Positions 1 to 64,000 of a stretch of DNA of 64,000 nucleotides are shown here, in pieces. The position numbers were made by a program, and so were the translations under genes. The stretch spans positions 62,001-126,000 of the forward strand of contig RDXN01000033.1 of the NCBI GenBank assembly GCA_004292855.1, in the 5' to 3' direction. The DNA comes from Cytophagales bacterium. GTDB taxonomy: Bacteria > Bacteroidota > Bacteroidia > Cytophagales > Spirosomataceae. The first letter of the stretch is position 1, and every line of letters starts with the position of its first letter. Below the pieces are notes generated by a model. It had not been told where the DNA came from and did not search any database. It was given only the letters and a program-made list of their open reading frames with translations.

Positions 1-1
1 C

Positions 2-1087
2 TGCGTGTCGGACCACCTCGTTCCGCCCCCCACGGAGCAGTTTGCCACCATGCTCAACCAATGGCGTGAGGCCGTGCGGGAGCATGATATTACGCACTTC
101 TACGATCTAGGTCGTCAGGGAATTGCTCACCAGATTATGGTGGAGCAAGGCCACGTGTTGCCCGGCAAAATCAGCATTGGCACCGACTCACACGCTAACA
201 CCTACGGGGCCGTGGGCGCGGTGGGCAACGCCGTGGGTGTGACCGATGCCGCCGTGGCAATGGCAACCGGCAAAGCCTGGTTCCGGGTGCCGGAATCGGT
301 GAAGTTTGTCATCAAGGGCGAATGGCAACCCTGGGTCATGGCTAAAGACCTGAGCCTCTACATTATGGGTATGATGCACTGGAACGGCCATCTGATCTAC
401 AAATCGCTCGAATTGGAAGGACCGGCCATCAGCGCGCTCGACATGGCGGGCCGCATGACGCTCTGCAACATGACCGTCGATTTGGGAGCCAAAAACGGCA
501 TTATTGCCCCCGACGAAATCACGGCGGCTTACTTGGCTCCCGTAGCAAAGGGTAGTTGGTCTCCGCTAGCCTCCGACCCCGACGCCCACTACGACGCCAT
601 CTATGAAGTCGATGTGACGAACGTTGGTCCAACCCTTGCCATGCCCGACAAACTCGACGACATTGTACCCGTGGAGAAGGTGGTTGGCCGCAAGTTCAAC
701 AAGGCGTTTGTGGGCACCTGCACCAACGGACGCGTGGAAGATTTTGCGATGATGGCGAAGATTCTGAAAGGCAAGCAGGTTCACCGCAGCGTAAACATGC
801 TGGCGGTTCCGGCGAGCCAAACGGTTTATCTGGAGTCGCTCAAGCTGGGCTATATCCAAACGCTGATCGAAGCAGGCGTAGCTATCGACACACCGAGTTG
901 CGCGGCCTGCGCGGGCATCCACACGGGTGTTGCGGGCGATGGCGACGTGGTGCTGAGCGCGGGAAACCGCAACATGAAGGGACGCATGGGCAGCAAAAAC
1001 GCCCAGATTTTCCTAACATCACCCGCCGTAGTGGCCGTCTCGGCCATCACGGGCGAGATTACTGATCCGAGGACATTTTCATTGTAA
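2..1087 (+). CDS. Aconitase-family large subunit (LeuC-like), 5' end outside window
   Basis: Catalytic large subunit of an aconitase/isopropylmalate-dehydratase-type hydro-lyase, which dehydrates or isomerises a hydroxy-acid around a [4Fe-4S] cluster. The frame is open to the window edge, so the N-terminus is missing; the GTG at 5 is probably internal, because the visible SDHLVPP matches the conserved DH-P segment found well inside this family. The cluster cysteines are seen in GTCTNGR and in SCAACAG, followed by GNRNMKGRMG and a SPAVVAVSAITGEITDPR-like end, as in the LeuC2/homoaconitase branch. The small subunit follows after 4 bases. The setting next to hydantoinase subunits and an SDR, with no leuA or leuB visible, argues against leucine synthesis. 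Family is sure; substrate unknown. Confidence 0.88.
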   Translation, partial: CVSDHLVPPPTEQFATMLNQWREAVREHDITHFYDLGRQGIAHQIMVEQGHVLPGKISIGTDSHANTYGAVGAVGNAVGVTDAAVAMATGKAWFRVPESVKFVIKGEWQPWVMAKDLSLYIMGMMHWNGHLIYKSLELEGPAISALDMAGRMTLCNMTVDLGAKNGIIAPDEITAAYLAPVAKGSWSPLASDPDAHYDAIYEVDVTNVGPTLAMPDKLDDIVPVEKVVGRKFNKAFVGTCTNGRVEDFAMMAKILKGKQVHRSVNMLAVPASQTVYLESLKLGYIQTLIEAGVAIDTPSCAACAGIHTGVAGDGDVVLSAGNRNMKGRMGSKNAQIFLTSPAVVAVSAITGEITDPRTFSL

Positions 1088-1091
1088 ACCA

Positions 1092-1628
1092 ATGGCAAAA
1101 ATTCAAGGCACGGCCTGGGTAGCGAAGACCTACGTGATGTCGTTCGATATGATTATTCAGCGGTTCTGGACCGCTCCCATCGACCCGGTCGAAAACAGTA
1201 AGTGGGTAATGGCAGGAGTTGACGAAGCGTTTAACCGCGAAAATGGCTTTGTCGATCAGGGCTACACATTTATTGTGGCCGGACATAACTTCGCCGGGGG
1301 TGGTAAGAGCATTGAGCATTGCGTGACGGGTCTGATGGGCGCAGGTATCAAAGCCGTCTTTGCGACCTCGTTTGCGCGACTTCAATTTCGCAACGCGATC
1401 AACTACGGCCTGCCCTTCGTGACGTGCCGCGACATGAACCTGCATTGCGCAACCGGCGACGTTCTGGAATATGACCCCGAAACGGGCATCATCCAAAACC
1501 TGTCCAACGGGCAAACGTTCCAAAGCCTCCCGCAGGAGCCGTTCGTGTCCGAAGTGGCCGAAGCGGGTGGCCTGCTGGAATTTGTGAAACGCAAAATCGC
1601 TGATGGAACGGTGGCCGAACTCCGCTAA
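1092..1628 (+). CDS. Aconitase-family small (swivel) subunit, LeuD-like, divergent
   Basis: Partner swivel subunit (178 aa) of the preceding LeuC-like protein; together they should form one hydro-lyase. The swivel fold is recognised from GHNFAGGGKSIEH and the following GAGIKAVFATSFARLQFRNAINYGLP. In ordinary LeuD and aconitase the loop reads N-F-G-x-G-S-S-R-E-H, where the Arg contacts the substrate carboxylate. Here it reads S-I-E-H, so that Arg appears to be Ile, and a Lys lies two residues before. This suggests a different substrate or geometry. It starts 4 bases after the large subunit, and the next gene starts about 15 bases downstream, so co-transcription is likely. Confidence 0.85.
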   Translation: MAKIQGTAWVAKTYVMSFDMIIQRFWTAPIDPVENSKWVMAGVDEAFNRENGFVDQGYTFIVAGHNFAGGGKSIEHCVTGLMGAGIKAVFATSFARLQFRNAINYGLPFVTCRDMNLHCATGDVLEYDPETGIIQNLSNGQTFQSLPQEPFVSEVAEAGGLLEFVKRKIADGTVAELR

Positions 1629-1642
1629 AACAGCTCTGTGAC

Positions 1643-1954
1643 ATGACTTACCTGATCGTCCTTTTCAATCTGAAAGACCCTGCCGCTGAGGTCGCCTACG
1701 AAGCCTGGGCCAACGCAACCGACGTCCCGACTGTGAAGGGGCTGAAATCGGTTGATGATTTCAAGGTGTACAAAAACGTGGCCTTGCTGGGCAGTGAGCA
1801 AAGTCCGCCTTATCAATATGTAGAAATCATCGCCGTTAACGACATGGACGGCCTCGGAGCCGACATTGGCAGCGAGACCATGCAGCGCGTGGCCGCTGAA
1901 TTTCAGGCGTTCGCCGATGGGCCGCTGTTTATGATCTCGAATCAAATAGCGTAA
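1643..1954 (+). CDS. REDY/HapK-like small dimeric alpha-beta barrel protein
   Basis: A 103-residue protein resembling the REDY-like HapK family, named from prodigiosin-type gene clusters. The recognisable features are the N-terminal MTYLIVLFNLKD strand, the W-A-x-x-T-D-x-P-T-V-x-G-L-x-S-V segment and a Y-Q-Y-V-E-I-I strand, typical of a small ferredoxin-like dimeric barrel. Such proteins can act as small cyclases or lyases, or as non-catalytic partners. No prodigiosin genes are visible; the neighbours are the aconitase-like pair and an SDR. Family assignment is from memory of motifs and is moderately sure; function is unknown. Confidence 0.6.
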   Translation: MTYLIVLFNLKDPAAEVAYEAWANATDVPTVKGLKSVDDFKVYKNVALLGSEQSPPYQYVEIIAVNDMDGLGADIGSETMQRVAAEFQAFADGPLFMISNQIA

Positions 1955-1965
1955 ACTGGTTTCAG

Positions 1966-2123
1966 GTTTCATTGGCTTCGCCGTTTCAAGTTTCACATGT
2001 TTTTGTGAATGCTAAAACCTGAAATCGCTCTGGCGCACCGGGGCAAAGGCCATTGAACCCTTAAACGGCGAAGCCAATGAAACGCGAAGCAATGAAACGG
2101 CGAAGCCATTGAAACGTGAAACT
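1966..2123. repeat. Intergenic inverted repeat of TTTCA/CTTCGCC words
   Basis: The gap before the SDR is filled by reiterated words such as AATGAAACGGCGAAGCC. Bases 1966-1986 are an exact 21-base inverted copy of 2063-2083, and further degenerate copies run to about 2123. The TTG-initiated extension of the SDR frame from 2109 lies inside this repeat, so it is not used for the SDR start. Confidence 0.8.
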
Positions 2124-2126
2124 TAC

Positions 2127-3005
2127 ATGTACAACTTACACGGAAAAGTCGCGGTCATCACCGGCTCTGGTCGGCGGTTGGGCATTGGCGAGGCTATTGC
2201 CAAACGGCTGGCTGCTGAAGGATGCCGCGTGGTGCTGTCGGATTTGGGGCAGGCTAAGGGCGAAGCATTCGGGGCCGAACACATTGGACTCTCGGACGAG
2301 ATGAACGGCATTCTGGACGAGATCCTAAAGGCAGGTGGCGAGGCTATTGCCGTTCCCTGCGACGTGCGGTCGGAGTCGGACGCAGCCAATCTGGTGGCGC
2401 AGGCCGTGGAAGCATTCGGGCGGGTCGATGTGCTGGTGAACAACGCGGGCGTGGGCTATCTGATGGAGCCGTTCACGGAGTTCAACGAAAGCAGTTGGGA
2501 CGCCGTGCTCGACGTAAATCTGAAAGGTGCGTTTCTCTGCTCAAAACACGCGGCCATTCAGATGATTGCGCAAGGCCGGTCGGAAGGCCCGGTCCGGCGT
2601 TCCGGCACCCCCGACGGCTCGGCAGGCGGGTCGATTATCAATATCGCGAGTCAGGCGGCTAAGTCGGGGTTTCCCTTTGCGGCAGCTTACACGGCCTCCA
2701 AACACGGGTTGGTGGGCCTCACGCGCTCCAACGCGGTTGAATTGGGTAAGTTTGGTATCCGGGTCAACGCCGTTTGCCCGAACCATATCACCACCGGCCT
2801 CGGCGACTGGCAGAACCGCTTTTTTAGCGAGAAACTGGGCCTTGATTACGACACGTATTTGAAAGGAATTGTGGACCGAAACCCGTTGGGTCGCACCGGC
2901 CTGGTTGAGGACATCGCCAAAGCGGTCGCGTTTCTGGCCTCCGACCAATCGGCCTACATCACCGGCGAGGCCATGAACGTGAGTGGAGGAGAAGAGTATC
3001 ATTAA
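2127..3005 (+). CDS. Short-chain dehydrogenase/reductase (SDR)
   Basis: Classical NAD(P)-dependent SDR of 292 residues from the ATG at 2127. The open frame begins at TTG 2109, but that part is repeat sequence. Visible motifs are the nucleotide-binding TGSGRRLGIG near the N-terminus, DVNLKGAFLCS, NNAGVGY, the catalytic Ser in IINIASQ and YTASK. The C-terminus has the usual FLASDQSAYITGE segment. It likely oxidises or reduces a hydroxyl/keto intermediate of the pathway encoded by this cluster. Inserted between the fourth strand and the active-site Ser is a Gly/Arg/Ser-rich loop (RRSGTPDGSAGGS) that is longer than usual. Confidence 0.9.
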   Translation: MYNLHGKVAVITGSGRRLGIGEAIAKRLAAEGCRVVLSDLGQAKGEAFGAEHIGLSDEMNGILDEILKAGGEAIAVPCDVRSESDAANLVAQAVEAFGRVDVLVNNAGVGYLMEPFTEFNESSWDAVLDVNLKGAFLCSKHAAIQMIAQGRSEGPVRRSGTPDGSAGGSIINIASQAAKSGFPFAAAYTASKHGLVGLTRSNAVELGKFGIRVNAVCPNHITTGLGDWQNRFFSEKLGLDYDTYLKGIVDRNPLGRTGLVEDIAKAVAFLASDQSAYITGEAMNVSGGEEYH

Positions 3006-3009
3006 AGCC

Positions 3010-3089
3010 AGCAGTTGGCAGTAGCAGTAGGCAGTCGCTTCGCAAAGGGAAGCCTGTTGCCACTGCTTACTGCCACTGTCTACTGCTAC
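3010..3089. repeat. Intergenic inverted repeat of CAGT words
   Basis: The gap between the SDR and hyuA consists almost entirely of GGCAGTAGCAGT-like words on the left and their complements on the right. Bases 3020-3035 pair with 3074-3089 with one mismatch. It has the same architecture as the repeats at 12947, 56142 and 59345 but different words, and could form a large hairpin in the polycistronic transcript. Confidence 0.75.
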
Positions 3090-3091
3090 TT

Positions 3092-5173
3092 ATGAAATTA
3101 GGCATCGACATTGGGGGGACATTTACGGACCTCGTTTTGCTGAATGAGCAGGACGGGGCGGTGGTGTTTGCCAAAACGCTAACCACCTACCCCGACCCGA
3201 CGGAGGGGATTTTGACCGGCGTTCAGGAAATTGTACAGAAAAGCGGTATTGAAAGTAGCCAGATCGACACGCTCGTGCATGGCACCACGCTCGTGACCAA
3301 TGCTGTCATTGAGCGCAAAGGGGCCAAAACCGCTCTGCTGACGACCAAAGGGTTTGAGGATGTGCTGGAGATCGGGCGCGAGATGCGCTACGACATTTAC
3401 GACATTTTCATCACCATGCCTAAGCCGCTCGTGCCCGCCCACCTACGCCGGGGCGTTACCGAACGGCTTGACAAACAGGGGGTTGTTGTCGAAAGCCTCC
3501 GGCTCGATGAAGCCGAACAACATCTGCTTGAGTTGCAGGCTGAGGGTGTGCAGAGTGTGGCCGTGTCGTTCCTGCATTCGTTTGCCAACACCGCCCATGA
3601 GAAAGCCGTTGGGCAACTGATCGAGAGCAAGTTTCCGGGCCTGACGTACTCACTCAGTTGCGACGTGATGCCCGAAATTCGGGAGTACGAGCGCACCTCG
3701 GCCACGGTCATGAACGCCTACGTGCAACCCCTCACCGACGAGTATCTGAAAAACTTACGGACGCGGCTCAACGCATTGGGCTTTGCCGGGATTATTCACA
3801 TTATGGACTCGGCGGGACGGCTTACGACCCTCGAAGGAGCCAGAAAAACACCCGTGCAATTGCTCGAAAGTGGTCCGGCGGGTGGCACAATGGCGGGTGT
3901 TTTCTTTGGTCATCTGACCGGCAAATCGGACCTGCTGGCCTTCGACATGGGGGGTACTACGGCCAAAGCGTCGATGATTCGCGACCGGGGCGATGGCATC
4001 TTGACGCCCGAAATCACGAATCAGTTTGAGGCCGCCCGCGAGAAACGGTTCAAACGGGGGAGCGGCTTGCCTGTCAGGATTCCGGTTATCGACATGATCG
4101 AGATTGGGGCCGGGGGCGGCAGCATTGCCCACGTGAACGCGCTGGGTCTGCTCACGGTTGGCCCCGAAAGCGCGGCCTCCACACCCGGTCCGGCCTGCTA
4201 CGGGCGCGGGGGCCAAAACCCGACCGTGACCGACGCCGATCTGGTGCTGGGTTTCCTGAACGAGCACTACTTTTTGGGCGGCACCATGTCGCTCCGCAAA
4301 GACCTCGCCCGGCAAGCCATCGACCTGAACATTGCGCAACCACTGGGTATCAGCGTGGAAGAAGCGGCCTGGGGGATTCACCGGATCGTCAACGAAAACA
4401 TGGCCAACGCGGCCCGTGTGCATATTTTGGAGAAGGGCCTGGACCCGCGCTTTTTCTCGATGATGGCCTTTGGCGGGGCGGGGCCGGTTCATGCCTTCAA
4501 CGTGGCGCGGCTATTGAACACGCCCCAACTGCTGGTGCCGAGCGGGGCCGGGGTTCTGAGCGCGTTTGGCTTTTTGGTGAGTCCGGTGGCCAAAGAAGCC
4601 ATTTCGAGCTACGTCTGCCGATTGGACCGGATGGACTGGAACCGCGTGAACGAGCGCATCGCCGAGATGAAGCAATCGGGTTATGCTTTTCTGGATCACG
4701 CGGGCGTCGATGCCACTCAGGTTACGGTCAAAATCGTGGCCGACATGCGGTATCTGGGGCAGGGCCATGAAATCACGGTTAGCATACCCGACGGGTCGTT
4801 AGATGAAACTGCCGTGCCGCAAATCGAAGCCGCTTTTGGCCGGGAATATCAGTTGCGCTATGGCCGGAGCATCGACCGAATACCCATCGAATCGGTCACG
4901 TGGCGCGTGCTAGTCAGCGGCCCCTCGCCCCGAATTATTCCCCGACAAACGTTGCACAAACCCGCCGGACAGGCCCAAAAAGGCACTCGACCCGTGTTTT
5001 GGGGAAAGACGTACGAGGATACGCCCGTGTATGACCGGTACTCGCTACGCGCACACGAACCCGTTTTGGGACCGTGCATTATCGAGGAGTTTGAAAGCAC
5101 TACCGTGGTCGGCAAAAACAGCACCGCCCACGCCGATGAGTTTGGTAATCTGGTGATTGATTTAACGTATTGA
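3092..5173 (+). CDS. hyuA: Hydantoinase/oxoprolinase family subunit A
   Basis: Full-length 693-residue HyuA/HydA-type subunit, a member of the ATP-dependent hydantoinase, 5-oxoprolinase and acetone/acetophenone carboxylase superfamily. The actin-like ATPase signature appears at the start (GIDIGGTFTDLVLL) and again at FDMGGTTAKASMI. VHGTTLVTNAVIERKG and GAGGGSIAHV are typical family segments. It works as a heteromer with the B subunit, whose start overlaps this stop codon. Such enzymes couple ATP hydrolysis to amide ring opening or to carboxylation of a ketone; the sequence alone does not tell which. The gene sits in the unexplained catabolic cluster after the SDR. Confidence 0.93.
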   Translation: MKLGIDIGGTFTDLVLLNEQDGAVVFAKTLTTYPDPTEGILTGVQEIVQKSGIESSQIDTLVHGTTLVTNAVIERKGAKTALLTTKGFEDVLEIGREMRYDIYDIFITMPKPLVPAHLRRGVTERLDKQGVVVESLRLDEAEQHLLELQAEGVQSVAVSFLHSFANTAHEKAVGQLIESKFPGLTYSLSCDVMPEIREYERTSATVMNAYVQPLTDEYLKNLRTRLNALGFAGIIHIMDSAGRLTTLEGARKTPVQLLESGPAGGTMAGVFFGHLTGKSDLLAFDMGGTTAKASMIRDRGDGILTPEITNQFEAAREKRFKRGSGLPVRIPVIDMIEIGAGGGSIAHVNALGLLTVGPESAASTPGPACYGRGGQNPTVTDADLVLGFLNEHYFLGGTMSLRKDLARQAIDLNIAQPLGISVEEAAWGIHRIVNENMANAARVHILEKGLDPRFFSMMAFGGAGPVHAFNVARLLNTPQLLVPSGAGVLSAFGFLVSPVAKEAISSYVCRLDRMDWNRVNERIAEMKQSGYAFLDHAGVDATQVTVKIVADMRYLGQGHEITVSIPDGSLDETAVPQIEAAFGREYQLRYGRSIDRIPIESVTWRVLVSGPSPRIIPRQTLHKPAGQAQKGTRPVFWGKTYEDTPVYDRYSLRAHEPVLGPCIIEEFESTTVVGKNSTAHADEFGNLVIDLTY

Positions 5174-5175
5174 CG

Positions 5176-6870
5176 ATGGTTGATCAAATAAGACCGGGCG
5201 TAGCGCAAACATACAATCCCATTGAACTGAGCGTTTTGTGGTCGCGGCTGATTTCGATTGTCGATGAGGCCGGGACAACCTTGCAGCGCACGGCGTTCTC
5301 GTCGGTCACGCGGGAGAGTGCTGATTTTGCCGTGGTGCTCATGGATACGCAAGGGCAGTCGCTGGCACAGAGCAGCGTGAGTGTACCGTCGTTTTTGGGG
5401 GTGTTGCCGTTTCTGGTCAAAGCCCTCATCAACGACCATTTCCCGCTCGACACCTGGCAACCCGGCGACGTGGTTATCACCAATGACCCCTGGCTCTGCG
5501 CGGGCCACAAACCCGATATTGGGATCGTAACACCAGTATTTGGACCACCCCCCGGCCCCCTCCTAAAACAGGAGGGGGTGGTCTCGGAAGGAGTCTTTGA
5601 TGGCACCCCCTCCTGTTTTAGGAGGGGGCCAGGGGGTGGTCTGATCGGCTTCATCGGCTGCATTGCCCACTCGCCCGACATTGGCGGGGCATTGTGGGGC
5701 GCGGGGGCGAAGGATTTCTACGAAGAAGGGCTGTATATTCCCCCCATGAAACTGTACAGCGCGGGGCAACGGAACGATACCTTGTTCCACATGATTCGCA
5801 CCAACGTCCGGGCGGCTGACCAAACCATTGGCGACATTCTGGCGCAGGTAGCGGCCAACGACCAGGGCATCCGGTCGCTGCACAGGATGATGCAGGAAAA
5901 CGAACTCACTGAGATCGATACGTTGGGTGAGCAGATTATCGGGGCCAGCGAGCGGGCCATGCGTGAGGCCATCCGGCAGGCTCCCAACGGCACCTACCAC
6001 GCCGAATACGATGCCGACGGCGACGGCGCAAACGAACCCGTGAAGTTCGTTTGCGCCGTGACCATTGCCGACGATGAAATTGACGTGGACTACACCGGCA
6101 CCTCGCCCGCGCACCGGCTGGCCATCAACGCCGTCCTGAACTACGTGTTTGCCTACACGGCCTACCCCATCAAGTGCGTGTTCAGCCCCGAGACGCCCAA
6201 CAACGAGGGTAGTTTTCGGCCCATCCACGTGTCGGCCCCCGAAGGCTGTTTGCTCAACGCCCGCAAACCCTCGCCCCTTGGCGCGCGAAACGTAACGGGC
6301 AACTTGCTCCACGCACCCATCATGCAGGCACTGAGTCAGGTCGTACCCGACAAGGTGCAGGCCGATTGTGGGGCCGCCGTTTGGGTAATGGTCCTGAGCG
6401 GAAAACGAGCAGACAACGCTGAATTCGTGGAATACCTGTTCCTCGCGGGGGGCTACGGTGGCCGCAAGGGACTCCCCGGCGAACACACCCTCTGTTACCC
6501 AACCAATGTGGCAAACGTGCCTATCGAGGTATTCGAGAACGATGCTCCCGTACTGGTTACCGAAAAGAGTTTGATCCGCAACAGCGGGGGCAACGGGCAG
6601 TATCCGGGCGGCATGGGGCAACGATTTGCATACCGCAACATCGGCAGTAGCCCCATTCAGATCAGTAACGTAACCGAAAAACTCAACCATCAGGCCTATG
6701 GCTTATTTGGGGGCGAATCGGGTCAAAAAGGGCGGCTGTTTGTGCGGCAAGCCGATAAAACCGAACGCTTCACCCCACCCAAAGGCCACGACAAACTCCT
6801 CCCCGGCGAAGAACTCGTTATGGAACTGCCCGGCGGAGGAGGCTATGGAAATCTAATGCATAATGTGTAA
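5176..6870 (+). CDS. hyuB: Hydantoinase B subunit carrying an in-frame palindromic insertion
   Basis: B subunit (about 564 aa) of the HyuAB pair. I choose the ATG at 5176, two codons after a TTG that overlaps the hyuA stop. Family segments include SVLWSRLISIVDEAG, FSSVTRESADFAVVL, NDPWLCAGHKPD, HSPDIGG, DYTGTSP and GGYGGRKG. Between VTPVF and LIGFIG, where relatives have only a few residues, about 32 extra residues are encoded by the palindrome at 5544-5640. The frame is kept and no stop is introduced. The last residues (LMHNV) and the stop codon come from another repeat at 6855. The protein may still be functional with a surface loop, or impaired. Confidence 0.9.
   Translation: MVDQIRPGVAQTYNPIELSVLWSRLISIVDEAGTTLQRTAFSSVTRESADFAVVLMDTQGQSLAQSSVSVPSFLGVLPFLVKALINDHFPLDTWQPGDVVITNDPWLCAGHKPDIGIVTPVFGPPPGPLLKQEGVVSEGVFDGTPSCFRRGPGGGLIGFIGCIAHSPDIGGALWGAGAKDFYEEGLYIPPMKLYSAGQRNDTLFHMIRTNVRAADQTIGDILAQVAANDQGIRSLHRMMQENELTEIDTLGEQIIGASERAMREAIRQAPNGTYHAEYDADGDGANEPVKFVCAVTIADDEIDVDYTGTSPAHRLAINAVLNYVFAYTAYPIKCVFSPETPNNEGSFRPIHVSAPEGCLLNARKPSPLGARNVTGNLLHAPIMQALSQVVPDKVQADCGAAVWVMVLSGKRADNAEFVEYLFLAGGYGGRKGLPGEHTLCYPTNVANVPIEVFENDAPVLVTEKSLIRNSGGNGQYPGGMGQRFAYRNIGSSPIQISNVTEKLNHQAYGLFGGESGQKGRLFVRQADKTERFTPPKGHDKLLPGEELVMELPGGGGYGNLMHNV
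5544..5640. repeat. Near-perfect 37-base inverted repeat inserted inside hyuB
   Basis: Bases 5544-5580 and 5604-5640 are inverted copies with one mismatch in 37, separated by a 23-base loop. Each arm is itself nearly palindromic (CCCCCTCCT, five bases, AGGAGGGGG). Translated, it adds Pro/Gly-rich sequence (PPPGPLLKQEG ... RRGPGGG) to HyuB without breaking the frame. The repeat at 27113, between two other genes, is of a similar C/G-rich type, suggesting a dispersed family. Confidence 0.9.
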
Positions 6871-6948
6871 TGCATAATGATGAATGTGCCGAGCCGCGCA
6901 GGCTGATGCACCAGGAACTACGCATTACACATTATGCATTACGCATTA
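6855..6948. repeat. Intergenic inverted repeat of GCATAATG words
   Basis: Bases 6855-6873 are an exact 19-base inverted copy of 6922-6940, with further AATGCATAATG-like words around. The left arm contains the last codons and stop of hyuB. The right arm contains the spurious upstream ATG (6934) of the next reading frame. Confidence 0.82.
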
Positions 6949-6960
6949 AATCAATGGATT

Positions 6961-8151
6961 ATGTCTTATCAACTTCCCCCAGTCTGGACAAAGCTGCAAC
7001 AACACGCGGTTTTTCCCGAATTCGACCACGACGAGCGGGCGCGGTATAACTTCCTCGCCAACCTGAATCGTTTTGTTTCGACCGTTATTGCGCCGGGCAA
7101 CAAGATCGCCTACGACAAGCGCGTGGAACCGGCGTTCCGGGCCGAACAAGGCCGGACATTCGAGGATCGGCACGAAGTAAAGGACGCGATGGAGGCCGAC
7201 CCGATGTATCAAACCTGGGCGGCCTTGCGCCGAAGCACGATGGAAATGCGCCAGCAAAACGGGCGGGCCGTCGTGCTTCGACAAGCGGGCGAACTGGCCC
7301 AAAAGGCACAGACGTATCTGGAGAAAAGCGACAATCTGGCCCTGAACGACGCCGTTTCGGTGCCGCCTTACCTCCGGCACGTGGATAATCACCTGATGCC
7401 CGGCAGCTACCACACCGAGTATTTCCGGGGCGACGTAGCCAATGCTGCCAACTACGACAGCGGCCTGTTCGTTACGAGTGGCGGGATGCTCGGAAGCCTC
7501 ACCGATGGCGGGGGGCGGGCCATTGCCAGTTGGGTGCGCACAGAATATCCCAGCTTCAAGCCAAAACGAATTCTGGATATCGGTTGCGGGCTGGGACACA
7601 ACACCTTGCCCCTGGCCGAGGCCTTCCCCGATGCCGATGTTGTAGCCATTGACACGGGCGTGCCGATGTTGCGCTATGGAGCCGCACGGGCCAACGCGTT
7701 GGGCATCAGTAACGTGAAATTCGTCCAGATGAATGCCGAGAGCATGGCCGATTTTGCCGATGAAACCTTCGACTGGGTGCAGACAACCATGTTTTTGCAC
7801 GAGACGGGTGGCAAGGCCATCCACCGAATTTTTGGTGAGATCAACCGCGTGTTGGCCCCCAACGGGCTGAACCTGCACATCGAACAGCCGCAGTATACGC
7901 CCGAAATGAGCTACTACGAGCAGTTCATGCGCGACTGGGACGCCTATTATAACGCCGAACCCTACTGGGGCCACATGCACGACCTGCAACCCCAAGACCT
8001 GATGACCGAAGCCGGGGTGAGCCGCGAAAACTTTATGCAGGTGGGTGTAAAAGCCATCAACGATCTGGATAAGAAAAAATCGGATGGGAAGGTGACTGAA
8101 GATTACGGTCGCAGCCCGATTTGGAATGTGTTTGGCGGCTGGAAGAAATGA
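6961..8151 (+). CDS. Class I SAM-dependent methyltransferase
   Basis: A 396-residue protein from ATG 6961; the earlier in-frame ATG at 6934 is inside a repeat. The C-terminal half is a Rossmann-type methyltransferase: motif I ILDIGCGLGHNT at about residue 205, DVVAIDTGVPMLRYG as motif II, and DWVQTTMFLHETG as the post-II acidic segment. The N-terminal about 170 residues match nothing I recognise and probably bind the substrate. The next gene starts within its stop codon (ATGA), so they are translationally coupled. Its position after HyuAB suggests it methylates a pathway intermediate; this is inference. Confidence 0.85.
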   Translation: MSYQLPPVWTKLQQHAVFPEFDHDERARYNFLANLNRFVSTVIAPGNKIAYDKRVEPAFRAEQGRTFEDRHEVKDAMEADPMYQTWAALRRSTMEMRQQNGRAVVLRQAGELAQKAQTYLEKSDNLALNDAVSVPPYLRHVDNHLMPGSYHTEYFRGDVANAANYDSGLFVTSGGMLGSLTDGGGRAIASWVRTEYPSFKPKRILDIGCGLGHNTLPLAEAFPDADVVAIDTGVPMLRYGAARANALGISNVKFVQMNAESMADFADETFDWVQTTMFLHETGGKAIHRIFGEINRVLAPNGLNLHIEQPQYTPEMSYYEQFMRDWDAYYNAEPYWGHMHDLQPQDLMTEAGVSRENFMQVGVKAINDLDKKKSDGKVTEDYGRSPIWNVFGGWKK

Positions 8152-8537
8152 AAGAGATGGAAAATCAATTCGATACCTCTGGTGTCAACGATGTGTTGAT
8201 GGCGGGCGACAAGGCCAAAGGCGGACGGCCTTATTTTTTCAATGACCCGTCGGTGGAGCGTGTGCTGAACATCGCGATGGCCGTAGCAACCGAGGTGGCC
8301 GTAGTGCGCGAACGCATCGATACCATTGAGCGGCTCCTCGAAGCAAAGGGCCTCTTGAATCGGGCTGAGATTGAAGCTTTTGTGCCGACCGACGAGCAGG
8401 CCGAGGAGCGTCAACTCTGGCACGCCCGGTATGCCGCCCGAATCCTGCGTATTGTGCAGCAGGAACTCGACGCGCTTGCCCGGCCCGAAAACAATACGGA
8501 CATGCATCAGATTGCGGATGAGATAAACGAGATGTGA
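8148..8537 (+). CDS. Small conserved-looking protein of unknown function
   Basis: A 129-residue protein starting at ATG 8148, which overlaps the methyltransferase stop as ATGA; the longer frame from TTG 8121 would run into that gene. It is not recognised. The middle (VERVLNIAMAVATEVAVVRERIDTIERLLEAKG) and the end look strongly helical, possibly a short coiled coil. The N-terminal part contains GGRPYFFND. There is no signal peptide or membrane segment. Tight coupling to the methyltransferase and to the SnoaL-like gene (TGATG overlap) suggests a partner or small subunit of the same pathway. Confidence 0.6.
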   Translation: MKEMENQFDTSGVNDVLMAGDKAKGGRPYFFNDPSVERVLNIAMAVATEVAVVRERIDTIERLLEAKGLLNRAEIEAFVPTDEQAEERQLWHARYAARILRIVQQELDALARPENNTDMHQIADEINEM

Positions 8538-8974
8538 TGACGCCTGTTGAGACCATCAATGCCTTCTACGCGGCCATAACGGCCAAAAATGCCCCCCTGA
8601 TCGGGACGTTCTATGTGCAGGATGAGGACACCTACGTGATTCTGGAAGGTCCCCGGCTGGCAACAAAGGGGTTCTCCAAAATCCAGAAAGGCTGGTATGA
8701 TTTCTGCGATTCGGCCCTTGCGCTGGCGGGTATCGACTGGCTGGAAGGCCCGTTTGTAGAGGCCAGTACCGACATGGCCTGGATCGGGGGCATTGTCCGG
8801 TTGCGGGTATCGCTGAAGGGAAAGAACGGTCCGGCGCACCGGTTTGAACAAACCTTCCGGGCCACGTTTGTGCTACGCCAACACGAGGGAGCCTGGCGCA
8901 TCCGGCACGAACATGTATCCGGTGCCCTCGCCGACCCCTACGGCATGGGCGACTGGCTGAAACCAAGTTCCTAA
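8537..8974 (+). CDS. SnoaL/NTF2-like protein
   Basis: A 145-residue NTF2-like fold protein starting at ATG 8537, which overlaps the previous stop (TGATG). The typical first helix is seen in TPVETINAFYAAITAKNAPLI, followed by alternating strands and a final W-R-I-R-H-E-H-V-S strand, as in SnoaL and DUF4440 proteins. The conical cavity of this fold hosts isomerases, cyclases, dehydratases and hydroxylases, so it may process or bind an intermediate of the cluster. No specific activity can be given. Confidence 0.75.
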   Translation: MTPVETINAFYAAITAKNAPLIGTFYVQDEDTYVILEGPRLATKGFSKIQKGWYDFCDSALALAGIDWLEGPFVEASTDMAWIGGIVRLRVSLKGKNGPAHRFEQTFRATFVLRQHEGAWRIRHEHVSGALADPYGMGDWLKPSS

Positions 8975-8986
8975 ATCATCAGAACC

Positions 8987-10120
8987 ATGAGACGATTTTT
9001 ACATCCAACTTTCCTGAAATATGTTGCCTTGTTAGCGCCCCTCTGGGGGGGTGGGGGGCTTTTGGCCCAACAACTGCCCGACACGGGGATCAGTGGCCTG
9101 TATGAGGTGGTTCATGCCGTGAAAGACGCCCGGTTTGCCATCAAATACTTTGGGGAATATGGCTTTCGGGTGATCGACTCGTCGGCGGTGTCGGCGGCTG
9201 ATGCGCAACGGATGTATGGTGTGAATTCGGGTTTGAAAACGTACCGGATGCAGAACGGCGAAATTGATAGTCACGGATTGTTGCGGTTGTGGGTTTGGGA
9301 CAAACCCTTGGGCGAGGGCGTGGGCTACGGCGTTCCCGAAACCATTGGGCAGCGCATGGCCGTCATGAAAACCAACGACATTGTCCGGCTTTTCGACATC
9401 TACAGCAACCTCCGCGACTTAAAGCAACTTTGGCTTCCCACCGAACCCATCGCCGACGATTTGTTCGGCCTGAACAAGCCCGACCAAATTAGCTTCTTTA
9501 AGCGGCCCGTACTGGTGCGCGAAAACGCGGTTTATGGTGAGTTTTTTACCCACGTGTTCTTCCAGCGATATGGCTACGAAATTCCTGGCTACGGTACTAT
9601 TGGCCCCAGTACCCCGCTGAAAACGAGCGAGTTCACACACCACGATTTTATTATCAACGCCCCGTCGCTGGACGTGATAAGCTACCTTTCTACGGTATTG
9701 GGGCTGAAATCGGAGGGGCCGCCTGAGATCAATGGCGACTGGCAAAAGGGACCGAAGAAAGTGTTTATGATGGACACCGGCTACACGCATTGGTATCAGG
9801 GGTTTGTGTCGCCCAACAACATTTGCGGCAAGCTGAAATTCTTTATTCCGCGTGGGCAAAAACCCGACCGTTCGGCGCATCAGCGCGTGGGCGAGCTAGG
9901 TATGACCCTGCACACCTTTCACACATCCAAACTGGATATGGTCTATGGTTTAGTGAAACAGGACAACCGCCTGACGGCCACGGCCATCCAGAAAAACGAA
10001 CTCGCGGAACGCTGTTTTAACTTTCGCGACTCGGCAGGGGTGAGCTGGCAGATTATTGAAAAGATGAGCACGAAAAATAAGCCCGTTACCAAGTTGGAAT
10101 TTACGTCAACCAACAACTAG
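8987..10120 (+). CDS. Exported VOC (glyoxalase/dioxygenase fold) protein
   Basis: A 377-residue protein with two likely vicinal-oxygen-chelate modules: ISGLYEVVHAVKDARFAIKY near residue 35 and a second beginning around KTSEFTHHDFIINAPSLDV near residue 212. These give the paired beta-alpha-beta units of glyoxalase/extradiol-dioxygenase folds, and His and Glu candidates for a metal site are present. The first about 28 residues are a hydrophobic leader ending AQQ, implying export, which is unusual for this fold. The leader contains a G-rich stretch (APLWGGGG) coded by a run of G. It follows the SnoaL-like gene by 12 bases. Confidence 0.7.
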   Translation: MRRFLHPTFLKYVALLAPLWGGGGLLAQQLPDTGISGLYEVVHAVKDARFAIKYFGEYGFRVIDSSAVSAADAQRMYGVNSGLKTYRMQNGEIDSHGLLRLWVWDKPLGEGVGYGVPETIGQRMAVMKTNDIVRLFDIYSNLRDLKQLWLPTEPIADDLFGLNKPDQISFFKRPVLVRENAVYGEFFTHVFFQRYGYEIPGYGTIGPSTPLKTSEFTHHDFIINAPSLDVISYLSTVLGLKSEGPPEINGDWQKGPKKVFMMDTGYTHWYQGFVSPNNICGKLKFFIPRGQKPDRSAHQRVGELGMTLHTFHTSKLDMVYGLVKQDNRLTATAIQKNELAERCFNFRDSAGVSWQIIEKMSTKNKPVTKLEFTSTNN

Positions 10121-10218
10121 TTTATCCAAACAGTCGGACAACCTGTTGGTTCGATAGTTACCGTGTGCCGGGTAGAACAGACGCGGATCTACTTACCATT
10201 TTAAACCGTTATGGTGCT

Positions 10219-10734
10219 ATGATAGGAAAACGAGTCGAAGAATCGCTGGTGTTGCGGCTGATTACCCTGGGAGATCGGTTAAAGCGTCGGCGCGATATAT
10301 TGAGCCAGAATCTGGGCATCTCCACCCAACAGTGGCTGCTCATGCTTCACCTCGCCCACGACCCCAATCTTACATCGCCCAATCAAACCGCCGACGACCG
10401 CGAACCGCTGCTAGCTTCTGAACTGGCCGATGCCCTGAACGTGTCGCGTCCCAACATCACCAACATGATTAATAGCCTGTTAGACAAGGGATTAGTAGAG
10501 CAGGTAGAGGACGAGTTCGACAAGCGTCGGAAGCGGTTAACCCTGAGTCAGCAGGGGCACGAGTTATTGGAACAGTTGCAGCCGCAGCGGGAATTACTGA
10601 ACTCCACCTTGTTTGAGAAATACACGAAAGAAGAAAAAGAGGCCTTTTTGCGGTTTGCCGAGCAATGTCTGCTCACCCTGGAAGAGCAACTGCCGCAACA
10701 CATCCGGCAAACCGAACTCGTAGAAATGCTCTAA
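10219..10734 (+). CDS. MarR-family transcriptional regulator
   Basis: Winged-helix regulator of 171 residues from ATG 10219; a GTG at 10165 would add 18 residues. The MarR core is clear: ASELADALNVSRPNITNMINSLLDKGLVEQ is the recognition-helix region and EDEFDKRRKRLTLSQQG the wing, flanked by dimerisation helices. MarR proteins usually repress nearby genes and release DNA on binding a phenolic or other small ligand. It is the last gene on this strand in the unexplained cluster, about 100 bases after the VOC gene, and is the obvious candidate controller. No operator was identified. Confidence 0.85.
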   Translation: MIGKRVEESLVLRLITLGDRLKRRRDILSQNLGISTQQWLLMLHLAHDPNLTSPNQTADDREPLLASELADALNVSRPNITNMINSLLDKGLVEQVEDEFDKRRKRLTLSQQGHELLEQLQPQRELLNSTLFEKYTKEEKEAFLRFAEQCLLTLEEQLPQHIRQTELVEML

Positions 10735-10743
10735 GTGAACACG

Positions 10744-11931
10744 TTACAGAGTATCGAAGGGGCTTTGCAACGTCCGAACTTTATCAATCGAGACGTGTGT
10801 GTAGCGCACGGTTGTTGTGATGCTTTCGTGCCCAAGCAACTCCTGAACATACCGAACGTCGGTGCCCGATTCGAGCAGATGCGTGGCAAAACTGTGGCGT
10901 AGGTTGTGAATGCCTCCCCGTTTTTTGATGCCCGCAAACCGCACCGACTCACTATAAACCTGCTGGATCGTACGCCGATTGAGTTGACCGCACGTCTCGG
11001 CGTTCTCAAACATAAATAATTGGGGTGGTCCTTCCCGACGGGCATACTGAGCCATATAGTGCTTGAGCACCTTTTCGAGCTTCTCCGAAAACATCACCAC
11101 GCGGTCTTTGCGGCCCTTCCCGCTCCGAACGGTAATAACCCGACGAACCCGGTCGAGGTCGGCCAGGCGCAGGTTTATGACTTCCTCAAGGCGCAAGCCG
11201 GTGGCGTACACCAGTTGAAAAACTGTGCGGTATTTAAAGCTGGTTGTAGCGTTAAAAATAGCCTTCACCTCGTCGGAACTGTAGACCGTGGGCAGCTTGT
11301 GGGCCTGACGCGGCATCCCGATATCGTAAAACATCCGCTCGCGTTTGAGCACTTTCTCGCAATAAAATTTCCAGGCGTTGACATGGACGTTCACCGTGGA
11401 ACTGCCCAGTTTTCTGACATCGACCAGGAACAATAAATAGGCTTTGTAATCGACAATGGACAGATCTTCAATGGGTTGCGGATCAATATGGACGATGAGC
11501 GCGATGAGGGCCTGCTTATAATTTCGGAGCGTTTTGTAACTGTAAAAGCCGGTACGCAACGCGTTGGTGAGCGCGATGATAGCCGGGTGTTGGTTGTAGT
11601 CGGAGCGGGCGGGCAAGTGCCGAAACGATTGGACAACGGGCATTTTACCAGTCGGTGGCCACGGTGGATTGGTAGCTTCTTCTACTTCTACAGGGGTTGC
11701 AGCAGGTTTGTGGTGGCGTACAATGGCCTCATCGAACCGGCAGTGCTCGCGCCCGAATAACCGCCCCAACTGCACCAGCGACTCGCGGGTATTGGGCACG
11801 AGCCAGCCTTTGCGCGACCGGCTGAACCGCCGACCCGGAACCTCCTTGATGAGATCGTTGCCGAAGGGGTCTTCGGGAAAGTACACGCCGAGCATGGTGG
11901 GGTCGCGCTCGTCGATCTGAATGGTAACCAT
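10744..11931 (-). CDS. Tyrosine recombinase with HARP-like N-terminal extension
   Basis: A 395-residue XerC/D-type tyrosine recombinase. The catalytic set looks complete: Arg in ATGLRLEEVINL, Lys in GKGRKDR, H-x-x-R in HNLRHSFATHLL, His in LLGHESITTTVRYTH and its Tyr. The core-binding domain (SYKTLRNYKQALIALI) lies at about residues 120-210. The first about 60 residues are extra; GVYFPEDPFGNDLIKEV and PGRRFSRSRKGWLVPNT resemble the HARP module of SMARCAL1-type helicases. No attachment sites, transposition genes or phage genes flank it, so it may be a lone recombinase, perhaps acting on inverted DNA segments elsewhere. It is divergent from dtd. Confidence 0.88.
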   Translation of the reverse strand: MVTIQIDERDPTMLGVYFPEDPFGNDLIKEVPGRRFSRSRKGWLVPNTRESLVQLGRLFGREHCRFDEAIVRHHKPAATPVEVEEATNPPWPPTGKMPVVQSFRHLPARSDYNQHPAIIALTNALRTGFYSYKTLRNYKQALIALIVHIDPQPIEDLSIVDYKAYLLFLVDVRKLGSSTVNVHVNAWKFYCEKVLKRERMFYDIGMPRQAHKLPTVYSSDEVKAIFNATTSFKYRTVFQLVYATGLRLEEVINLRLADLDRVRRVITVRSGKGRKDRVVMFSEKLEKVLKHYMAQYARREGPPQLFMFENAETCGQLNRRTIQQVYSESVRFAGIKKRGGIHNLRHSFATHLLESGTDVRYVQELLGHESITTTVRYTHVSIDKVRTLQSPFDTL

Positions 11932-11995
11932 GCGGCAAGATACAAAATCCGCTCAATCTGTGCCATTCGCTTAACATTCACCTTTATCTTGCGCC

Positions 11996-12448
11996 ATGAT
12001 TGCTGTGATTCAACGTGTTTCGGAAGCCTCCGTGACCATCGGCGGGGTGGTGCGGGGCCAGATAAAAACCGGGTTTATGGTGTTGTTGGGTGTTACGCAC
12101 ACCGACACCCCGGAGGATGTAGAGTGGTTAAGTAAGAAGATCGTGGGCATGCGCGTGTTCAACGACGCCGACGAAAAAATGAACCTCGACTTGGCCGCTG
12201 TGAGCGGAAGCGTCTTGTTAATCAGCCAGTTTACGCTGCACGCCAGCACAAAAAAAGGGAATCGGCCCGGTTTCACTGAAGCTGCCCGCCCGGAGGTAGC
12301 CATCCCGCTTTACGAACGCATGATTGCCCAACTCACTGCCGATTTAGGCCACTCAATTCAGACGGGCGAGTTCGGGGCCGACATGAAGGTAGCTCTGGTA
12401 AACGACGGCCCCGTTACGATTGTGATCGATACGAAGAATAAGCAATGA
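11996..12448 (+). CDS. dtd: D-aminoacyl-tRNA deacylase
   Basis: Dtd hydrolyses D-amino acids (and glycine mischarged on tRNA-Ala) from tRNA, protecting translation in the cytoplasm. The 150-residue length is standard. The start MIAVIQRVSEASVTIGG, the SQFTLHA motif and the C-terminal NDGPVTI carry the family signature; NRPGFTEAARPE is also typical. The ATG at 11996 follows a TATCTTGC that resembles a Bacteroidota minus-7 box very close to the start. The stop overlaps the deformylase start by four bases (ATGA), so both are translated together. Confidence 0.96.
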   Translation: MIAVIQRVSEASVTIGGVVRGQIKTGFMVLLGVTHTDTPEDVEWLSKKIVGMRVFNDADEKMNLDLAAVSGSVLLISQFTLHASTKKGNRPGFTEAARPEVAIPLYERMIAQLTADLGHSIQTGEFGADMKVALVNDGPVTIVIDTKNKQ

Positions 12449-12945
12449 AAACCCTCTCTGATCTACTTTTACTAGGCGACCCACGCCTGTACGAGACCTG
12501 CGAGCCGGTCCGGCCCGATGAACTCCCGCTCGTGGCGGGTTGGGTGGCCGATCTGCACAACGTTATGGAGGAGATTCGGGCTAAGTACAACTTCGGGCGG
12601 GCCATTGCGGCCCCACAGTTGGGCATCATGAAGCGATTGATTTACATGAACATTGCCCCGCCCGCAGGCACCGGCCCAGTAGTGTTTATCAACCCTGTGC
12701 TCGAAAACCTGAGCGACGAACAGTTTGAACTCTGGGACGATTGTATGAGTTTTCCGAATCTGCTCGTGCGCATTCGGCGACACAAATCGCTCACGATCAA
12801 CTATCTGGATCAGAATTGGCAACCCCAGTCGTGGACGATGACCGACGACCTTTCCGAACTTCTGCAACACGAATACGACCATCTCGACGGCATTCTCTGC
12901 ACCATGCGGGCCATTGACGACAAATCGTTTCGGTGGCGGGGTTAA
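12445..12945 (+). CDS. Peptide deformylase family protein
   Basis: A 166-residue member of the peptide deformylase family, metal hydrolases that remove the N-formyl group from new proteins. Motif 1 GRAIAAPQLG and motif 3 LLQHEYDHLDGIL are intact. Motif 2 reads DDCMSFP instead of the usual EGCLSxP, keeping the metal-binding Cys but changing its neighbours. This variant may be a second, specialised deformylase. Start ATG 12445 overlaps dtd, a coupling that fits two translation quality-control functions. Confidence 0.87.
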   Translation: MKTLSDLLLLGDPRLYETCEPVRPDELPLVAGWVADLHNVMEEIRAKYNFGRAIAAPQLGIMKRLIYMNIAPPAGTGPVVFINPVLENLSDEQFELWDDCMSFPNLLVRIRRHKSLTINYLDQNWQPQSWTMTDDLSELLQHEYDHLDGILCTMRAIDDKSFRWRG

Positions 12946-12946
12946 T

Positions 12947-13036
12947 GGTTGACTGGTTGACTGGTTAATTGGTTGATAACGAGTAATTAAATCATTCTAC
13001 CAGTCAACAGTCAGTCGACGAATCAACCAGTGAACC
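12947..13036. repeat. Intergenic inverted repeat of GGTTGACT words
   Basis: The gap after the deformylase gene begins with repeated GGTTGACT units (about 12947-12976) and ends with their complements (about 12999-13036). The best exact pairing is ten bases, 12948-12957 with 12999-13008; the rest is imperfect. It is another member of the word-repeat hairpin family. Confidence 0.7.
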
Positions 13037-13052
13037 AAGCAACTAGCAAACT

Positions 13053-13673
13053 ATGAGAAACGTAGCTATTTTACTGTTTAACGAGATTGAAGTACTCGAC
13101 TTTGCCGGGCCGTTTGAGGTGTTCGGCGTGACGGGTCGGCAGAGCGGGCAGACGCGGTTCGGGGAGCCGCCGTTTCGGGTGTTTACCGTGGCCGAACGCG
13201 GGCCAGTCTATGCCCGTAACGGTCTGTGCATCACGCCTACGTACTTGCTCGACGATCACCCGCAGGCCGACGTGCTGGTGATTCCGGGCGGGGGCGGCAT
13301 TCACCCCGACGGGACGCGCTACGGGTCCCGTCGCGAGATGAACAACCCCGCCGTGCTGAACTGGGTAAAACGGCAGGCCGAACAGGCCGAGATTGTGCTG
13401 TCGGTTTGCACGGGGTCGATGATTTTGGGGCGGGCCGGACTGCTCGATGGGCTGGCCGCAACCACCCACTACAAGGCCCTGGAGGGTATGCGCGAAGCCG
13501 CCCCCAACACGGAGCTGCGCCCTACGGAACGCTGGGTTGATAACGGTAAAATCATCACCTCGGCGGGTATATCGGCGGGTATCGACGCGTCGTTGTACGT
13601 GGTAAGCAGGCTCCACGGCCCCGACGAAGCCACCGAAACCGCCCGCTATATGCAGTATGATTATTGGGCCTGA
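13053..13673 (+). CDS. DJ-1/PfpI family protein, isonitrile-hydratase-like
   Basis: A 206-residue DJ-1/PfpI-superfamily protein with the class I glutamine-amidotransferase-like fold. The nucleophile-elbow Cys is in SVCTGSMILG, followed by AGLLDGLAATTHYKAL. LDFAGPFEVFGV at the N-terminus and TSAGISAGIDASLYVV near the end match the isocyanide-hydratase and AraC-sensor-domain branch. No DNA-binding domain is attached, so it is an enzyme or stress protein rather than a GlxA-type regulator. A methyltransferase gene follows 21 bases later. Confidence 0.85.
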   Translation: MRNVAILLFNEIEVLDFAGPFEVFGVTGRQSGQTRFGEPPFRVFTVAERGPVYARNGLCITPTYLLDDHPQADVLVIPGGGGIHPDGTRYGSRREMNNPAVLNWVKRQAEQAEIVLSVCTGSMILGRAGLLDGLAATTHYKALEGMREAAPNTELRPTERWVDNGKIITSAGISAGIDASLYVVSRLHGPDEATETARYMQYDYWA

Positions 13674-13678
13674 TGCCC

Positions 13679-13686
13679 TACTTTTG
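13679..13686 (+). promoter_or_regulatory. Candidate minus-7 promoter box TACTTTTG
   Basis: An exact match to the Bacteroidota minus-7 consensus TAnnTTTG lies between the PfpI stop and the O-methyltransferase ATG, eight bases before that start. No good minus-33 TTTG was found at the right distance, so support is limited. Confidence 0.35.
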
Positions 13687-13694
13687 AGGTATCT

Positions 13695-14336
13695 ATGGAT
13701 TTTTTACCCCCCGATCTGACCGCTTACGCCGATGCACACACCTCGCCTGAGAGCGACGAGCTTCGTCGGCTGAGTCGCGAAACGCACGCCAAAGTGTTGT
13801 ATGCCCGCATGTTGTCGGGGCACGGGCAGGGGCGGTTGTTGTCGATGCTGTCGCACATGATTCGTCCCCGGCGGATACTCGAAATTGGCACCTACACTGG
13901 CTATTCGGCTATTTGTCTGGCTGAGGGTCTTACTGACGATGGCCTGCTGATTACGCTCGATAAAAACGAAGAACTCGAAACGATAGCCCGCACGGCCTGG
14001 AACCAAACGCCCTACGCACATCAGATTGACCTCCGCCTGGGTAATGCCATCGAGTTGATTCCGGGTATTGACGAGGTGTTCGATCTGGTATTTATCGACG
14101 CCGACAAGCAGAACTACGGCCGGTATTTCGATCTGGTGATCGACAAAGTACGACCGGGCGGGTTTCTGCTGGCCGACAATGTGTTGTGGAGCGGTAAAGT
14201 AGTGGAACCCGTGAAACCGTCGGACCGCGACACGCAGGCGGTGCTGGCCTTCAACGCGAAAATACAGGCCGACGAACGCGTCGAGAATGTGCTTCTACCC
14301 GTCCGCGACGGAATAATGATGATTCGAAAACGTTAA
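13695..14336 (+). CDS. O-methyltransferase (CCoAOMT/catechol type)
   Basis: A 213-residue SAM-dependent O-methyltransferase. Motif I is ILEIGTYTGYSAICLAEGL, the metal-binding VFIDADKQNYGRYFD segment follows, and FLLADNVLWSGKV and the terminal MMIRKR match the family closely. Members methylate catechol-like hydroxyls with a divalent metal; the bacterial substrate is usually unknown. It lies just downstream of the PfpI gene and upstream of the lytic transglycosylase. Confidence 0.9.
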   Translation: MDFLPPDLTAYADAHTSPESDELRRLSRETHAKVLYARMLSGHGQGRLLSMLSHMIRPRRILEIGTYTGYSAICLAEGLTDDGLLITLDKNEELETIARTAWNQTPYAHQIDLRLGNAIELIPGIDEVFDLVFIDADKQNYGRYFDLVIDKVRPGGFLLADNVLWSGKVVEPVKPSDRDTQAVLAFNAKIQADERVENVLLPVRDGIMMIRKR

Positions 14337-14357
14337 CCCAACGAACGTACGTTGACT

Positions 14358-16691
14358 ATGAACAAAACCCTGACTTTGCTTTGCCTGCTGCTGACGCTGG
14401 TCGCTTATGCGCAGCCACCCGCCGTGCCCTCGGTGCCACCCCGGACCGAATTTGCCGGTATTTCGGTACAACTCGACGAAGCCGCCCGACGCATTATTCA
14501 GCAGGACATCAACGCCCTATATGCCAACCGGCAGTACTGGAACGCCAAGCTCGACCGGGTGGTGCTCTACTTCCCGATCATCGAGGCCATTTTAGCCGAC
14601 GAGGAGGTGCCCACCGACTTCAAATACCTGGCCGTGCAGGAAAGCTCGCTCACGCCCGATGCCACCTCGTCGTCGCAGGCGGTGGGGTTCTGGCAGTTTA
14701 AGCGCGAAACGGCCCTGATCAACGGGATGCGCGTAGACGAGGAGGTTGATGAACGCCGGAGCATCACTGGGTCGACAAAGGGGGCGGCTTTGTACCTCAA
14801 AAAGAGCAACACGCAGTTCAACAACTGGGTGTCATCGCTGTATTCGTTTTATTTGGGGCCCACGGGCGTCAACAAGTTGATACCGCCCGACTGGGCCTAT
14901 GCCAAAGAGATCTCGCTCGATGGCAACACCGACCGCTACGTGCTGCGATTCTTCGCCCACAAACTCGCCGTTGAAAACGCGCTGCCTTCATACCAAACGG
15001 CCAACCGGGCAGGTGGCACAACCGTTGCGCTGGTTGAATATCCTAACGGGCGCGGCAAAACGGTCGCCCAAATCGTGGCCGATCTGGGTGCGCAGGGTGT
15101 GCAGGTGACTGCCGAAGACTTACAGACTTACAACCGCTGGATTCTGGCCGGAAACGTGCCCGCCGATAAAGCCTACACGGTGCTGATTCCGGTGCAGAGC
15201 AACCTCATCAACGACGTGCGCGGACGGATTGTGGCCGTTTCCGATAAGAAAACCCCCGACTTCATGCAGAACGACGTGGGCTTTCCGGTACTGAAAAAAG
15301 TGACGCTTGGCGTTCGGAACGAGACCGACCCAATCCTGTACGAGGTCAACGGGTTGCCCGGTATTCAGGCGCAGGCGGGCGACGATGCCGGTTCGCTGGC
15401 GCGAAAAGCCCGCATTAGCTATTCAAGCTTTTTGCGGTATAACGATATGTCGGAGAAAACGAAGGTCGTTCCCGGCGAGGTGTATTATCTGGCCAAGAAG
15501 CGCAAAAAAGCCCTGGTACCGTTCCACACCACCCGCGATAGCGAGAGTGCCCGCAGCATTTCGCAACGGTATGGCATCCGACTGAAGAATCTATTGAAGT
15601 ACAATCGGATGGATCGGGTTCAAAAACTACAGGTGGGCCGCGTGATGTGGTTGCGCGAACGTCGGCCCCGCAAACGTCCGGTCGAGATCATTAACGTGCC
15701 AACGCCACCCGTGTACGATAACACGCCGACCACCCCCTCGACCCGCCCAACCGACGTGGCGACCACCACCGACCCCGGCAACATGACCCCCACCCGGCCC
15801 GCCAACAGCGAGAACGTGCCGCGTAACTCGTCGGAGCGGAAACGATACACACCCAAGTTTGGGGGTGAGGAGGTGCCAACCACCACCACCACTCCACCCC
15901 CCGCATCGACCCCGGACCCGGTTGCAACAAACGTTCCCGACCGCACAAGAACAACACCAACACGCACAACGCCACCCCCCGCGCCTGCCCCAACCACAGG
16001 AAGCAGCAACGGCACCACCCGGACCGTGACGGTGAAACCGGCCAACCCAATCTCGGAACCCGCCGACGATGACGATCTGCTGCCCTCGGTGCCGACCAAA
16101 ACGGCCAAACAGGGCGGTTTTGAGGTGACCACGGGCAACGAACCCGCGTCGCCCCCCGCAACCCGCCCGGCTCCAACTACGCGCCCTGCGAACCCGCCCG
16201 CGACCACGCGCAATGAACCAATTGCGAGTACGCCCAAACCGGCCCCGGCAACGCCCGCCCCAAAGCCAACGGCTCCGGCACCAAACCCATCTACTACCAA
16301 TCGGTCAGGTGGTAGCCGGACCATGACGCACGCCGTCGAAGCGGGGCAGACCTATTACAGCATTTCTAAACAGTATGGGGTTCAGATTGAGGATATTTTG
16401 GCCACCAACAGCCTGACGCTGGAAGACAAGTTGTCTGTTGGGCAGCAACTGACCGTGCGGAACGTGCCGAAAGGATTTCCGGTTGGCCGTGAGGTAAGCC
16501 CTTCGGGATCAACCCCGTCGGGGGCAGCGAGTGCGCCCAAGCCTGAGGTGATCTACCATACGGTGGAGAAAGGACAAACGATGTTCCGTATCTCGAAACT
16601 CTACAACGTGACCATCGAGCAGATTCAGCAGTGGAACGGCCTCACCGACGTAGCCGTTCAGGAAGGACAGAAGATCAAAATTGTCAAATGA
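14358..16691 (+). CDS. Secreted lytic transglycosylase with LysM domains (MltD-like)
   Basis: Cell-wall hydrolase of 777 residues from ATG 14358, with a signal peptide ending near AYAQ. The SLT domain spans about residues 60-200, with the catalytic Glu at about 95 in [13 protein letters not shown] and [10 protein letters not shown] after it. Two weak LysM-like segments follow around 330-430 ([34 protein letters not shown]). A Pro/Thr-rich low-complexity linker covers about 440-655, and two clear LysM repeats close the protein ([38 protein letters not shown]). It cleaves peptidoglycan glycan strands in the periplasm or outer-membrane face. The next gene overlaps its stop as ATGA. Confidence 0.92.
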
Positions 16692-17257
16692 TTCTCATCG
16701 ATAATACCGTCATCAGCGACGACGTGGCCGAAAAGTTTTTCGTATGCAACCTTGATAAGTGCAAGGGGGCCTGTTGCGTAGAGGGCGATTTGGGTGCCCC
16801 GCTCGAAGGCGACGAGATGCATATTCTGCAACGGATTTACCCGAAAATAAAACCGTATCTCTCGCCGGAGGGCATCGCGGCCATTGAGAAACAAGGTCTC
16901 TACGAACCCGATGGAGAGGGGGGCTTTGTAACGACCACCGTGGGCGGGCGCGAGTGCGTGTTTGCCACCTGGAACGAGCAGGGTATCCTGAAATGCGGCA
17001 TCGAAGCAGCTTACAACGACGGCAAAGTCGACTGGAAGAAACCCATTTCGTGCCATCTTTACCCTATCCGCGTTACGAAATACGAGCAATATCACGCCCT
17101 CAACTACGACAGGTGGCCTATTTGCAGCCCCGCCTGCGGCCTCGGGAAAGAGCTAAACGTGCCCGTGTATAAGTTTGTCCGCGAGGCCCTGATTCGGGCT
17201 TATGGCGAAGATTGGTACGCCGAACTCGAAAAAGAAGTAGCTGACCGGGGTTTGTAG
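16688..17257 (+). CDS. DUF3109 cysteine-rich protein
   Basis: A 189-residue protein starting at ATG 16688 inside the stop of the previous gene; the upstream extension of the frame is a shadow of that gene. It matches the DUF3109 family common in Bacteroidota. At least nine cysteines occur in conserved-looking settings ([31 protein letters not shown]), suggesting a bound metal or iron-sulfur centre, as in the related YkgJ zinc/iron-chelate group. The biochemical role is unknown. Confidence 0.85.
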
Positions 17258-17333
17258 ATTAAAAGATCTAAAAGAAGTGGTGGTGTCTACGAGAAATACT
17301 ATCTTGTGGCACCGTTTTTCTACACTTCTTACT

Positions 17334-20300
17334 ATGCTTTTACGTTCTACACTATTTTTGTGGCTGATTGTCAGCGTATTGACGAGTTACGCCCAGTCGG
17401 GGTGTTCACCAGCCACTTCTTATCTGACGAACACAAACCACGAATCGGCCACGTTTTATGTCTATCTGAATAGTGGGGCTAGTCGGGCACTCATTCAATG
17501 GCGGGCCGTCAATGATCCGACGTGGTCGGTGCCAGCTAGCCTGAGCAGTACAGGCAGCTATGATGTTCGGAACCTGATTAACAACTCCAATTATGAGTGG
17601 CGAACCCGAACAGTGTGTAGCGCGGGCGACACATCGGGGTACTCTGCCGCACAATCGTTTCAAACCGCCTGCCGCGCCCCTACTTATCCACAAGTCTATA
17701 CGGGCCTTTACAACGGGGCTTCGATTAACTGGAACACGAACGCTCAGCCTTTTATCACGCACGAAATTCAGTATCGACTAGCCAACTTCACAAATTGGTC
17801 CAGCACAACGGTTGTGAATCCGTCGATGCCCTATGCGCTCACGGGTCTGCAAACCGACGCGCTCTATGAGTGGCGAGTGCGGGCAGTTTGTTCGGCAACA
17901 GCCACCTCGACGTTTCTGGACGGCCCCATATTCAGAACGGTATGCAACCCGCCCACTAACCTCTATACGTACGATGTTTACCATAATCGCGCTACGATTA
18001 ATTGGTCGACGAGCCAGCCTTACGTGCAAACAGAACTGCAATGGCGGGCCGTTACGTCGGCGAGTTGGAACAGCCTGACGTTTACAGGAGTCAGCTCAAC
18101 GGTTCTGACGGGACTTGCCAACAATACCCGGTACGAATGGCGGGTGCGGACGGTCTGCTCCCCACAGGTCATGACTGATTTCAGCACGCCCCAAACATTT
18201 CTGACGCAATGCTCATTGCCCGAAAATCTTCAGGTAAACAATACCAATGCGACCTCAGCAGCAATTTATTTCTGGAGCCGTAACCCCGGTGCTTCCTACG
18301 TATTTCAGTGGAAAGCGGTTTCCGAATCGAACTGGAATACAATCAACAACTTACCTGTAAGTTCTTCTTTCCGACTGACCAATTTAGCGGTGAATACCTC
18401 CTACAATTGGCGCGTACAAGCCGTTTGCTCATCTACGGAGTCGTCGGCGTTTGCGAATGGTACAACCTTTTTCACGCTCTGCAATACTCCCGGTCCCTGG
18501 AGTTTAGCGTCCACCCCCGTCACGTCGACAAGTGCGTTGATCAGTTGGCCGAACGACGAGCCGGACGTACGCTACACGGTGCGTTGGCGGCAACAAGGAG
18601 CTACTGACTGGTCTTCGTTGGCGAACATAACCCGCACCAGCACCCCCTTAACGAACCTTACGCCCCAACAAACTTATGAATGGCAGGTGCAACGAGTCTG
18701 TAGCCTGACATCGACGGGGGCATCGTCGATGTTTAGTACACTCCAAACCTTCCAAACGAATTGCCCGACTGTCAGCGATGCCTATTATCCATCCGTACGC
18801 TCAGACGGAGCCATCGTGAATTGGGCAGGTTTCGGTAGTTCGTTCGACGTGCAATGGCGACGGCGGGGCACCACCGATTGGGCGACGGCTGAGAATATTG
18901 CGAGCAAGGAATACCAGATTACCGGCCTACCCACCGACTCAACCTACGAGTGGCGGGTACGCACCAACTGTGGAAATGGCCTGACGAGTAGCTACAACTC
19001 ACAAGGACCTCAATTCACAACGCGCTGCTCGCCAAGTCCTTCATCCTGGGCTAATCCGTTGAGTGTTAGCAGTGTGCGAATTGCCTGGGGCACAGGTGGC
19101 AACGGTCGGTACAATGTATACTGGCGGCAGTCGGGGCAAGCGACCTGGACGCGGGTAGGCGACTTATCCCAAAACTCGTTGCTGTTGGAGAATTTGCCCC
19201 CCGGTTTCACCTATCAGTATTATGTGGAAGCTCAATGTGCCAACGGAGTCGTTACGCCCAACCCCGCTGTCAATACATTTTCGCTGGTTTGCCAAGAGCC
19301 ATATGTTGCGAATGCACAACTTATTACTCCCACATCGGCTGAACTGTCGTGGGCAACCACAGTGGCTCCAACCTACACAGTCCGTTATCGGGAGTTGTTC
19401 TCACCAAACTGGCAGGAACAGAGTGGTGTTGCCGAGTCGTATCTACAACTGACCAATCTGCGACTGGGTGCGCAGTACGAATGGCAGGTACAGGCAAATT
19501 GTACGGCGCAAGTTGGGTCAGCGTATAAACAAGGCACTGTTTTTCGGGCTAACTGCCCCATGCCCACCGACTTGTTTGGGTATCAGTCGTGGTCGAGTGA
19601 GGGATTCACCGTAAGTTGGCAAACGCCCCCTCTGGACGGCATCAGCTTCACGGTGCAATGGCGCGAGACCGGCACAACCGCCTGGACTAGTTCGGGAACT
19701 ATTCTGCAACGGTCGTTTCAATTGCCCGACATACGGCCACAAACTAATTACGAATGGCGGGTGCTTGCTAACTGTCCGTATGCCGATACGCCCGCACCGG
19801 TCGAGTCGGCAATTAGTTCATTCTCAAGCGGTCAGACCAATAGTTGTCCGACCCTGTCGGTACATGTCGATGAGCCAAATGGTGCGATAAGGCAACTGCG
19901 GTGGCGTTTACACGATTACCCCAACGTTCGGAGTGTTGAGGTTACCGTAACGCCCCTGCCCCTGAGCGGGTTACCCAATATGACCACGGTCGTAAGTGGG
20001 ATCACAACGAATGCGTATTCGCTTACCAACCTCACGTTGGGCCAACGCTATGAATATCAGGTTCGCGCCGAATGCGTGTTGGGTGAGTATTCGCGGCCCT
20101 GGCGCGAAGAGGTCACGCCCGGTTGTCCGGTTGTTTCGAGTGTGTACGCCCAGGAAATTCAGTCAACTCAGGTTACGATTTACTTAGGTGGAACCAGTTT
20201 TGTGGGCGAGCGCGAAATTCAGTATCGTGAGGCAGGAACAACTGCCTGGAACGTCGTGATCAATACGGGTAGAAACTTTCAACTGCTGCAAAACTTGCAG

Positions 20301-21995
20301 CCGGGACGCTCCTATGAGTGTCAGGTGCGTGTTTTGTGTGCAACGGGCGAATACATCACGAGCCAGCTAACCACCTTCAGTACACCATTGGGTTGCTCCG
20401 ACATAGCGTATGACGTGGGTTCCCGAGGGTCGAACACATCGGTCCAGCTAAACTGGTCTGGAACAAGTCCGAGCTACACCGTCTGGTGGCGGCAAACAAA
20501 CGAAACGGTTTGGCAACGACAAACTGGCGTTACCAGTACAAGCCTGTTGTTGAGTAACTTACAATCGGGGGCTACCTATTCCTGGCGGGCGATTCCGTCC
20601 TGCTCGCCCGCAGCAACCGACAACTCGCCAAACGCATCGCTGAACCTCTACCAGTTCACGACGCAATGTCCCCAGATTTGGAACACGTCGGTAAACTCCG
20701 GGCGAGTTCGGGCAAATTCGGCTCTGGTCGATATTGAATTTCATACAGGCAGATCAGGAGCAGCCGTGGAAATGCAATGGCGCGAAGTGGGTACGTTGGC
20801 CTGGCGAAGTCAGGTCGTGCTAACCCCGCCCTACGAACTTACTGGCCTGCCCGAAGGACGCGCCATCGAACACCGCGTCCGTGCCGTTTGTAGCGATGGT
20901 ACAGTGTCGGCGTTCGTTACCAGTTCGTCGTGGTTCACAACCGGGTGCCCACAAGCACAGGATATGGTTATAGTGTCCGTTATACCTGGCTACACCTCGG
21001 CTAACGTATTCTGGTCTAATCGGAATGGGCTGGCTACAGTTCCACTGGAATTGCAATGGCGTAAGGCTCCCGGACAACCGGGGGGCACCGAACTCTGGAC
21101 AACCGTTGGCAGCGTGCCAACAAACCCGTATGCACTCACGAATCTTTCGCCAAACACGCGCTACGAATGGCGCGTGCGGGCGTTATGTTCAGCAGAGTCG
21201 AGCAGTCCGTATTCGGGGGTGTTGGCTTTTAAAACGGAATGCACGCCCGTATATGCGTTGAGTGCAGTCAACATCACGCCAACATCGGCCAGAATTGTAT
21301 GGGAAGGAGCGGCCAACTCGACCTACGAAATGCAATACCGTTCGGCTCTATCGCCAGATTGGCTTACGCAGACGACCTCGCAGACCGCCATATCGCTAAC
21401 AGGCCTATTGCCTAGTGTCACTTATATCTACAGAGTTCGGCAGCAGTGCGGTCCCGACATGTCGCAGCAAGCGTACAGCCGTTCGTTTCAAACCATATGT
21501 CCTGCCCCAAATGCCAATAGTAACTACGTGTACATCAATGGAACTGGCCCTAACTCGCTCACGTTGAGCTGGCCCTTGCAGGATGGTTTACAGCGGTCGG
21601 TCCGATACCGGCCACTGGGGAGTTTAGCCTGGACTCAAACGGATCCTTCCACAGTAACGCCTTTGGTGGTTGCCGGATTAACCGGAAACACGCTGTACGA
21701 AGTTGAGACTCAATCGGTTTGTGAAATGGACGCCCGTTCGACCTTCATGAGTATGGGTTGGCCCGGTGTCCGCACAGCCCCCGAACCATCGGCGGTTTAC
21801 ACCGTTCAACATGGTTCCTGGGCCGATGGGCGAACCTGGTCGACGAACCGCCCGCCCCGCGCCACCGACCCCGTTCGCGTGCGCCACTTGGTGCAGGTGC
21901 CGAGCCGCTTTACGGGTGTCACCGGACCTATGCAACTAGAGGTTGGGGGGCAACTGCGGTTTGAGACTGAGGCTGGTTTGAAAACGGGGAATTAA
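17334..21995 (+). CDS. Large secreted protein with about 16 fibronectin-III-like repeats
   Basis: A 1553-residue extracellular protein. I start at ATG 17334, which gives a clean signal peptide (LFLWLIVSVLTSYAQS); the frame is open from GTG 17277. The body is about 16 tandem modules of 85-95 residues. Each begins with a Cys and usually Pro, has a W-R or Q-W-R strand in the middle, and ends with a YEWRVRAVCS-like strand that carries a second Cys. This suggests a disulfide per module. The last about 65 residues (GSWADGRTWSTNRPPRATDPV...) look like the beginning of a beta-helix-type domain cut short. No type IX secretion C-terminal signal is seen. Likely an adhesin or structural surface protein. 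Confidence 0.85.
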   Translation: MLLRSTLFLWLIVSVLTSYAQSGCSPATSYLTNTNHESATFYVYLNSGASRALIQWRAVNDPTWSVPASLSSTGSYDVRNLINNSNYEWRTRTVCSAGDTSGYSAAQSFQTACRAPTYPQVYTGLYNGASINWNTNAQPFITHEIQYRLANFTNWSSTTVVNPSMPYALTGLQTDALYEWRVRAVCSATATSTFLDGPIFRTVCNPPTNLYTYDVYHNRATINWSTSQPYVQTELQWRAVTSASWNSLTFTGVSSTVLTGLANNTRYEWRVRTVCSPQVMTDFSTPQTFLTQCSLPENLQVNNTNATSAAIYFWSRNPGASYVFQWKAVSESNWNTINNLPVSSSFRLTNLAVNTSYNWRVQAVCSSTESSAFANGTTFFTLCNTPGPWSLASTPVTSTSALISWPNDEPDVRYTVRWRQQGATDWSSLANITRTSTPLTNLTPQQTYEWQVQRVCSLTSTGASSMFSTLQTFQTNCPTVSDAYYPSVRSDGAIVNWAGFGSSFDVQWRRRGTTDWATAENIASKEYQITGLPTDSTYEWRVRTNCGNGLTSSYNSQGPQFTTRCSPSPSSWANPLSVSSVRIAWGTGGNGRYNVYWRQSGQATWTRVGDLSQNSLLLENLPPGFTYQYYVEAQCANGVVTPNPAVNTFSLVCQEPYVANAQLITPTSAELSWATTVAPTYTVRYRELFSPNWQEQSGVAESYLQLTNLRLGAQYEWQVQANCTAQVGSAYKQGTVFRANCPMPTDLFGYQSWSSEGFTVSWQTPPLDGISFTVQWRETGTTAWTSSGTILQRSFQLPDIRPQTNYEWRVLANCPYADTPAPVESAISSFSSGQTNSCPTLSVHVDEPNGAIRQLRWRLHDYPNVRSVEVTVTPLPLSGLPNMTTVVSGITTNAYSLTNLTLGQRYEYQVRAECVLGEYSRPWREEVTPGCPVVSSVYAQEIQSTQVTIYLGGTSFVGEREIQYREAGTTAWNVVINTGRNFQLLQNLQPGRSYECQVRVLCATGEYITSQLTTFSTPLGCSDIAYDVGSRGSNTSVQLNWSGTSPSYTVWWRQTNETVWQRQTGVTSTSLLLSNLQSGATYSWRAIPSCSPAATDNSPNASLNLYQFTTQCPQIWNTSVNSGRVRANSALVDIEFHTGRSGAAVEMQWREVGTLAWRSQVVLTPPYELTGLPEGRAIEHRVRAVCSDGTVSAFVTSSSWFTTGCPQAQDMVIVSVIPGYTSANVFWSNRNGLATVPLELQWRKAPGQPGGTELWTTVGSVPTNPYALTNLSPNTRYEWRVRALCSAESSSPYSGVLAFKTECTPVYALSAVNITPTSARIVWEGAANSTYEMQYRSALSPDWLTQTTSQTAISLTGLLPSVTYIYRVRQQCGPDMSQQAYSRSFQTICPAPNANSNYVYINGTGPNSLTLSWPLQDGLQRSVRYRPLGSLAWTQTDPSTVTPLVVAGLTGNTLYEVETQSVCEMDARSTFMSMGWPGVRTAPEPSAVYTVQHGSWADGRTWSTNRPPRATDPVRVRHLVQVPSRFTGVTGPMQLEVGGQLRFETEAGLKTGN

Positions 21996-22837
21996 AGATT
22001 TCGCACGTACTTCTGCCCGCCAAGTGCCCGCATCTGCCGGGAAATTTGGCGGGTTCGACGTTGGATGTAGCTGGAGGGGCTTTTGATCGAAAACCGGATG
22101 GGGTTGGGCAGAACGGCGGCCACGCGGGCGGCCTCGTCGCGGCTCAGCGACTGGGCCGGGTGCCCGTAAAACCGCTGGCTCGCGGCTTCGACCCCGAAGG
22201 TCATAGGTCCGGTTTCGGCCACGTTCAGGTACACTTCCAGGATGCGCTTTTTGCCCCAGACCAGTTCGATCAGCACCGTAAAATAGACTTCAAGCCCCTT
22301 GCGAATGTAGCTGTGCCCGTTCCAGAGAAACACGTTTTTGGCCACCTGTTGCGAGATTGTGCTGGCCCCGCGTGCCCGTTTGCGGTGTTGGTTCTCTTTG
22401 ATGGCGTCCTGAATCTCGTCAAAATCGAACCCCCAATGGAACGGGAAGGCCTGATCCTCGGAGGAGACAACGGCCAACGCAGCCTCTTTACTTATGTTAT
22501 CGTAGGCCGTCCAATCTTTGTAAACTTTGCTTGAGTTTTCGGTGCCGAGCGTATCAAACCACCGCGATACCACCAACGGCGTTACCCAAACGGGCACCCA
22601 TTTCAGGACAACCACCCAACCAATCGAGAACAGAAATCCGTACAGAAACAAGCGGGTGCTCCAGTCGTATACGTGCCCGATCCAGGGGTGCTCGCGCATG
22701 AATAGCCGGGCCTGTGCCAACCGCGAAGGCTTGCGCGTAACGGTCCACGAGGCCGCATTCCGGGACGACGACGACGGTGGCGGTGGCGTGTGGGGTTGCC
22801 GGGGAACGTTGCTGTTACGAGGGCGATTCTCAGACAT
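21992..22837 (-). CDS. mtgA: Monofunctional biosynthetic peptidoglycan transglycosylase
   Basis: GT51 enzyme (281 aa) that polymerises lipid II into glycan strands at the inner membrane. A Pro/Ser-rich cytoplasmic tail of about 60 residues precedes one membrane helix (FLYGFLFSIGWVVVL, about 65-80). The catalytic Glu is at about 127 in VVSSEDQAFPFHWG, and RGASTISQQVAKNVFLW and KKRILEVYLNVAE are the other family motifs. No transpeptidase domain follows. Its stop overlaps tail to tail, by four bases, that of the fibronectin-repeat gene. Confidence 0.95.
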   Translation of the reverse strand: MSENRPRNSNVPRQPHTPPPPSSSSRNAASWTVTRKPSRLAQARLFMREHPWIGHVYDWSTRLFLYGFLFSIGWVVVLKWVPVWVTPLVVSRWFDTLGTENSSKVYKDWTAYDNISKEAALAVVSSEDQAFPFHWGFDFDEIQDAIKENQHRKRARGASTISQQVAKNVFLWNGHSYIRKGLEVYFTVLIELVWGKKRILEVYLNVAETGPMTFGVEAASQRFYGHPAQSLSRDEAARVAAVLPNPIRFSIKSPSSYIQRRTRQISRQMRALGGQKYVRNL

Positions 22838-22925
22838 ACGAATGGGTCATGCAAGGGCGCGAAGACACAAAGATTTAGAAAAAATGTGAATCTGTACGTC
22901 GAGTATAGCTACCGGGAGCAAAATC

Positions 22926-24044
22926 TTATACCAACTCCACAAACAAACTCGCAGCCACACGGTCGGCAAAGAGCTTGCCCTGTTCGGTAAGTTGGAGTTG
23001 GTTGTTTTGGTGGGTCAGCCAGCCACGTTGTTGGAGATCAATCAATTCGGCAGCCTGTTGTTCAACGAACGAAGCCCCCGAAAGTGTATCTAACTGGCTT
23101 AATGAGCAACCCCATTGCGTGCGGAGGCCTGTTAGTAAGTATTCGTTAACGCGGTCGGCGGGGGTCAGGATTTCTACCTCTGCCGGGAGCCGCCCCTGCC
23201 TGATTACGTTGAGATACTGCGCGTTGTTGGCCACGTTGAACTGCCGACTGTGACCATTGTACGAATGTGCGCTGGGGCCAACGCCCAGGTAAGGCCGTTG
23301 TTGCCAATAGGCGGTATTGTGCCGGGCGTATTGGCCGGGCTTAGCAAAATTCGAGATTTCGTAATGCTCATAGCCCGCCCCGCGTAGGGCCGCGACCAAC
23401 TCCTCGAAGTGGTCGGCAGCCAGATTCTCGTCGAGGGGCGGGAGCTTGCCGGTTTTTGTCCACCGGCCAAACGCAGTATCGGGTTCGATAGTCAGCGCGT
23501 ACGCCGACACGTGTGGCACGTCGAGGGCCAACACACGAGCGAGGTCGTTAGACCAGATACCCCCCGCTACTCCATAAATCAGGTCCACACTCAAATTATC
23601 AAACTGGGCCTCGCGGGCGAGTTGCACACACTGTTCGGCTTCGGCAGCGGTATGGGCGCGGTTCATCCAGCGTAGTGTGGCCTCGTCGAACGTTTGGAGA
23701 CCGATGCTGAGCCGGTTGGCGTATTGGCGGAGCAAAGGGAGTTTGTCGGGCGTGAGGTCGTCGGGGTTAGCTTCGAGCGTAATTTCGGCGTCGGGCGAGA
23801 CCGTGAATTGCTCATGGATTACCCCGAATAAATGAGCCAGTTCGGCCTCTGTCAAGAGCGAGGGGGTGCCTCCGCCCAGATAGATCGTTTCGAGGTGGCG
23901 AGTGGGCAGATAATCGCGTTGGATCTGAATTTCCAGCCCAATAGCCTCCACAAGGGCCGATTTCTGGTTTAGATTAGTACTAAAATGGAAATCGCAGTAG
24001 TGGCAGGCTTGCTTGCAAAACGGAATGTGGATGTACAGGTGCAT
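22926..24044 (-). CDS. hemW: Radical SAM HemW-like protein
   Basis: A 372-residue radical-SAM protein of the HemW family, coproporphyrinogen-oxidase-like proteins thought to be haem chaperones. The cluster motif C-x3-C-x2-C is CKQACHYC at residues 9-16, preceded by MHLYIHIPF. YLGGGTPSLL is the SAM-binding GGGTP segment, and VDLIYG and ISNFAKPG are typical. It was once commonly annotated as oxygen-independent coproporphyrinogen oxidase (HemN), but the short N-terminus fits HemW. The gene sits 3 bases after an epimerase-like gene on the same strand. Confidence 0.92.
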   Translation of the reverse strand: MHLYIHIPFCKQACHYCDFHFSTNLNQKSALVEAIGLEIQIQRDYLPTRHLETIYLGGGTPSLLTEAELAHLFGVIHEQFTVSPDAEITLEANPDDLTPDKLPLLRQYANRLSIGLQTFDEATLRWMNRAHTAAEAEQCVQLAREAQFDNLSVDLIYGVAGGIWSNDLARVLALDVPHVSAYALTIEPDTAFGRWTKTGKLPPLDENLAADHFEELVAALRGAGYEHYEISNFAKPGQYARHNTAYWQQRPYLGVGPSAHSYNGHSRQFNVANNAQYLNVIRQGRLPAEVEILTPADRVNEYLLTGLRTQWGCSLSQLDTLSGASFVEQQAAELIDLQQRGWLTHQNNQLQLTEQGKLFADRVAASLFVELV

Positions 24045-24047
24045 GCG

Positions 24048-24707
24048 TTACGGTTGGTTGGCAAGGGCGCGTATGTCCTTTACCTCAACAACCGTTTTCC
24101 TGTTGGCGTTTCCGACGGCGTTAATCATGGCCAAGCCTAACTCACGCAGCGTTGACACCGCGCCCGGAAACACTGCCCTGAACACTGGATATAACCAACT
24201 GAGGTATTTGTAGTAGGAAAGCGTATTTTTTAATCCATCGGTGGGGTGAAGGTAGCCGGGTCGAAAATTATACACCTGCCGGAAGGGTAATTTCATCAGG
24301 TCGTTTTCGGTTTTGCCCTTCACCCGTGCCCACATAGTGCGCCCTTTTTCGGTACTGTCGGTGCCGGACCCACTCACGTAGCAGAACGTCATGTCGGGGT
24401 TCAGGCGGCATAGAGTTTGGGCAACAGAGAGTGTGAGCGTGTATGTAATCTTGTAGAAATCCGTCTCGTTCATGCCAAGGGACGAAATACCCAGGCAAAA
24501 AAAGCAGGCATCGTAGCCATCCAGTTGCGCTTCGATAGGGGAGAGGTCGTAGAAATCATCAACGAGAATCTCGGTGAGTTTCTGATGGGTTATGCCGCAC
24601 GATTTGCGGCCGAGAACCAGCACGTTAGTAACGTTGGGGTGTTGCAGGCATTCGTGCAAAACGCCTTCGCCCACCATGCCGGTGGCTCCGGTTATAATGA
24701 CATTCAT
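24048..24707 (-). CDS. NAD(P)-binding epimerase-like protein (atypical SDR)
   Basis: A 219-residue Rossmann protein beginning MNVIITGATGMVGEGVL, the G-x-x-G-x-x-G nucleotide motif. It continues with strand-helix units and FCYVSGSGTDSTEKGR, where a normal SDR would have the catalytic Ser/Tyr. The Y-x-x-x-K is not obvious, so it belongs to the atypical SDR or HTATIP2-like group. It may be an oxidoreductase or a nucleotide-sensing protein. It is co-directional with hemW, 3 bases upstream of it. Confidence 0.78.
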   Translation of the reverse strand: MNVIITGATGMVGEGVLHECLQHPNVTNVLVLGRKSCGITHQKLTEILVDDFYDLSPIEAQLDGYDACFFCLGISSLGMNETDFYKITYTLTLSVAQTLCRLNPDMTFCYVSGSGTDSTEKGRTMWARVKGKTENDLMKLPFRQVYNFRPGYLHPTDGLKNTLSYYKYLSWLYPVFRAVFPGAVSTLRELGLAMINAVGNANRKTVVEVKDIRALANQP

Positions 24708-24789
24708 AGGTTACAGTAGGCTCCGAAAAAAGCTATCCAAATACGTCAAAACAACGCAGGACCACCAAATATAATCATCTGGGCACGCT

Positions 24790-25245
24790 TTAGGGCAATT
24801 TTTTCTCTAAAACGATCATGAGACCTCGTTTGCCCTGCACCGTCCCGACGATGTCGAATCCATGTCGTAGATTCAGAATCAGCATCGAACGCCAGCGATT
24901 ATAGGTTTGGGTGCGAATGGTCTGGTAATTCTCGGTCCGGCACCAATCGTGTTGCTGCTTCATCAGAACCGATGCGATCCCGTGGCCCCGGTAATCGGGC
25001 AAAACACCACCTAGCCAGCTATAGAATTGCCCCGGTTGCCGTTCGTAGCCTATTTTGTATCCAACCAGTTTTTCACCGTCGTAAGCAAGGCCGATGAGTA
25101 GCGGGGTGCGGTCCTGCTGATAATGGAGTTCAGTGATGGCTTGTTCGGGCGTTTGATCGTCGAAGATGGTTGCAATCAAATGAGCCAGTTCAACACAATG
25201 ACCGTGAGAGAGGGGTTCCGCATGAAGTTCGTAGCGCAGGTTCAT
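24790..25245 (-). CDS. GNAT-family N-acetyltransferase
   Basis: A 151-residue GNAT protein when started at ATG 25245; the frame continues upstream to a TTG at 25290, which is less likely. The acetyl-CoA binding signature is in LGGVLPDYRGHGIASVLMKQ (R-G-H-G-I-A), with the preceding strand KLVGYKIGYE and a C-terminal HGFDIVGT segment. It transfers an acetyl group to an unknown amine. A near-consensus minus-7 box (TATCTTCG in reverse) lies just upstream of this start. It stands alone between an epimerase gene and the DUF4198 remnant. Confidence 0.85.
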   Translation of the reverse strand: MNLRYELHAEPLSHGHCVELAHLIATIFDDQTPEQAITELHYQQDRTPLLIGLAYDGEKLVGYKIGYERQPGQFYSWLGGVLPDYRGHGIASVLMKQQHDWCRTENYQTIRTQTYNRWRSMLILNLRHGFDIVGTVQGKRGLMIVLEKKLP

Positions 25246-25311
25246 GCTGACGAAGATACGTAATGCTTCTGACGAATTGACAACATCCAAAAAGGCCGTA
25301 CATTAGTCTGT

Positions 25312-25460
25312 ATGAAACATCGCTATCTCACCCTCCTATTTCTTTTGTTTGGCTCGATTTGGGCGACCGCCCACGAGTTTTGGCTGCACCCCGCCTTCTT
25401 TTTTGCTGGGCCGGGTATTGGGGAAGCCTCACGTTTGGGGTGAGCCTGGAGGGTCGATAA
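25312..25460 (+). pseudogene. Remnant of a DUF4198-type gene
   Basis: An ATG at 25312 opens a 43-codon frame that starts with a good signal peptide and then HEFWLHPAFFFAGPG, the typical N-terminus of DUF4198 periplasmic proteins. It stops at 25443. A frame two bases over continues SLTFGVSLEGR to a stop at 25460, which is what the intact family would read next. The rest of the gene is absent, as DoxX starts at 25483. I interpret it as a frameshifted, 3'-deleted pseudogene. Confidence 0.6.
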
Positions 25461-25482
25461 ACCACTAATTTCCTAAACCACT

Positions 25483-25911
25483 ATGTTTTCATCACTACAA
25501 AAATTGTCCCGGTTTCGGGATATCGGTGTTCTAGTTCTACGGCTGGCCTTTGGGTTTCAGTTGGTCAAGGTGTCCTGGCAATATGCGCTGAATCCCGCCG
25601 AAAAACACCTCGAATTTGTCAACTACCTGACCACACTGGGCTTCCCGTTTCCAGCGGTAGGGGCGCACGTGTCGGCCTATACCGAGTTTGTTGGTGGTAT
25701 TTTGTTGCTGCTGGGTTTGTGGACTCGTCCGGCGGCCCTGCTGGTATTTATCAACTTTATGGTCGCGTTTTTCCTGGCGCACATCGCCATCAACGACACC
25801 TACCAAAACACGTTTCCATCGGCTAATCTGGCGGCTGTTAGCTTATTTTTGCTATTGAATGGAGCCGGGAAGTTTTCGCTGGATAATCAACTGGGTCTGG
25901 AGCGGAAATGA
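25483..25911 (+). CDS. DoxX family membrane protein
   Basis: A 142-residue, four-helix inner-membrane protein of the DoxX family. The family shows in VLRLAFGFQLV in helix 1, the Tyr-Glu pair in AYTEFVGGILLLLGLWTRPAALLVFINF, and PSANLAAVSLFLLLNGAGKFSLD at the end. DoxX proteins are linked to quinone or thiol redox chemistry, but the activity of this subgroup is not known. It overlaps the amidase gene by four bases (ATGA). Confidence 0.88.
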   Translation: MFSSLQKLSRFRDIGVLVLRLAFGFQLVKVSWQYALNPAEKHLEFVNYLTTLGFPFPAVGAHVSAYTEFVGGILLLLGLWTRPAALLVFINFMVAFFLAHIAINDTYQNTFPSANLAAVSLFLLLNGAGKFSLDNQLGLERK

Positions 25912-27125
25912 TACGGACGGGCCTAGTATTCGCTTTTTTGGTGGTGATGGTTGGGGCTGATTGTCTGGCGCAAACCACCGTGCGCGATACCGCGCTCGTG
26001 GGCTACACCCGCACCGAACTCACGCCCCTCTACTACGGTCTCGGCTCTGACCGGCTCGGCGGTGCCCGCATGGAAACCCTCGACTCGGCGGTGGTGCTCA
26101 ACCTGACTGGTCTCGACTCGTCGGGGCGGTATTGGCGGGTTCGGCTGGCTCCCTCGCTCACGGCCTTTGTGCCCACCGACGCCGTTCGGCCCGACACCGC
26201 AGCCCGCTACCCCACGGGTGGCCTGACTGGTAACTGGACCGTTTCGGGCGATACCACCCGTCGTGGCGTTGACCAAATCGCTATTCGGCTCCCCGCCCGC
26301 CTGCCCTACCACAGCCAACTCCTGCCCGATGGTCACCTGACGCTCGACCTATTTGGCGTAACGAGCAACACCAACTGGATCACCCAACGGCGTTCGAATC
26401 GTACAATCCGTAACGTGTGGTTCGAACAGTTGGCCGACGAGGTGGTGCGGGTACATGTGCAACTGGCAACTTCCGCGAGTTGGGGCTATAGCCTGTCGTA
26501 TCAAAAAAATACTTTATTCCTTCGGGTTCGGCGGGGGCCAACGGGGCGGTCGTTGCGGGGGCTTGTGGTAGCGGTCGATGCCGGACATGGGGGTAGCAAC
26601 ACGGGGGCGCGGGGCACGGAAACGGGTATTCTGGAAAAAACCATGACCCTCGACTTAGCCCAGCACCTGCGCCGTTACCTTACCCGCAAGGGAGCCACCG
26701 TGGTGCTTACCCGCGACACCGATACGAATATTACGTCCACAGCACGAATCCGGGCCATGCGGCAGTTGATGCCCGATTTGCTGGTGAGTATCCACTTTAA
26801 CGCATCGTCGAACCGGGCGGTGCGGGGCGTCAGCACGTACTACAAACACGTGGGCTTTCGCCCGCTGAGTGAAGCTATTCTAACCGAGTTGTTGCGAGTG
26901 AAAACAAACAAGTCGGGTGAGAAAATGCCCGAATTTGGTAACGTAGGGCATTTTAACTTTTTCTTCAACGCACCCACCGAGTACCCCAACGCCCTTGTCG
27001 AGGGTCCATTTCTGAGCAACCCCGCCGACGAACAACTCATTAACGACCCCCGTTCCCGGCAACGCATGGCGCGGGCCGTCGGGCGTGGTGTGCGACGGTA
27101 TCTGCGAAAACTCCCCTCCCCTTAG
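25908..27125 (+). CDS. Exported N-acetylmuramoyl-L-alanine amidase
   Basis: A 405-residue cell-wall hydrolase with a signal peptide (about 1-22, ending CLA or AQT). An N-terminal region of about 190 residues (SH3-like and AMIN-like strands) precedes an Amidase_3 domain from about residue 215. The zinc ligands and catalytic Glu are recognisable in AVDAGHGGSNTGARG, ILEKTMTLDLA and LLVSIHFNASSN, with ALVEGPFLSNPADE near the end. It cleaves the amide between MurNAc and the stem peptide in the periplasm. The stop lies inside a C/G-rich repeat. Confidence 0.93.
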   Translation: MIRTGLVFAFLVVMVGADCLAQTTVRDTALVGYTRTELTPLYYGLGSDRLGGARMETLDSAVVLNLTGLDSSGRYWRVRLAPSLTAFVPTDAVRPDTAARYPTGGLTGNWTVSGDTTRRGVDQIAIRLPARLPYHSQLLPDGHLTLDLFGVTSNTNWITQRRSNRTIRNVWFEQLADEVVRVHVQLATSASWGYSLSYQKNTLFLRVRRGPTGRSLRGLVVAVDAGHGGSNTGARGTETGILEKTMTLDLAQHLRRYLTRKGATVVLTRDTDTNITSTARIRAMRQLMPDLLVSIHFNASSNRAVRGVSTYYKHVGFRPLSEAILTELLRVKTNKSGEKMPEFGNVGHFNFFFNAPTEYPNALVEGPFLSNPADEQLINDPRSRQRMARAVGRGVRRYLRKLPSP

Positions 27126-27172
27126 TTTAGGGTCGGACCGCCGTTGCGGAGGGGTTGGGTTGGGGTGGGGTG
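27113..27172. repeat. C/G-rich repeat at the ends of two convergent genes
   Basis: CTCCCCTCCCC on the left faces GGAGGGGTTGGG and GGGGTGGGG on the right, an imperfect inverted repeat. It supplies the last residues and stop of the amidase and the last about 14 residues (TPPQPNPSATAVRP) and stop of the CpsB-like phosphatase. It resembles in composition the element inside hyuB at 5544. Confidence 0.6.
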
Positions 27173-27942
27173 CCATCCACTAAAAACGTCTTATTTCGTA
27201 GGGGTAACTGACTCAATTGCCGGTAAATGGGCGAGTGAATAAATGTGTCGAACAGGGTAAGGTCGCTGGGCGAGTGCAGGTCCGATCCTACAAAATCGAC
27301 CCACCGTTTACGCATCAGAAAATGGGCCTGTTTCTTAGCCGCTGAGCCATATTGGCCTACAAACGAACCCCAGTTTATCTGGAACAAACAGCCCAAATCG
27401 CGCATTTTGGCTAGCGTCTTCTCGTTTCCGGCATAGTAGGTGTAGCGTTCGGGATGCGCCAAAACGGGTTGGTAGCCTTTAATCTGCATCTGGAACAGAA
27501 CGGTGTCTAAAAAAACGGGCGGAGCCTCCCAACCTAGCTCAATCAGCACGTACCGTTGCCGCCCGAAACTGAGTAACTGACCGTCTTTGAGCAACTCCAG
27601 AAACAGATCATCAACCATATACTCAGCCGCAACATCAATGGTGAGGGGCAGTTTGTAATGCTCAATTAACTTACGCAAAGCCGCCTGCCCCGCCAAAAGT
27701 GAGGTGCGGGTGTTCGGAAAGCGTGACCTGTTGATGTGGGGGGTAGTCACAATATGCTGAATACCCCAATGAACAAACTGATTCAGGCAGGTTAAAACCT
27801 CTTCGTGTGTTGACAGACCATCATCGACCCCCGCAAGCAAATGGGAATGCACATCCATTGCCCAGCCAATAGGTTGGTCATCGGCTCGGAGGTTGGCTAA
27901 CCGGGTAGAAATGCGGTCTACTATTTGGTCGATAATGCTCAT
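27127..27942 (-). CDS. CpsB/YwqE-type tyrosine phosphatase (PHP fold)
   Basis: A 271-residue metal-dependent protein-tyrosine phosphatase of the CpsB/CapC/YwqE type, which dephosphorylates Wzc-like kinases and so controls capsule export. Metal-binding motifs are visible in order: MDVHSHLLAGVDDG, TTPHIN, AEYMVDD, LAHPERY and GSDLHS. It opens the polysaccharide locus and is divergent from the WecG-type transferase. Its expected substrate is the Tyr cluster of the kinase ending near 36151. The C-terminal about 14 residues are repeat-derived. Confidence 0.92.
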   Translation of the reverse strand: MSIIDQIVDRISTRLANLRADDQPIGWAMDVHSHLLAGVDDGLSTHEEVLTCLNQFVHWGIQHIVTTPHINRSRFPNTRTSLLAGQAALRKLIEHYKLPLTIDVAAEYMVDDLFLELLKDGQLLSFGRQRYVLIELGWEAPPVFLDTVLFQMQIKGYQPVLAHPERYTYYAGNEKTLAKMRDLGCLFQINWGSFVGQYGSAAKKQAHFLMRKRWVDFVGSDLHSPSDLTLFDTFIHSPIYRQLSQLPLRNKTFLVDGTPPQPNPSATAVRP

Positions 27943-28014
27943 TCACAAAGGTTAAAACCTGCTGAGAAGGTGTGTTTTAGGGGGATTTTAACGCAGTGTA
28001 GTATCCTGTAACGT

Positions 28015-28022
28015 ACATTTGA
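28015..28022 (+). promoter_or_regulatory. Candidate minus-7 promoter box TACATTTG
   Basis: Exact match to TAnnTTTG about 67 bases before the WecG-type transferase start. The minus-33 region holds only a T-rich stretch (TTTTA), so the match is partial. Confidence 0.4.
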
Positions 28023-28088
28023 GTTGTGGCTCAAAAATCGGGCCGCGTCCATCGGTTCACCCAAAATCAACGTTAAAACTGGCATCAA

Positions 28089-28841
28089 GTGTTACAAAGG
28101 AACGTTATAAGTCTAGATTTAGCACTGATCTCTTACCGAGAGTACATGCGGGCCGTACTCGACACCGCCCGGCAGCGAGTGTCGGCCTATGGTTGTTTTG
28201 CCAATGTACACATGGCCGTTGAGGCCGCACAGGACCCCCAATTTGCGCAAGCCGTAAACCGTGCCACCTGGGTCAGTGCCGACGGGGTGCCGCTTGCGTG
28301 GGCATTACGTTTGCTGTACGGCATCCGGCAGGACCGGATCACGGGCCTCGACGTATTGCCCGAGCTGCTGACCGAAGCCGCCAACGAACAAATTTCGGTT
28401 TATTTCTACGGGTCTACACCCGACCTGCTTGCCCAGTGCGCGGCTTTCTGCGCAAAACACCACCCCACGTTACGCATTGCCGGTATGCACGCCCCCCCGT
28501 TCCGGCCCCTCACAGCCGCCGAGGAGCAAGCCGACATCGACCGCATTCGCGAGTCGGGGGCGGGCATCGTGTTTGTGTCGCTCGGTTGCCCCAAGCAGGA
28601 AAAATGGATGGCCAGGGTGAGTAGCCGCATTCCGGCGGTGCTTCTGGGTATTGGTGGTGCATTGCCCGTAACCATTGGCGATGTGGCCCGTGCGCCCCGC
28701 TGGATGCAAAAGGCTGGTCTGGAGTGGCTCTTTCGCCTGGTTCAGGAGCCGCGTCGGCTCTTCAAACGCTATGTCTATACCAACACCCTGTTTGTTGGCT
28801 ACCTGCTCCGGCAACGCCTGATGGGTAACCTGCAACCGTAA
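28089..28841 (+). CDS. WecB/TagA/CpsF-family glycosyltransferase
   Basis: A 250-residue GT26 enzyme that adds a sugar, usually N-acetylmannosaminuronate, N-acetylmannosamine or glucose, to a lipid-linked intermediate in surface-polysaccharide synthesis. Conserved parts are the catalytic-region ADGVPLAWALRLLYG, VYFYGSTPD and LGCPKQEKWMARV, with GIGGALPVTIGD and the basic C-terminus that anchors it to the membrane. The frame has no upstream ATG, so GTG 28089 is the best start. The next glycosyltransferase follows 25 bases later. Confidence 0.92.
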   Translation: MLQRNVISLDLALISYREYMRAVLDTARQRVSAYGCFANVHMAVEAAQDPQFAQAVNRATWVSADGVPLAWALRLLYGIRQDRITGLDVLPELLTEAANEQISVYFYGSTPDLLAQCAAFCAKHHPTLRIAGMHAPPFRPLTAAEEQADIDRIRESGAGIVFVSLGCPKQEKWMARVSSRIPAVLLGIGGALPVTIGDVARAPRWMQKAGLEWLFRLVQEPRRLFKRYVYTNTLFVGYLLRQRLMGNLQP

Positions 28842-28866
28842 CTGACACTTCATAAAACCCCCATTC

Positions 28867-29841
28867 ATGACGCCCGCGCCTATCATTCTCTTTGCTTTCA
28901 AACGCCCCCACGAAGTTCAACAAACCCTGAATGCCCTCCGGGCTAATTATTTAGCCGCTGAAAGTGAATTATATGTGTTTGCCGATGGCCCCCGCAACGA
29001 GGCCGAAGCCGCTAAAGTAGCGACAACGCGGGTCGTTTTAGACGCCATTACCGGCTTCAAGGCCGTTCACCGGTTTTATAGCCCACACAACATCGGCTGT
29101 GCCGAGTCGGTTATTGCGGGCATCTCGCGGGTATTGCGCGAGCATCCGGCGGCTATCATCGTCGAAGACGATATTGTGAGCAGCCCCAACTTTCTCGACT
29201 TTATCAATCAGGGCCTCCGGCAATATGCCGACAACCCCCGCGTGTTTTCGGTAGGCGGTTACACGTTCCCGTTCCGACGCCCCGAAGGCTATACCGACGA
29301 TGGCTATTTCTTTGGCCGTACCTGCGCCTGGGGTTGGGGAATCTGGTCCGACCGCTGGTTTAAAGCCGATTGGGACCTAACCGATTGGGACACGTTCAGC
29401 AACGATGCAGCCGCGAAAGCTGCCTTCAACGAGGGCGGCAGCGACCGTTTCCGCATGCTCGAACGGGCCTACACCAAAGAGATCGACGCCTGGGACATTC
29501 GCCTGTGCTACGCAGAATTTCGGCAGGGGGGGGTCACGCTGTTTCCGACTGTTTCTAAAACGGTCAACATCGGCGTCGATTCGCCCGATTCTACCACGGA
29601 GATCGTCTTTGATCGGTACAAAACCCCCCTCGATCCGGGCACACAGCGCACGTTCACCTTACCCAACCCCGTAACCGTCAACGACGACTACGCCCGGCAG
29701 TTCCGGCATAAATTCAGCCTGCCCGTGCGGGCCTGGAACAAGCTGCGTACGCTCGCTCAGAATCTGGGTAGTTTGTTTTTGTCATCCCGACGCAGGAGGG
29801 ATCTAGCTCACTTACACACAACTTGGATGTTGACAAAGTAG
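28867..29841 (+). CDS. GT-A type glycosyltransferase of the polysaccharide locus
   Basis: A 324-residue nucleotide-sugar-dependent transferase with the GT-A fold: ILFAFKRPHEVQQTLNAL at the start, NIGCAESVIAGI, and IIVEDDIVSSPNFLDF carrying the acidic metal-binding motif. The W-rich FGRTCAWGWGIWSDRW segment is typical of capsule transferases in this group. The last about 20 residues (SSRRRRDLAH...) are encoded by the palindrome at 29772, which also supplies the stop, so the natural C-terminus was probably replaced. The sugar is unknown. Confidence 0.85.
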   Translation: MTPAPIILFAFKRPHEVQQTLNALRANYLAAESELYVFADGPRNEAEAAKVATTRVVLDAITGFKAVHRFYSPHNIGCAESVIAGISRVLREHPAAIIVEDDIVSSPNFLDFINQGLRQYADNPRVFSVGGYTFPFRRPEGYTDDGYFFGRTCAWGWGIWSDRWFKADWDLTDWDTFSNDAAAKAAFNEGGSDRFRMLERAYTKEIDAWDIRLCYAEFRQGGVTLFPTVSKTVNIGVDSPDSTTEIVFDRYKTPLDPGTQRTFTLPNPVTVNDDYARQFRHKFSLPVRAWNKLRTLAQNLGSLFLSSRRRRDLAHLHTTWMLTK

Positions 29842-29872
29842 ATCCCTCCTGCGTCGGGATGACAAAAACAAA
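29772..29872. repeat. Perfect 34-base inverted repeat (GTCATCCCGACGCAGGAG type)
   Basis: Bases 29772-29805 and 29839-29872 are exact inverted copies around a 33-base loop. The left arm and loop are translated as the end of the preceding glycosyltransferase. Repeats starting GTCATCCCGACG are, from general knowledge, common in Bacteroidota genomes. It could also act as a terminator-like hairpin between two transferase genes. Confidence 0.9.
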
Positions 29873-29899
29873 ATCGTCCAACTATTACCTATCCCAACC

Positions 29900-31090
29900 A
29901 TGCGCGTACTTTTACTACATAACTACTATCAACAAGCAGGGGGAGAAGACGCCATTTTTGAGCAGGAAGCCGAACTACTCCGACAAAACGGGGTTACGGT
30001 CGAAACCCTGATCTTTACCAACGATTCGTTCAATGGTTCGTGGGCGAGTAATTTGCAGTCGGCTATGATGGCGTTCTACAACGCCGACTCAGCCCGTCGG
30101 CTCGAAGAAGCTATTGATCGGTTCCGCCCCGACGTACTGCACATCCACAACTTGTTTTATACGGCCTCGCCCTCAGTAATTTTAGCGGCCCGGCAACGCG
30201 GTATCCCGGTCGTGATGACCCTGCACAATTATCGGCTTGTGTGTGCCAATGGGTTACTGATGCGCTCCGGGCAAACGCCCTGCGAGGATTGCCTTACGAG
30301 TGCTATTCCGTTGGCGGGTATCCGGCATGGCTGCTTCCGCGACTCGGCGGCCCAGTCGGCTCATCTAACCCTGCTCACGAGTGTGCATCGCCTGCACAAC
30401 ACTTGGAGGCAGGTGAACCGCTTTATCGTACTCACCGACTTTGCCCGCCAAACATTCATGCGGTCGTCGCTTCGGCTCAATGCCCATCAGATTACGGTGA
30501 AACCCAACGGCGTGCCCGAACTTGGCTTTTCGCCCATGAGTAACCGGGGCAACCATTACCTGTTCGTGGGGCGTTTGTCGGAAGAGAAAGGCGTTCGGGT
30601 TTTGCTCGATGCGGCTCGTCAGCAACCCTTCCCGTTGCATATTATTGGCGATGGACCACTGGCCGACTTAGTTCGGGAGGCCGTTCAAACGTTGAGTCAT
30701 GTGCAGTATTTGGGACCGCAGCCGCGCCCGGTGGTTGCGAAAGCCATGCAGGAGTGCCGGGCGTTGGTGGTTCCGTCGACATGGTACGAGGGATTACCCA
30801 CCGTGATTCTGGAGGGTTATTCGACGGGAACGCCTGTCATTTGTTCCGACCAGAAAAACCTGAATCAGATTGTGGAGCATAACAAAACGGGTATCCTGTT
30901 TCGTACGGGGAACGCTCAGGATTTGGTCCGAACCCTAACACAGTCACTCGATTTGAGTGAGGTAGCGAAAGGAGGTTACCAGAAATATTTGGCTAATTAT
31001 ACGCCTGAACGTTCGCTTCAGGGCTTGCAGCAGATTTACCAAGAGGTTGTTGCCGGGCAGCACGCCCCGACCACCGAAGCCCACGCCTGA
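29900..31090 (+). CDS. Glycosyltransferase family 4
   Basis: A 396-residue GT-B enzyme. The N-terminal domain has LLLHNYYQQAGGEDAIFEQE and VLHIHNLFYTASP. The donor-binding C-terminal domain has YLFVGRLSEEKGVRVLLDAA, HIIGDGPL and the E-x7-E region in VPSTWYEGLPTVILEGYSTG. It transfers a hexose-type sugar during repeat-unit assembly. Its 3' end overlaps the 3' end of the convergent GT2 gene by 98 bases, so both C-termini share DNA on opposite strands. Confidence 0.93.
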   Translation: MRVLLLHNYYQQAGGEDAIFEQEAELLRQNGVTVETLIFTNDSFNGSWASNLQSAMMAFYNADSARRLEEAIDRFRPDVLHIHNLFYTASPSVILAARQRGIPVVMTLHNYRLVCANGLLMRSGQTPCEDCLTSAIPLAGIRHGCFRDSAAQSAHLTLLTSVHRLHNTWRQVNRFIVLTDFARQTFMRSSLRLNAHQITVKPNGVPELGFSPMSNRGNHYLFVGRLSEEKGVRVLLDAARQQPFPLHIIGDGPLADLVREAVQTLSHVQYLGPQPRPVVAKAMQECRALVVPSTWYEGLPTVILEGYSTGTPVICSDQKNLNQIVEHNKTGILFRTGNAQDLVRTLTQSLDLSEVAKGGYQKYLANYTPERSLQGLQQIYQEVVAGQHAPTTEAHA

Positions 31091-31946
31091 GCGCGTAACC
31101 ACCCACAATGCGGAGCATGTCCATGCCAAAATAAAGTACCCCCAGCGGGGCATGCTTCCGTGCGAAACTCAGCCGGACAGGGTAGTTTATAGGCGATTTT
31201 ATTGACGTCAACGCTTGCTTGAATTCGTCAAACGAAGCCTGCCGCTTCACGTCGAAACCCGTTGCGTCGGCATACTCATACACCACACTATCGACCGATA
31301 CGACCATATCGAACCCGGCCTTGCGGGCACTTACAGTGAAGTCAATATCGGACATATAATGCTGGAACCTCTGTTCGTCGAACAAGCCGATAACCTCGAA
31401 AACCCGTTGTGGGATCAGCATTCCCCGCCCGGGCAGGCTTTGCGAAACCAAATACCGGCGGCTGTTTCGTAATGTTTCGTAGTTATTTCCGTATTGCGTT
31501 TTAGCCCAGTCGCTAATGTGTGGAAACCAGAGGTTGAGGCCCGTGCCGGCATAAAGCAAGCGGTCATGATTATTTACGTCGACCGAGATAGAACCTACAA
31601 TGCAGGGTTTGTTGGCCCAATAGGCAGCCAGCAGCGTTTCGAGGTAGTTGGGGGCAATTTCGGTGTCGTCGTTGAGGGTCAGAATGAAGTTGTCGGTGCG
31701 TTGGGGCCAATGTTCCTGTGCATACCGAATGCCCACGTTGGTAGCACCCGTCCACCACAACGACCCCGACCCCGCCAATACAATTACGTCGGGAAACTGC
31801 TCGTTGATAGCCTCCGCCGTACCGTCTGTTGAGCCATCGTCAACGACTACCGTTCGGAAGTTGGTAACGGTTTGCCGACTCAGGCAGGCCAGGCAATTCA
31901 GTGTGTGCTGTTTCCGGTTGTGAACCGGAATAACGACGTAAATCAT
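30993..31946 (-). CDS. Glycosyltransferase family 2
   Basis: A 317-residue GT2 enzyme: MIYVVIPVHNRKQHTLNCL, VVVDDGSTDGT, then ILTLNDDTEIAPNYLE with the D-x-D-like metal motif, and GRGMLIPQRVFEVIGLFDE, as in rhamnosyltransferase-like GT2 proteins. The start is fixed by the conserved N-terminus. It lies inside the end of the upstream polymerase gene (107-base same-strand overlap in another frame), and its last 98 bases are antisense to the GT4 gene. The final 25-30 residues look poorly conserved. Confidence 0.9.
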   Translation of the reverse strand: MIYVVIPVHNRKQHTLNCLACLSRQTVTNFRTVVVDDGSTDGTAEAINEQFPDVIVLAGSGSLWWTGATNVGIRYAQEHWPQRTDNFILTLNDDTEIAPNYLETLLAAYWANKPCIVGSISVDVNNHDRLLYAGTGLNLWFPHISDWAKTQYGNNYETLRNSRRYLVSQSLPGRGMLIPQRVFEVIGLFDEQRFQHYMSDIDFTVSARKAGFDMVVSVDSVVYEYADATGFDVKRQASFDEFKQALTSIKSPINYPVRLSFARKHAPLGVLYFGMDMLRIVGGYALRRGLRWSGRAARQQPLGKSAASPEANVQAYN

Positions 31947-33294
31947 ATGGGGATACCTCGTGTGGGCGTTGAGGCTTGGCTAATTTTATGAGTCGAATCA
32001 GGATATAAAGATACAGCAGAATACACAGACAACCTACTGTTACTGAACTTTGTCCGAACACCGATAGAACTAATAGGCCCCAGGTTACGCTGAGCAAAAT
32101 CAGGCTCGACTGGTTTCGGACGTTACTAATTTTGTAGGACAAATAGCTAATCACTACACCAAACAACGCAATCACGATCAGACCGTAAAATCCATACGCG
32201 AAATACAGCTCCGACGAGAACCCGGTACGGATACCGAGCGTGTTTTCCTCATCGAACAGGGTCATGAACGAGTAGGCACTGTCGTGTTTCACCAGATCCC
32301 ACTTATCATAGCCAACGAGTCGTAGAAAAGCTCCATTTACAAAACCGCCTATGGTACTGCTCAGGAAATTGTAGTTGGGTATCTCCCCTGGTTTAAACTC
32401 ATTTACGGCCCGGATATACTCCCGAAACTCGGCTCCCAATGGCAGACCATCGCGGGCAAAAAAGGAGTCTCCGGCATCGCCCAGGCGCAGGTTCTGGAGC
32501 AGCACGTAAAAGACCGTTGCAACAGCCAGCATCGTGAGCGTACTGCGGTTTATGGTGAGCGCACCTGCCATAATTTTACCGTACACGAATACGGCCAACA
32601 AGGCTGTGAGCAGGAATAGACGCTTGCTATCAATCGACATGATCAGCAATGACGCTGCCAACAGACAAAGCCAGAGTATTTTCCAGCCTTTCTTGCTGCT
32701 ACGCAGATAGCGGTCGTACATCAACACCGCAGCCACACAGTTCAAAAACCCGTAGCTATACAAAAACCCGTACTTGATTTCGTACATGATGTTGGTCACG
32801 TCGGTGCCCGCAAAGATCGGAATGAAACCAACCGCCCGGATAAAGTCGATGAACCAGAGCAGCGGAAACACAATGAGTACCCCTTCGAGCCAGCCTAAAT
32901 CCCGAATAAACAAACGACCTTGTGCCCGAACTTCAGGGGTCAGGGTAGGTGGGGGCGTAAGGAGGTCGTGCGCCAGCATACCCAGGCTCATACACGCCAG
33001 AAACAGGTTATAAATAATGCACCCCTCATCGACCGAGATGTAATAGGGGTTTACGTTGTAATACGTCAGAATTTTTAGCTCCCCTACGTAGAGCCAGCTA
33101 ATCCAGATAACCAGAAACGCTTTTGTGTAACGGTTTCGTAGGTAAAATACGGCAAACAGGGGAATCACTAAAATAGTATGGCAGAGCAACGAAGGGTATA
33201 AAAACTCTTCACTGTAGCCGAAAAGAAGCCGATACAGCAGGGGTGTGACCTGCACAAACCCAAAGCAGAGGAAAAACAATAGGGCTTTTTTCAT
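31840..33294 (-). CDS. Polysaccharide polymerase-like membrane protein (Wzy type)
   Basis: A 484-residue integral membrane protein with roughly ten or more hydrophobic helices and a long periplasmic loop around residues 270-370 (DAGDSFFARDG, SSTIGGFVNGAF, DSAYSFMTLFDEENT), the topology of O-antigen/capsule polymerases. Wzy proteins are too variable for a motif match, so the call rests on topology and on its place between flippase and transferase genes. The last about 35 residues overlap the GT2 start in another frame and look hydrophilic. An ancestral stop may have been lost. Confidence 0.72.
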   Translation of the reverse strand: MKKALLFFLCFGFVQVTPLLYRLLFGYSEEFLYPSLLCHTILVIPLFAVFYLRNRYTKAFLVIWISWLYVGELKILTYYNVNPYYISVDEGCIIYNLFLACMSLGMLAHDLLTPPPTLTPEVRAQGRLFIRDLGWLEGVLIVFPLLWFIDFIRAVGFIPIFAGTDVTNIMYEIKYGFLYSYGFLNCVAAVLMYDRYLRSSKKGWKILWLCLLAASLLIMSIDSKRLFLLTALLAVFVYGKIMAGALTINRSTLTMLAVATVFYVLLQNLRLGDAGDSFFARDGLPLGAEFREYIRAVNEFKPGEIPNYNFLSSTIGGFVNGAFLRLVGYDKWDLVKHDSAYSFMTLFDEENTLGIRTGFSSELYFAYGFYGLIVIALFGVVISYLSYKISNVRNQSSLILLSVTWGLLVLSVFGQSSVTVGCLCILLYLYILIRLIKLAKPQRPHEVSPYDLRRYSGSQPETAHTELPGLPESANRYQLPNGSR

Positions 33295-33307
33295 AACAAT
33301 GAACGAG

Positions 33308-34042
33308 TTAAACCATGTGGATTGACGATAAAGGGCGACCCTGTGCGTCGGTTAGTGCGTCAGCCTGTCCGTAAATACGCCCCCGCAACCAGTCGACGTT
33401 TGCTTTGATAGCCCGGGCGGGCATACCTGCCACAAGCGTATGGGCTAAAACGTTGCTTGTAACAATTGCACCGGTGCTAACAATGGCATTGTGGTCAATT
33501 TTTACCCCTTTCAGAATAACCGCATTGGCTCCCACCCAAACGTGATCGCCCAGCACAACGTTCTGAGCATAATTTATTCGCTGACCAGTTTGCGTGTTCA
33601 GGATCGAATGTGAGTCGCCAGTTCGGATTTCTATGCGTGACGAGAGCATGCAATCGTTGCCGAGCGTAATCGACTTATAGGGTTCACTCGCAGCCAAATG
33701 CGCATCTTCTATGGTGGTATTTGCCCCGATGCTAATGACGCAATTATGATCTTCAAACCAAAGCTCCCCGCCCGACATGCGGCAGTTTTCGCCAAACAGC
33801 AGGTGGTGATTGTCGCCCCGAATGTAAATAGTCAAATCGGATAGGCATGTGCCTTGCCCGATCTCGACCCGGTTATTGTTACCCCTGATATTGTAACGAA
33901 CGTTGAACAAAATGCCCCTGTTCACAATCCGGTTGCCCCGGCCCATAATCGGTACTTTCTGGGCGTGTCGGCGAACGAACTCAGCTAGCCAGTACAATAA
34001 GCGGTGCCGACGGACAAACGATTTCAGACGTACATACATCAT
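33308..34042 (-). CDS. Left-handed beta-helix (hexapeptide) acyltransferase
   Basis: A 244-residue acyltransferase of the CysE/LacA/LpxA superfamily. Hexapeptide-like turns run from about residue 40 to 215 (NNNRVEIGQGTCLSD, VISIGANTTIEDAHLAAS, NAVILKGVKIDHNAIVSTGA, HTLVAGMPARAIK). It probably O-acetylates a sugar in the polysaccharide repeat, using acetyl-CoA. The gene lies between the flippase and the polymerase on the same strand. Confidence 0.88.
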   Translation of the reverse strand: MMYVRLKSFVRRHRLLYWLAEFVRRHAQKVPIMGRGNRIVNRGILFNVRYNIRGNNNRVEIGQGTCLSDLTIYIRGDNHHLLFGENCRMSGGELWFEDHNCVISIGANTTIEDAHLAASEPYKSITLGNDCMLSSRIEIRTGDSHSILNTQTGQRINYAQNVVLGDHVWVGANAVILKGVKIDHNAIVSTGAIVTSNVLAHTLVAGMPARAIKANVDWLRGRIYGQADALTDAQGRPLSSIHMV

Positions 34043-34064
34043 GGAACTGCGTATCGCAAAGGAG

Positions 34065-35444
34065 TTAGGTAGTTAAGTTGGGTTTCGTTTGGGGGTTGGG
34101 TGAGGGCATGTTGCGGACGAGTTTTCGGTATTTCCGCCAGCAAACAAACAATATCGTGCTATTCCAGGCTGTGCCTGCTAGTACAACGCTAACCGGGCCA
34201 AGTTGCGCGTACCGGAACATAAACGTAACGAGAGCTATGTAGGCCACTACGCCCACTACTGAGATTATAACCAGTCCTTTAATCTGCCCCACGCCATTTA
34301 CAAACGAGTTGTAGTTGCTGAGGTAAATATAGCTTACTGTATACAAAGCCGTCCAGACGAGCATCTCGGTCGATACGTCCAGCTCTGTACGCAGCCAGAG
34401 TGGCAATACGATTCGTGCCGCCAGGAGCATCACCAACACGAGTACGACCATCAGGGCACTCACCTTGTTGAGTTGGCCCATTGTTCGCACAATCCAAGCT
34501 CGGTCGTTCTTGGTGTAGGCGTCGGTAAAGGCCGACCAATAGGGTGTTATCACGATCCCGTAGAGCATGATGACCACCCCAAAATACTTGTTCACAATGC
34601 TGTAGGGGCCAACCTGTCCCGATCCCACGAAGTAGGAGATGAACAGCCCGCCTGCCGTAAACACAAGCACACTGATGAGTTGCAGTACGAAAAACTGCCC
34701 CCCCTTGCTGAACATCTCGCGGGTGAGCGACCGACGCACTGACCGCAGCCGGGGCGCGATAACCGCGTAGTTGCGACTGAATAAATAGAGCGAAATCACC
34801 CCATACACTACGAGTGGGGCCAGCGTGTAAATATGCGCCATTGTGAGCAGTGACGAACTTGTCAGTTGCATGGCAGCGTATAAACAGATCAGCGTTAAAG
34901 CGTTGATAGCCAAGAGAATCCAACCCACGAAGGCGGCTCGCTGATTGGCCAGCAAAATGGCATTAACGGGCTTGAGGAACAACTGGACACTGAACCCAAT
35001 AAGGGTATAGGTGATAATGGCGTCGAGTTGGGCCGGGTTGGCGGTTTCGATGTTGAACATCGCGCACCAACTGGTGTAACAATTGACTCCCACGATTAGG
35101 GCAATCAAGACAAGCGCAACCACCCCCGACAAGGCATAGGTTGTGCTGACATACTGACGGGCGGTTTGATTATCGCCCGTGCCGAAATAGGCCACCAGGC
35201 TGTTACGTAACCCATTGCCAAAACTGACATCGACCAGGCTGAACCACGACGCCAGCGACGTGATGGTCATCCAGATGCCAAATTCGCTCATGGCGATGTA
35301 CCGAAGTGTGAGCGGAACCGCCACAAACCCAATCAGTACGCTCAGCCCTTTGACCAAAAACGACTCGGCCACGTTCCGGTACGTTACCAACGTGCGGGCG
35401 TCGATACGGCCTAATCGAATATTGGCAATAAATTGGGCAATCAT
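34065..35444 (-). CDS. Polysaccharide flippase (Wzx/RfbX type)
   Basis: A 459-residue, about 12-14-helix membrane protein of the MATE-like polysaccharide exporter group. FLVKGLSVLIGFVAVPLTLRY and SEFGIWMTITSLASWFSLVD near the start are typical of lipid-linked oligosaccharide flippases, as is the internal YSIVNKYFGVVIMLYG. It would move undecaprenyl-linked repeat units across the inner membrane for the Wzy-like polymerase encoded two genes downstream. Confidence 0.88.
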   Translation of the reverse strand: MIAQFIANIRLGRIDARTLVTYRNVAESFLVKGLSVLIGFVAVPLTLRYIAMSEFGIWMTITSLASWFSLVDVSFGNGLRNSLVAYFGTGDNQTARQYVSTTYALSGVVALVLIALIVGVNCYTSWCAMFNIETANPAQLDAIITYTLIGFSVQLFLKPVNAILLANQRAAFVGWILLAINALTLICLYAAMQLTSSSLLTMAHIYTLAPLVVYGVISLYLFSRNYAVIAPRLRSVRRSLTREMFSKGGQFFVLQLISVLVFTAGGLFISYFVGSGQVGPYSIVNKYFGVVIMLYGIVITPYWSAFTDAYTKNDRAWIVRTMGQLNKVSALMVVLVLVMLLAARIVLPLWLRTELDVSTEMLVWTALYTVSYIYLSNYNSFVNGVGQIKGLVIISVVGVVAYIALVTFMFRYAQLGPVSVVLAGTAWNSTILFVCWRKYRKLVRNMPSPNPQTKPNLTT

Positions 35445-35456
35445 GCAGTCAGGTGC

Positions 35457-36134
35457 TCAAAATGCGTCCGAGTTACCCCTGAACATAGCCAAAAGGGTTT
35501 GGAGGCAAATGTAAAAATCGAAATGCAGCGACGACCGCTTTATGTAGAACAGATCGTACCGTAAGCGTTGCTGCATCGTGTGCGTTGTTTGAACAGCTCC
35601 CCGGCACCCGCGAATCTGGGCTAGTCCTGTAAGACCCGGACGGGCACGGTAGCGTTGTGGGTAGGTGGGCAGCGTTTCCCAATATTGGGCGTCCAGAGGA
35701 ATCGGGTGGGGGCGCGGACCAACAATGCTCATCTCGCCCAGCAGTACGTTCAGGATTTGGGGTAACTCGTCCAGATTGGTCCGGCGCAGAAAACGGCCCA
35801 GGGGCGTCACACGGTCGTCGTTACGCAGGGTTTGGCGGAAACTGCCACCCGGCGCGTCGTGATACATCGTTCGGAACTTGAAGCAGCGAAACGGTTGTCC
35901 GCCCCAGCCGGTGCGCGTCTGGATAAACAAAATTGGCCCCGACGACGTCAGCCGGATCAAAAGCCCGATCAACACGCCCAACCAACTGAATAGAAATACA
36001 ACAGAGAGCAGGGCCACCACAAAGTCGAAGACGCGCTTACCGGGATGTTCCGGTAGGGGGGGCGAGACCCGTGTTGGCACCGGCAAGTAGGGTGGACTGT
36101 GCCGAAGGATAGGTTTTACGAGTTCAGATACCAT
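35457..36134 (-). CDS. Initiating sugar-1-phosphate transferase
   Basis: A 225-residue polyisoprenyl-phosphate sugar-1-phosphate transferase (WcaJ/PglC/WbaP C-terminal type). KRVFDFVVALLSVVFLFSW is the single membrane segment. CFKFRTMYHDA, RRTNLDELPQILNVLLGEMS, IVGPRPHPI and the terminal FYICLQTLLAMF complete the family pattern. It starts each repeat unit by loading the first sugar phosphate onto undecaprenyl phosphate. It sits between the Wzc kinase and the flippase. Confidence 0.94.
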   Translation of the reverse strand: MVSELVKPILRHSPPYLPVPTRVSPPLPEHPGKRVFDFVVALLSVVFLFSWLGVLIGLLIRLTSSGPILFIQTRTGWGGQPFRCFKFRTMYHDAPGGSFRQTLRNDDRVTPLGRFLRRTNLDELPQILNVLLGEMSIVGPRPHPIPLDAQYWETLPTYPQRYRARPGLTGLAQIRGCRGAVQTTHTMQQRLRYDLFYIKRSSLHFDFYICLQTLLAMFRGNSDAF

Positions 36135-36150
36135 TGTTTATCACACATTA

Positions 36151-38487
36151 TTAGGGTCGTAACTTAAACATGCTCTGCTTCTTCTCCTGCTTCCCATACA
36201 CATACGTATTCTTCGAGAGGTAACTATAGTAGTTGGCCTCGCCTTCGCCTACGGCGTTCAGAATGACGTTGAGATTAGGAAACCGGCGTTCGCGATACAA
36301 CATGTCGATCATTTTCAGATACTGCTTGGGCGTAACGTTATGACGGACAATGTAGAGCGTGGTATCGGCAAACGGGGCAATTAATTGGGCGTCGGTCACC
36401 AGACCAATCGGGGGAGCGTCGATTACCACGTAGTCGTAGCGTTCGCGCAATTCCGCAATTAGTTGAGCAAGTCGGGGGCTACCCAGCAACTCCGATGGAT
36501 TGGGTGGAATTGGCCCACTCGGAATAATGAAATAATTGTCGTTGATAGGCCGCACAATCTCGTCGATGGTGCTTTCGCCAATGAGGTAGTTGCTCAGGCC
36601 CGCGCTATTGGTGAAGTTGAGCGAATCGCGCAGTTTGGGCTTGCGCAGGTCCATTTCCAGAATCACCGTGCGGGCGTTCATCAACCCCAAACTAGCCCCC
36701 AAATTAAGCGATAGGAACGATTTGCCTTCGCCGTTGATGCTTGAGGTGAACAGCAATACCTGGGATTTCTCGTCGCGATTTCGCAAGAAGTTCAGGTTGG
36801 TGCGCAAACTCCGAATCTGTTCGGCAATTACCGAGTTTTCGCGGTCACTTACCACGAGCGACTCGGGTTGCCGCTTTCGAATGATCTCGCCCAAAATAGG
36901 AGCCTGTGTGGTCTCTTCCACCTCCGACCGGCGGATAACCCGGTTATTGATGGCGTCGCGGCCGGCCATTACGCCAACAGGGAACAGCAGGCCAAGCAGG
37001 CCGAAAAGCACATAAATAAGCGGCTTGTTGGGCTTCACGGGCTTGGCATCGCTGCGAGCTGCATCGACAATGCGTGAGTCGGAAATGGTGGCGGCATACG
37101 AAACGGCGGTTTCCTCACGCTTGGTGAGCAAGTAGGTGTACAGGTCGTTTTTGATAGCCTGTTGCCGCGAAATGTTCATCAGCACGCGCTCCTTAACCGG
37201 AATGGCTTTAATAGCGTTTTCGATCTCCTGATTCGTGCTGCTGAACTGCTCTTTAGCCGTGGTAAGCATCATGCGCATGGTTCGCACGTTGTCGCTGATG
37301 CTCACTTTCACCGACTTAATCTGCTCATCAAGGGCTCTAACAAGCGGGTTTTGCTCGGGCACCGTTTGGAGTAATTCGGTACGCTGGGCTTCGAGGGCGT
37401 TGGCCTCCTGAATCAGTTTGAGCAACGTCGGATCATTGAGACCCACGGTGGCCGGGGCACCATTGCGGTTGCCGGGTTGCGATTTCAGGTAGTCTTCCAG
37501 TTCGCCTAGCGCGGCCAACTGTACCGACACCCCACCCAATTCGGAATCGTTGCGTTGTACGGTTTCCAGAAAGCTCTTTGCCTGCGTGCTCAGGTCCGTA
37601 ATGCCCTGCGCCGACTTATACCGTTCCACGTTTTTCTCGACCGTTTCCAACTCACGGGCGACGAGTTTGAGCCGGTCTTCGATAAAGGTAAGCGTGTTGG
37701 AAGCTACCCGGTTTTTGTCGTTGACAGCGGCCTGATTGTACTCGTCGATAAGCTTGTTCAAAATCACCTCGCCCTTGTCGGGCACGGGCGTTTCGATAGA
37801 CAGCGCGATAACGGTTGAGGCTTTGCTGGTTGGTTCGGCTTTCAGCACGCGTAACACATTCGTGACGGTTTCGGTGGGCGTGGCTACGCGCACAAACACA
37901 GGTTCGGTTTCGGCATTGACCTGCACACGCGGGAACACCCGCATACGCCCATAAATGGTTTGAACACTGGCGTTAACCGGATACGCATGCCCGTCGATCC
38001 GAACGGTCTGGGCATTGTCGAAGGTAATTTTGATGGGGTCTTCTGCCTGATACAGCGCGGGCGTGGGCGACTCTATGACGAGCCAGATAGGCGATTTTTG
38101 GTACACTTCGCGCATACCAAACGAGGTTTCCTGGAAGTACGCAATGTTGAGATGTAACTGATCGACTACACGCCCCATGAGCGTGTACGATTTGAGAATC
38201 TCGGTTTCGTTCTCCATTATTTTCTTGGGCGCGAAAATCTCAAGTTCTTTCATCATATTGTCGGTGTCGAGACCTTTTTTCTCGTCCTTGATGAGCAAAC
38301 TCGCTTTGCTGGTGTACGTGGGGGCCTGATAAAGCAGGTACACATAGGCACCTGCCAGCACCAAACCAACCGACAGCAAAAACCAGGGCCATTGCCGGGC
38401 ATACCGCATGAGCGTTGACCGCAAACTGGACCCATCAGTATCGAGCACCTGATAAGGAATATAACTGTAGTTGGGGTTATTAGCCAT
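36151..38487 (-). CDS. Wzc-type polysaccharide co-polymerase and tyrosine autokinase
   Basis: A 778-residue inner-membrane protein controlling chain length and export. A Wzz/G-rich N-terminal half with two membrane helices (about 35-55 and 480-505) and a long periplasmic coiled-coil region is followed by a cytoplasmic BY-kinase domain. The kinase has Walker A SSINGEGKSFLSLNLG, Walker A-prime VILEMDLRKPK and Walker B VVIDAPPIGLVTDA. The C-terminal tail contains a Tyr cluster (ANYYSYLSKNTYVYG) for autophosphorylation. The opposing phosphatase is the CpsB-like gene at 27127. The Wza exporter gene lies 18 bases upstream. Confidence 0.95.
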   Translation of the reverse strand: MANNPNYSYIPYQVLDTDGSSLRSTLMRYARQWPWFLLSVGLVLAGAYVYLLYQAPTYTSKASLLIKDEKKGLDTDNMMKELEIFAPKKIMENETEILKSYTLMGRVVDQLHLNIAYFQETSFGMREVYQKSPIWLVIESPTPALYQAEDPIKITFDNAQTVRIDGHAYPVNASVQTIYGRMRVFPRVQVNAETEPVFVRVATPTETVTNVLRVLKAEPTSKASTVIALSIETPVPDKGEVILNKLIDEYNQAAVNDKNRVASNTLTFIEDRLKLVARELETVEKNVERYKSAQGITDLSTQAKSFLETVQRNDSELGGVSVQLAALGELEDYLKSQPGNRNGAPATVGLNDPTLLKLIQEANALEAQRTELLQTVPEQNPLVRALDEQIKSVKVSISDNVRTMRMMLTTAKEQFSSTNQEIENAIKAIPVKERVLMNISRQQAIKNDLYTYLLTKREETAVSYAATISDSRIVDAARSDAKPVKPNKPLIYVLFGLLGLLFPVGVMAGRDAINNRVIRRSEVEETTQAPILGEIIRKRQPESLVVSDRENSVIAEQIRSLRTNLNFLRNRDEKSQVLLFTSSINGEGKSFLSLNLGASLGLMNARTVILEMDLRKPKLRDSLNFTNSAGLSNYLIGESTIDEIVRPINDNYFIIPSGPIPPNPSELLGSPRLAQLIAELRERYDYVVIDAPPIGLVTDAQLIAPFADTTLYIVRHNVTPKQYLKMIDMLYRERRFPNLNVILNAVGEGEANYYSYLSKNTYVYGKQEKKQSMFKLRP

Positions 38488-38505
38488 GTTGTACTACTGG
38501 GTTAA

Positions 38506-39351
38506 CTAACGACTTGTGATGATAATAGCAATGAACGACAGCGCACTTAGAATGGTCGGGGCTAATTGGTAAAACTGGCTCGCATTGCTGATGCGGGCTT
38601 TGCCAGGCTCTACGTACACAACATCGTTCGGGTGCAAATAATAATACGGCGACCGGAACAAATCGCGACTCGTAAGGTCAATTCGGGCGAAGACTTTCTC
38701 GCCGTTTTCTTCCCGAATTACGAGCACGTTTTCGCGCCGTCCGTAAATGGTAATGTCGCCTGCCAAACTCAGAGCTTCGAGCAGGGTAATCTGATCATTG
38801 GGCACCGTAAACAGTGAGGGGCGGGCTACCTCGCCCAACACCGACACCCGGAACGTTAGGTTACGCACGTTTACGGTGGGTTCTTTCAGATACGTTTTCA
38901 GTTTCTCGCGAATTAGTTTGGCCGCATCCGAAACGGTCAGGCCTCCTACTTTTTGTATTCCGATTAGGGGCAAATCGACCTGACCATCGGGAAGAACCAA
39001 ATAACCCGGTGCTTCGGGCAGGCCGTTTACGTTCGATTGCAGGCTGTTCCGGGTTGCACTGGCCATCGACATAGGCGTGTAGGGATTAAACATCACCGAG
39101 GCCTCGGGGTTCAGGCTGCTTACCTGAATCGACAAAACATCACTCGGTTTTATAGTTGGAATGTACGTATCGGGCATAGCAACCCGATTGGTACTGCCGA
39201 GAGCCACATTAGGGCCGCTCTGAAAATACGTAATCTTTTGCGCCGACAAGCACCCAGTCAATATCGCGTGTAGGCCAGCAACACACAACAAAAGGATCGT
39301 TCGTGTACGCGTGGGTCCGACAAAATTCTTGTTGTATTTAACGTTTATCAT
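38506..39351 (-). CDS. Wza-type polysaccharide export lipoprotein
   Basis: Outer-membrane export protein of 281 residues from ATG 39351; the frame opens at TTG 39429, but only the later start gives a proper leader. The lipobox is LTGC after a hydrophobic helix. The Poly_export domain shows in PSDVLSIQVSSLNPEA and GYLVLPDGQVDLPLIG. An SLBB-type domain follows (FRVSVLGEVARPS, ITLLEALSLAGD), and a C-terminal hydrophobic helix spans the membrane. It forms the outer-membrane channel with the Wzc protein. First gene of the reverse-strand export operon. Confidence 0.93.
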   Translation of the reverse strand: MINVKYNKNFVGPTRTRTILLLCVAGLHAILTGCLSAQKITYFQSGPNVALGSTNRVAMPDTYIPTIKPSDVLSIQVSSLNPEASVMFNPYTPMSMASATRNSLQSNVNGLPEAPGYLVLPDGQVDLPLIGIQKVGGLTVSDAAKLIREKLKTYLKEPTVNVRNLTFRVSVLGEVARPSLFTVPNDQITLLEALSLAGDITIYGRRENVLVIREENGEKVFARIDLTSRDLFRSPYYYLHPNDVVYVEPGKARISNASQFYQLAPTILSALSFIAIIITSR

Positions 39352-40078
39352 CACGGTGTTTGTACTTGGTACCACTAAAGGAACGGTCAATTGCCCTTCA
39401 CTATCTACCGTTGGATTGATACCGACCAACTAACTTGCCTACCCTAACAAAATTACTAAACAATGGAATGGTCCGGTGCCAGTTTCGATAGGTTATTGAC
39501 AACCAAAATCGTGCTAGGCTCTTTCAGCAGTTTTACCTACTAAAGAAGACGAATAAAACCGATAAAGTAACTGATTACTGATGATATGGGTGTCCTGCAA
39601 TTTCTGGCAATGGTGCGCTTAAATGACTAACGGACAACTTTTTGCGTAGATAGAGAAATGCAAAAATAAACGACAAATTAATGCTTCCCAAAAACGATGT
39701 CGGTGAGGATAAAATACGGGTATAATTAAAGTAACAAAATTTAAGCGGATAGTAAGATTGTAAAAATAACTAACAAAAAACATCTAATCATACATAAGCA
39801 AAAAGTGTGCCCCAGTCGTTGAATTACAGCAAGTTGTTGGTACGCTCAGGCAGCAGATGATTTTTTTATTAAATCGAATCAACTGGCCTTTACGAATTAG
39901 AAACCAGTCTGTTGGATGTATAATTGCCCAAAAGTTGATAGAAGAAACCGAGCTTTGATCTTATTTTAAGAATGACCCCACCCACATCTGGCAGTCTTAT
40001 GAATCGAAGGAACATTTTGGCACATCGCTTGCGACTAAGCGGTATATCCCCTCATTTTGTTATCACTGTAACCTACTT
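39352..40078. other. Long AT-rich intergenic region
   Basis: About 727 bases separate the divergent wza and carbamoyltransferase genes. The stretch is clearly more AT-rich than its surroundings and has no convincing reading frame. A reverse-strand TAATTTTG at 39448-39455 matches the Bacteroidota minus-7 box and could serve wza with a leader of about 100 bases. No clear forward promoter, riboswitch or terminator was recognised. A long untranslated leader for the export operon is possible. Confidence 0.55.
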
Positions 40079-41773
40079 ATGCGTGTATTGGGAGTTCATT
40101 TTGGTCATGACAGTTGCGCAGCACTGATTGTAGATGGCCGTATTGTGGTTGATGTTCAGGAAGAACGCTTCGTCCGAATTAAACATTACGCCGGTATGCC
40201 GTTCAAATCGGTCGAGCAATGTTTGAAACTGGGTGGCATCACCATGGAGGATATCGACGCGATTGCGGTTTCGTCGGATCAACAGTTGTCGGAGCTTAAT
40301 TTTCTGTTTGAGTTTCCTGTGGGGATGGAACAGAAAAAATCGAAGCAGCGGCAACTGCTTGAGTTTGTTCGCAGTAAGCAAAAGCAACGAATTCAGAAGC
40401 AGGGCCTGCCGCTCTATATGAAGCGGTTTGAGGTAAGCCCACACACGAAGGTTTTCAACGTAAATCACCACCTGGCCCACGCGGCTTCGGCTTATTACAC
40501 AAGCGGAACCTCCGACAAACAACTCATTATCACCGCCGACGGTATGGGCGATGGTCTGTCGTTGTGCGTGTATCGGGGCGAAAACGGCGAGATTACCCCC
40601 CTCCGGCAGTGGGGCACCGAAGGCTCGCTGGGCTGGTTCTACAGCAACGTAACCGAGGGCATTGGCTGGTGGCACGGCGATGGCGAAGGCAAAACAATGG
40701 GCCTCGCTCCCTACGGCAATCCCGACAATTGCCGGGGTGTACTGGCGGGTTTGTACCCCCGTTTTGAGAACGGCGAACTGGTGGAGCCGCACGACTTCGG
40801 GCAGGTGTACCTGTGGTTCGAGGCTAGTGTGTGCCAGTACCACCTCGACGAGTCGTATGCCATCGAAAAACTGGTGGCTCAATATGGCAAAGAAGACATC
40901 AGTGCCGAAGGGCAGCGGGTATTAGAAGAAGAAATGTTTAAAATCGTGTTTCCCTGGATGGAGCGCGAGAACGTGCAGGACATTAGCTGTGCGGGCGGTA
41001 TCTTCCTGAACGTGAAGCTCAATCAACACATCTGGGAGACAGGTAAGGTGCGCCGGCAGCACATTTTCCCGAACGCAGGCGACTCGGGCCTGGCGGTGGG
41101 TGCGGCTTTGTATGCCTGTCATCAGATGGACAAAAACACGCCCTACCCGGTGCTTGAGCAACTGTATTTCGGTAACGAATACACCAACGAAGAAATCAAA
41201 GACGTACTAGACCTGCGCAAGGTGAAATACACGTGGGTCGATGATCCCTCGAAGTATGCCGCCGAGCGACTGGCCGAGAATAAGATTGTAGCCTGGTTCC
41301 AGGGTAAAATGGAGAGCGGTCCGCGTGCGTTGGGTAACCGTTCGATTTTGATGAGCGCGAACCGCCCCGAAAACAAAGACCTGATCAACGCAAAGGTGAA
41401 GTTCCGCGAGGGGTTCCGGCCGTTCTGCCCGTCGATGTTGTGGGAGAAGAAGGACGATTACCTCGAAAACGCCCGCGACGAGTTTTTCATGATTACGAGC
41501 TTTACCTGCAAGCCCGAAAAACGCGACAAAGTGCCCGCCGTTGTCCACGCCGACAACACGCTGCGCCCGCAAACGGTAAAGAAGGATTTTAACGAGCGTT
41601 ACTGGAACCTGATCAACGAATTTGGCACTCTCACGGGCGAATACCTGGTCATGAACACCTCGTTCAACCTGATGGGTGAACCGATTATGAGCCACCCACG
41701 CGACGCCATCCGGTGTTTCTACGACAACGGCATGGATTGCCTTGTCATTGGCAACTACGTGCTGGAAAAATAA
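40079..41773 (+). CDS. Carbamoyltransferase (NodU/CmcH/TobZ family)
   Basis: A 564-residue O-carbamoyltransferase that makes carbamoyl-adenylate from carbamoyl phosphate and ATP and passes the carbamoyl group to a hydroxyl. The YrdC-less N-terminal Kae1-like domain shows GVHFGHDSCAALIVDG, VNHHLAHAASAYYTSG (iron-binding His pair) and ITADGMGDGLS. The C-terminal domain has GKMESGPRALGNRSILMSA and FRPFCPSML. Next to the capsule locus it probably carbamoylates a sugar of the polymer. It is divergent from the export genes, and a strong terminator follows. Confidence 0.93.
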   Translation: MRVLGVHFGHDSCAALIVDGRIVVDVQEERFVRIKHYAGMPFKSVEQCLKLGGITMEDIDAIAVSSDQQLSELNFLFEFPVGMEQKKSKQRQLLEFVRSKQKQRIQKQGLPLYMKRFEVSPHTKVFNVNHHLAHAASAYYTSGTSDKQLIITADGMGDGLSLCVYRGENGEITPLRQWGTEGSLGWFYSNVTEGIGWWHGDGEGKTMGLAPYGNPDNCRGVLAGLYPRFENGELVEPHDFGQVYLWFEASVCQYHLDESYAIEKLVAQYGKEDISAEGQRVLEEEMFKIVFPWMERENVQDISCAGGIFLNVKLNQHIWETGKVRRQHIFPNAGDSGLAVGAALYACHQMDKNTPYPVLEQLYFGNEYTNEEIKDVLDLRKVKYTWVDDPSKYAAERLAENKIVAWFQGKMESGPRALGNRSILMSANRPENKDLINAKVKFREGFRPFCPSMLWEKKDDYLENARDEFFMITSFTCKPEKRDKVPAVVHADNTLRPQTVKKDFNERYWNLINEFGTLTGEYLVMNTSFNLMGEPIMSHPRDAIRCFYDNGMDCLVIGNYVLEK

Positions 41774-41791
41774 CCGAAAAGCTCATGTTTA

Positions 41792-41820
41792 TGTAGGGCG
41801 GGTTTTCTACCCGCCCTACA
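41792..41820. terminator. Bidirectional hairpin between carbamoyltransferase and PhzF genes
   Basis: A perfect 12-base stem (TGTAGGGCGGGT, 41792-41803, with 41809-41820) and a 5-base loop. No long U-tract follows in either direction. The stop codon of the reverse-strand PhzF gene lies inside the right arm. Confidence 0.65.
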
Positions 41821-42613
41821 CCAGAATTTCACCCGTCAGGTAGAGCTTCACCTGCCCGGCAATCTCGACCCGGTCGTTGGGCTGGAGTTGGCAACGCAAA
41901 TCGCCCCCGCGCTTGGAAATTTGGCGGGCTGTCAGTTCGGTCTTTCCCAGTTTTTCGGCCCAATAGGGCACGAGCGTGGTGTGGGCCGAACCCGTCACGG
42001 GGTCTTCGTCGATACCCGACTGGGGCGCGAAAAACCGCGATATAAAATCGACGTCGTTACCGGGGGCCGTGGCAATGACGCCCCGTGCCGGTACGCTCGC
42101 CAACTCGCGAAAATCGGGGTCGAGTCCTTCCACTTCTTCCTGCGACGCATACACGAGCATGTAGTCGGTTTTACCTTTGTAGATTTCCACAGGTTTCCGG
42201 CCCAGGCTCGACAGCAGGGCGGGTGGCTGCACGTTGGCTTTGTGGATGGTATCAGCGGGGAAGTCCAGAACGAGCCAGTCGTTTGCTTCGCGCCGGACGG
42301 TCAGCTCGCCACTACGCGAGTCGAACCGGATCAGGTCGTCGGTGTTGGGGCGGGGTTCGAGGTTGAACACCACATAGGCTGTGGCGAGGGTGGCATGCCC
42401 GCACAAATCGACCTCCACGGCGGGCGTAAACCAGCGGATGTGATAGCGATTTGTGTCGGGGTTGTGAGTGTAGAAAGCCGTTTCGGCGAGGTTATTTTCG
42501 GTGGCTATTTGTTGCATGGTCTCGTCGGGGAGCCACTCGGTAAGGGGGCAAACGGCGGCAGGGTTGCCCGCAAAAAGCCGGTCGGTGAAGGCATCAAGTT
42601 GGTAAAGGCGCAT
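41816..42613 (-). CDS. PhzF-family isomerase-like protein
   Basis: A 265-residue PhzF/YddE-type protein with the diaminopimelate-epimerase fold. MRLYQLDAFTDRLFAGNPAAVCPL at the start, the catalytic Glu in TENNLAETAFY (about residue 45) and VDLCGHATLATAYVVF are all intact, as is DEDPVTGSAHTTLVPYW. PhzF isomerises a phenazine precursor, but most homologues have unknown substrates and no phenazine genes are present here. Confidence 0.92.
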   Translation of the reverse strand: MRLYQLDAFTDRLFAGNPAAVCPLTEWLPDETMQQIATENNLAETAFYTHNPDTNRYHIRWFTPAVEVDLCGHATLATAYVVFNLEPRPNTDDLIRFDSRSGELTVRREANDWLVLDFPADTIHKANVQPPALLSSLGRKPVEIYKGKTDYMLVYASQEEVEGLDPDFRELASVPARGVIATAPGNDVDFISRFFAPQSGIDEDPVTGSAHTTLVPYWAEKLGKTELTARQISKRGGDLRCQLQPNDRVEIAGQVKLYLTGEILV

Positions 42614-42622
42614 GGCAGAAAG

Positions 42623-42661
42623 CAGGTGACAGTGAACAGTGAGCAGCCAACAGTGAACAGA
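42623..42661. repeat. Single-sided run of CAGTGAACAG words
   Basis: Between the PhzF and HAD genes is a short run of CAGTGAACAG/AGTGAGCAG words like those of the large element at 56142, but without a matching complementary arm. It may be a half-element or a decayed copy. Confidence 0.45.
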
Positions 42662-42681
42662 AATGGCTTGAGGTGCTGTTG

Positions 42682-43350
42682 TTAGTAGTTGATTACTAGT
42701 TGATTAAGTTGAGATTCGGCGTTAATAAATGAGGGTAGAACCAAATTGGCCACCCCAAATTTAGGGTCGTTGAACTCAAAATCGGCAGGTACGGCCACGG
42801 TAATCATCCCGGCTGCGTGAGCCGATTTGAGGCCATTGCCCGAGTCCTCAAATGCCAAACACCGAGCCGGGTCGACGCCGAGTTTGTGGGCCACACCGAG
42901 ATACACGTCAGGAGCAGGTTTGTTGTGTGCTTCGAGGGTGGCCGAGTGCCAGGTAGTCAACAACGGACGAATGCTCAGTCGGTCGATCACCACCTCGATC
43001 AGGTGTATGGGTGAGGCCGACGCAATGGCCATGGGTATGCCCTTTTTATGAAAAAAATAGAGCACGTCGAGCGCACCGGGCATGGGCCCGGCTTTGCGGC
43101 CAATTTGCTCGTGCGCTCCGGCAATGATAGCCTCGCCAATCTCGACCCGCGACCGGATGGTTTCGTCCCACGGATGCCGCTCAAACCAGTACTCCACTAC
43201 GGAATCGGTGGGAAGCCCGGTGGTGAGCTTGCATTGGTCGTCGGTGAGGTGTAGCCCGACGGTCTCGAACACGCCAATCTCAACCTCGCGCCAGTGGGGT
43301 TCGGAGTCCACGAGGAGGCCGTCCATATCAAAAATCGCTGCCTGAATCAT
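42682..43350 (-). CDS. HAD-family sugar phosphatase (HxpB/YniC-like)
   Basis: A 222-residue haloacid-dehalogenase phosphatase with the small alpha-helical cap of subclass I. The nucleophile motif is FDMDGLLVDSEPHW, motif II is IASASP, motif III includes KPAPDVYLGVAHKLG and motif IV is CLAFEDSGNGLKSAHAAGM. The pattern is closest to hexitol/2-deoxyglucose-6-phosphatase-type proteins. It starts within the stop of the upstream spermidine-synthase-like gene (four-base overlap). Confidence 0.9.
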   Translation of the reverse strand: MIQAAIFDMDGLLVDSEPHWREVEIGVFETVGLHLTDDQCKLTTGLPTDSVVEYWFERHPWDETIRSRVEIGEAIIAGAHEQIGRKAGPMPGALDVLYFFHKKGIPMAIASASPIHLIEVVIDRLSIRPLLTTWHSATLEAHNKPAPDVYLGVAHKLGVDPARCLAFEDSGNGLKSAHAAGMITVAVPADFEFNDPKFGVANLVLPSFINAESQLNQLVINY

Positions 43351-45659
43351 TGAGAAGTTGTTGCTTTATCGCGTTCCCGGATGCTGTATTCGTCTTTGGG
43401 GAACAAATCGGTGTTGATCTCAGGGCCAACCGGCTGACTCCCCGGCAACGTGCGTGTGTGCGATTGATACTTACTGAACAAGGGCCAGAGCTTTATGCCT
43501 GCCGAGCCATAGTATTTCTGAGCAAAAGGACTTTCGGCCTTCTCCCGGACACGGTTCCAGTCAACCTGAATAGGCTTGTTGCTACCGATCAAGACCAGGT
43601 CATCAATGTAAAAAATGTGCTCAAACACCGTTTGGAACGTGTTACGAATACGGGGGGTGGGTGCCCACGTCACGGCGTACCCACCGGGCCGCAACCGGGC
43701 CTTCAATAATTCGAAATATTCCCGCGAATACACATTCCCCGAAAAAGCCGAGGTAGGACGCAGGGCGTCGGCCTCAATCACGTCGTAGTGGGTAGTGTCG
43801 TGTTGGAGCGCGTACCGCCCGTCGTGGAAAATGAGTCGCAGTCGCTTATCGGCCAACATAGCATTCACGGTGCTGTCGTCGGCTTCGGCACCATAGTCGG
43901 CTACGATCTGGGCCTGGTTACTCACGATCTCGAAGCAGTCGATGCGTTGAGTTTCGGCCCGGCCCCCGATGCCGTGTACTGTCCCGCCCGACCCCAGGCC
44001 AATCACGGCCACGCGTTCGGGGTGGGGGTGGAGCATCACGGGCAAGGCCCCCAAAAGAGTATGTACTTCGTCAATATAAAACGGTAAGCCGCTCTGCCCC
44101 AGTCCGTTTACAAAAACTACACCCGACTGATGATTAGGCAGCAGCTTTATGGTCGACACACCCGATTCGTTTTCATTGAACAACAAATCCTCGGCCCTGT
44201 CGACACCGTTGAGCCGTTGCCAGAAGTGTGTATTGTCGGGAATAAGTAGCAGCGTCAGCACCTGCACAAGCGTCAGCACCGAGACGGTCAGGGCCGAGAC
44301 GTGCCGACGGGCAAACAACACAAACCCGTATAAAATGCCCAGCCCCGCAATGAGCTTAAACAACAGGGCGGTGCCCAACACCGGGAAGCCATACCAGGTA
44401 ACCCACCATGCGCCCAGGGCCGAGCCGACGATGTTAACAAACTGTAGCCAGCCTATTTTGCGGCCAACATCCTCGTACCGATCCTGAATGAGCGATTGCG
44501 ACACGGCAAAGCTCAGGCCCATCAAAAACGTAGGTACGAACAATAAAAAGAGGGGAATAAGGCCGTAGGTGAACACGGCAAACCCCGGCGACAGCACCGG
44601 CTCACCACTTTTGAAATATTGCCACAGAAAATCGAGCCACGACGCCCGCCCTATGGCGTTTACAAACACCCCCACCGACAGGGCCGTGTACAGATACAAC
44701 CCCACCTGCGCCCACAAGAACACCCGTTCCCGACTCGTTGACGTATGGAACTGTTTGCCCGCCCATTTGCCCAGATTAACACCCACTAGCGTACCAATGG
44801 CCATCGAGCCAAGATACACCGCCAACAGAACCGAAAACGTCAGCGAAACGGACTTTATGAGCGTTTCGAGCACCCGAAACCAAACCAGTTCGAGCGAGAG
44901 AGCTGCCAGCCCCGACACAAAATACTGAACGGACCACATGAGCATGGGGGTGGGAGTGTGGGCGGTCTGGCGGGCAGGGGGTTCTGTAGCGAGTTGCCCC
45001 GTGCTGGCTGCTGGCTGCACGCTGCCGACCCATGCTCCGCGCCCCATCGCCCATGCCCCCACTACGCACAAGCCGTTGCACACGACACCAATCCAAAGAG
45101 CCGACTCGTAACCCATTTGTCGGACCACAAAAAAGCCCGTAACAAAGGCCCCAACGGCTGCACCAAGCGTGTTTACGAAATAGAGTAGACTGATGTAGCG
45201 GGCCTGTGCCGGACCATCGCCAAATCGAAATGCTTTAGAAAGGGCCGGGAGCGAGAAACCCATCAGAAAAGTGGGTAACAGCAACACCCCAAACACAACA
45301 ACATACATTATAACCGGGCTGTTGTTCGTGATGGGGCTGTTCACATAGAGCACGTCGTAGAGCAGCCACTTGCTGAGGGCTGCAAAACCCATAATACCGG
45401 CTTCGGCCAGTAGAAAATAGCGCAGATTCTGACTAGCTGATGCCCGGTCGGCCAATCGGCCCCCGAATAAATAGCCAAGCCCCAGGCCGGTCATAAAGGC
45501 CGATACAATCAGGCTGATGCTGACGGTGTCGGAGCCGGTATAGAACACCAGGAGCCGTTGCCAGATCACCTGGTAGAGCAGGGCTGCGAATCCTGAAATG
45601 AAAAATAGAACGTAAAGAAGTGTAAGCGACGAACTTGCCGAGCGAGTTGAGGTGGTCAT
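43347..45659 (-). CDS. Membrane protein fused to a spermidine-synthase-like domain
   Basis: A 770-residue fusion. Residues 1 to about 450 hold two blocks of membrane helices with an MFS-like look (FISGFAALLYQVIWQRLLVFY; a second copy QYFVSGLAALSLELVWFRVLE). The C-terminal part, about 490-730, is a spermidine-synthase-type Rossmann domain with VAVIGLGSGGTVHGIGG, VIEADALRPTSAFSGN and YSREYFELLKARLRPGGY. Such fusions are frequent in Bacteroidota and Planctomycetes, but their substrate is unknown and polyamine synthesis is not established. The internal duplication of the membrane part is visible. The HAD phosphatase is coupled downstream. Confidence 0.85.
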   Translation of the reverse strand: MTTSTRSASSSLTLLYVLFFISGFAALLYQVIWQRLLVFYTGSDTVSISLIVSAFMTGLGLGYLFGGRLADRASASQNLRYFLLAEAGIMGFAALSKWLLYDVLYVNSPITNNSPVIMYVVVFGVLLLPTFLMGFSLPALSKAFRFGDGPAQARYISLLYFVNTLGAAVGAFVTGFFVVRQMGYESALWIGVVCNGLCVVGAWAMGRGAWVGSVQPAASTGQLATEPPARQTAHTPTPMLMWSVQYFVSGLAALSLELVWFRVLETLIKSVSLTFSVLLAVYLGSMAIGTLVGVNLGKWAGKQFHTSTSRERVFLWAQVGLYLYTALSVGVFVNAIGRASWLDFLWQYFKSGEPVLSPGFAVFTYGLIPLFLLFVPTFLMGLSFAVSQSLIQDRYEDVGRKIGWLQFVNIVGSALGAWWVTWYGFPVLGTALLFKLIAGLGILYGFVLFARRHVSALTVSVLTLVQVLTLLLIPDNTHFWQRLNGVDRAEDLLFNENESGVSTIKLLPNHQSGVVFVNGLGQSGLPFYIDEVHTLLGALPVMLHPHPERVAVIGLGSGGTVHGIGGRAETQRIDCFEIVSNQAQIVADYGAEADDSTVNAMLADKRLRLIFHDGRYALQHDTTHYDVIEADALRPTSAFSGNVYSREYFELLKARLRPGGYAVTWAPTPRIRNTFQTVFEHIFYIDDLVLIGSNKPIQVDWNRVREKAESPFAQKYYGSAGIKLWPLFSKYQSHTRTLPGSQPVGPEINTDLFPKDEYSIRERDKATTSQ

Positions 45660-45709
45660 GCCCGCAAGTTAGCCAACGTAACATTGGCAGGCAAAACGAG
45701 GTTTAGTAG

Positions 45710-45728
45710 TACCGGTTATCAACCGGTA
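45710..45728. promoter_or_regulatory. Perfect short palindrome TACCGGTT-ATC-AACCGGTA
   Basis: An 8-base perfect inverted repeat with a 3-base centre lies in the divergent region between the spermidine-synthase-like gene and an SDR gene. Position and symmetry fit a dimeric repressor site, but a repeat-type hairpin is equally possible. Confidence 0.4.
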
Positions 45729-45797
45729 CAGCCGTAAGGCTAATTGACGTGCTTTACCTACTAAAATATACCGCATACTATCCGGTACCACAACTAT

Positions 45798-46595
45798 ATG
45801 AAATTAGCAGGACAAACGGCCCTCGTAACGGGCGCAAACTCAGGAATCGGCGCGGGCGTGGCCAAATCGCTCGGGCAAGCGGGGGCCAACGTGGTAATCA
45901 ATTACGTAACCAAGCCCGACGATGCTCAGGCTATTGTTGATGAAATTAAGGGCTACGGTGTCGATGCCATCGCTATTCAGACGGATGTCTCGAAGGAAAA
46001 TCAGGTGCAAAACATGTTCCGGCAGGCTGTGGAACACTTCGGTACGCTCGACATTCTGGTGAACAACGCCGGGTTGGAACGAAACGCGCCTTTTCATGAG
46101 ATGACCCTGCAACAGTGGCAGTTTGTGATCGATGTGAACCTCACGGGGCAGTTTTTGTGTGCCCGCGAGGCCATCCGGGAGTTTCTGCGCCGTGGTCCCC
46201 GCCCCGACGTGTCGCGGGCAACGGGCAAAATTATCTGTATGAGTTCGGTGCATGAGGTTATTCCGTGGGCGGGCCATGTGAACTACGCGTCGTCGAAAGG
46301 GGCCATCAAAATGCTCATGCAATCGTTGGCGCAGGAGTACGGCGACCGGCAAATTCGGGTGAACAGCATCTGCCCCGGTGCCATTCAAACGCCCATTAAC
46401 ACGGCGGCCTGGAACACCCCACAAGCCATGAACAGCCTGCTCACGCTTATTCCTTACAACCGTATTGGTAAACCCGAAGACATTGGTAATCTGGCCGTTT
46501 TTCTGGCCTCCGACGATTCCGACTACATTACTGGAGCCAGCATTTTCATCGACGGCGGTATGACCGTGTTCGAGGGGTTTGCTACGGGAGGGTAA
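45798..46595 (+). CDS. SDR oxidoreductase, glucose-1-dehydrogenase-like
   Basis: Classical SDR of 265 residues. The cofactor motif is TGANSGIGAGVA, and VINYVTKPDDA is typical of NADP-using glucose 1-dehydrogenase relatives. NNAGLERNAPFHEMT, the catalytic Ser in ICMSSVHEVIPW and YASSKGAIKML follow, with FLASDDSDYITGASIFIDGG near the end. It probably oxidises a sugar or sugar-like alcohol. It is monocistronic, with a palindrome in its upstream region. Confidence 0.92.
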   Translation: MKLAGQTALVTGANSGIGAGVAKSLGQAGANVVINYVTKPDDAQAIVDEIKGYGVDAIAIQTDVSKENQVQNMFRQAVEHFGTLDILVNNAGLERNAPFHEMTLQQWQFVIDVNLTGQFLCAREAIREFLRRGPRPDVSRATGKIICMSSVHEVIPWAGHVNYASSKGAIKMLMQSLAQEYGDRQIRVNSICPGAIQTPINTAAWNTPQAMNSLLTLIPYNRIGKPEDIGNLAVFLASDDSDYITGASIFIDGGMTVFEGFATGG

Positions 46596-46629
46596 TTTTT
46601 AACGATTATCTTTTGTTAATCAATGGTAA

Positions 46630-46661
46630 TTTGCTTTGCATAGTACTATCCAATACATTTG
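46630..46661 (+). promoter_or_regulatory. Bacteroidota-type promoter TTTG-N20-TACATTTG
   Basis: TTTG at 46630-46633 and TACATTTG at 46654-46661 are separated by 20 bases, an exact match in both boxes and spacing to the Bacteroidota housekeeping promoter. It lies about 35 bases before the VOC gene start. Confidence 0.7.
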
Positions 46662-46696
46662 TCTGTAACTAACTAACACTTGTAGTAGAAAGCATT

Positions 46697-47056
46697 ATGA
46701 ATAATCTGGCAGTCCATTGGTTCGAGATTTCTGTCTATAACTTCGACCGGGCCAAAGCCTTTTACGAGACAATATTTGACATTAAGCTATCGATTATTGA
46801 CTTGGGAGCCGTTACAATGGCTATGTTTCCGGGCGGCCCCGGTGCGTTATGCCACGGCGAATGGTACAAGCCCTCGCCCGATGGTGTGGTGTTACACCTG
46901 AGCGTGGGCGACGATCTTGGCGCAGTTCTGGATCGGGTTGAACGTGCAGGTGGTCAGGTGCTTCAGGCGAAAAAGCAAATCTCTCCTGAGTTGGGCTTTA
47001 TGGGTTTACTGCTGGACTCTGAGGGGAATCGGCTGGCGTTGCGGTCGCCTAAGTAG
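46697..47056 (+). CDS. VOC family protein (glyoxalase-like)
   Basis: A 119-residue single-unit vicinal-oxygen-chelate protein. AVHWFEISVYNFDRAKAFYETIFDI at the start, VVLHLSVGDDLGAVLDRVERAGGQV in the middle and GFMGLLLDSEGNRLALRSPK at the end are the standard paired modules, with His and Glu metal-ligand candidates. The subgroup is unassigned; many such proteins act in resistance or small-molecule conversion. It is monocistronic with its own well-formed promoter. Confidence 0.88.
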   Translation: MNNLAVHWFEISVYNFDRAKAFYETIFDIKLSIIDLGAVTMAMFPGGPGALCHGEWYKPSPDGVVLHLSVGDDLGAVLDRVERAGGQVLQAKKQISPELGFMGLLLDSEGNRLALRSPK

Positions 47057-47114
47057 GTGGGTGCAAAGTCGGAGATGAGGCACTAAATCACCCTTTTGCC
47101 AACAACCTAGCCCC

Positions 47115-47145
47115 TCGGTCGGTTTAGTTTTTGACAACCGACCGA
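47115..47145 (+). promoter_or_regulatory. Inverted repeat overlapping the start region of the GH63-like gene
   Basis: A perfect 10-base inverted repeat (TCGGTCGGTT with AACCGACCGA) flanks an 11-base loop containing TAGTTTTTG, one base off the minus-7 consensus. It ends 4 bases before the ATG. It could be an operator over the promoter or a hairpin hiding the translation start. Confidence 0.45.
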
Positions 47146-47149
47146 AACC

Positions 47150-49816
47150 ATGCCCCATACCAAAACCACCCCTACCCCGCAACTCGGTGCCGAACGCCAG
47201 CGTGTGCTGGAAAATGCCAAAAAGACCGTCCCGCTCGAAAAATGGGGGCCTTATCTGGCTGACCGGCAATGGGGCACTGTCCGTGAAGACTATTCGGCCA
47301 ACGGCGATGCCTGGAATTACTTCCCGCACGATCAGGCCCGCTCACGGGTGTACCGCTGGGGTGAAGATGGCCTGTTGGGCATCTCGGATCGGCGAGGCCA
47401 TGTGTGCTTCGGGCTGGCCCTCTGGAATCACACAGACAGTATTCTGAAAGAACGATTGTTTGGTTTGACCAACAACGAAGGGAATCACGGTGAGGACGTG
47501 AAAGAATTGTACTACTACCTCGACAACACGCCCACGCATTCGTACATGAAGGCTCTGTACAAATATCCGCAGGCCGCTTTTCCGTATGGGCAGTTGATTC
47601 TGGAAAATGGCTATCGGTCGCGCAACGACCCGGAGTTTGAGATTCTGGAAACAGGCGTTTTTGAGGAGGGTCGTTACTTCGACGTGTTGGTTGAGTACGC
47701 CAAAAATAACTCTGATGATGTGTGCATCCGCATCACTGTCACTAATCACGGCCCCGCCGAAGCCGAACTGACCCTGCTGCCTCAACTCTGGTGTCGCAAC
47801 CGCTGGGCGTTTGAACCAGCCTACGAAAAACCCACCATCACCCGCCGACCCGATACGCCTACGGCGGGGGTGGCGTATCTGAAACACCATCGCGTTGGCG
47901 ATTATTACCTCTATTACGAGCCGACCGATGTGGCCCTGATGACTGAAAATGAGTCGAATACGAAGCGACTGTACGGGGTTCCGAATACCACGCCTTTTGT
48001 GAAAGATGCGTTTCACGAGGCCATTGCGGGCCGGAACGACTATCTGTGTGAGTTGCTTCAGGAAAACCAGACCGGCACCAAGTTTGCCCCGTCGTACAAA
48101 CTCCGTTTGGGTGCAGGGGTCTCGCGGTCGGTGTGTGTGCGATTGTCGAAAGTGAGCCTGAAGCAACCCTTTGGCAAGGCGTTCGGGCAGGTGTTTACCG
48201 ACCGGCTGCGCGAGGCCGACGCCTTCCATGCCACCCTGACCCCGGCAACTGCTACGCCTGATCAAAAAGCGATTCAGCGGCAGGCATTGGCGGGCTTGCT
48301 CTGGACCAAGCAGTATTACCACTACGACATTCCGCGCTGGCTCCGGGGCGACCCCGGCCAATTGTCGCCCCCGTCGCAACGTGTTTTGGGCCGCAATGCC
48401 CGTTGGGAACACCTTAATAATGAGGATGTTCTCTTGATGCCCGACAAGTGGGAGTACCCCTGGTACGCGGCCTGGGATCTGGCCTTTCACACGGTCCCGA
48501 TGGCGATGGTCGACCCGGTGTTTGCCAAGAACCAGTTGATTTTGCTCATGCGCGAGTGGTACATGAGTCCGCAGGGGCAAATACCGGCTTACGAGTGGAA
48601 TTTTTCGGATGTGAACCCGCCCGTTCATGCGTGGGCGGCCCTGTCGGTCTACCGAATCGAGCGAACGATCTACGGGAACGAAGACATCCAGTTTTTGAAG
48701 CGGGTGTTCCAGAAATTGCTCATCAACTTTACGTGGTGGTCAAACCGACACGACGACGAAGCGAACAACGTATTCAGCGGGGGCTTTTTGGGTTTGGATA
48801 ATATTGGCGTAATCGACCGGAGCCACCTGCCCCCCGGCACCCTGCTCGAACAAGCCGACGCCACCGCCTGGATGGGCATGTACGCGCTGAACCTGATGGA
48901 CATGGCCCTCGAAATTACACGCCACGATTCGACCTTTGAAGACGTAGCAACTAAGTTCTACGAGCAGTTTGTCTTGATTGCTGAGTCGCTCAACAACGAG
49001 CTTTGGGACGAAAACGACGGCTTTTTCTACGATCTGTTGCACCCGGCTCACGGACCCTCGAAAAAGATGGAGGTTCGTTCGGTGGTCGGCTTATCGGTGT
49101 TGTTTGCGGTATCGGTGATCAAATACGAGAAGTGTCAACCCCTGACCGATTTTCTGAAACGGATGCGCTTTTTTCAGAAATATCACGGTGAGTTGGGCCG
49201 ACCTATGCCTGAGCAATTGGTGAATGAGAAAGGCGATATTCTCCTATCGCTAGTCTCTCGCGAACGGCTCGAAAAACTGCTTATTGTGATGCTGGACGAG
49301 ACTGAGTTTTTATCGCCGGGGGGCATTCGGGCCTTGTCGAAGTATCATGAGGCACATCCCTACGGCATCCGGGTGGCGGGCCAATACCACAGCATCCGCT
49401 ACGTACCCGGCGACTCCGACACGGGTATGTTCGGCGGTAATTCCAACTGGCGAGGCCCGGTCTGGATGCCCATCAACTACCTGTTTATCAAGTCGCTCAA
49501 AACATACCATCAGTTTTTTGGGGACACGCTAACGGTCGAGTACCCCACCGGCTCCGGCAACCGCCTGACCCTCGAACAAGTTTCGGACGCGCTTGCCAAA
49601 CGAATGGTATCTATGTTCGAGGCCGACGAAAACGGAAACCGGCCTGTTCACGGCCCCTACAACCCGTTCTACCAACGCCCCGAAAACCGCGACCTGCTCC
49701 TGTTCTACGAGTACTTTCACGGCGACACCGCACAGGGCATTGGAGCCTCCCACCAAACCGGCTGGACGGCGGTCGTGGCTGAATTAGTGAACGATGATGC
49801 CTGGGAGTGGGAGTAA
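47150..49816 (+). CDS. GH63/MGH1-like glucosidase
   Basis: An 888-residue glycoside hydrolase of the processing-alpha-glucosidase I-like (GH63) group, with an (alpha/alpha)6 barrel in the C-terminal two thirds. N-terminal segments WGTVREDYSANGDAWNYF and YRWGEDGLLGISDRRG are typical, and the barrel has WEYPWYAAWDLAFHTVPMA with the general-acid Asp. YEWNFSDVNPPVHAWA and WRGPVWMPINYLFIKSL are other family signatures. Bacterial members act on short alpha-glucosides such as mannosylglycerate- or kojibiose-type substrates. No signal peptide is seen, so it is cytoplasmic. Confidence 0.87.
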   Translation: MPHTKTTPTPQLGAERQRVLENAKKTVPLEKWGPYLADRQWGTVREDYSANGDAWNYFPHDQARSRVYRWGEDGLLGISDRRGHVCFGLALWNHTDSILKERLFGLTNNEGNHGEDVKELYYYLDNTPTHSYMKALYKYPQAAFPYGQLILENGYRSRNDPEFEILETGVFEEGRYFDVLVEYAKNNSDDVCIRITVTNHGPAEAELTLLPQLWCRNRWAFEPAYEKPTITRRPDTPTAGVAYLKHHRVGDYYLYYEPTDVALMTENESNTKRLYGVPNTTPFVKDAFHEAIAGRNDYLCELLQENQTGTKFAPSYKLRLGAGVSRSVCVRLSKVSLKQPFGKAFGQVFTDRLREADAFHATLTPATATPDQKAIQRQALAGLLWTKQYYHYDIPRWLRGDPGQLSPPSQRVLGRNARWEHLNNEDVLLMPDKWEYPWYAAWDLAFHTVPMAMVDPVFAKNQLILLMREWYMSPQGQIPAYEWNFSDVNPPVHAWAALSVYRIERTIYGNEDIQFLKRVFQKLLINFTWWSNRHDDEANNVFSGGFLGLDNIGVIDRSHLPPGTLLEQADATAWMGMYALNLMDMALEITRHDSTFEDVATKFYEQFVLIAESLNNELWDENDGFFYDLLHPAHGPSKKMEVRSVVGLSVLFAVSVIKYEKCQPLTDFLKRMRFFQKYHGELGRPMPEQLVNEKGDILLSLVSRERLEKLLIVMLDETEFLSPGGIRALSKYHEAHPYGIRVAGQYHSIRYVPGDSDTGMFGGNSNWRGPVWMPINYLFIKSLKTYHQFFGDTLTVEYPTGSGNRLTLEQVSDALAKRMVSMFEADENGNRPVHGPYNPFYQRPENRDLLLFYEYFHGDTAQGIGASHQTGWTAVVAELVNDDAWEWE

Positions 49817-49840
49817 GAATTTTGTGTATTTTAGCGCAAC

Positions 49841-50251
49841 ATGGCAAGAGACTTGTACCATGAAGCGGCTAAAAATGCACTTATTAATGATGGCTGGATA
49901 ATCACACATGACCCGTTACGGATTGCTGTTGGCCGTCGACAGGCCTATATTGATTTAGGAGCCAAGGATTTAGTGGAAGCGGAGCGCGATGGGCGAACTA
50001 TAGCAGTAGAGATCAAAAGTTTCTTGAATCCATCATTGTTAGATGACTTATATCACGCCATTGGTCAGTATTCAGTGTATAATCTAGCCTTGGATGAACG
50101 TGAACCCGATACAATGCTTTATCTGGCGTTGCCATCGACTGCTTGGAAAATCATTGAAGAAGATCAGATAAGCGACTTTTTTGAGCGTTTAGGCGTTCGT
50201 GTAATAGTTTTTGACCCCGTTACGAAACTGCTTGTGAAATGGATAAATTAA
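49841..50251 (+). CDS. xisH: XisH-like protein (PD-(D/E)xK fold)
   Basis: A 136-residue homologue of XisH, known from cyanobacteria as an fdxN-element excision controlling factor. MARDLYHEAAKNALINDGW and HDPLRIAVGRRQAYIDLGA open the protein. The D-x(n)-E-x-K nuclease-like signature is seen in YIDLGAKDLVEAER and TIAVEIKSFLNPS, followed by YHAIGQYSVYNLAL. The pair is best known with a site-specific recombination role, but many genomes, as here, carry it with no fdxN element. It overlaps xisI by 13 bases and is visibly more AT-rich than its neighbours, suggesting horizontal gain. Confidence 0.9.
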   Translation: MARDLYHEAAKNALINDGWIITHDPLRIAVGRRQAYIDLGAKDLVEAERDGRTIAVEIKSFLNPSLLDDLYHAIGQYSVYNLALDEREPDTMLYLALPSTAWKIIEEDQISDFFERLGVRVIVFDPVTKLLVKWIN

Positions 50252-50574
50252 CTCAGTACCGACAACTGATTAAGCAGATACTTCTTGAACAAACCCGTAT
50301 ACCCTACGCATACGGTGATATTACTATTGAGACGGTTTTTGATACGCAGAATGATCGCTATATGTTAACCGATGTAGGTTGGGACCGTACTGGGCGGGTG
50401 TATGGGGTGGTTGCTCACGTGGATATTATCAACAGCAAATTCTGGATTCAACGTGATGGCACCGAGGAGAGTCTACCTGTTATGTTGGTGAATCAAGGGG
50501 TGCCTAAGGAGGATATTATTGTTGCCTATAGAACCCCAACCGAACGCGAGTTGATGGGGTTTGCAATAGCTTAG
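50239..50574 (+). CDS. xisI: XisI-like protein
   Basis: A 111-residue homologue of XisI, the obligate neighbour of XisH. Its recognisable pieces are MDKLTQYRQLIKQILLEQ, DRYMLTDVGWDRTGRVYG, WIQRDGTEES and LVNQGVPKEDIIVAY. The start overlaps the end of xisH by 13 bases, so the two are translated as a pair. Composition is AT-rich like xisH. A bidirectional terminator follows immediately. The molecular role of the XisH/XisI pair outside heterocyst-forming cyanobacteria is unknown. Confidence 0.9.
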   Translation: MDKLTQYRQLIKQILLEQTRIPYAYGDITIETVFDTQNDRYMLTDVGWDRTGRVYGVVAHVDIINSKFWIQRDGTEESLPVMLVNQGVPKEDIIVAYRTPTERELMGFAIA

Positions 50575-50580
50575 AAACTA

Positions 50581-50606
50581 AAAAAAGGGGCCGAAGCCCC
50601 GTTTTC
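50581..50606. terminator. Bidirectional intrinsic terminator between xisI and leuS
   Basis: GGGGC-CGAA-GCCCC hairpin at 50587-50600 flanked by A6 on the left and GTTTTCTT on the right, giving a U-tract in both directions. It serves the convergent xisI and leuS genes. Confidence 0.85.
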
Positions 50607-53528
50607 TTATAGCACTACGTTCACAATTCGTTTCGGCACCACGACGACCTTTTTGGGGGCTTTGCCTTCGAGCCATTTCTGCACGACCTCGTCGGCCAGT
50701 ACTTCCTGCTCGATCTCGTTGGCGGCCCGGTCGATGGCAAAACGGATGGTGGTGCGCACCTTGCCGTTGATCTGAATCGGATACTCAAACGCGTCCTCGA
50801 CCAGATGTGCTGGGTTGAAGACGGGCCACGTAGCCTTGCTGATCGTACCCGGTTCGTTACCGAGTGCAGCCCAAAGTTCCTCGCAAACGTGCGGGGCGTA
50901 GGGCGACAAAATCAACACCAAATCCTGCAAAATGGCCCGCTTGTGGCAATTGAGCGTGGTTAACTCGTTTACGCACACCATAAACGCCGACACCGAGGTA
51001 TTGAACGAATAATTCTCAATATCGTCCTGCGCCTTCCTGATGGTCTTGTGCAACACTTTTAATTCGGCGGGTGTGGGCTGTTCTTCCGAGACAATCCATT
51101 GGTTTTCGCCCGATGCGTTGTCTTTATAGAACAGCCGCCAGAACTTCCGAATGAAACGGAACGTGCCGTCGATGCCGTTGGTGTTCCAGGGTTTGGCCTG
51201 TTCGAGCGGGCCGAGGAACATCTCGTATAGCCGCAACACGTCGGCCCCGTACTTCTCGACAATGGTATCGGGGTTCACCACGTTGAACTTCGACTTCGAC
51301 ATTTTCTCGACTTCTGCCCCGCAGATATACGTGCCATTGTCTTCGAGAATGAACGTGGCCGGAAGACCATCCGGGCTTTGTGTGAAGTCGGGGCGGGCTA
51401 ATCGAAACTGCTCAACGTCAAGTACATCATTGTCAACAATGTTTACGTCGACGTGCAATGGCGTTACGGCCTCGCGGTCTTCAATTTTGTTCAACGACAC
51501 AAAAATCGGGGCAACGCCCTCAACACCGGTGCCTTTTTGCCGATACACAAAATTGCTCCGCCCCTGAATCATGCCCTGATTGATGAGCTTTTTGAACGGT
51601 TCCTGCTGTGGCACGTAGCCCCGGTCGTACAGAAACTGATTCCAGAACCGGCTGTAGAGCAGGTGACCAGTCGCGTGTTCGGTGCCGCCGATGTACAGGT
51701 CCACATTCTGCCAGTAGTTCACGGTTTCGGGACTCACAAAACGTTCGGGGTTTTGCGGGTCCATGTACCGATACCAGTAAAACGACGACCCCGCCCAACC
51801 GGGCATGGTGCTCAGTTCATAGTCAAACTCGCCCTTGTACTTCCAGCCCTCGGCGCGGCCCAGCGGTGGCTCGCCGGTTTCGGTAGGCAGGTATTTGTCA
51901 ACGGCGGGCAGTTCAAGCGGCAAATCGGCCTCGTCGATTAGATAGGGCAGGGGATTGCCGTTGCTGTCGGGCTTGAAATACACCGGGACCGGTTCACCCC
52001 AGTAGCGTTGGCGGCTAAACACCGCGTCGCGCAGTCGGTAGTTGATCTTGCCTTTACCCAGTCCACGCTCTTCCAACCAGGTAATCAGCGTAGCGGTGGC
52101 CTCCTTGTAAGTCATGCCGTCGATGATACCCGAATTGATGTACCGGCCCTCTTTGGTGTTGTCGGCCTGCGTGTCCAGATCTTTTTGGGCGTCCAGAATC
52201 GGGATAATCGGCAGGCCAAAATGTTTGGCAAACCCATAGTCGCGTTGGTCGCCGGAGGGAACGGCCATCACCGCGCCCGTGCCGTAGCCCGCCAGCACAT
52301 AGTCGGCAATATAAACCGGTACGAACTGCCCGTTCAGCGGATTTTGCACGAAAAAGCCCGTGTTGGCTCCGCCTACCGTTTTGGTGTCGGCCATGCGGTC
52401 GCGCTCCGAGCGGGTTGCCGTGGCTTTCACGTAGGCTTGCAAGTCGGCCCAAATTTGAGCCGTTCCGGTGTAGCCAGCCGCCTTTTCGTACGCCCGCTGC
52501 CCCAGGTTCAGCGTGTACTCGTGTTCGGGAGCCAGCACCATAAATGACACCCCGTAAATGGTATCGACGCGGGTGGTAAATACCTCAATCTCTTCGGATT
52601 GTCGCACCATCTCGCCGTGTCCGTTGCCCGCGTTGGGATCGTGGATATACACCGGAAAACGCACACTTGCGCCCACGCTCTTACCAATCCAGTTACGCTG
52701 TTGCTCTTTGAGCGATTCGGTCCAGTCGATGGTATCGAGACCAGTCAGTAGTCGGTCGGCGTAGGCCGTGATACGCATCATCCACTGGCGCATCAGTTTC
52801 TGAATAACGGGGTAACCGCCCCGCTCCGATACACCATCTTTCACCTCGTCGTTTGAGAGCACCATGCCCAGGGCAGGGCAGAAATTCACAACCGCATCAG
52901 CTACGTACGTTAGCCGGTATTTCAATGTAATGCGGTACGATTCCTCTTTCGACAAGGCGTTCCACTCGGCAGCGGTAAACCGGGGGCTGTCGTCATCGCA
53001 AACGGCGTTGACGTCGTTCGTGCCGTTCGTGGCGAACTTGTGCAACAGTGTTTCAATCGGTTCGGCCCGATTGGTATCGCGGTTGTACCAGGAATTGAAC
53101 AACTGCATGAAAATCCACTGCGTCCACTTGTAGTAGGCTGGGTCGGATGTGCGTACCTCACGGCTCCAGTCGTAGCTAAATCCAATTTGCTTGAGTTGGT
53201 CAATATAGGTCGCAATGTTTTGCTCGGTTGTGAGGGCGGGATGCTGACCGGTTTGAATGGCGTATTGCTCGGCGGGTAGTCCAAACGAGTCGAAGCCCAT
53301 CGGGTGCAGTACGTTGTATCCGCTCAACCGCTTGTAACGCGACACAATGTCCGACGCAATGTAGCCCAGCGGGTGTCCCACGTGCAACCCCGCCCCCGAC
53401 GGATACGGGAACATATCGAGGACGTAGTATTTAGGCTTCGTAGAAGTATTCTCGGTGCGGTAGGTCTGGTGTTGGTCCCAGAAGGCACGCCATTTTTGCT
53501 CGGTCTCGCGGTGATTATAATCGGCCAT
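50607..53528 (-). CDS. leuS: Leucyl-tRNA synthetase
   Basis: Charges tRNA-Leu in the cytoplasm. The 973-residue length is somewhat longer than the usual bacterial about 860-880, a known tendency of Bacteroidota. The class I HIGH motif is HVGH in DMFPYPSGAGLHVGHPLG, and KMSKS is intact in VEKMSKSKFNVVNPD. The editing (CP1) domain contains VFTTRVDTIYGVSFMVLAPEH. LGPLEQAKPW, EPGTISKATWPVF and the C-terminal VQKWLEGKAPKKVVVVPKRI are also typical. A TATTTTTG minus-7 box lies about 25 bases upstream of the start. Confidence 0.97.
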   Translation of the reverse strand: MADYNHRETEQKWRAFWDQHQTYRTENTSTKPKYYVLDMFPYPSGAGLHVGHPLGYIASDIVSRYKRLSGYNVLHPMGFDSFGLPAEQYAIQTGQHPALTTEQNIATYIDQLKQIGFSYDWSREVRTSDPAYYKWTQWIFMQLFNSWYNRDTNRAEPIETLLHKFATNGTNDVNAVCDDDSPRFTAAEWNALSKEESYRITLKYRLTYVADAVVNFCPALGMVLSNDEVKDGVSERGGYPVIQKLMRQWMMRITAYADRLLTGLDTIDWTESLKEQQRNWIGKSVGASVRFPVYIHDPNAGNGHGEMVRQSEEIEVFTTRVDTIYGVSFMVLAPEHEYTLNLGQRAYEKAAGYTGTAQIWADLQAYVKATATRSERDRMADTKTVGGANTGFFVQNPLNGQFVPVYIADYVLAGYGTGAVMAVPSGDQRDYGFAKHFGLPIIPILDAQKDLDTQADNTKEGRYINSGIIDGMTYKEATATLITWLEERGLGKGKINYRLRDAVFSRQRYWGEPVPVYFKPDSNGNPLPYLIDEADLPLELPAVDKYLPTETGEPPLGRAEGWKYKGEFDYELSTMPGWAGSSFYWYRYMDPQNPERFVSPETVNYWQNVDLYIGGTEHATGHLLYSRFWNQFLYDRGYVPQQEPFKKLINQGMIQGRSNFVYRQKGTGVEGVAPIFVSLNKIEDREAVTPLHVDVNIVDNDVLDVEQFRLARPDFTQSPDGLPATFILEDNGTYICGAEVEKMSKSKFNVVNPDTIVEKYGADVLRLYEMFLGPLEQAKPWNTNGIDGTFRFIRKFWRLFYKDNASGENQWIVSEEQPTPAELKVLHKTIRKAQDDIENYSFNTSVSAFMVCVNELTTLNCHKRAILQDLVLILSPYAPHVCEELWAALGNEPGTISKATWPVFNPAHLVEDAFEYPIQINGKVRTTIRFAIDRAANEIEQEVLADEVVQKWLEGKAPKKVVVVPKRIVNVVL

Positions 53529-53552
53529 TAGTCATTACTCCGTTTTGGGTTG

Positions 53553-53560
53553 CAAAAATA
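53553..53560 (-). promoter_or_regulatory. Candidate leuS minus-7 box TATTTTTG
   Basis: On the reverse strand this is an exact TAnnTTTG, about 25 bases before the leuS ATG. No convincing TTTG was found at the minus-33 position. Confidence 0.45.
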
Positions 53561-53623
53561 GCCGTTTCAGGGGACATTTGCCCGCCGTCCTTTTAGCTGA
53601 TGAGAGGTAGGTTTGGAATAATA

Positions 53624-53735
53624 GCTGACGCATAGCCCTTCGACAAGCTCAGGGTGACAACAACCTAGAGTCAAAATAGCTTTCTATTTACAAGGTCACT
53701 GTCACCTTGAGCTTGTCGAAGGGCTATGCGTCAGC
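53624..53735. repeat. 35-base inverted repeat of the TTCGACAAGCTCAGGGTGAC type
   Basis: Bases 53624-53658 and 53701-53735 are inverted copies with one mismatch in 35, around a 42-base loop. The core (CCTTCGACAAGCTCAGGG) is, from general knowledge, a widespread intergenic repeat of bacteria. It fills the divergent leuS/GT-C gap. Confidence 0.9.
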
Positions 53736-53759
53736 CGGTTCATTGGCTGTCTTGGAGTT

Positions 53760-55517
53760 ATGTACCTTCGCCCTCAACATATTTTCCCTTTGCTGCTTGC
53801 CTTGCTCGTTGGCTCCCTCGCCAGTTGGGTCGTCGGCGATTTCTCCGGGCCACTGTCCGACGGGGGCGACACCGATTTCTACGAGTATGTGGGCTACTTT
53901 TTTGCCCACAACCTTTCGCTGTGGCCGTTTCCCCACCTCGACTTGATCCACAACCAGACGTTTTACCCTTACGGCACCAACCACACCCTGCTCGACTGGG
54001 GCTGGGAGCGCGATTACTGGTATGCGGCTTGTTACTGGCTCATTGGCAAGGGTGAACCCGGTGCATCCACACCGGGCCCGTACTTGCAATATTATTATGT
54101 GTACGGCCTGCTCGTCTCGGCCCTCGGCACATTATGGTTGCTGCAAAAACCGTTTGGCTATGGGCGGGCCTTCGTGGCTGGGTTGATTGTTTCGGTATTC
54201 AATTTTTATTGCCTCTGGAAATACCCTGTACATCTGAACGTAGCCGTTGTTCACTGGACCACGTTGGCTATGATAGCCACCTATCGAATTCTTTACCAAC
54301 TAACAACCAACTCACCAGACCGCCCTTCGCCCACCCTTTGGCTCGTGTGGGTGTGGTTGCACGTGCAGGTACTGGGGCAGGAGTTAGGCTATGTAGCGGG
54401 GTTCGCGCTCACCTTTACTACCATTTGTGTGCCGTTTATGGGCTGGCAACTGTGGCGGCAAAACCGAAACGATTGGTTTAAATGGAAGTGGAATGCCAGC
54501 ACCGTTGGCTTGCTAACCCTCATTCTGCTTTCCTTATGGCTTTATCTGCCGCTAACCCTCCAAATCTTTTTGGGAGCGCAGGAATACGCTGATGCACCCG
54601 TGCCGATGAAGCCGTTTTGGTCGCACCCGCTGCGGTTGTTTATTCCATACTTACCCGATTTCGATAGCTTCACGTTTCACTTTCAGTATCCGCTTGGCGA
54701 CACGTTTGAGAGTTATGGGCAGGGGAGTCCGGGCCTGTACCTGGTTATTCTGGCGGGTGTTGGCCTATGGACCATCCGCCGAAAACCGTTGCTTTGGGTG
54801 CCTGTCGTGCTGATGCTGGTGTTGTGCCTGGTGTATCACCCGGTTCGGGTGCCCACGTTACAGGTTTTCCCGTGGTTCTCGTTTAACCGGCACGGCGGTC
54901 GGGCCAGCATGGTTTATCCAGTGCTGTTTCTGTTGCTGGCCTTGCATGTGCGCCCGCCCAAAAGTCGTGCTGCATGGGTGGCTATGGGTGCAGTCGGGTT
55001 GCTCATGCTCACCGAATGGGCCTGGGGCTTTCGTTACCCACTGTTCTATAATCCTCAACCCCTACCGCAAACAACTCTGCGCTACCTGCAAACTGTTCGT
55101 GACACCCCCGGCGAGGCCGTACTCGACTTCCCGTTCTGTACCGTAGGGGCCGACGGGGTAGGAGTGCAGGAGGGGCTTTGTCCGTATTATCTGGAGCAAA
55201 ACGCCGTGTTCACCTTCAAACGGTTTCACCACAAAAAAGTAGTCGGGCAATATTGGGGCCGACTGCTGTCGGGACAAATTCAGCCTTTCCTGCGCGACGG
55301 CTGGCCGATACTACTCGCCCCCGGCCACCACTTCACCCCCGCCGACTGGCAATTTCTGGATGGATTCCTGCGACAGCACCGTTTTGCCGGTATCAACTTA
55401 TATCCCGATTTGCTCATGCCAGCCCAACGGCAGGCGTTTTACGAACATTATGGTCAACCCATTGCTGTGGCCGAACTGCCAATGGCGGGGCGGGTTGAGT
55501 TTTTGCGGGTCCGTTAA
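53760..55517 (+). CDS. GT-C-like integral membrane protein
   Basis: A 585-residue protein with about ten hydrophobic helices, starting at ATG 53760. A first extracytoplasmic loop contains DGGDTDFYEYVGYFFAHN, an acidic motif placed like the catalytic D-x-D of GT-C glycosyltransferases, followed by FYPYGTNH. The C-terminal about 130 residues are hydrophilic and fold outside the membrane. GT-C enzymes use lipid-linked sugars at the periplasmic face, so this may glycosylate a protein or polymer. Family assignment is from topology and the motif only. The gene is preceded by a large repeat. Confidence 0.6.
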   Translation: MYLRPQHIFPLLLALLVGSLASWVVGDFSGPLSDGGDTDFYEYVGYFFAHNLSLWPFPHLDLIHNQTFYPYGTNHTLLDWGWERDYWYAACYWLIGKGEPGASTPGPYLQYYYVYGLLVSALGTLWLLQKPFGYGRAFVAGLIVSVFNFYCLWKYPVHLNVAVVHWTTLAMIATYRILYQLTTNSPDRPSPTLWLVWVWLHVQVLGQELGYVAGFALTFTTICVPFMGWQLWRQNRNDWFKWKWNASTVGLLTLILLSLWLYLPLTLQIFLGAQEYADAPVPMKPFWSHPLRLFIPYLPDFDSFTFHFQYPLGDTFESYGQGSPGLYLVILAGVGLWTIRRKPLLWVPVVLMLVLCLVYHPVRVPTLQVFPWFSFNRHGGRASMVYPVLFLLLALHVRPPKSRAAWVAMGAVGLLMLTEWAWGFRYPLFYNPQPLPQTTLRYLQTVRDTPGEAVLDFPFCTVGADGVGVQEGLCPYYLEQNAVFTFKRFHHKKVVGQYWGRLLSGQIQPFLRDGWPILLAPGHHFTPADWQFLDGFLRQHRFAGINLYPDLLMPAQRQAFYEHYGQPIAVAELPMAGRVEFLRVR

Positions 55518-55574
55518 ACCTATAAACTCTATTCTTGTAAAAGAGTTGTTTGTCTAGAACTAACAGTCAACGCT

Positions 55575-56126
55575 ATGAAACGTACCGCTTTTGTGTTCGC
55601 CGGCTTGTTGTCGGCGTTAACCTCATTGACTACGGTGGCCCAAACCACCCCCACTAGCCCGCTTGTGGGGCCTATGCAGCAAACAGCCGCCAAACTCAAG
55701 GCCCTGCAACCTACTGGCGACCCCGATTTTGATTATGTTTTTCGTATGCGCTTGCTGGGTCAGGGGGCCGTCGATATGGCGAAACTGGCAGCCGCGCAAG
55801 GCTCCGATGCCATTAAGCAAAAGGCACAGGCTTTTGTGGATAGCAAGCAAAAGGAACTGGCCGAAATGGAGGCTTTACAACGGCAATTGCGCCCTTCGCG
55901 ACCAAACGGAGCCTACAGCCAGCAACAAAGCCAGCAGATGCAGGCCATCGTCCTGAAGATGCAGCCCGATGGTACGCCTGCTAAAATGACCGGCAAAATC
56001 GACGACGATTACACCGCTCTCATGACCGAATACACCCGCGATGCCAGCGACCTCTCGAAAATGTACCTGAACTACGGCAACAACGCCACCCTGAAAACGA
56101 TGGCGCAGAAACTGGTGGTGCAGTGA
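55575..56126 (+). CDS. Exported DUF305-like protein
   Basis: A 183-residue secreted protein with a signal peptide (MKRTAFVFAGLLSALTSLTTVAQ). The mature part is helical: DFDYVFRMRLLGQGAVDMAKL and AFVDSKQKELAEMEALQRQL resemble the DUF305 ferritin-like unit, but the usual Met-x-x-His-His segment is replaced by LLGQG, so a metal site of that type is doubtful. Role unknown. The stop codon lies at the left edge of a very large inverted repeat. Confidence 0.65.
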   Translation: MKRTAFVFAGLLSALTSLTTVAQTTPTSPLVGPMQQTAAKLKALQPTGDPDFDYVFRMRLLGQGAVDMAKLAAAQGSDAIKQKAQAFVDSKQKELAEMEALQRQLRPSRPNGAYSQQQSQQMQAIVLKMQPDGTPAKMTGKIDDDYTALMTEYTRDASDLSKMYLNYGNNATLKTMAQKLVVQ

Positions 56127-56279
56127 ACAGAGAACAACGAACAGAGATCAGAGAACAACGATCAGTGAACAGTGACCAACGAACAGATAGCCCTCGGTCT
56201 TTCTATTGTTTGCTGGTCACTGTTCACTGATCGTTGTTCTCTGATCTCTGATCTCTGTTCACTGACCGTTGTTCGCTGT
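56121..56279. repeat. Large inverted repeat of CAGTGAACAG/GAACAACGA words
   Basis: Bases 56142-56178 and 56214-56250 are exact 37-base inverted copies, extended outward by imperfect copies of the same words. Each arm is made of reiterated units (GAACAACGA, CAGTGAACAG, CAGAGATCAG). It fills the whole gap between two convergent genes, whose stop codons lie at its edges. Confidence 0.93.
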
Positions 56280-57721
56280 CAAAACTCCTGCGCGATGTTG
56301 AAATAGAAACCCCGCTTACCCTGCCCATTTACAGTCGCGCTGAAACGACCAACAAGGTTGTAGAACGTGACCACATCAAGACTCACACCTGTGCCCAGTA
56401 AAAGCCGGTTGGCCAGGCGACTCTCGAACTGTTGGGCAATAGAACTCTGCACGTAGCCCGCATCGGCAAAGCCCGTCAGGTAGGCTGCGATGGGAAAGGT
56501 GTTAAACTGTTTCACCCGGAGCCAGCGAATCTGTTTGACGGTGTCGAAAAGGCGGTAGCGTAGACTGTTCTTCCACAAGCCAAAGTGCTGACCATCAATA
56601 ATAAATAGTTCGTATCCCCTCACCATTTCCTGATTGTAGCCTAACCCGCGCAGATCGTTGTACGGTTGCCAACGGGGCAAAATAACCTGCGCCCGCACCC
56701 CGGTATTGGCAAACCAGCGGCCCGTGGGTTTTTCACTCAACGCCCAGAAGCGGGCCGCCGAGACCACCAATTCAAGTTGACGCAGATCGTCGCGGGGGAG
56801 CAGGCCGTACCAGGTGGCATCGCCCGTGATGAGGTAGCCACGCAGGGGATAAGCCACGTTGTCGCGTCGGTCGTAGCGGTAGCCGTAGCTGAGTTGGAGG
56901 TAGCGTTGGCGGGTACGTCCGTCGCCGTAGAAAAGCGGGTTTAACCGGGCCACTGTGTCGGCAATTCGGTTGCTGACGTAGCGGAGTCCCAGGCTTTGGA
57001 ACTGGTAAAAACCGTCGCGCCGGGTCAGGGTGACGCCCCCGAAACCGCGCTCCCGCAACACCCCGTCTGACCGCAAAAAAACCAGTTTGTCGGCCTGAGA
57101 GCGGTAGGCCAATTCGGGGTTGGTTTGGTATAGGCCGTCAACCCGTATTCCCAACCGTTGCGCCCGGTCGATGTAGGGGCGCGTGTAACTCAGAAAATAG
57201 CGGTTCAGAAAGCCGAACTCGGCGATGCCCGCCAGCCGGTCGTTGTTGCCCGTAACGTTTCGATAATCGAGCCGGGCACCGTAAATGACTCGTTTCAAGC
57301 TGCGCCCCCGGTCGTACCACCACTCGTTGATGTTCCGGTCGGCCAAATCGAAAACGGGGTACGCCAGCAGATACCACCGCTCTTTCATCACCACATCGAC
57401 GGCAATAGGCGCGTAATCACCACGAACAATAAGTGAATCGACCAGCGAACGAGCCGTTACGCTAGCCGTCACAAACAGATTCGTATTGTTGAGCTTGCGA
57501 GCATCCCAGGCCAGTTTACCAGATAAATCGCTCATTCGAATGGTGTCGCCAACCCGAATTTCCAGCTCCCGCGTGACGATCCGGTCGCGGGTGCGGATAT
57601 TACCAGAAAGGTTTACCTGCTGAACAACGAGGAGTGAATCGGTCTCATCAGACTGCCCCCAGACTTGTATAGAATTGAGTGTGAGACACAAAATCAATAG
57701 AAACCCGAATTGAATGCGCAT
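56279..57721 (-). CDS. Omp85-family outer-membrane protein (POTRA plus beta-barrel)
   Basis: A 480-residue outer-membrane protein with signal peptide (ending VWGQ). One POTRA-like unit of about 80 residues (VQQVNLSGNIRTRDRIVTRE, RKLNNTNLFVTASV) is followed by a beta-barrel of alternating amphipathic strands from about residue 130, ending in FYFNIAQEF, whose terminal Phe is the usual BAM-recognition signature. GNDRLAGIAEFGFLNRYFLSY and FLRSDGVLRERGFGG are barrel strands. A single POTRA points to a TamA-like or surface-antigen-type assembly or transport factor rather than BamA, which has five. The stop sits in the neighbouring repeat. Confidence 0.8.
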   Translation of the reverse strand: MRIQFGFLLILCLTLNSIQVWGQSDETDSLLVVQQVNLSGNIRTRDRIVTRELEIRVGDTIRMSDLSGKLAWDARKLNNTNLFVTASVTARSLVDSLIVRGDYAPIAVDVVMKERWYLLAYPVFDLADRNINEWWYDRGRSLKRVIYGARLDYRNVTGNNDRLAGIAEFGFLNRYFLSYTRPYIDRAQRLGIRVDGLYQTNPELAYRSQADKLVFLRSDGVLRERGFGGVTLTRRDGFYQFQSLGLRYVSNRIADTVARLNPLFYGDGRTRQRYLQLSYGYRYDRRDNVAYPLRGYLITGDATWYGLLPRDDLRQLELVVSAARFWALSEKPTGRWFANTGVRAQVILPRWQPYNDLRGLGYNQEMVRGYELFIIDGQHFGLWKNSLRYRLFDTVKQIRWLRVKQFNTFPIAAYLTGFADAGYVQSSIAQQFESRLANRLLLGTGVSLDVVTFYNLVGRFSATVNGQGKRGFYFNIAQEF

Positions 57722-57836
57722 TAGCTGTTAACGAAGTTGCTCAAAGATACAGACCCGGCGAAAAACTTCTCTGATGCCCTACAGTTCCTACGCTGCTGTT
57801 TCGTATCATTGTCTAATTTTACTTGGTTATTATCCA

Positions 57837-59342
57837 ATGCAGCAAAAACCTAATCTGAGCTTTTGGCAAATCTGGAACATGAGTTTCGGATTTCTGGGTA
57901 TTCAATATGGCTTTGGCCTTCAACAGGCTAACATGAGTCCAATTTACCGGTATTTGGGGGCCGACGAAGCCTCAATTCCGGGCTTATGGCTGGCTGGTCC
58001 TCTCACTGGCCTTCTGCTACAGCCCATTATTGGTGCTGTTTCGGACCGGAGTTGGTCGCCCACCTGGGGGCGTCGGAAACCGTTTATCCTGATTGGTGCT
58101 CTGCTGGGTAGTGTAGCTATGATTATGATGCCCAATTCGTCGTACATCTGGATGGCTGCTGGCCTGATGTGGATGCTCGACGCCGGTCTGAACTCAGCGA
58201 TGGAGCCATTCCGGGCGTTTGTAGGCGATATGCTGAACGAAAAGCAGCGGCCAATGGGCTTCGCCGTCCAATCGTTTATGGTGGGATTCGGGCAAACGTT
58301 GGCGAATCTCATGCCTTATATTTTGCCCATGTTGGGTATCTCGATGGTACTCTCCGAGGGGCAGTTGTCTAATGGCATTCCTAACTCGGTACGTTACCCA
58401 TTCTACATTGGGGGCGCGGCAATTCTGATTTCGGTGATTTGGACCATCCGAACCACAAAAGAGTACCCGCCCGTTGATGAGAGTTATAAGAAGGCGCATG
58501 TATTTACTGACGAAGAACAGAAATCCATTTCGTTCTGGCATTTGGCTCTGTCAGCCGGAGCCGCCATTTTGGCGTTCTTTTTTGCGTTTCGGGTTGGCGG
58601 TATCACAGCCGGTCTGATGTGGGCCGCCGGGATTGGCGTTGGGAGTTACCTGTTTCTGATGTTGCCTGTATTCAAAGAAATTCTGGCCTCGCTGTCGGCC
58701 ATGCCTACCGTGATGAAGCAACTCTGGTGGGTGAAGTTTTTTACATGGTACGGCCTGCCGCTCATGTGGCAATACCTGTCGTTGGCAACTGCCCGCTACG
58801 CCTTCAACGCGCCCGACGCCGTGTCGAACAAAATGGGTTTTGAAGAAGGCACTAAATGGGGCGGCCTCTGTTTTGCCATGTTCAGCGTTTCGTGCGCTGT
58901 TGTTTCAATTTTCATCCCGCGCATTGCTAAAGCCCTCGGTAGTGCCCGTGCTACCCATGCCGTGTTCCTCACCATCGGGGCAATCGGTTTCTTCCTGACT
59001 CTTACGTCCAACGATAAAATGATCTATCTGATCGGTATGGCAATCATCGGACTGGCTTGGGGGTCCATCATGTCGATGCCGTATCTGATGCTGGCGAGTG
59101 CCGTGCCTAAAGAGCGTATGGGTGTTTATATGGGGATCTTCAACGGTTTTATCTGTGTGCCGCAGTTTATTGGCATGATTACCGTGCCCCTCTTCTACGA
59201 AAACGCGTTGGGCAACGACCCTCGGAACGCCCTTGTATTGGCTGGTGTTTGTTTGCTACTGGCAGCGGCTTCCTGCTTCCTGGTTAAAACCCCAAAAACC
59301 GCCGACATTTCGGCTATGCCCGTCGGCGCAGGCGGCCACTAA
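57837..59342 (+). CDS. SLC45-type sugar transporter (MFS)
   Basis: A 501-residue, 12-helix MFS protein from ATG 57837. It starts LSFWQIWNMSFGFLGIQYGFGLQQ and has WSPTWGRRKPFILIGALLG, the R-G-G-R-R/K-P signature of the sucrose/maltose SLC45-GPH group, and WGSIMSMPYLMLASAVP near the end. It likely imports sucrose, maltose or another di- or monosaccharide with protons. The PfkB kinase gene follows about 85 bases later, and a sugar-uptake and phosphorylation pair is plausible. An upstream frame extension from 57774 has no support. Confidence 0.88.
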   Translation: MQQKPNLSFWQIWNMSFGFLGIQYGFGLQQANMSPIYRYLGADEASIPGLWLAGPLTGLLLQPIIGAVSDRSWSPTWGRRKPFILIGALLGSVAMIMMPNSSYIWMAAGLMWMLDAGLNSAMEPFRAFVGDMLNEKQRPMGFAVQSFMVGFGQTLANLMPYILPMLGISMVLSEGQLSNGIPNSVRYPFYIGGAAILISVIWTIRTTKEYPPVDESYKKAHVFTDEEQKSISFWHLALSAGAAILAFFFAFRVGGITAGLMWAAGIGVGSYLFLMLPVFKEILASLSAMPTVMKQLWWVKFFTWYGLPLMWQYLSLATARYAFNAPDAVSNKMGFEEGTKWGGLCFAMFSVSCAVVSIFIPRIAKALGSARATHAVFLTIGAIGFFLTLTSNDKMIYLIGMAIIGLAWGSIMSMPYLMLASAVPKERMGVYMGIFNGFICVPQFIGMITVPLFYENALGNDPRNALVLAGVCLLLAAASCFLVKTPKTADISAMPVGAGGH

Positions 59343-59344
59343 AA

Positions 59345-59426
59345 AGTAAGCAGTGAGCAGTATGCAGTAAGCAGAACTTGTGCGTCAGCTTGTTGCCTAC
59401 TGCCCACTGCCTGCTGTCTACTTACT
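59345..59426. repeat. Intergenic inverted repeat of CAGT words
   Basis: AGTAAGCAGTGAGCAG-like words on the left (59345-59374) face their approximate complements on the right (59397-59426), with about three quarters of bases pairing. It fills the gap between the transporter and the sugar kinase. Confidence 0.7.
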
Positions 59427-60335
59427 ATGACTTACCAAATTCTCGCTGTAGGCGAACTCCTGGCCGACCTCATCGGTCAGGAGATTACTACGAGCCTACA
59501 CGACACCACCGTATTTGAACGCTTTCAGGGCGGCTCACCCGCCAACATGGCTGCGAATATGGCCCGGTTGGGCAACCGGGCCGCCTTGGTGGCCTGTGTT
59601 GGCTCCGACAATGTAGGTACGTACCTAGTTGAGCAGGTCGCTAACGCGGGCGTCGACACCGCGCACGTCGTTCGGGCTGAGTATGACCCGACAACGCTTG
59701 TGCTGGTGTCACGAACCAAAGGCACGCCCGATTTCATCGCGTACCGACAGGCTGACCGCCAACTCAAACCCGAACACCTGCCCGACTCCTTGTTGAGCCA
59801 AAGCCGGTTGTTTCACACTACCTGTTTCGCACTTAGTCAGGAACCCGCTCAAGGCACGATTGTCGACGCGGCTCAACGAGCAAGCCAACTAGGCTGTCAG
59901 GTCAGTATCGACTGCAACTACGCCCCAAGCATCTGGCCCGACCGGGAGCATGCCTGGCAAGTGATCTCGGCCTATTGCTCGGCGGGGGCACTGGTCAAAC
60001 TAAGCGAAGACGATGCCGCCCGACTCTACGGCCAACCCCAATCCAACGACCGCATCATCGCCGATTTTCACCAGATGGGGGCCACGTTGGTGTGCCTGAC
60101 GCTCGGAGCCGAAGGGAGTATCGTTTCATCCAACGGCGGAGCCGAGCGCGTGCAGCTTCCGGGACGCAAAATTGATGTGATCGACGTGACCGGCGCGGGC
60201 GATGCCTATTGGGCTGGTTTCCTCACGGCCTGGCTCGAAGGCCGCAGTCCCGCCCAATGCGCGGAGGCCGGGGCCGATATTGCTGCCCGCAAGCTGACGA
60301 CGAAGGGGCCGTTGCCAACTGGAATTCGGATTTGA
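59427..60335 (+). CDS. PfkB-family sugar kinase, fructokinase-like
   Basis: A 302-residue ribokinase-fold kinase. GELLADLIGQEI starts the protein, FQGGSPANMAANMARLG is signature 1 for sugar binding, and VIDVTGAGDAYWAGF is signature 2 with the catalytic Asp of the GAGD motif. It phosphorylates a ketose or related sugar with ATP in the cytoplasm; the arrangement after a disaccharide-type transporter favours fructokinase, but the exact sugar is not shown. The small PD-(D/E)xK-like gene follows at 60367. Confidence 0.9.
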   Translation: MTYQILAVGELLADLIGQEITTSLHDTTVFERFQGGSPANMAANMARLGNRAALVACVGSDNVGTYLVEQVANAGVDTAHVVRAEYDPTTLVLVSRTKGTPDFIAYRQADRQLKPEHLPDSLLSQSRLFHTTCFALSQEPAQGTIVDAAQRASQLGCQVSIDCNYAPSIWPDREHAWQVISAYCSAGALVKLSEDDAARLYGQPQSNDRIIADFHQMGATLVCLTLGAEGSIVSSNGGAERVQLPGRKIDVIDVTGAGDAYWAGFLTAWLEGRSPAQCAEAGADIAARKLTTKGPLPTGIRI

Positions 60336-60366
60336 AAATTACTATCTTTAGACTGGCCAAACGAAC

Positions 60367-60813
60367 ATGACCATGATACTGCCCGAAGATCTTCAATACC
60401 TTTTTAAGGAAGAACAAGCCGTCTATGGCCCTTGGGATCATCAGAGAGCTATTTCTAAATTAAATGGTAATCTGGCTTATCTGTACTATCAAGAGAAGGA
60501 AATTACTTTGGAGCCGCTGCCTGAAGCAATGCTTGATGAAGCCGAAGCCAGCCCGGTTCCCGATCTAATATTGGTTGACAGTGAACAGAGTACGGTTCCA
60601 ATTATCATTGAAGTTTGCCACGATAAGGGCCTCAAAAGAGACATTGAGAAGGTAATCCGCCTTGTCGATCAAGACTATTATGGTATCCGTGAGGGATTCA
60701 TTTACAATTACAAAAAGGGTAATTGGTATCGCTATAAATTTGGAGAGGGCGGACTGATAACAGAATCGTCTTTTTCCGAAATACTAAACCTCGATTTAGG
60801 TTCATTTTTATAA
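60367..60813 (+). CDS. Uma2-like (PD-(D/E)xK) protein
   Basis: A 148-residue protein with the general pattern of Uma2/DUF820 restriction-endonuclease-fold proteins: VPDLILVDSE followed by IIIEVCHDKGLKRDIEKV and a YYGIREGFIYNYKK strand-helix. In the catalytic place, the usual E-V-K/E-x-Q looks degraded (E-V-C). It is more AT-rich than its neighbours. Function unknown. Its stop codon TAA is the first base triplet of a large hairpin terminator. Confidence 0.55.
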   Translation: MTMILPEDLQYLFKEEQAVYGPWDHQRAISKLNGNLAYLYYQEKEITLEPLPEAMLDEAEASPVPDLILVDSEQSTVPIIIEVCHDKGLKRDIEKVIRLVDQDYYGIREGFIYNYKKGNWYRYKFGEGGLITESSFSEILNLDLGSFL

Positions 60814-60848
60814 TGCAGAAGGGCCGCGAGAGCGGCCCTTCTGCATTA
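60811..60848. terminator. Perfect 17-base hairpin carrying both stop codons
   Basis: Bases 60811-60827 and 60832-60848 are exact inverted copies with a GAGA loop. The outermost TAA is the stop of the Uma2-like gene, and the outermost TTA read in reverse is the stop of the lipoprotein gene. The two convergent genes thus end exactly at the hairpin ends. Confidence 0.93.
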
Positions 60849-61463
60849 GTTCATACCAGCTAGCTTATCCAAATCAACGTCCTCAAGCGTAGCTTTAATT
60901 TTTTCCATCGAAACCCCGTTCCCTTTAGCCGTTACCACAAAACGGTTTTTAACGAGAAGGGCTATCTCTCCATCTTTATTAGCATTGTCGTATTTCTCGT
61001 AGCACTTGTGGTCGCCCATCGTGCCGGTCTTCTCATAACCGTTATCGTCCTCTTTGTCTACTTCGATCATCGACCAGGCTGCCAAACCCATGATGGCCCC
61101 TGTACCACCTGCGTCGACAATATTCAACTCGATGCGTTCGGAGCCATCCGTGTTGGCGTATTCACCTTTGGCGGTCGAGATTTTGAAGCCCATTGCCCCT
61201 GCTTTTTCGCCCGATGCCTCTTTGCGGGGTAGCCCGTCGGCATCGGCAGGAAGTAGTTCTTTCAGGCTACGAAAATCGACTGTTTCAACTGAGCCACTCT
61301 TTTGCGAGTCTTCGGCCTGTTTGGCAACTTCTTTCATAGCATCGGCAACTGAAGCCGAGGCTTCCTCAACGGCCTCTGCCGCTTTTTCTTCTTCGCTCTT
61401 GCCCCCGCAGCCAGATGATGTAGTTAGCATTAGCAGGATTATTCCGGTGTAGTGCAGTTTCAT
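60846..61463 (-). CDS. Lipoprotein of unknown function
   Basis: A 205-residue lipoprotein: MKLHYTGIILLMLTTSSGC gives a lipobox at SSGC. A charged helical stretch (EEKAAEAVEEASASVADAMKE, about 24-55) precedes a compact alpha-beta part of unrecognised family. One Cys is present late (KCYEKY). It is probably anchored to the outer membrane or cell surface. A near-consensus TATCTTGG minus-7 box lies upstream. Confidence 0.7.
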   Translation of the reverse strand: MKLHYTGIILLMLTTSSGCGGKSEEEKAAEAVEEASASVADAMKEVAKQAEDSQKSGSVETVDFRSLKELLPADADGLPRKEASGEKAGAMGFKISTAKGEYANTDGSERIELNIVDAGGTGAIMGLAAWSMIEVDKEDDNGYEKTGTMGDHKCYEKYDNANKDGEIALLVKNRFVVTAKGNGVSMEKIKATLEDVDLDKLAGMN

Positions 61464-61552
61464 TGACGGTTAGTTTAGATTTCAAGCCCAAGATAAATAT
61501 TTAAACGACTGATAATAAGTATTTTGAGTAAATGGGTGAATAAATGTACAAA

Positions 61553-61586
61553 AGGTGCTGACACACGAACCCGTGTACTAGCACCT
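61553..61586 (-). terminator. Hairpin downstream of the long purF-like gene
   Basis: AGGTGCT (61553-61559) and ACACG (61563-61567) pair with CGTGT (61572-61576) and AGCACCT (61580-61586), interrupted by a 3 x 3 internal loop, with a 4-base AACC loop. In the reverse direction it is followed by CCTTTTGTAC, a short U-rich tract, so it likely ends the purF-like transcript. Confidence 0.6.
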
Positions 61587-61615
61587 CTCATAATTTCCAC
61601 AATATAACGAACTGA

Positions 61616-63508
61616 TTAGTAAGCCCTAACCAGTTTGCCTTCCATGAAATTAACAAAAGCTTTATTAACAACTTTGTTGCCGCCCGGTGTTGGGTAGTTG
61701 CCTGTAAAATACCAGTCACCTGAGTGATTTGGGCAGGCAACATGTAAGTTTTCAACGGTTTGGTACACCACTGCTACTTCGGCGTTCAGGTCGGGCGGGG
61801 TTACGATTTGGGCCACCTTGCGCGACAACTCCTCATGCGTAAACGGGTCAAACAAGGCTTTCACATAGTTCTGCACCATTGCGTTGCCCGTTTCAATAGC
61901 CGCAACACATTGCGCGTAGACTTCATCGAGCAAGTACTCCATGTCGCGGTCTTTCAACAACTCCAAAGCCGCCCGAAAGGCCACAAACTCCTTAGGCTTC
62001 GACATGTCGATGCCGTAACAGTCGGGGAACCGAATCTGCGGGGCCGACGACACAATGATGATCTTCTTCGGGCCGAGCCGGTCCAACATGCGCAGAATAC
62101 TCTTTTCGAGCGTGGTGCCACGCACAATCGAATCGTCGACCACTACCACGTTATCTTTTCCTTTTTTAATAACTTCAAACGTGGTGTCGTATACGTGCGA
62201 AACCATATCGGCGCGGTGGGCGTCGTCGGTAATAAACGTGCGGAGTTTGACGTCTTTCGATACGAGCTTTTCAATGCGGGGCCGGAAGGTCAAAACCCGG
62301 TCGAGGTCCTGCTCAAACAAAATCCCCTCCATAATGGCCTTTTTACGTTGCTTCGCCAGATGGTCTTCTATACCTTCAACCATCCCGAAAAACGCCGTTT
62401 CGGCCGTATTCGGAATGTACGAGAAAACCGTGTTTTCGAGGTCATAATCAACCTCTTTCAGAATCTGTGGCACCAGCAGCCGCCCCAGTTGCTTGCGTTC
62501 ATTGTAAATATCGGGATCAGTAGCGCGGGAGAAATAGATCCGCTCAAAGCTGCACGATTTTTTCTCAACCGGCTTCCGAAACTCATACTCGTCATACTCT
62601 CCGTATTTGTCAACGATGAGCGCGTGACCGGGCTTCACTTCCTGAATTTGGCTGTATTCGACATCAAACGCCGTTTTGATGGCCGGTTTTTCCGACGCTA
62701 CCACTACCACCTCATCGTCGGCATAATAGTAGGCCGGACGGATGCCTGCCGGGTCGCGAGCCACAAAAGCGGCCCCGTAGCCAGTCATGCCAACCATTGT
62801 ATAGCCCCCGTCGAAATCGCGGCACGAGCGATGCAGAACGCGCTGTAAATCAAGGTTGTCTTCTATGATATCGGAGAGGTCGGGGTTCTCATAAATACCT
62901 TTGAACCGGTCGAACACACGCTGATTTTCTTCGTCCAGAAAGTGCCCGATCTTCTCCATCACCGTCACCGTATCAACATGATCTTTGGGGTGCTGCCCTA
63001 GCGAAACGAGCTTGGTAAACAACTCATCGACGTTGGTCATGTTAAAGTTGCCCGCTACAACCAGATTCCGGCTTCGCCAGTTGCTTTGGCGCAACATGGG
63101 GTGGCAGTTTTCAATTTCGTTAGCTCCGTGCGTGCCATAACGCAGGTGCCCCATCCAAACCTCACCCGTAAAGGCCACGTTTTCCTGAAGCCAGTTGGCG
63201 TCGTTGGCATATTCTTTGTTGCCCTTGAGTGCTTTGCGAACCTTCTTGTTGACCTTCTCGAAAATGTCGGCAACAGGCTGTTGCTCCACCGACCGATACC
63301 GACTAATGTACCGATGTCCGGCCGGAACGTCGATTTTGATGTTGGCCACCCCGGCTCCATCTTGCCCCCGGTTCACCTGCTTGTTCATGAGCAAATACAG
63401 CTTGTTAGCCGCGTACAGGGGCGTTTTGTACTTGTCGATGTAGTATTGATAGGGTTTCCGAAGCCGAATGAGGGCAATACCGCATTCGTGTTTAATGGCG
63501 TCGCTCAT
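61616..63508 (-). CDS. purF: Amidophosphoribosyltransferase, long Bacteroidota form
   Basis: A 630-residue PurF-type enzyme that makes phosphoribosylamine from PRPP and glutamine, the first step of purine synthesis. The glutaminase nucleophile is Cys9 in HECGIAL, so eight residues (MSDAIKHE) precede it and may be cleaved. GHLRYGTHG and NFNMTNVDELF are glutaminase segments. The PRPP loop is VVVVDDSIVRGTTLEKSI, and PQIRFPDCYGIDM follows. It is longer than the usual about 470-505 residues because of insertions around 45-100 and a C-terminal extension (CPNHSGDWYFTGNYP). A divergent lipoprotein gene shares the upstream region. Confidence 0.9.
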   Translation of the reverse strand: MSDAIKHECGIALIRLRKPYQYYIDKYKTPLYAANKLYLLMNKQVNRGQDGAGVANIKIDVPAGHRYISRYRSVEQQPVADIFEKVNKKVRKALKGNKEYANDANWLQENVAFTGEVWMGHLRYGTHGANEIENCHPMLRQSNWRSRNLVVAGNFNMTNVDELFTKLVSLGQHPKDHVDTVTVMEKIGHFLDEENQRVFDRFKGIYENPDLSDIIEDNLDLQRVLHRSCRDFDGGYTMVGMTGYGAAFVARDPAGIRPAYYYADDEVVVVASEKPAIKTAFDVEYSQIQEVKPGHALIVDKYGEYDEYEFRKPVEKKSCSFERIYFSRATDPDIYNERKQLGRLLVPQILKEVDYDLENTVFSYIPNTAETAFFGMVEGIEDHLAKQRKKAIMEGILFEQDLDRVLTFRPRIEKLVSKDVKLRTFITDDAHRADMVSHVYDTTFEVIKKGKDNVVVVDDSIVRGTTLEKSILRMLDRLGPKKIIIVSSAPQIRFPDCYGIDMSKPKEFVAFRAALELLKDRDMEYLLDEVYAQCVAAIETGNAMVQNYVKALFDPFTHEELSRKVAQIVTPPDLNAEVAVVYQTVENLHVACPNHSGDWYFTGNYPTPGGNKVVNKAFVNFMEGKLVRAY

Positions 63509-63588
63509 AGGGAAGTCTTGCCGAGACGGATGATGATTGGTTAACCCTCAAACGACCCGCTTAGTCGAATCGTTCGGGGGCTTCCCGG

Positions 63589-63596
63589 CAAAGGTA
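63589..63596 (-). promoter_or_regulatory. Candidate purF minus-7 box TACCTTTG
   Basis: Read on the reverse strand this is an exact TAnnTTTG, about 80 bases before the purF ATG. It lies back to back with the forward box at 63607. Confidence 0.5.
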
Positions 63597-63606
63597 CAAA
63601 AACCAT

Positions 63607-63614
63607 TACCTTTG
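63607..63614 (+). promoter_or_regulatory. Candidate minus-7 box TACCTTTG of the last gene
   Basis: Exact TAnnTTTG 20 bases before the lipoprotein start. With the reverse box at 63589 it makes a compact divergent promoter pair 10 bases apart. Confidence 0.5.
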
Positions 63615-63633
63615 CAGACCAACATACATCGAA

Positions 63634-64000
63634 ATGAAACGCTTTCTTTTACCCTTTGCCTGCACGCTATTTATCCTTCTGCAAGCTTGTACAAACAAGC
63701 CGAACTCCGAGCAAACAAACACCGCGTCCACCGCGCTAACAAACGAAACCTCAACCGTTCCGGCAGGTTCGGGCGCGGCCCTGTCGAGCCGCCTGCGCGA
63801 CATCGGCATGAACACCGAGAGCGATTGGCGGGGTATCAACGTCGGCGACCCGGCCACAAAAGTGCGCGAAACTGAGAAGGCCAAACTGTTCGAGAACGAC
63901 GCCAAACATTTGGGCTACACCCTGGAGTTTGCCAACCTCGAATCCATCGACATGCAGTACCAACTCGGAACCGACCAAACTGTTACTGGCATTGACGTAG
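63634..64000 (+). CDS. Lipoprotein, 3' end beyond the window
   Basis: From ATG 63634 the frame is open to the last base of the window (about 122 codons). A leader (KRFLLPFACTLFILLQAC) ends with lipobox LQAC. The mature start is low-complexity (Thr/Asn/Ser-rich), followed by LSSRLRDIGMNTESDWRGIN and KVRETEKAKLFEND. The family is not recognised. It has a good promoter box 20 bases upstream, divergent from the purF gene. Confidence 0.7.
   Translation, partial: MKRFLLPFACTLFILLQACTNKPNSEQTNTASTALTNETSTVPAGSGAALSSRLRDIGMNTESDWRGINVGDPATKVRETEKAKLFENDAKHLGYTLEFANLESIDMQYQLGTDQTVTGIDV

Follow-up and report, generated by a model that had tools for sequence, protein, structure and literature searches.

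A palindromic repeat in frame within hyuB, and the association of its family with DUF559 nuclease genes

Introduction

In-frame palindromic inserts in coding genes are best known from Rickettsia. The hyuB gene of a Spirosomataceae genome, which lies in the 64,000-nucleotide stretch of DNA analysed here (“the window”), carries a long palindrome within an open reading frame, and raises the question of what kind of sequence this is, what might have moved it there, and how the host protein accommodates it. The question reaches beyond this locus: many bacterial genomes among those that we examined contain C-rich hairpin repeats of this kind, and we found no paper that names their mover.

Results

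An in-frame palindrome in hyuB

The initial annotation had placed a pair of 37-base inverted arms with a single mismatch at 5544-5640, in a hyuB frame that is kept. This proved right to within a base or two, as an inverted-repeat search identified arms of 38 nt (5543-5580 and 5604-5641) that are 97% complementary, with one mismatch and 23 nt between them (Table 1). Each arm is a hairpin in itself (CCCCCTCCTAAAACAGGAGGGGG). The element folds with a z-score of about -11, both as DNA and as RNA, while 0 of 200 shuffled sequences fold equally well, and its hairpin motif occurs twice in the window versus no occurrences in shuffled windows.

The hyuB frame is open throughout the 99-nt element, the length of which is a multiple of three, and the Pfam domain Hydantoinase_B spans the insert (HyuB residues 16-561, E 8e-140). 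The translated insert, GPPPGPLLKQEGVVSEGVFDGTPSCFRRGPGGG, which includes the stretch GPPPGPLLKQEGVVSEGVF, is 33 amino acids long, close to the 32 or so added residues first proposed. In a sister copy of the element (L069), a TAA stands in the frame used by hyuB, at a place where the hyuB copy has GAT. An AlphaFold2 model of HyuB, in which strands 116-122 and 156-163 flank the insert, was poor (mean pLDDT 35, five sequences) and was not relied on.

Table 1. Features of the hyuB locus and of its palindromic element (positions in the window)
Feature	Position	Strand	Remarks
hyuA, partner gene, intact, directly upstream of hyuB	3092..5173	+	
hyuB, host gene, hydantoinase B / oxoprolinase family	5170..6870	+	start TTG 5170 or ATG 5176
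In-frame palindromic element of family A (99 nt), GACCACC...GGTGGTC	5543..5641	+	33 codons
Left outer arm, GACCACCCCCCGG	5543..5555	+	
Left inner hairpin, CCCCCTCCTAAAACAGGAGGGGG	5556..5578	+	identical to the genome-wide repeat core
Spacer, sense codons (TAA in this frame in the sister copy L069)	5579..5605	+	
Right inner hairpin, inverted copy of the repeat core	5606..5628	-	
Right outer arm, CCAGGGGGTGGTC	5629..5641	+	

The same HyuB loop in homologues

The closest HyuB homologues, which are 74-79% identical and come from Bacteroidota MAGs, one of them from Chitinophagales, lack the insert. At the insertion site, three of the four (L031, L032 and L034) have 3-4 residues, in agreement with the short turn initially expected of relatives, and in the solved structure of an N-methylhydantoinase residue 806 is followed by 809 where HyuB runs from 122 to 154. 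That expectation did not extend to all relatives, however, since L033 has a loop of 9-10 residues, and in the HyuB proteins of genomes G008, G488 and G491 the same loop holds a different, partly decayed palindrome, of a type that is also repeated elsewhere in G008 and G488. Because two different palindromes occupy the same loop, it must have received no fewer than two distinct elements.

A survey of HyuB over the class sample gave matches in the query's own genome only, and the search was then directed at the family. As for the gene itself, HyuB is about 60-66% identical to homologues from its own family, versus the 74-79% seen with other Bacteroidota MAGs, and no homologue was found in three congeners, which together suggest that hyuB was acquired horizontally.

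Family A and its sister families

The 23-nt core of the hyuB element is far from unique in the 6.25-Mb genome: it has 37 matches at up to three mismatches, and a full-length query identified 12 copies, each about 95-100 nt long, with both hairpins intact. In this family (family A), an outer inverted repeat surrounds the two hairpins, which are inverted with a spacing of about 50 nt, and the element starts with GACCACC and ends with GGTGGTC. Shorter, single-hairpin copies measure 47-49 nt, and some copies are broken by a putative insertion sequence. One or two of the six frames are open in the majority of full-length copies. At two mismatches the core is found in none of three congeners and is present in two other genera of the family.

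A census of the own genome, for which 1.6 Mb was sampled in pieces, yielded 30 elements of three related families, with the motifs ACCACCCC/CCCCCTCCT (family A), ACCCCACCCC/CCCCTCCC (family B) and CCTCACCCC/CCCCTCTCCT (family C). By eye, the flanks displayed no consistent target-site duplication, the empty sites being compared only between diverged relatives. The putative insertion sequence, which has the terminus GGTGAGGTTTACCCACAAG, lies inside palindrome loops at the contig ends C12, C13, C21, C29 and C54 (L085-L089), as well as at L296 (C44), and seems to target the loops of these palindromes. In G488, elements with the same inner hairpins (L268, L270 and L272) differ in their outer arms, which are either CCTCACCCC or AGCGTCGGTCGCCCC; the outer arms may thus be modular.

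In-frame copies in other genes

Six of the 30 elements sit in frame within long, unrelated genes, which encode a superfamily-1 helicase, an ASPIC/UnbV protein, an MpaB-like oxygenase, an AcrB-TolC fusion (in its TolC part), a penicillin amidase and HyuB. The earlier proposal that this lineage has a palindromic element able to enter genes as a tolerated peptide is supported: the arm recurs throughout the genome, close HyuB homologues lack it, and five genes besides hyuB have an in-frame insert from family A or a sister family. The ASPIC/UnbV insert belongs to family A, like that of hyuB; congeners lack the insert of the MpaB-like gene; and the helicase and penicillin amidase inserts sit in a linker that varies among congeners, with a net addition that is small or unclear. 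The AcrB-TolC fusion is a single 1500-aa ORF (L189:10781-15280) joining an AcrB-type pump to a TolC-type outer membrane protein.

In other genomes, too, genic copies leave the frame open. G488, the relative sampled best, has more than 100 hairpin matches of this type, and its sampled in-frame copies include those in murF-alr, ispE and ileS; no broken gene carrying a palindrome was seen in the G488 sample. Across G488, G493 and G009, palindromes lie in frame in MurF-Alr, IspE, PBP, HsdM and C39-ABC genes. The core matches of G018, which are mostly single and are in part covered by long GC-rich frames that look spurious, were left out of the count. Taken together, the hyuB insert is almost certainly an in-frame member of a mobile-type repeat family.

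The repeat families flank DUF559 nuclease genes

A lead to a possible mover, which the initial annotation had missed, came from ileS of G488, where palindrome halves enclose a DUF559 nuclease domain in frame. DUF559 is related to the Vsr endonuclease, of the PD-(D/E)XK type (PMC12907096). Nine genomes of this family, searched specifically for DUF559, gave 15 loci, not all of them independent (those of G001 and G002 are orthologous), and hairpins were scored as perfect 8-nt C-rich arms with a loop of 2-10 within 250 bp of the gene, thresholds that were set only after the first cases had been seen. By this measure, 10 of the 15 loci have a hairpin, five of them on both sides, compared with 1.6% of random positions (0.035% for both sides) and one of 30 RAYT loci. 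Three of the other five loci (L284, L293 and L295) have different C-rich hairpins nearby.

The repeats that flank DUF559 genes are of the same families as those described above. Complete palindrome-DUF559-palindrome units, in which the DUF559 frame, instead of the short spacer, stands between the two hairpins, are found in the own genome at C79:87622-88139 (518 bp, within the methylmalonyl-CoA mutase gene and in its frame) and C71:68165-68695 (531 bp, free-standing), and in G488 at C17:39529-40050 (522 bp, in IleS). The C79 and C71 units are longer coding elements with the same ends as families B and C. For family A, the own genome has a single case of a copy next to a DUF559 gene, at C55, where a complete element lies 10 bp from the gene on one side only. 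G006 likewise has a complete palindromic element on one side of its DUF559 gene, and in G018 A-like repeats flank DUF559 on both sides. The DUF559 proteins that occur with family A palindromes are related to one another (own C55, G001, G002, G006 and G018), and the gene-embedded DUF559s form a clade of their own; the match between families is imperfect, as the free-standing, C-linked DUF559 of G008 groups among the A-linked proteins.

The host enzymes have solved counterparts without the insert: residues 518 and 689 of the methylmalonyl-CoA mutase correspond to 536 and 543 of the solved chain, and residues 558 and 761 of IleS to 485 and 486. A Pfam scan of the five DUF559-bearing host proteins detected no intein or protein-splicing domain. 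Methionine synthase (MetH) has two DUF559 domains in G009 (L299:3006-7940) and one in G008 (L300:1617-6020). At the first DUF559 site of the G009 protein, MetH of G008 has a palindrome-type insert only, and this looks like a single site shared by a nuclease-bearing and a nuclease-free form.

DUF559 genes in other phyla

A plasmid collection queried with the C55 DUF559 returned no match from Bacteroidota but supplied DUF559 genes for an out-group test, in records from Cyanobacteriota, Proteobacteria and Deinococcota. By a criterion likewise fixed after the first cases, C-rich hairpins lie within 300 bp of 19 of the 23 genes, often on both sides, at a density of 2.83 per kb near DUF559 versus 0.18 per kb across the remainder of these loci, which include several Azospirillum, Deinococcus and Sinorhizobium records and are not all independent. 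Some of the genes stand between sufB and sufC, between paaD and paaZ, and inside pnt and hpa operons.

Several of these loci (L317, L319, L321, L323, L325, L326 and L327) have DUF559 in or beside conserved operons (suf, paa, pnt and hpa, and near dnaG) with palindromes close by. In a plasmid of Pseudanabaena galeata (L313), a 4.9-kb CDS between brxC and pglZ, the place at which pglX of a BREX system would be expected, contains a DUF559 domain flanked on each side by palindromes.

Discussion

Our preferred explanation, which we consider reasonably probable as a whole, is that the hyuB insert belongs to a family of translated mobile palindromes that has DUF559 as its mobiliser. The narrower claim that this Vsr-like PD-(D/E)XK nuclease moves the repeats is, judging from gene neighbourhoods, somewhat favoured. 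Under this scheme, the form of about 520 bp with DUF559 between two palindromes would be the autonomous element. The palindromes of about 45-150 nt would be non-autonomous, MITE-like derivatives of such palindrome-DUF559-palindrome elements, and we infer that the hyuB insert is one of them. DUF559, acting with host replication or repair, may recognise or cut the palindrome hairpins, leading to the spread of both forms. Insertions in surface loops would then owe their survival to being free of stops and to forming a flexible, Pro/Gly-rich loop, which is presumably neither spliced out nor bypassed.

Other movers can be envisaged. In enterobacteria and Pseudomonas, REPINs or BIMEs, made of two inverted REPs, are mobilised by RAYT (Y1/HuH) transposases, and the hyuB copy might be a rare, tolerated intragenic REPIN. 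The two-hairpin inverted architecture with its spacing of about 50 nt would fit such an origin, as would the eight PF01797 genes of the own genome, yet we judge it unlikely, since none of these eight RAYT genes lies near the repeats, the RAYT loci of five relatives are without this family, one of 30 RAYT loci has a hairpin by the general C-rich test, and neither a GTAG nor a CGTC tag is present at the ends of family A. With these repeats not flanking the PF01797 loci of the own genome or of the five relatives, RAYT was rejected as the mobiliser. The own RAYT loci (L035-L042) have other palindromes nearby, unlike the hyuB element; the genome contains several separate repeat systems. A little less improbable, though still doubtful, is the reverse relationship, in which the palindromes are independent repeats of some other mover and DUF559 genes are parasites that prefer to insert in or beside them. 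The putative, apparently unrelated insertion sequence found in palindrome loops at the five contig ends indicates that palindromes can serve as landing sites for other elements, and the one-sided arrangements of C55 and G006 are also what such a parasite might leave. This sits poorly, however, with related DUF559 proteins keeping the same palindrome family across genera, with the recurrence of the association in other phyla with different palindromes, and with the position of DUF559 between two hairpins, at the place of the spacer.

The remaining alternatives concern the insert rather than its mover. Hairpins can be bypassed in translation, as in the byp elements of yeast mitochondria, and the great stability of the hairpins, together with copies in essential genes such as ileS, might suggest that the working protein no longer has the insert, owing to translational bypass, RNA removal or protein splicing. 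We regard this as very improbable: bypass or removal before translation needs no open frame, so that about two thirds of inserts would be expected out of frame, yet the sampled genic copies of G488 are all in frame and none was seen in a broken gene, while splicing is opposed by the lack of a Pfam intein domain in the DUF559-bearing hosts. That the HyuB insert reflects ordinary variation in loop length, or low-complexity sequence arisen by chance, has next to no probability. Although the length of this loop varies in some relatives too, the element is nearly identical to a repeat present throughout the genome, an identity that refutes the chance reading, and its folding z-score of -11 points the same way.

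A broader picture may also be drawn, which we consider to have an even chance of being correct. DUF559 would represent a pan-bacterial class of mobile elements whose ends are C-rich palindromes and from which many short derivatives without the nuclease have arisen. Either form could insert in frame into a conserved gene and be translated as it stands, with IleS, methionine synthase and methylmalonyl-CoA mutase carrying an unspliced nuclease domain and many proteins carrying short palindrome-encoded loops. The odds that the whole constitutes a new class of mobile element are likewise about even. Of the open-access papers that name DUF559, none concerned its mobility, as judged by title or abstract; nor did the searched open-access literature contain the link to a Vsr-like nuclease or nuclease-bearing palindromes lying in frame in genes for essential enzymes. 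This link offers a testable role for the nuclease family and a candidate for what moves the repeats. Selfish DNA may in this way supply the genes of functional enzymes, in bacteria other than Rickettsia, with new peptide loops and even with entire nuclease domains.

By itself, the hyuB insert is of a kind already known, since in-frame intragenic REPs and Rickettsia palindromic elements (RPEs) have been described, and the DUF559 association is the more novel part. The view of the initial annotation that no such system was known is too strong in general, as REPs lying in frame within genes have been documented from several phyla (PMC3733652). As with these REPs and RPEs, several short palindrome families stand here in frame in unrelated genes and add 20-30 residues, and the double hit in the HyuB loop is paralleled in recB, where two Xanthomonas species have different REPs at about the same site (PMC3733652). 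The likeness is one of description, with no descent claimed: the sequence families and the lineage are others, the repeats are linked to DUF559, and family A is without the GTAG/CGTC tags of intragenic REPs (PMC3733652).

Our elements resemble the REPIN/RAYT system in their paired inverted hairpins, in the presence of several families per genome and in a nuclease gene with a cognate repeat family at its flanks, but the associated protein is the Vsr-like PD-(D/E)XK nuclease DUF559 rather than a HuH/Y1 transposase. With bacterial MITEs and other small mobile sequences (ERIC, YPAL, NEMIS and RU; PMC2759123, PMC2229807) they share inverted repeats of about 100 nt, some of them intragenic with open frames, as well as, for families B and C, the existence of a longer coding relative whose ends match theirs; in contrast to MITEs, no consistent target-site duplication was seen by eye, and the coding relative has DUF559 in place of a transposase. 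Finally, like inteins and homing endonuclease genes, they include nuclease frames embedded in conserved enzymes (IleS, MetH and methylmalonyl-CoA mutase) or wedged into operons, and differ from these in having no detected splicing domain, palindromic termini, and many short, nuclease-free copies at unrelated sites.
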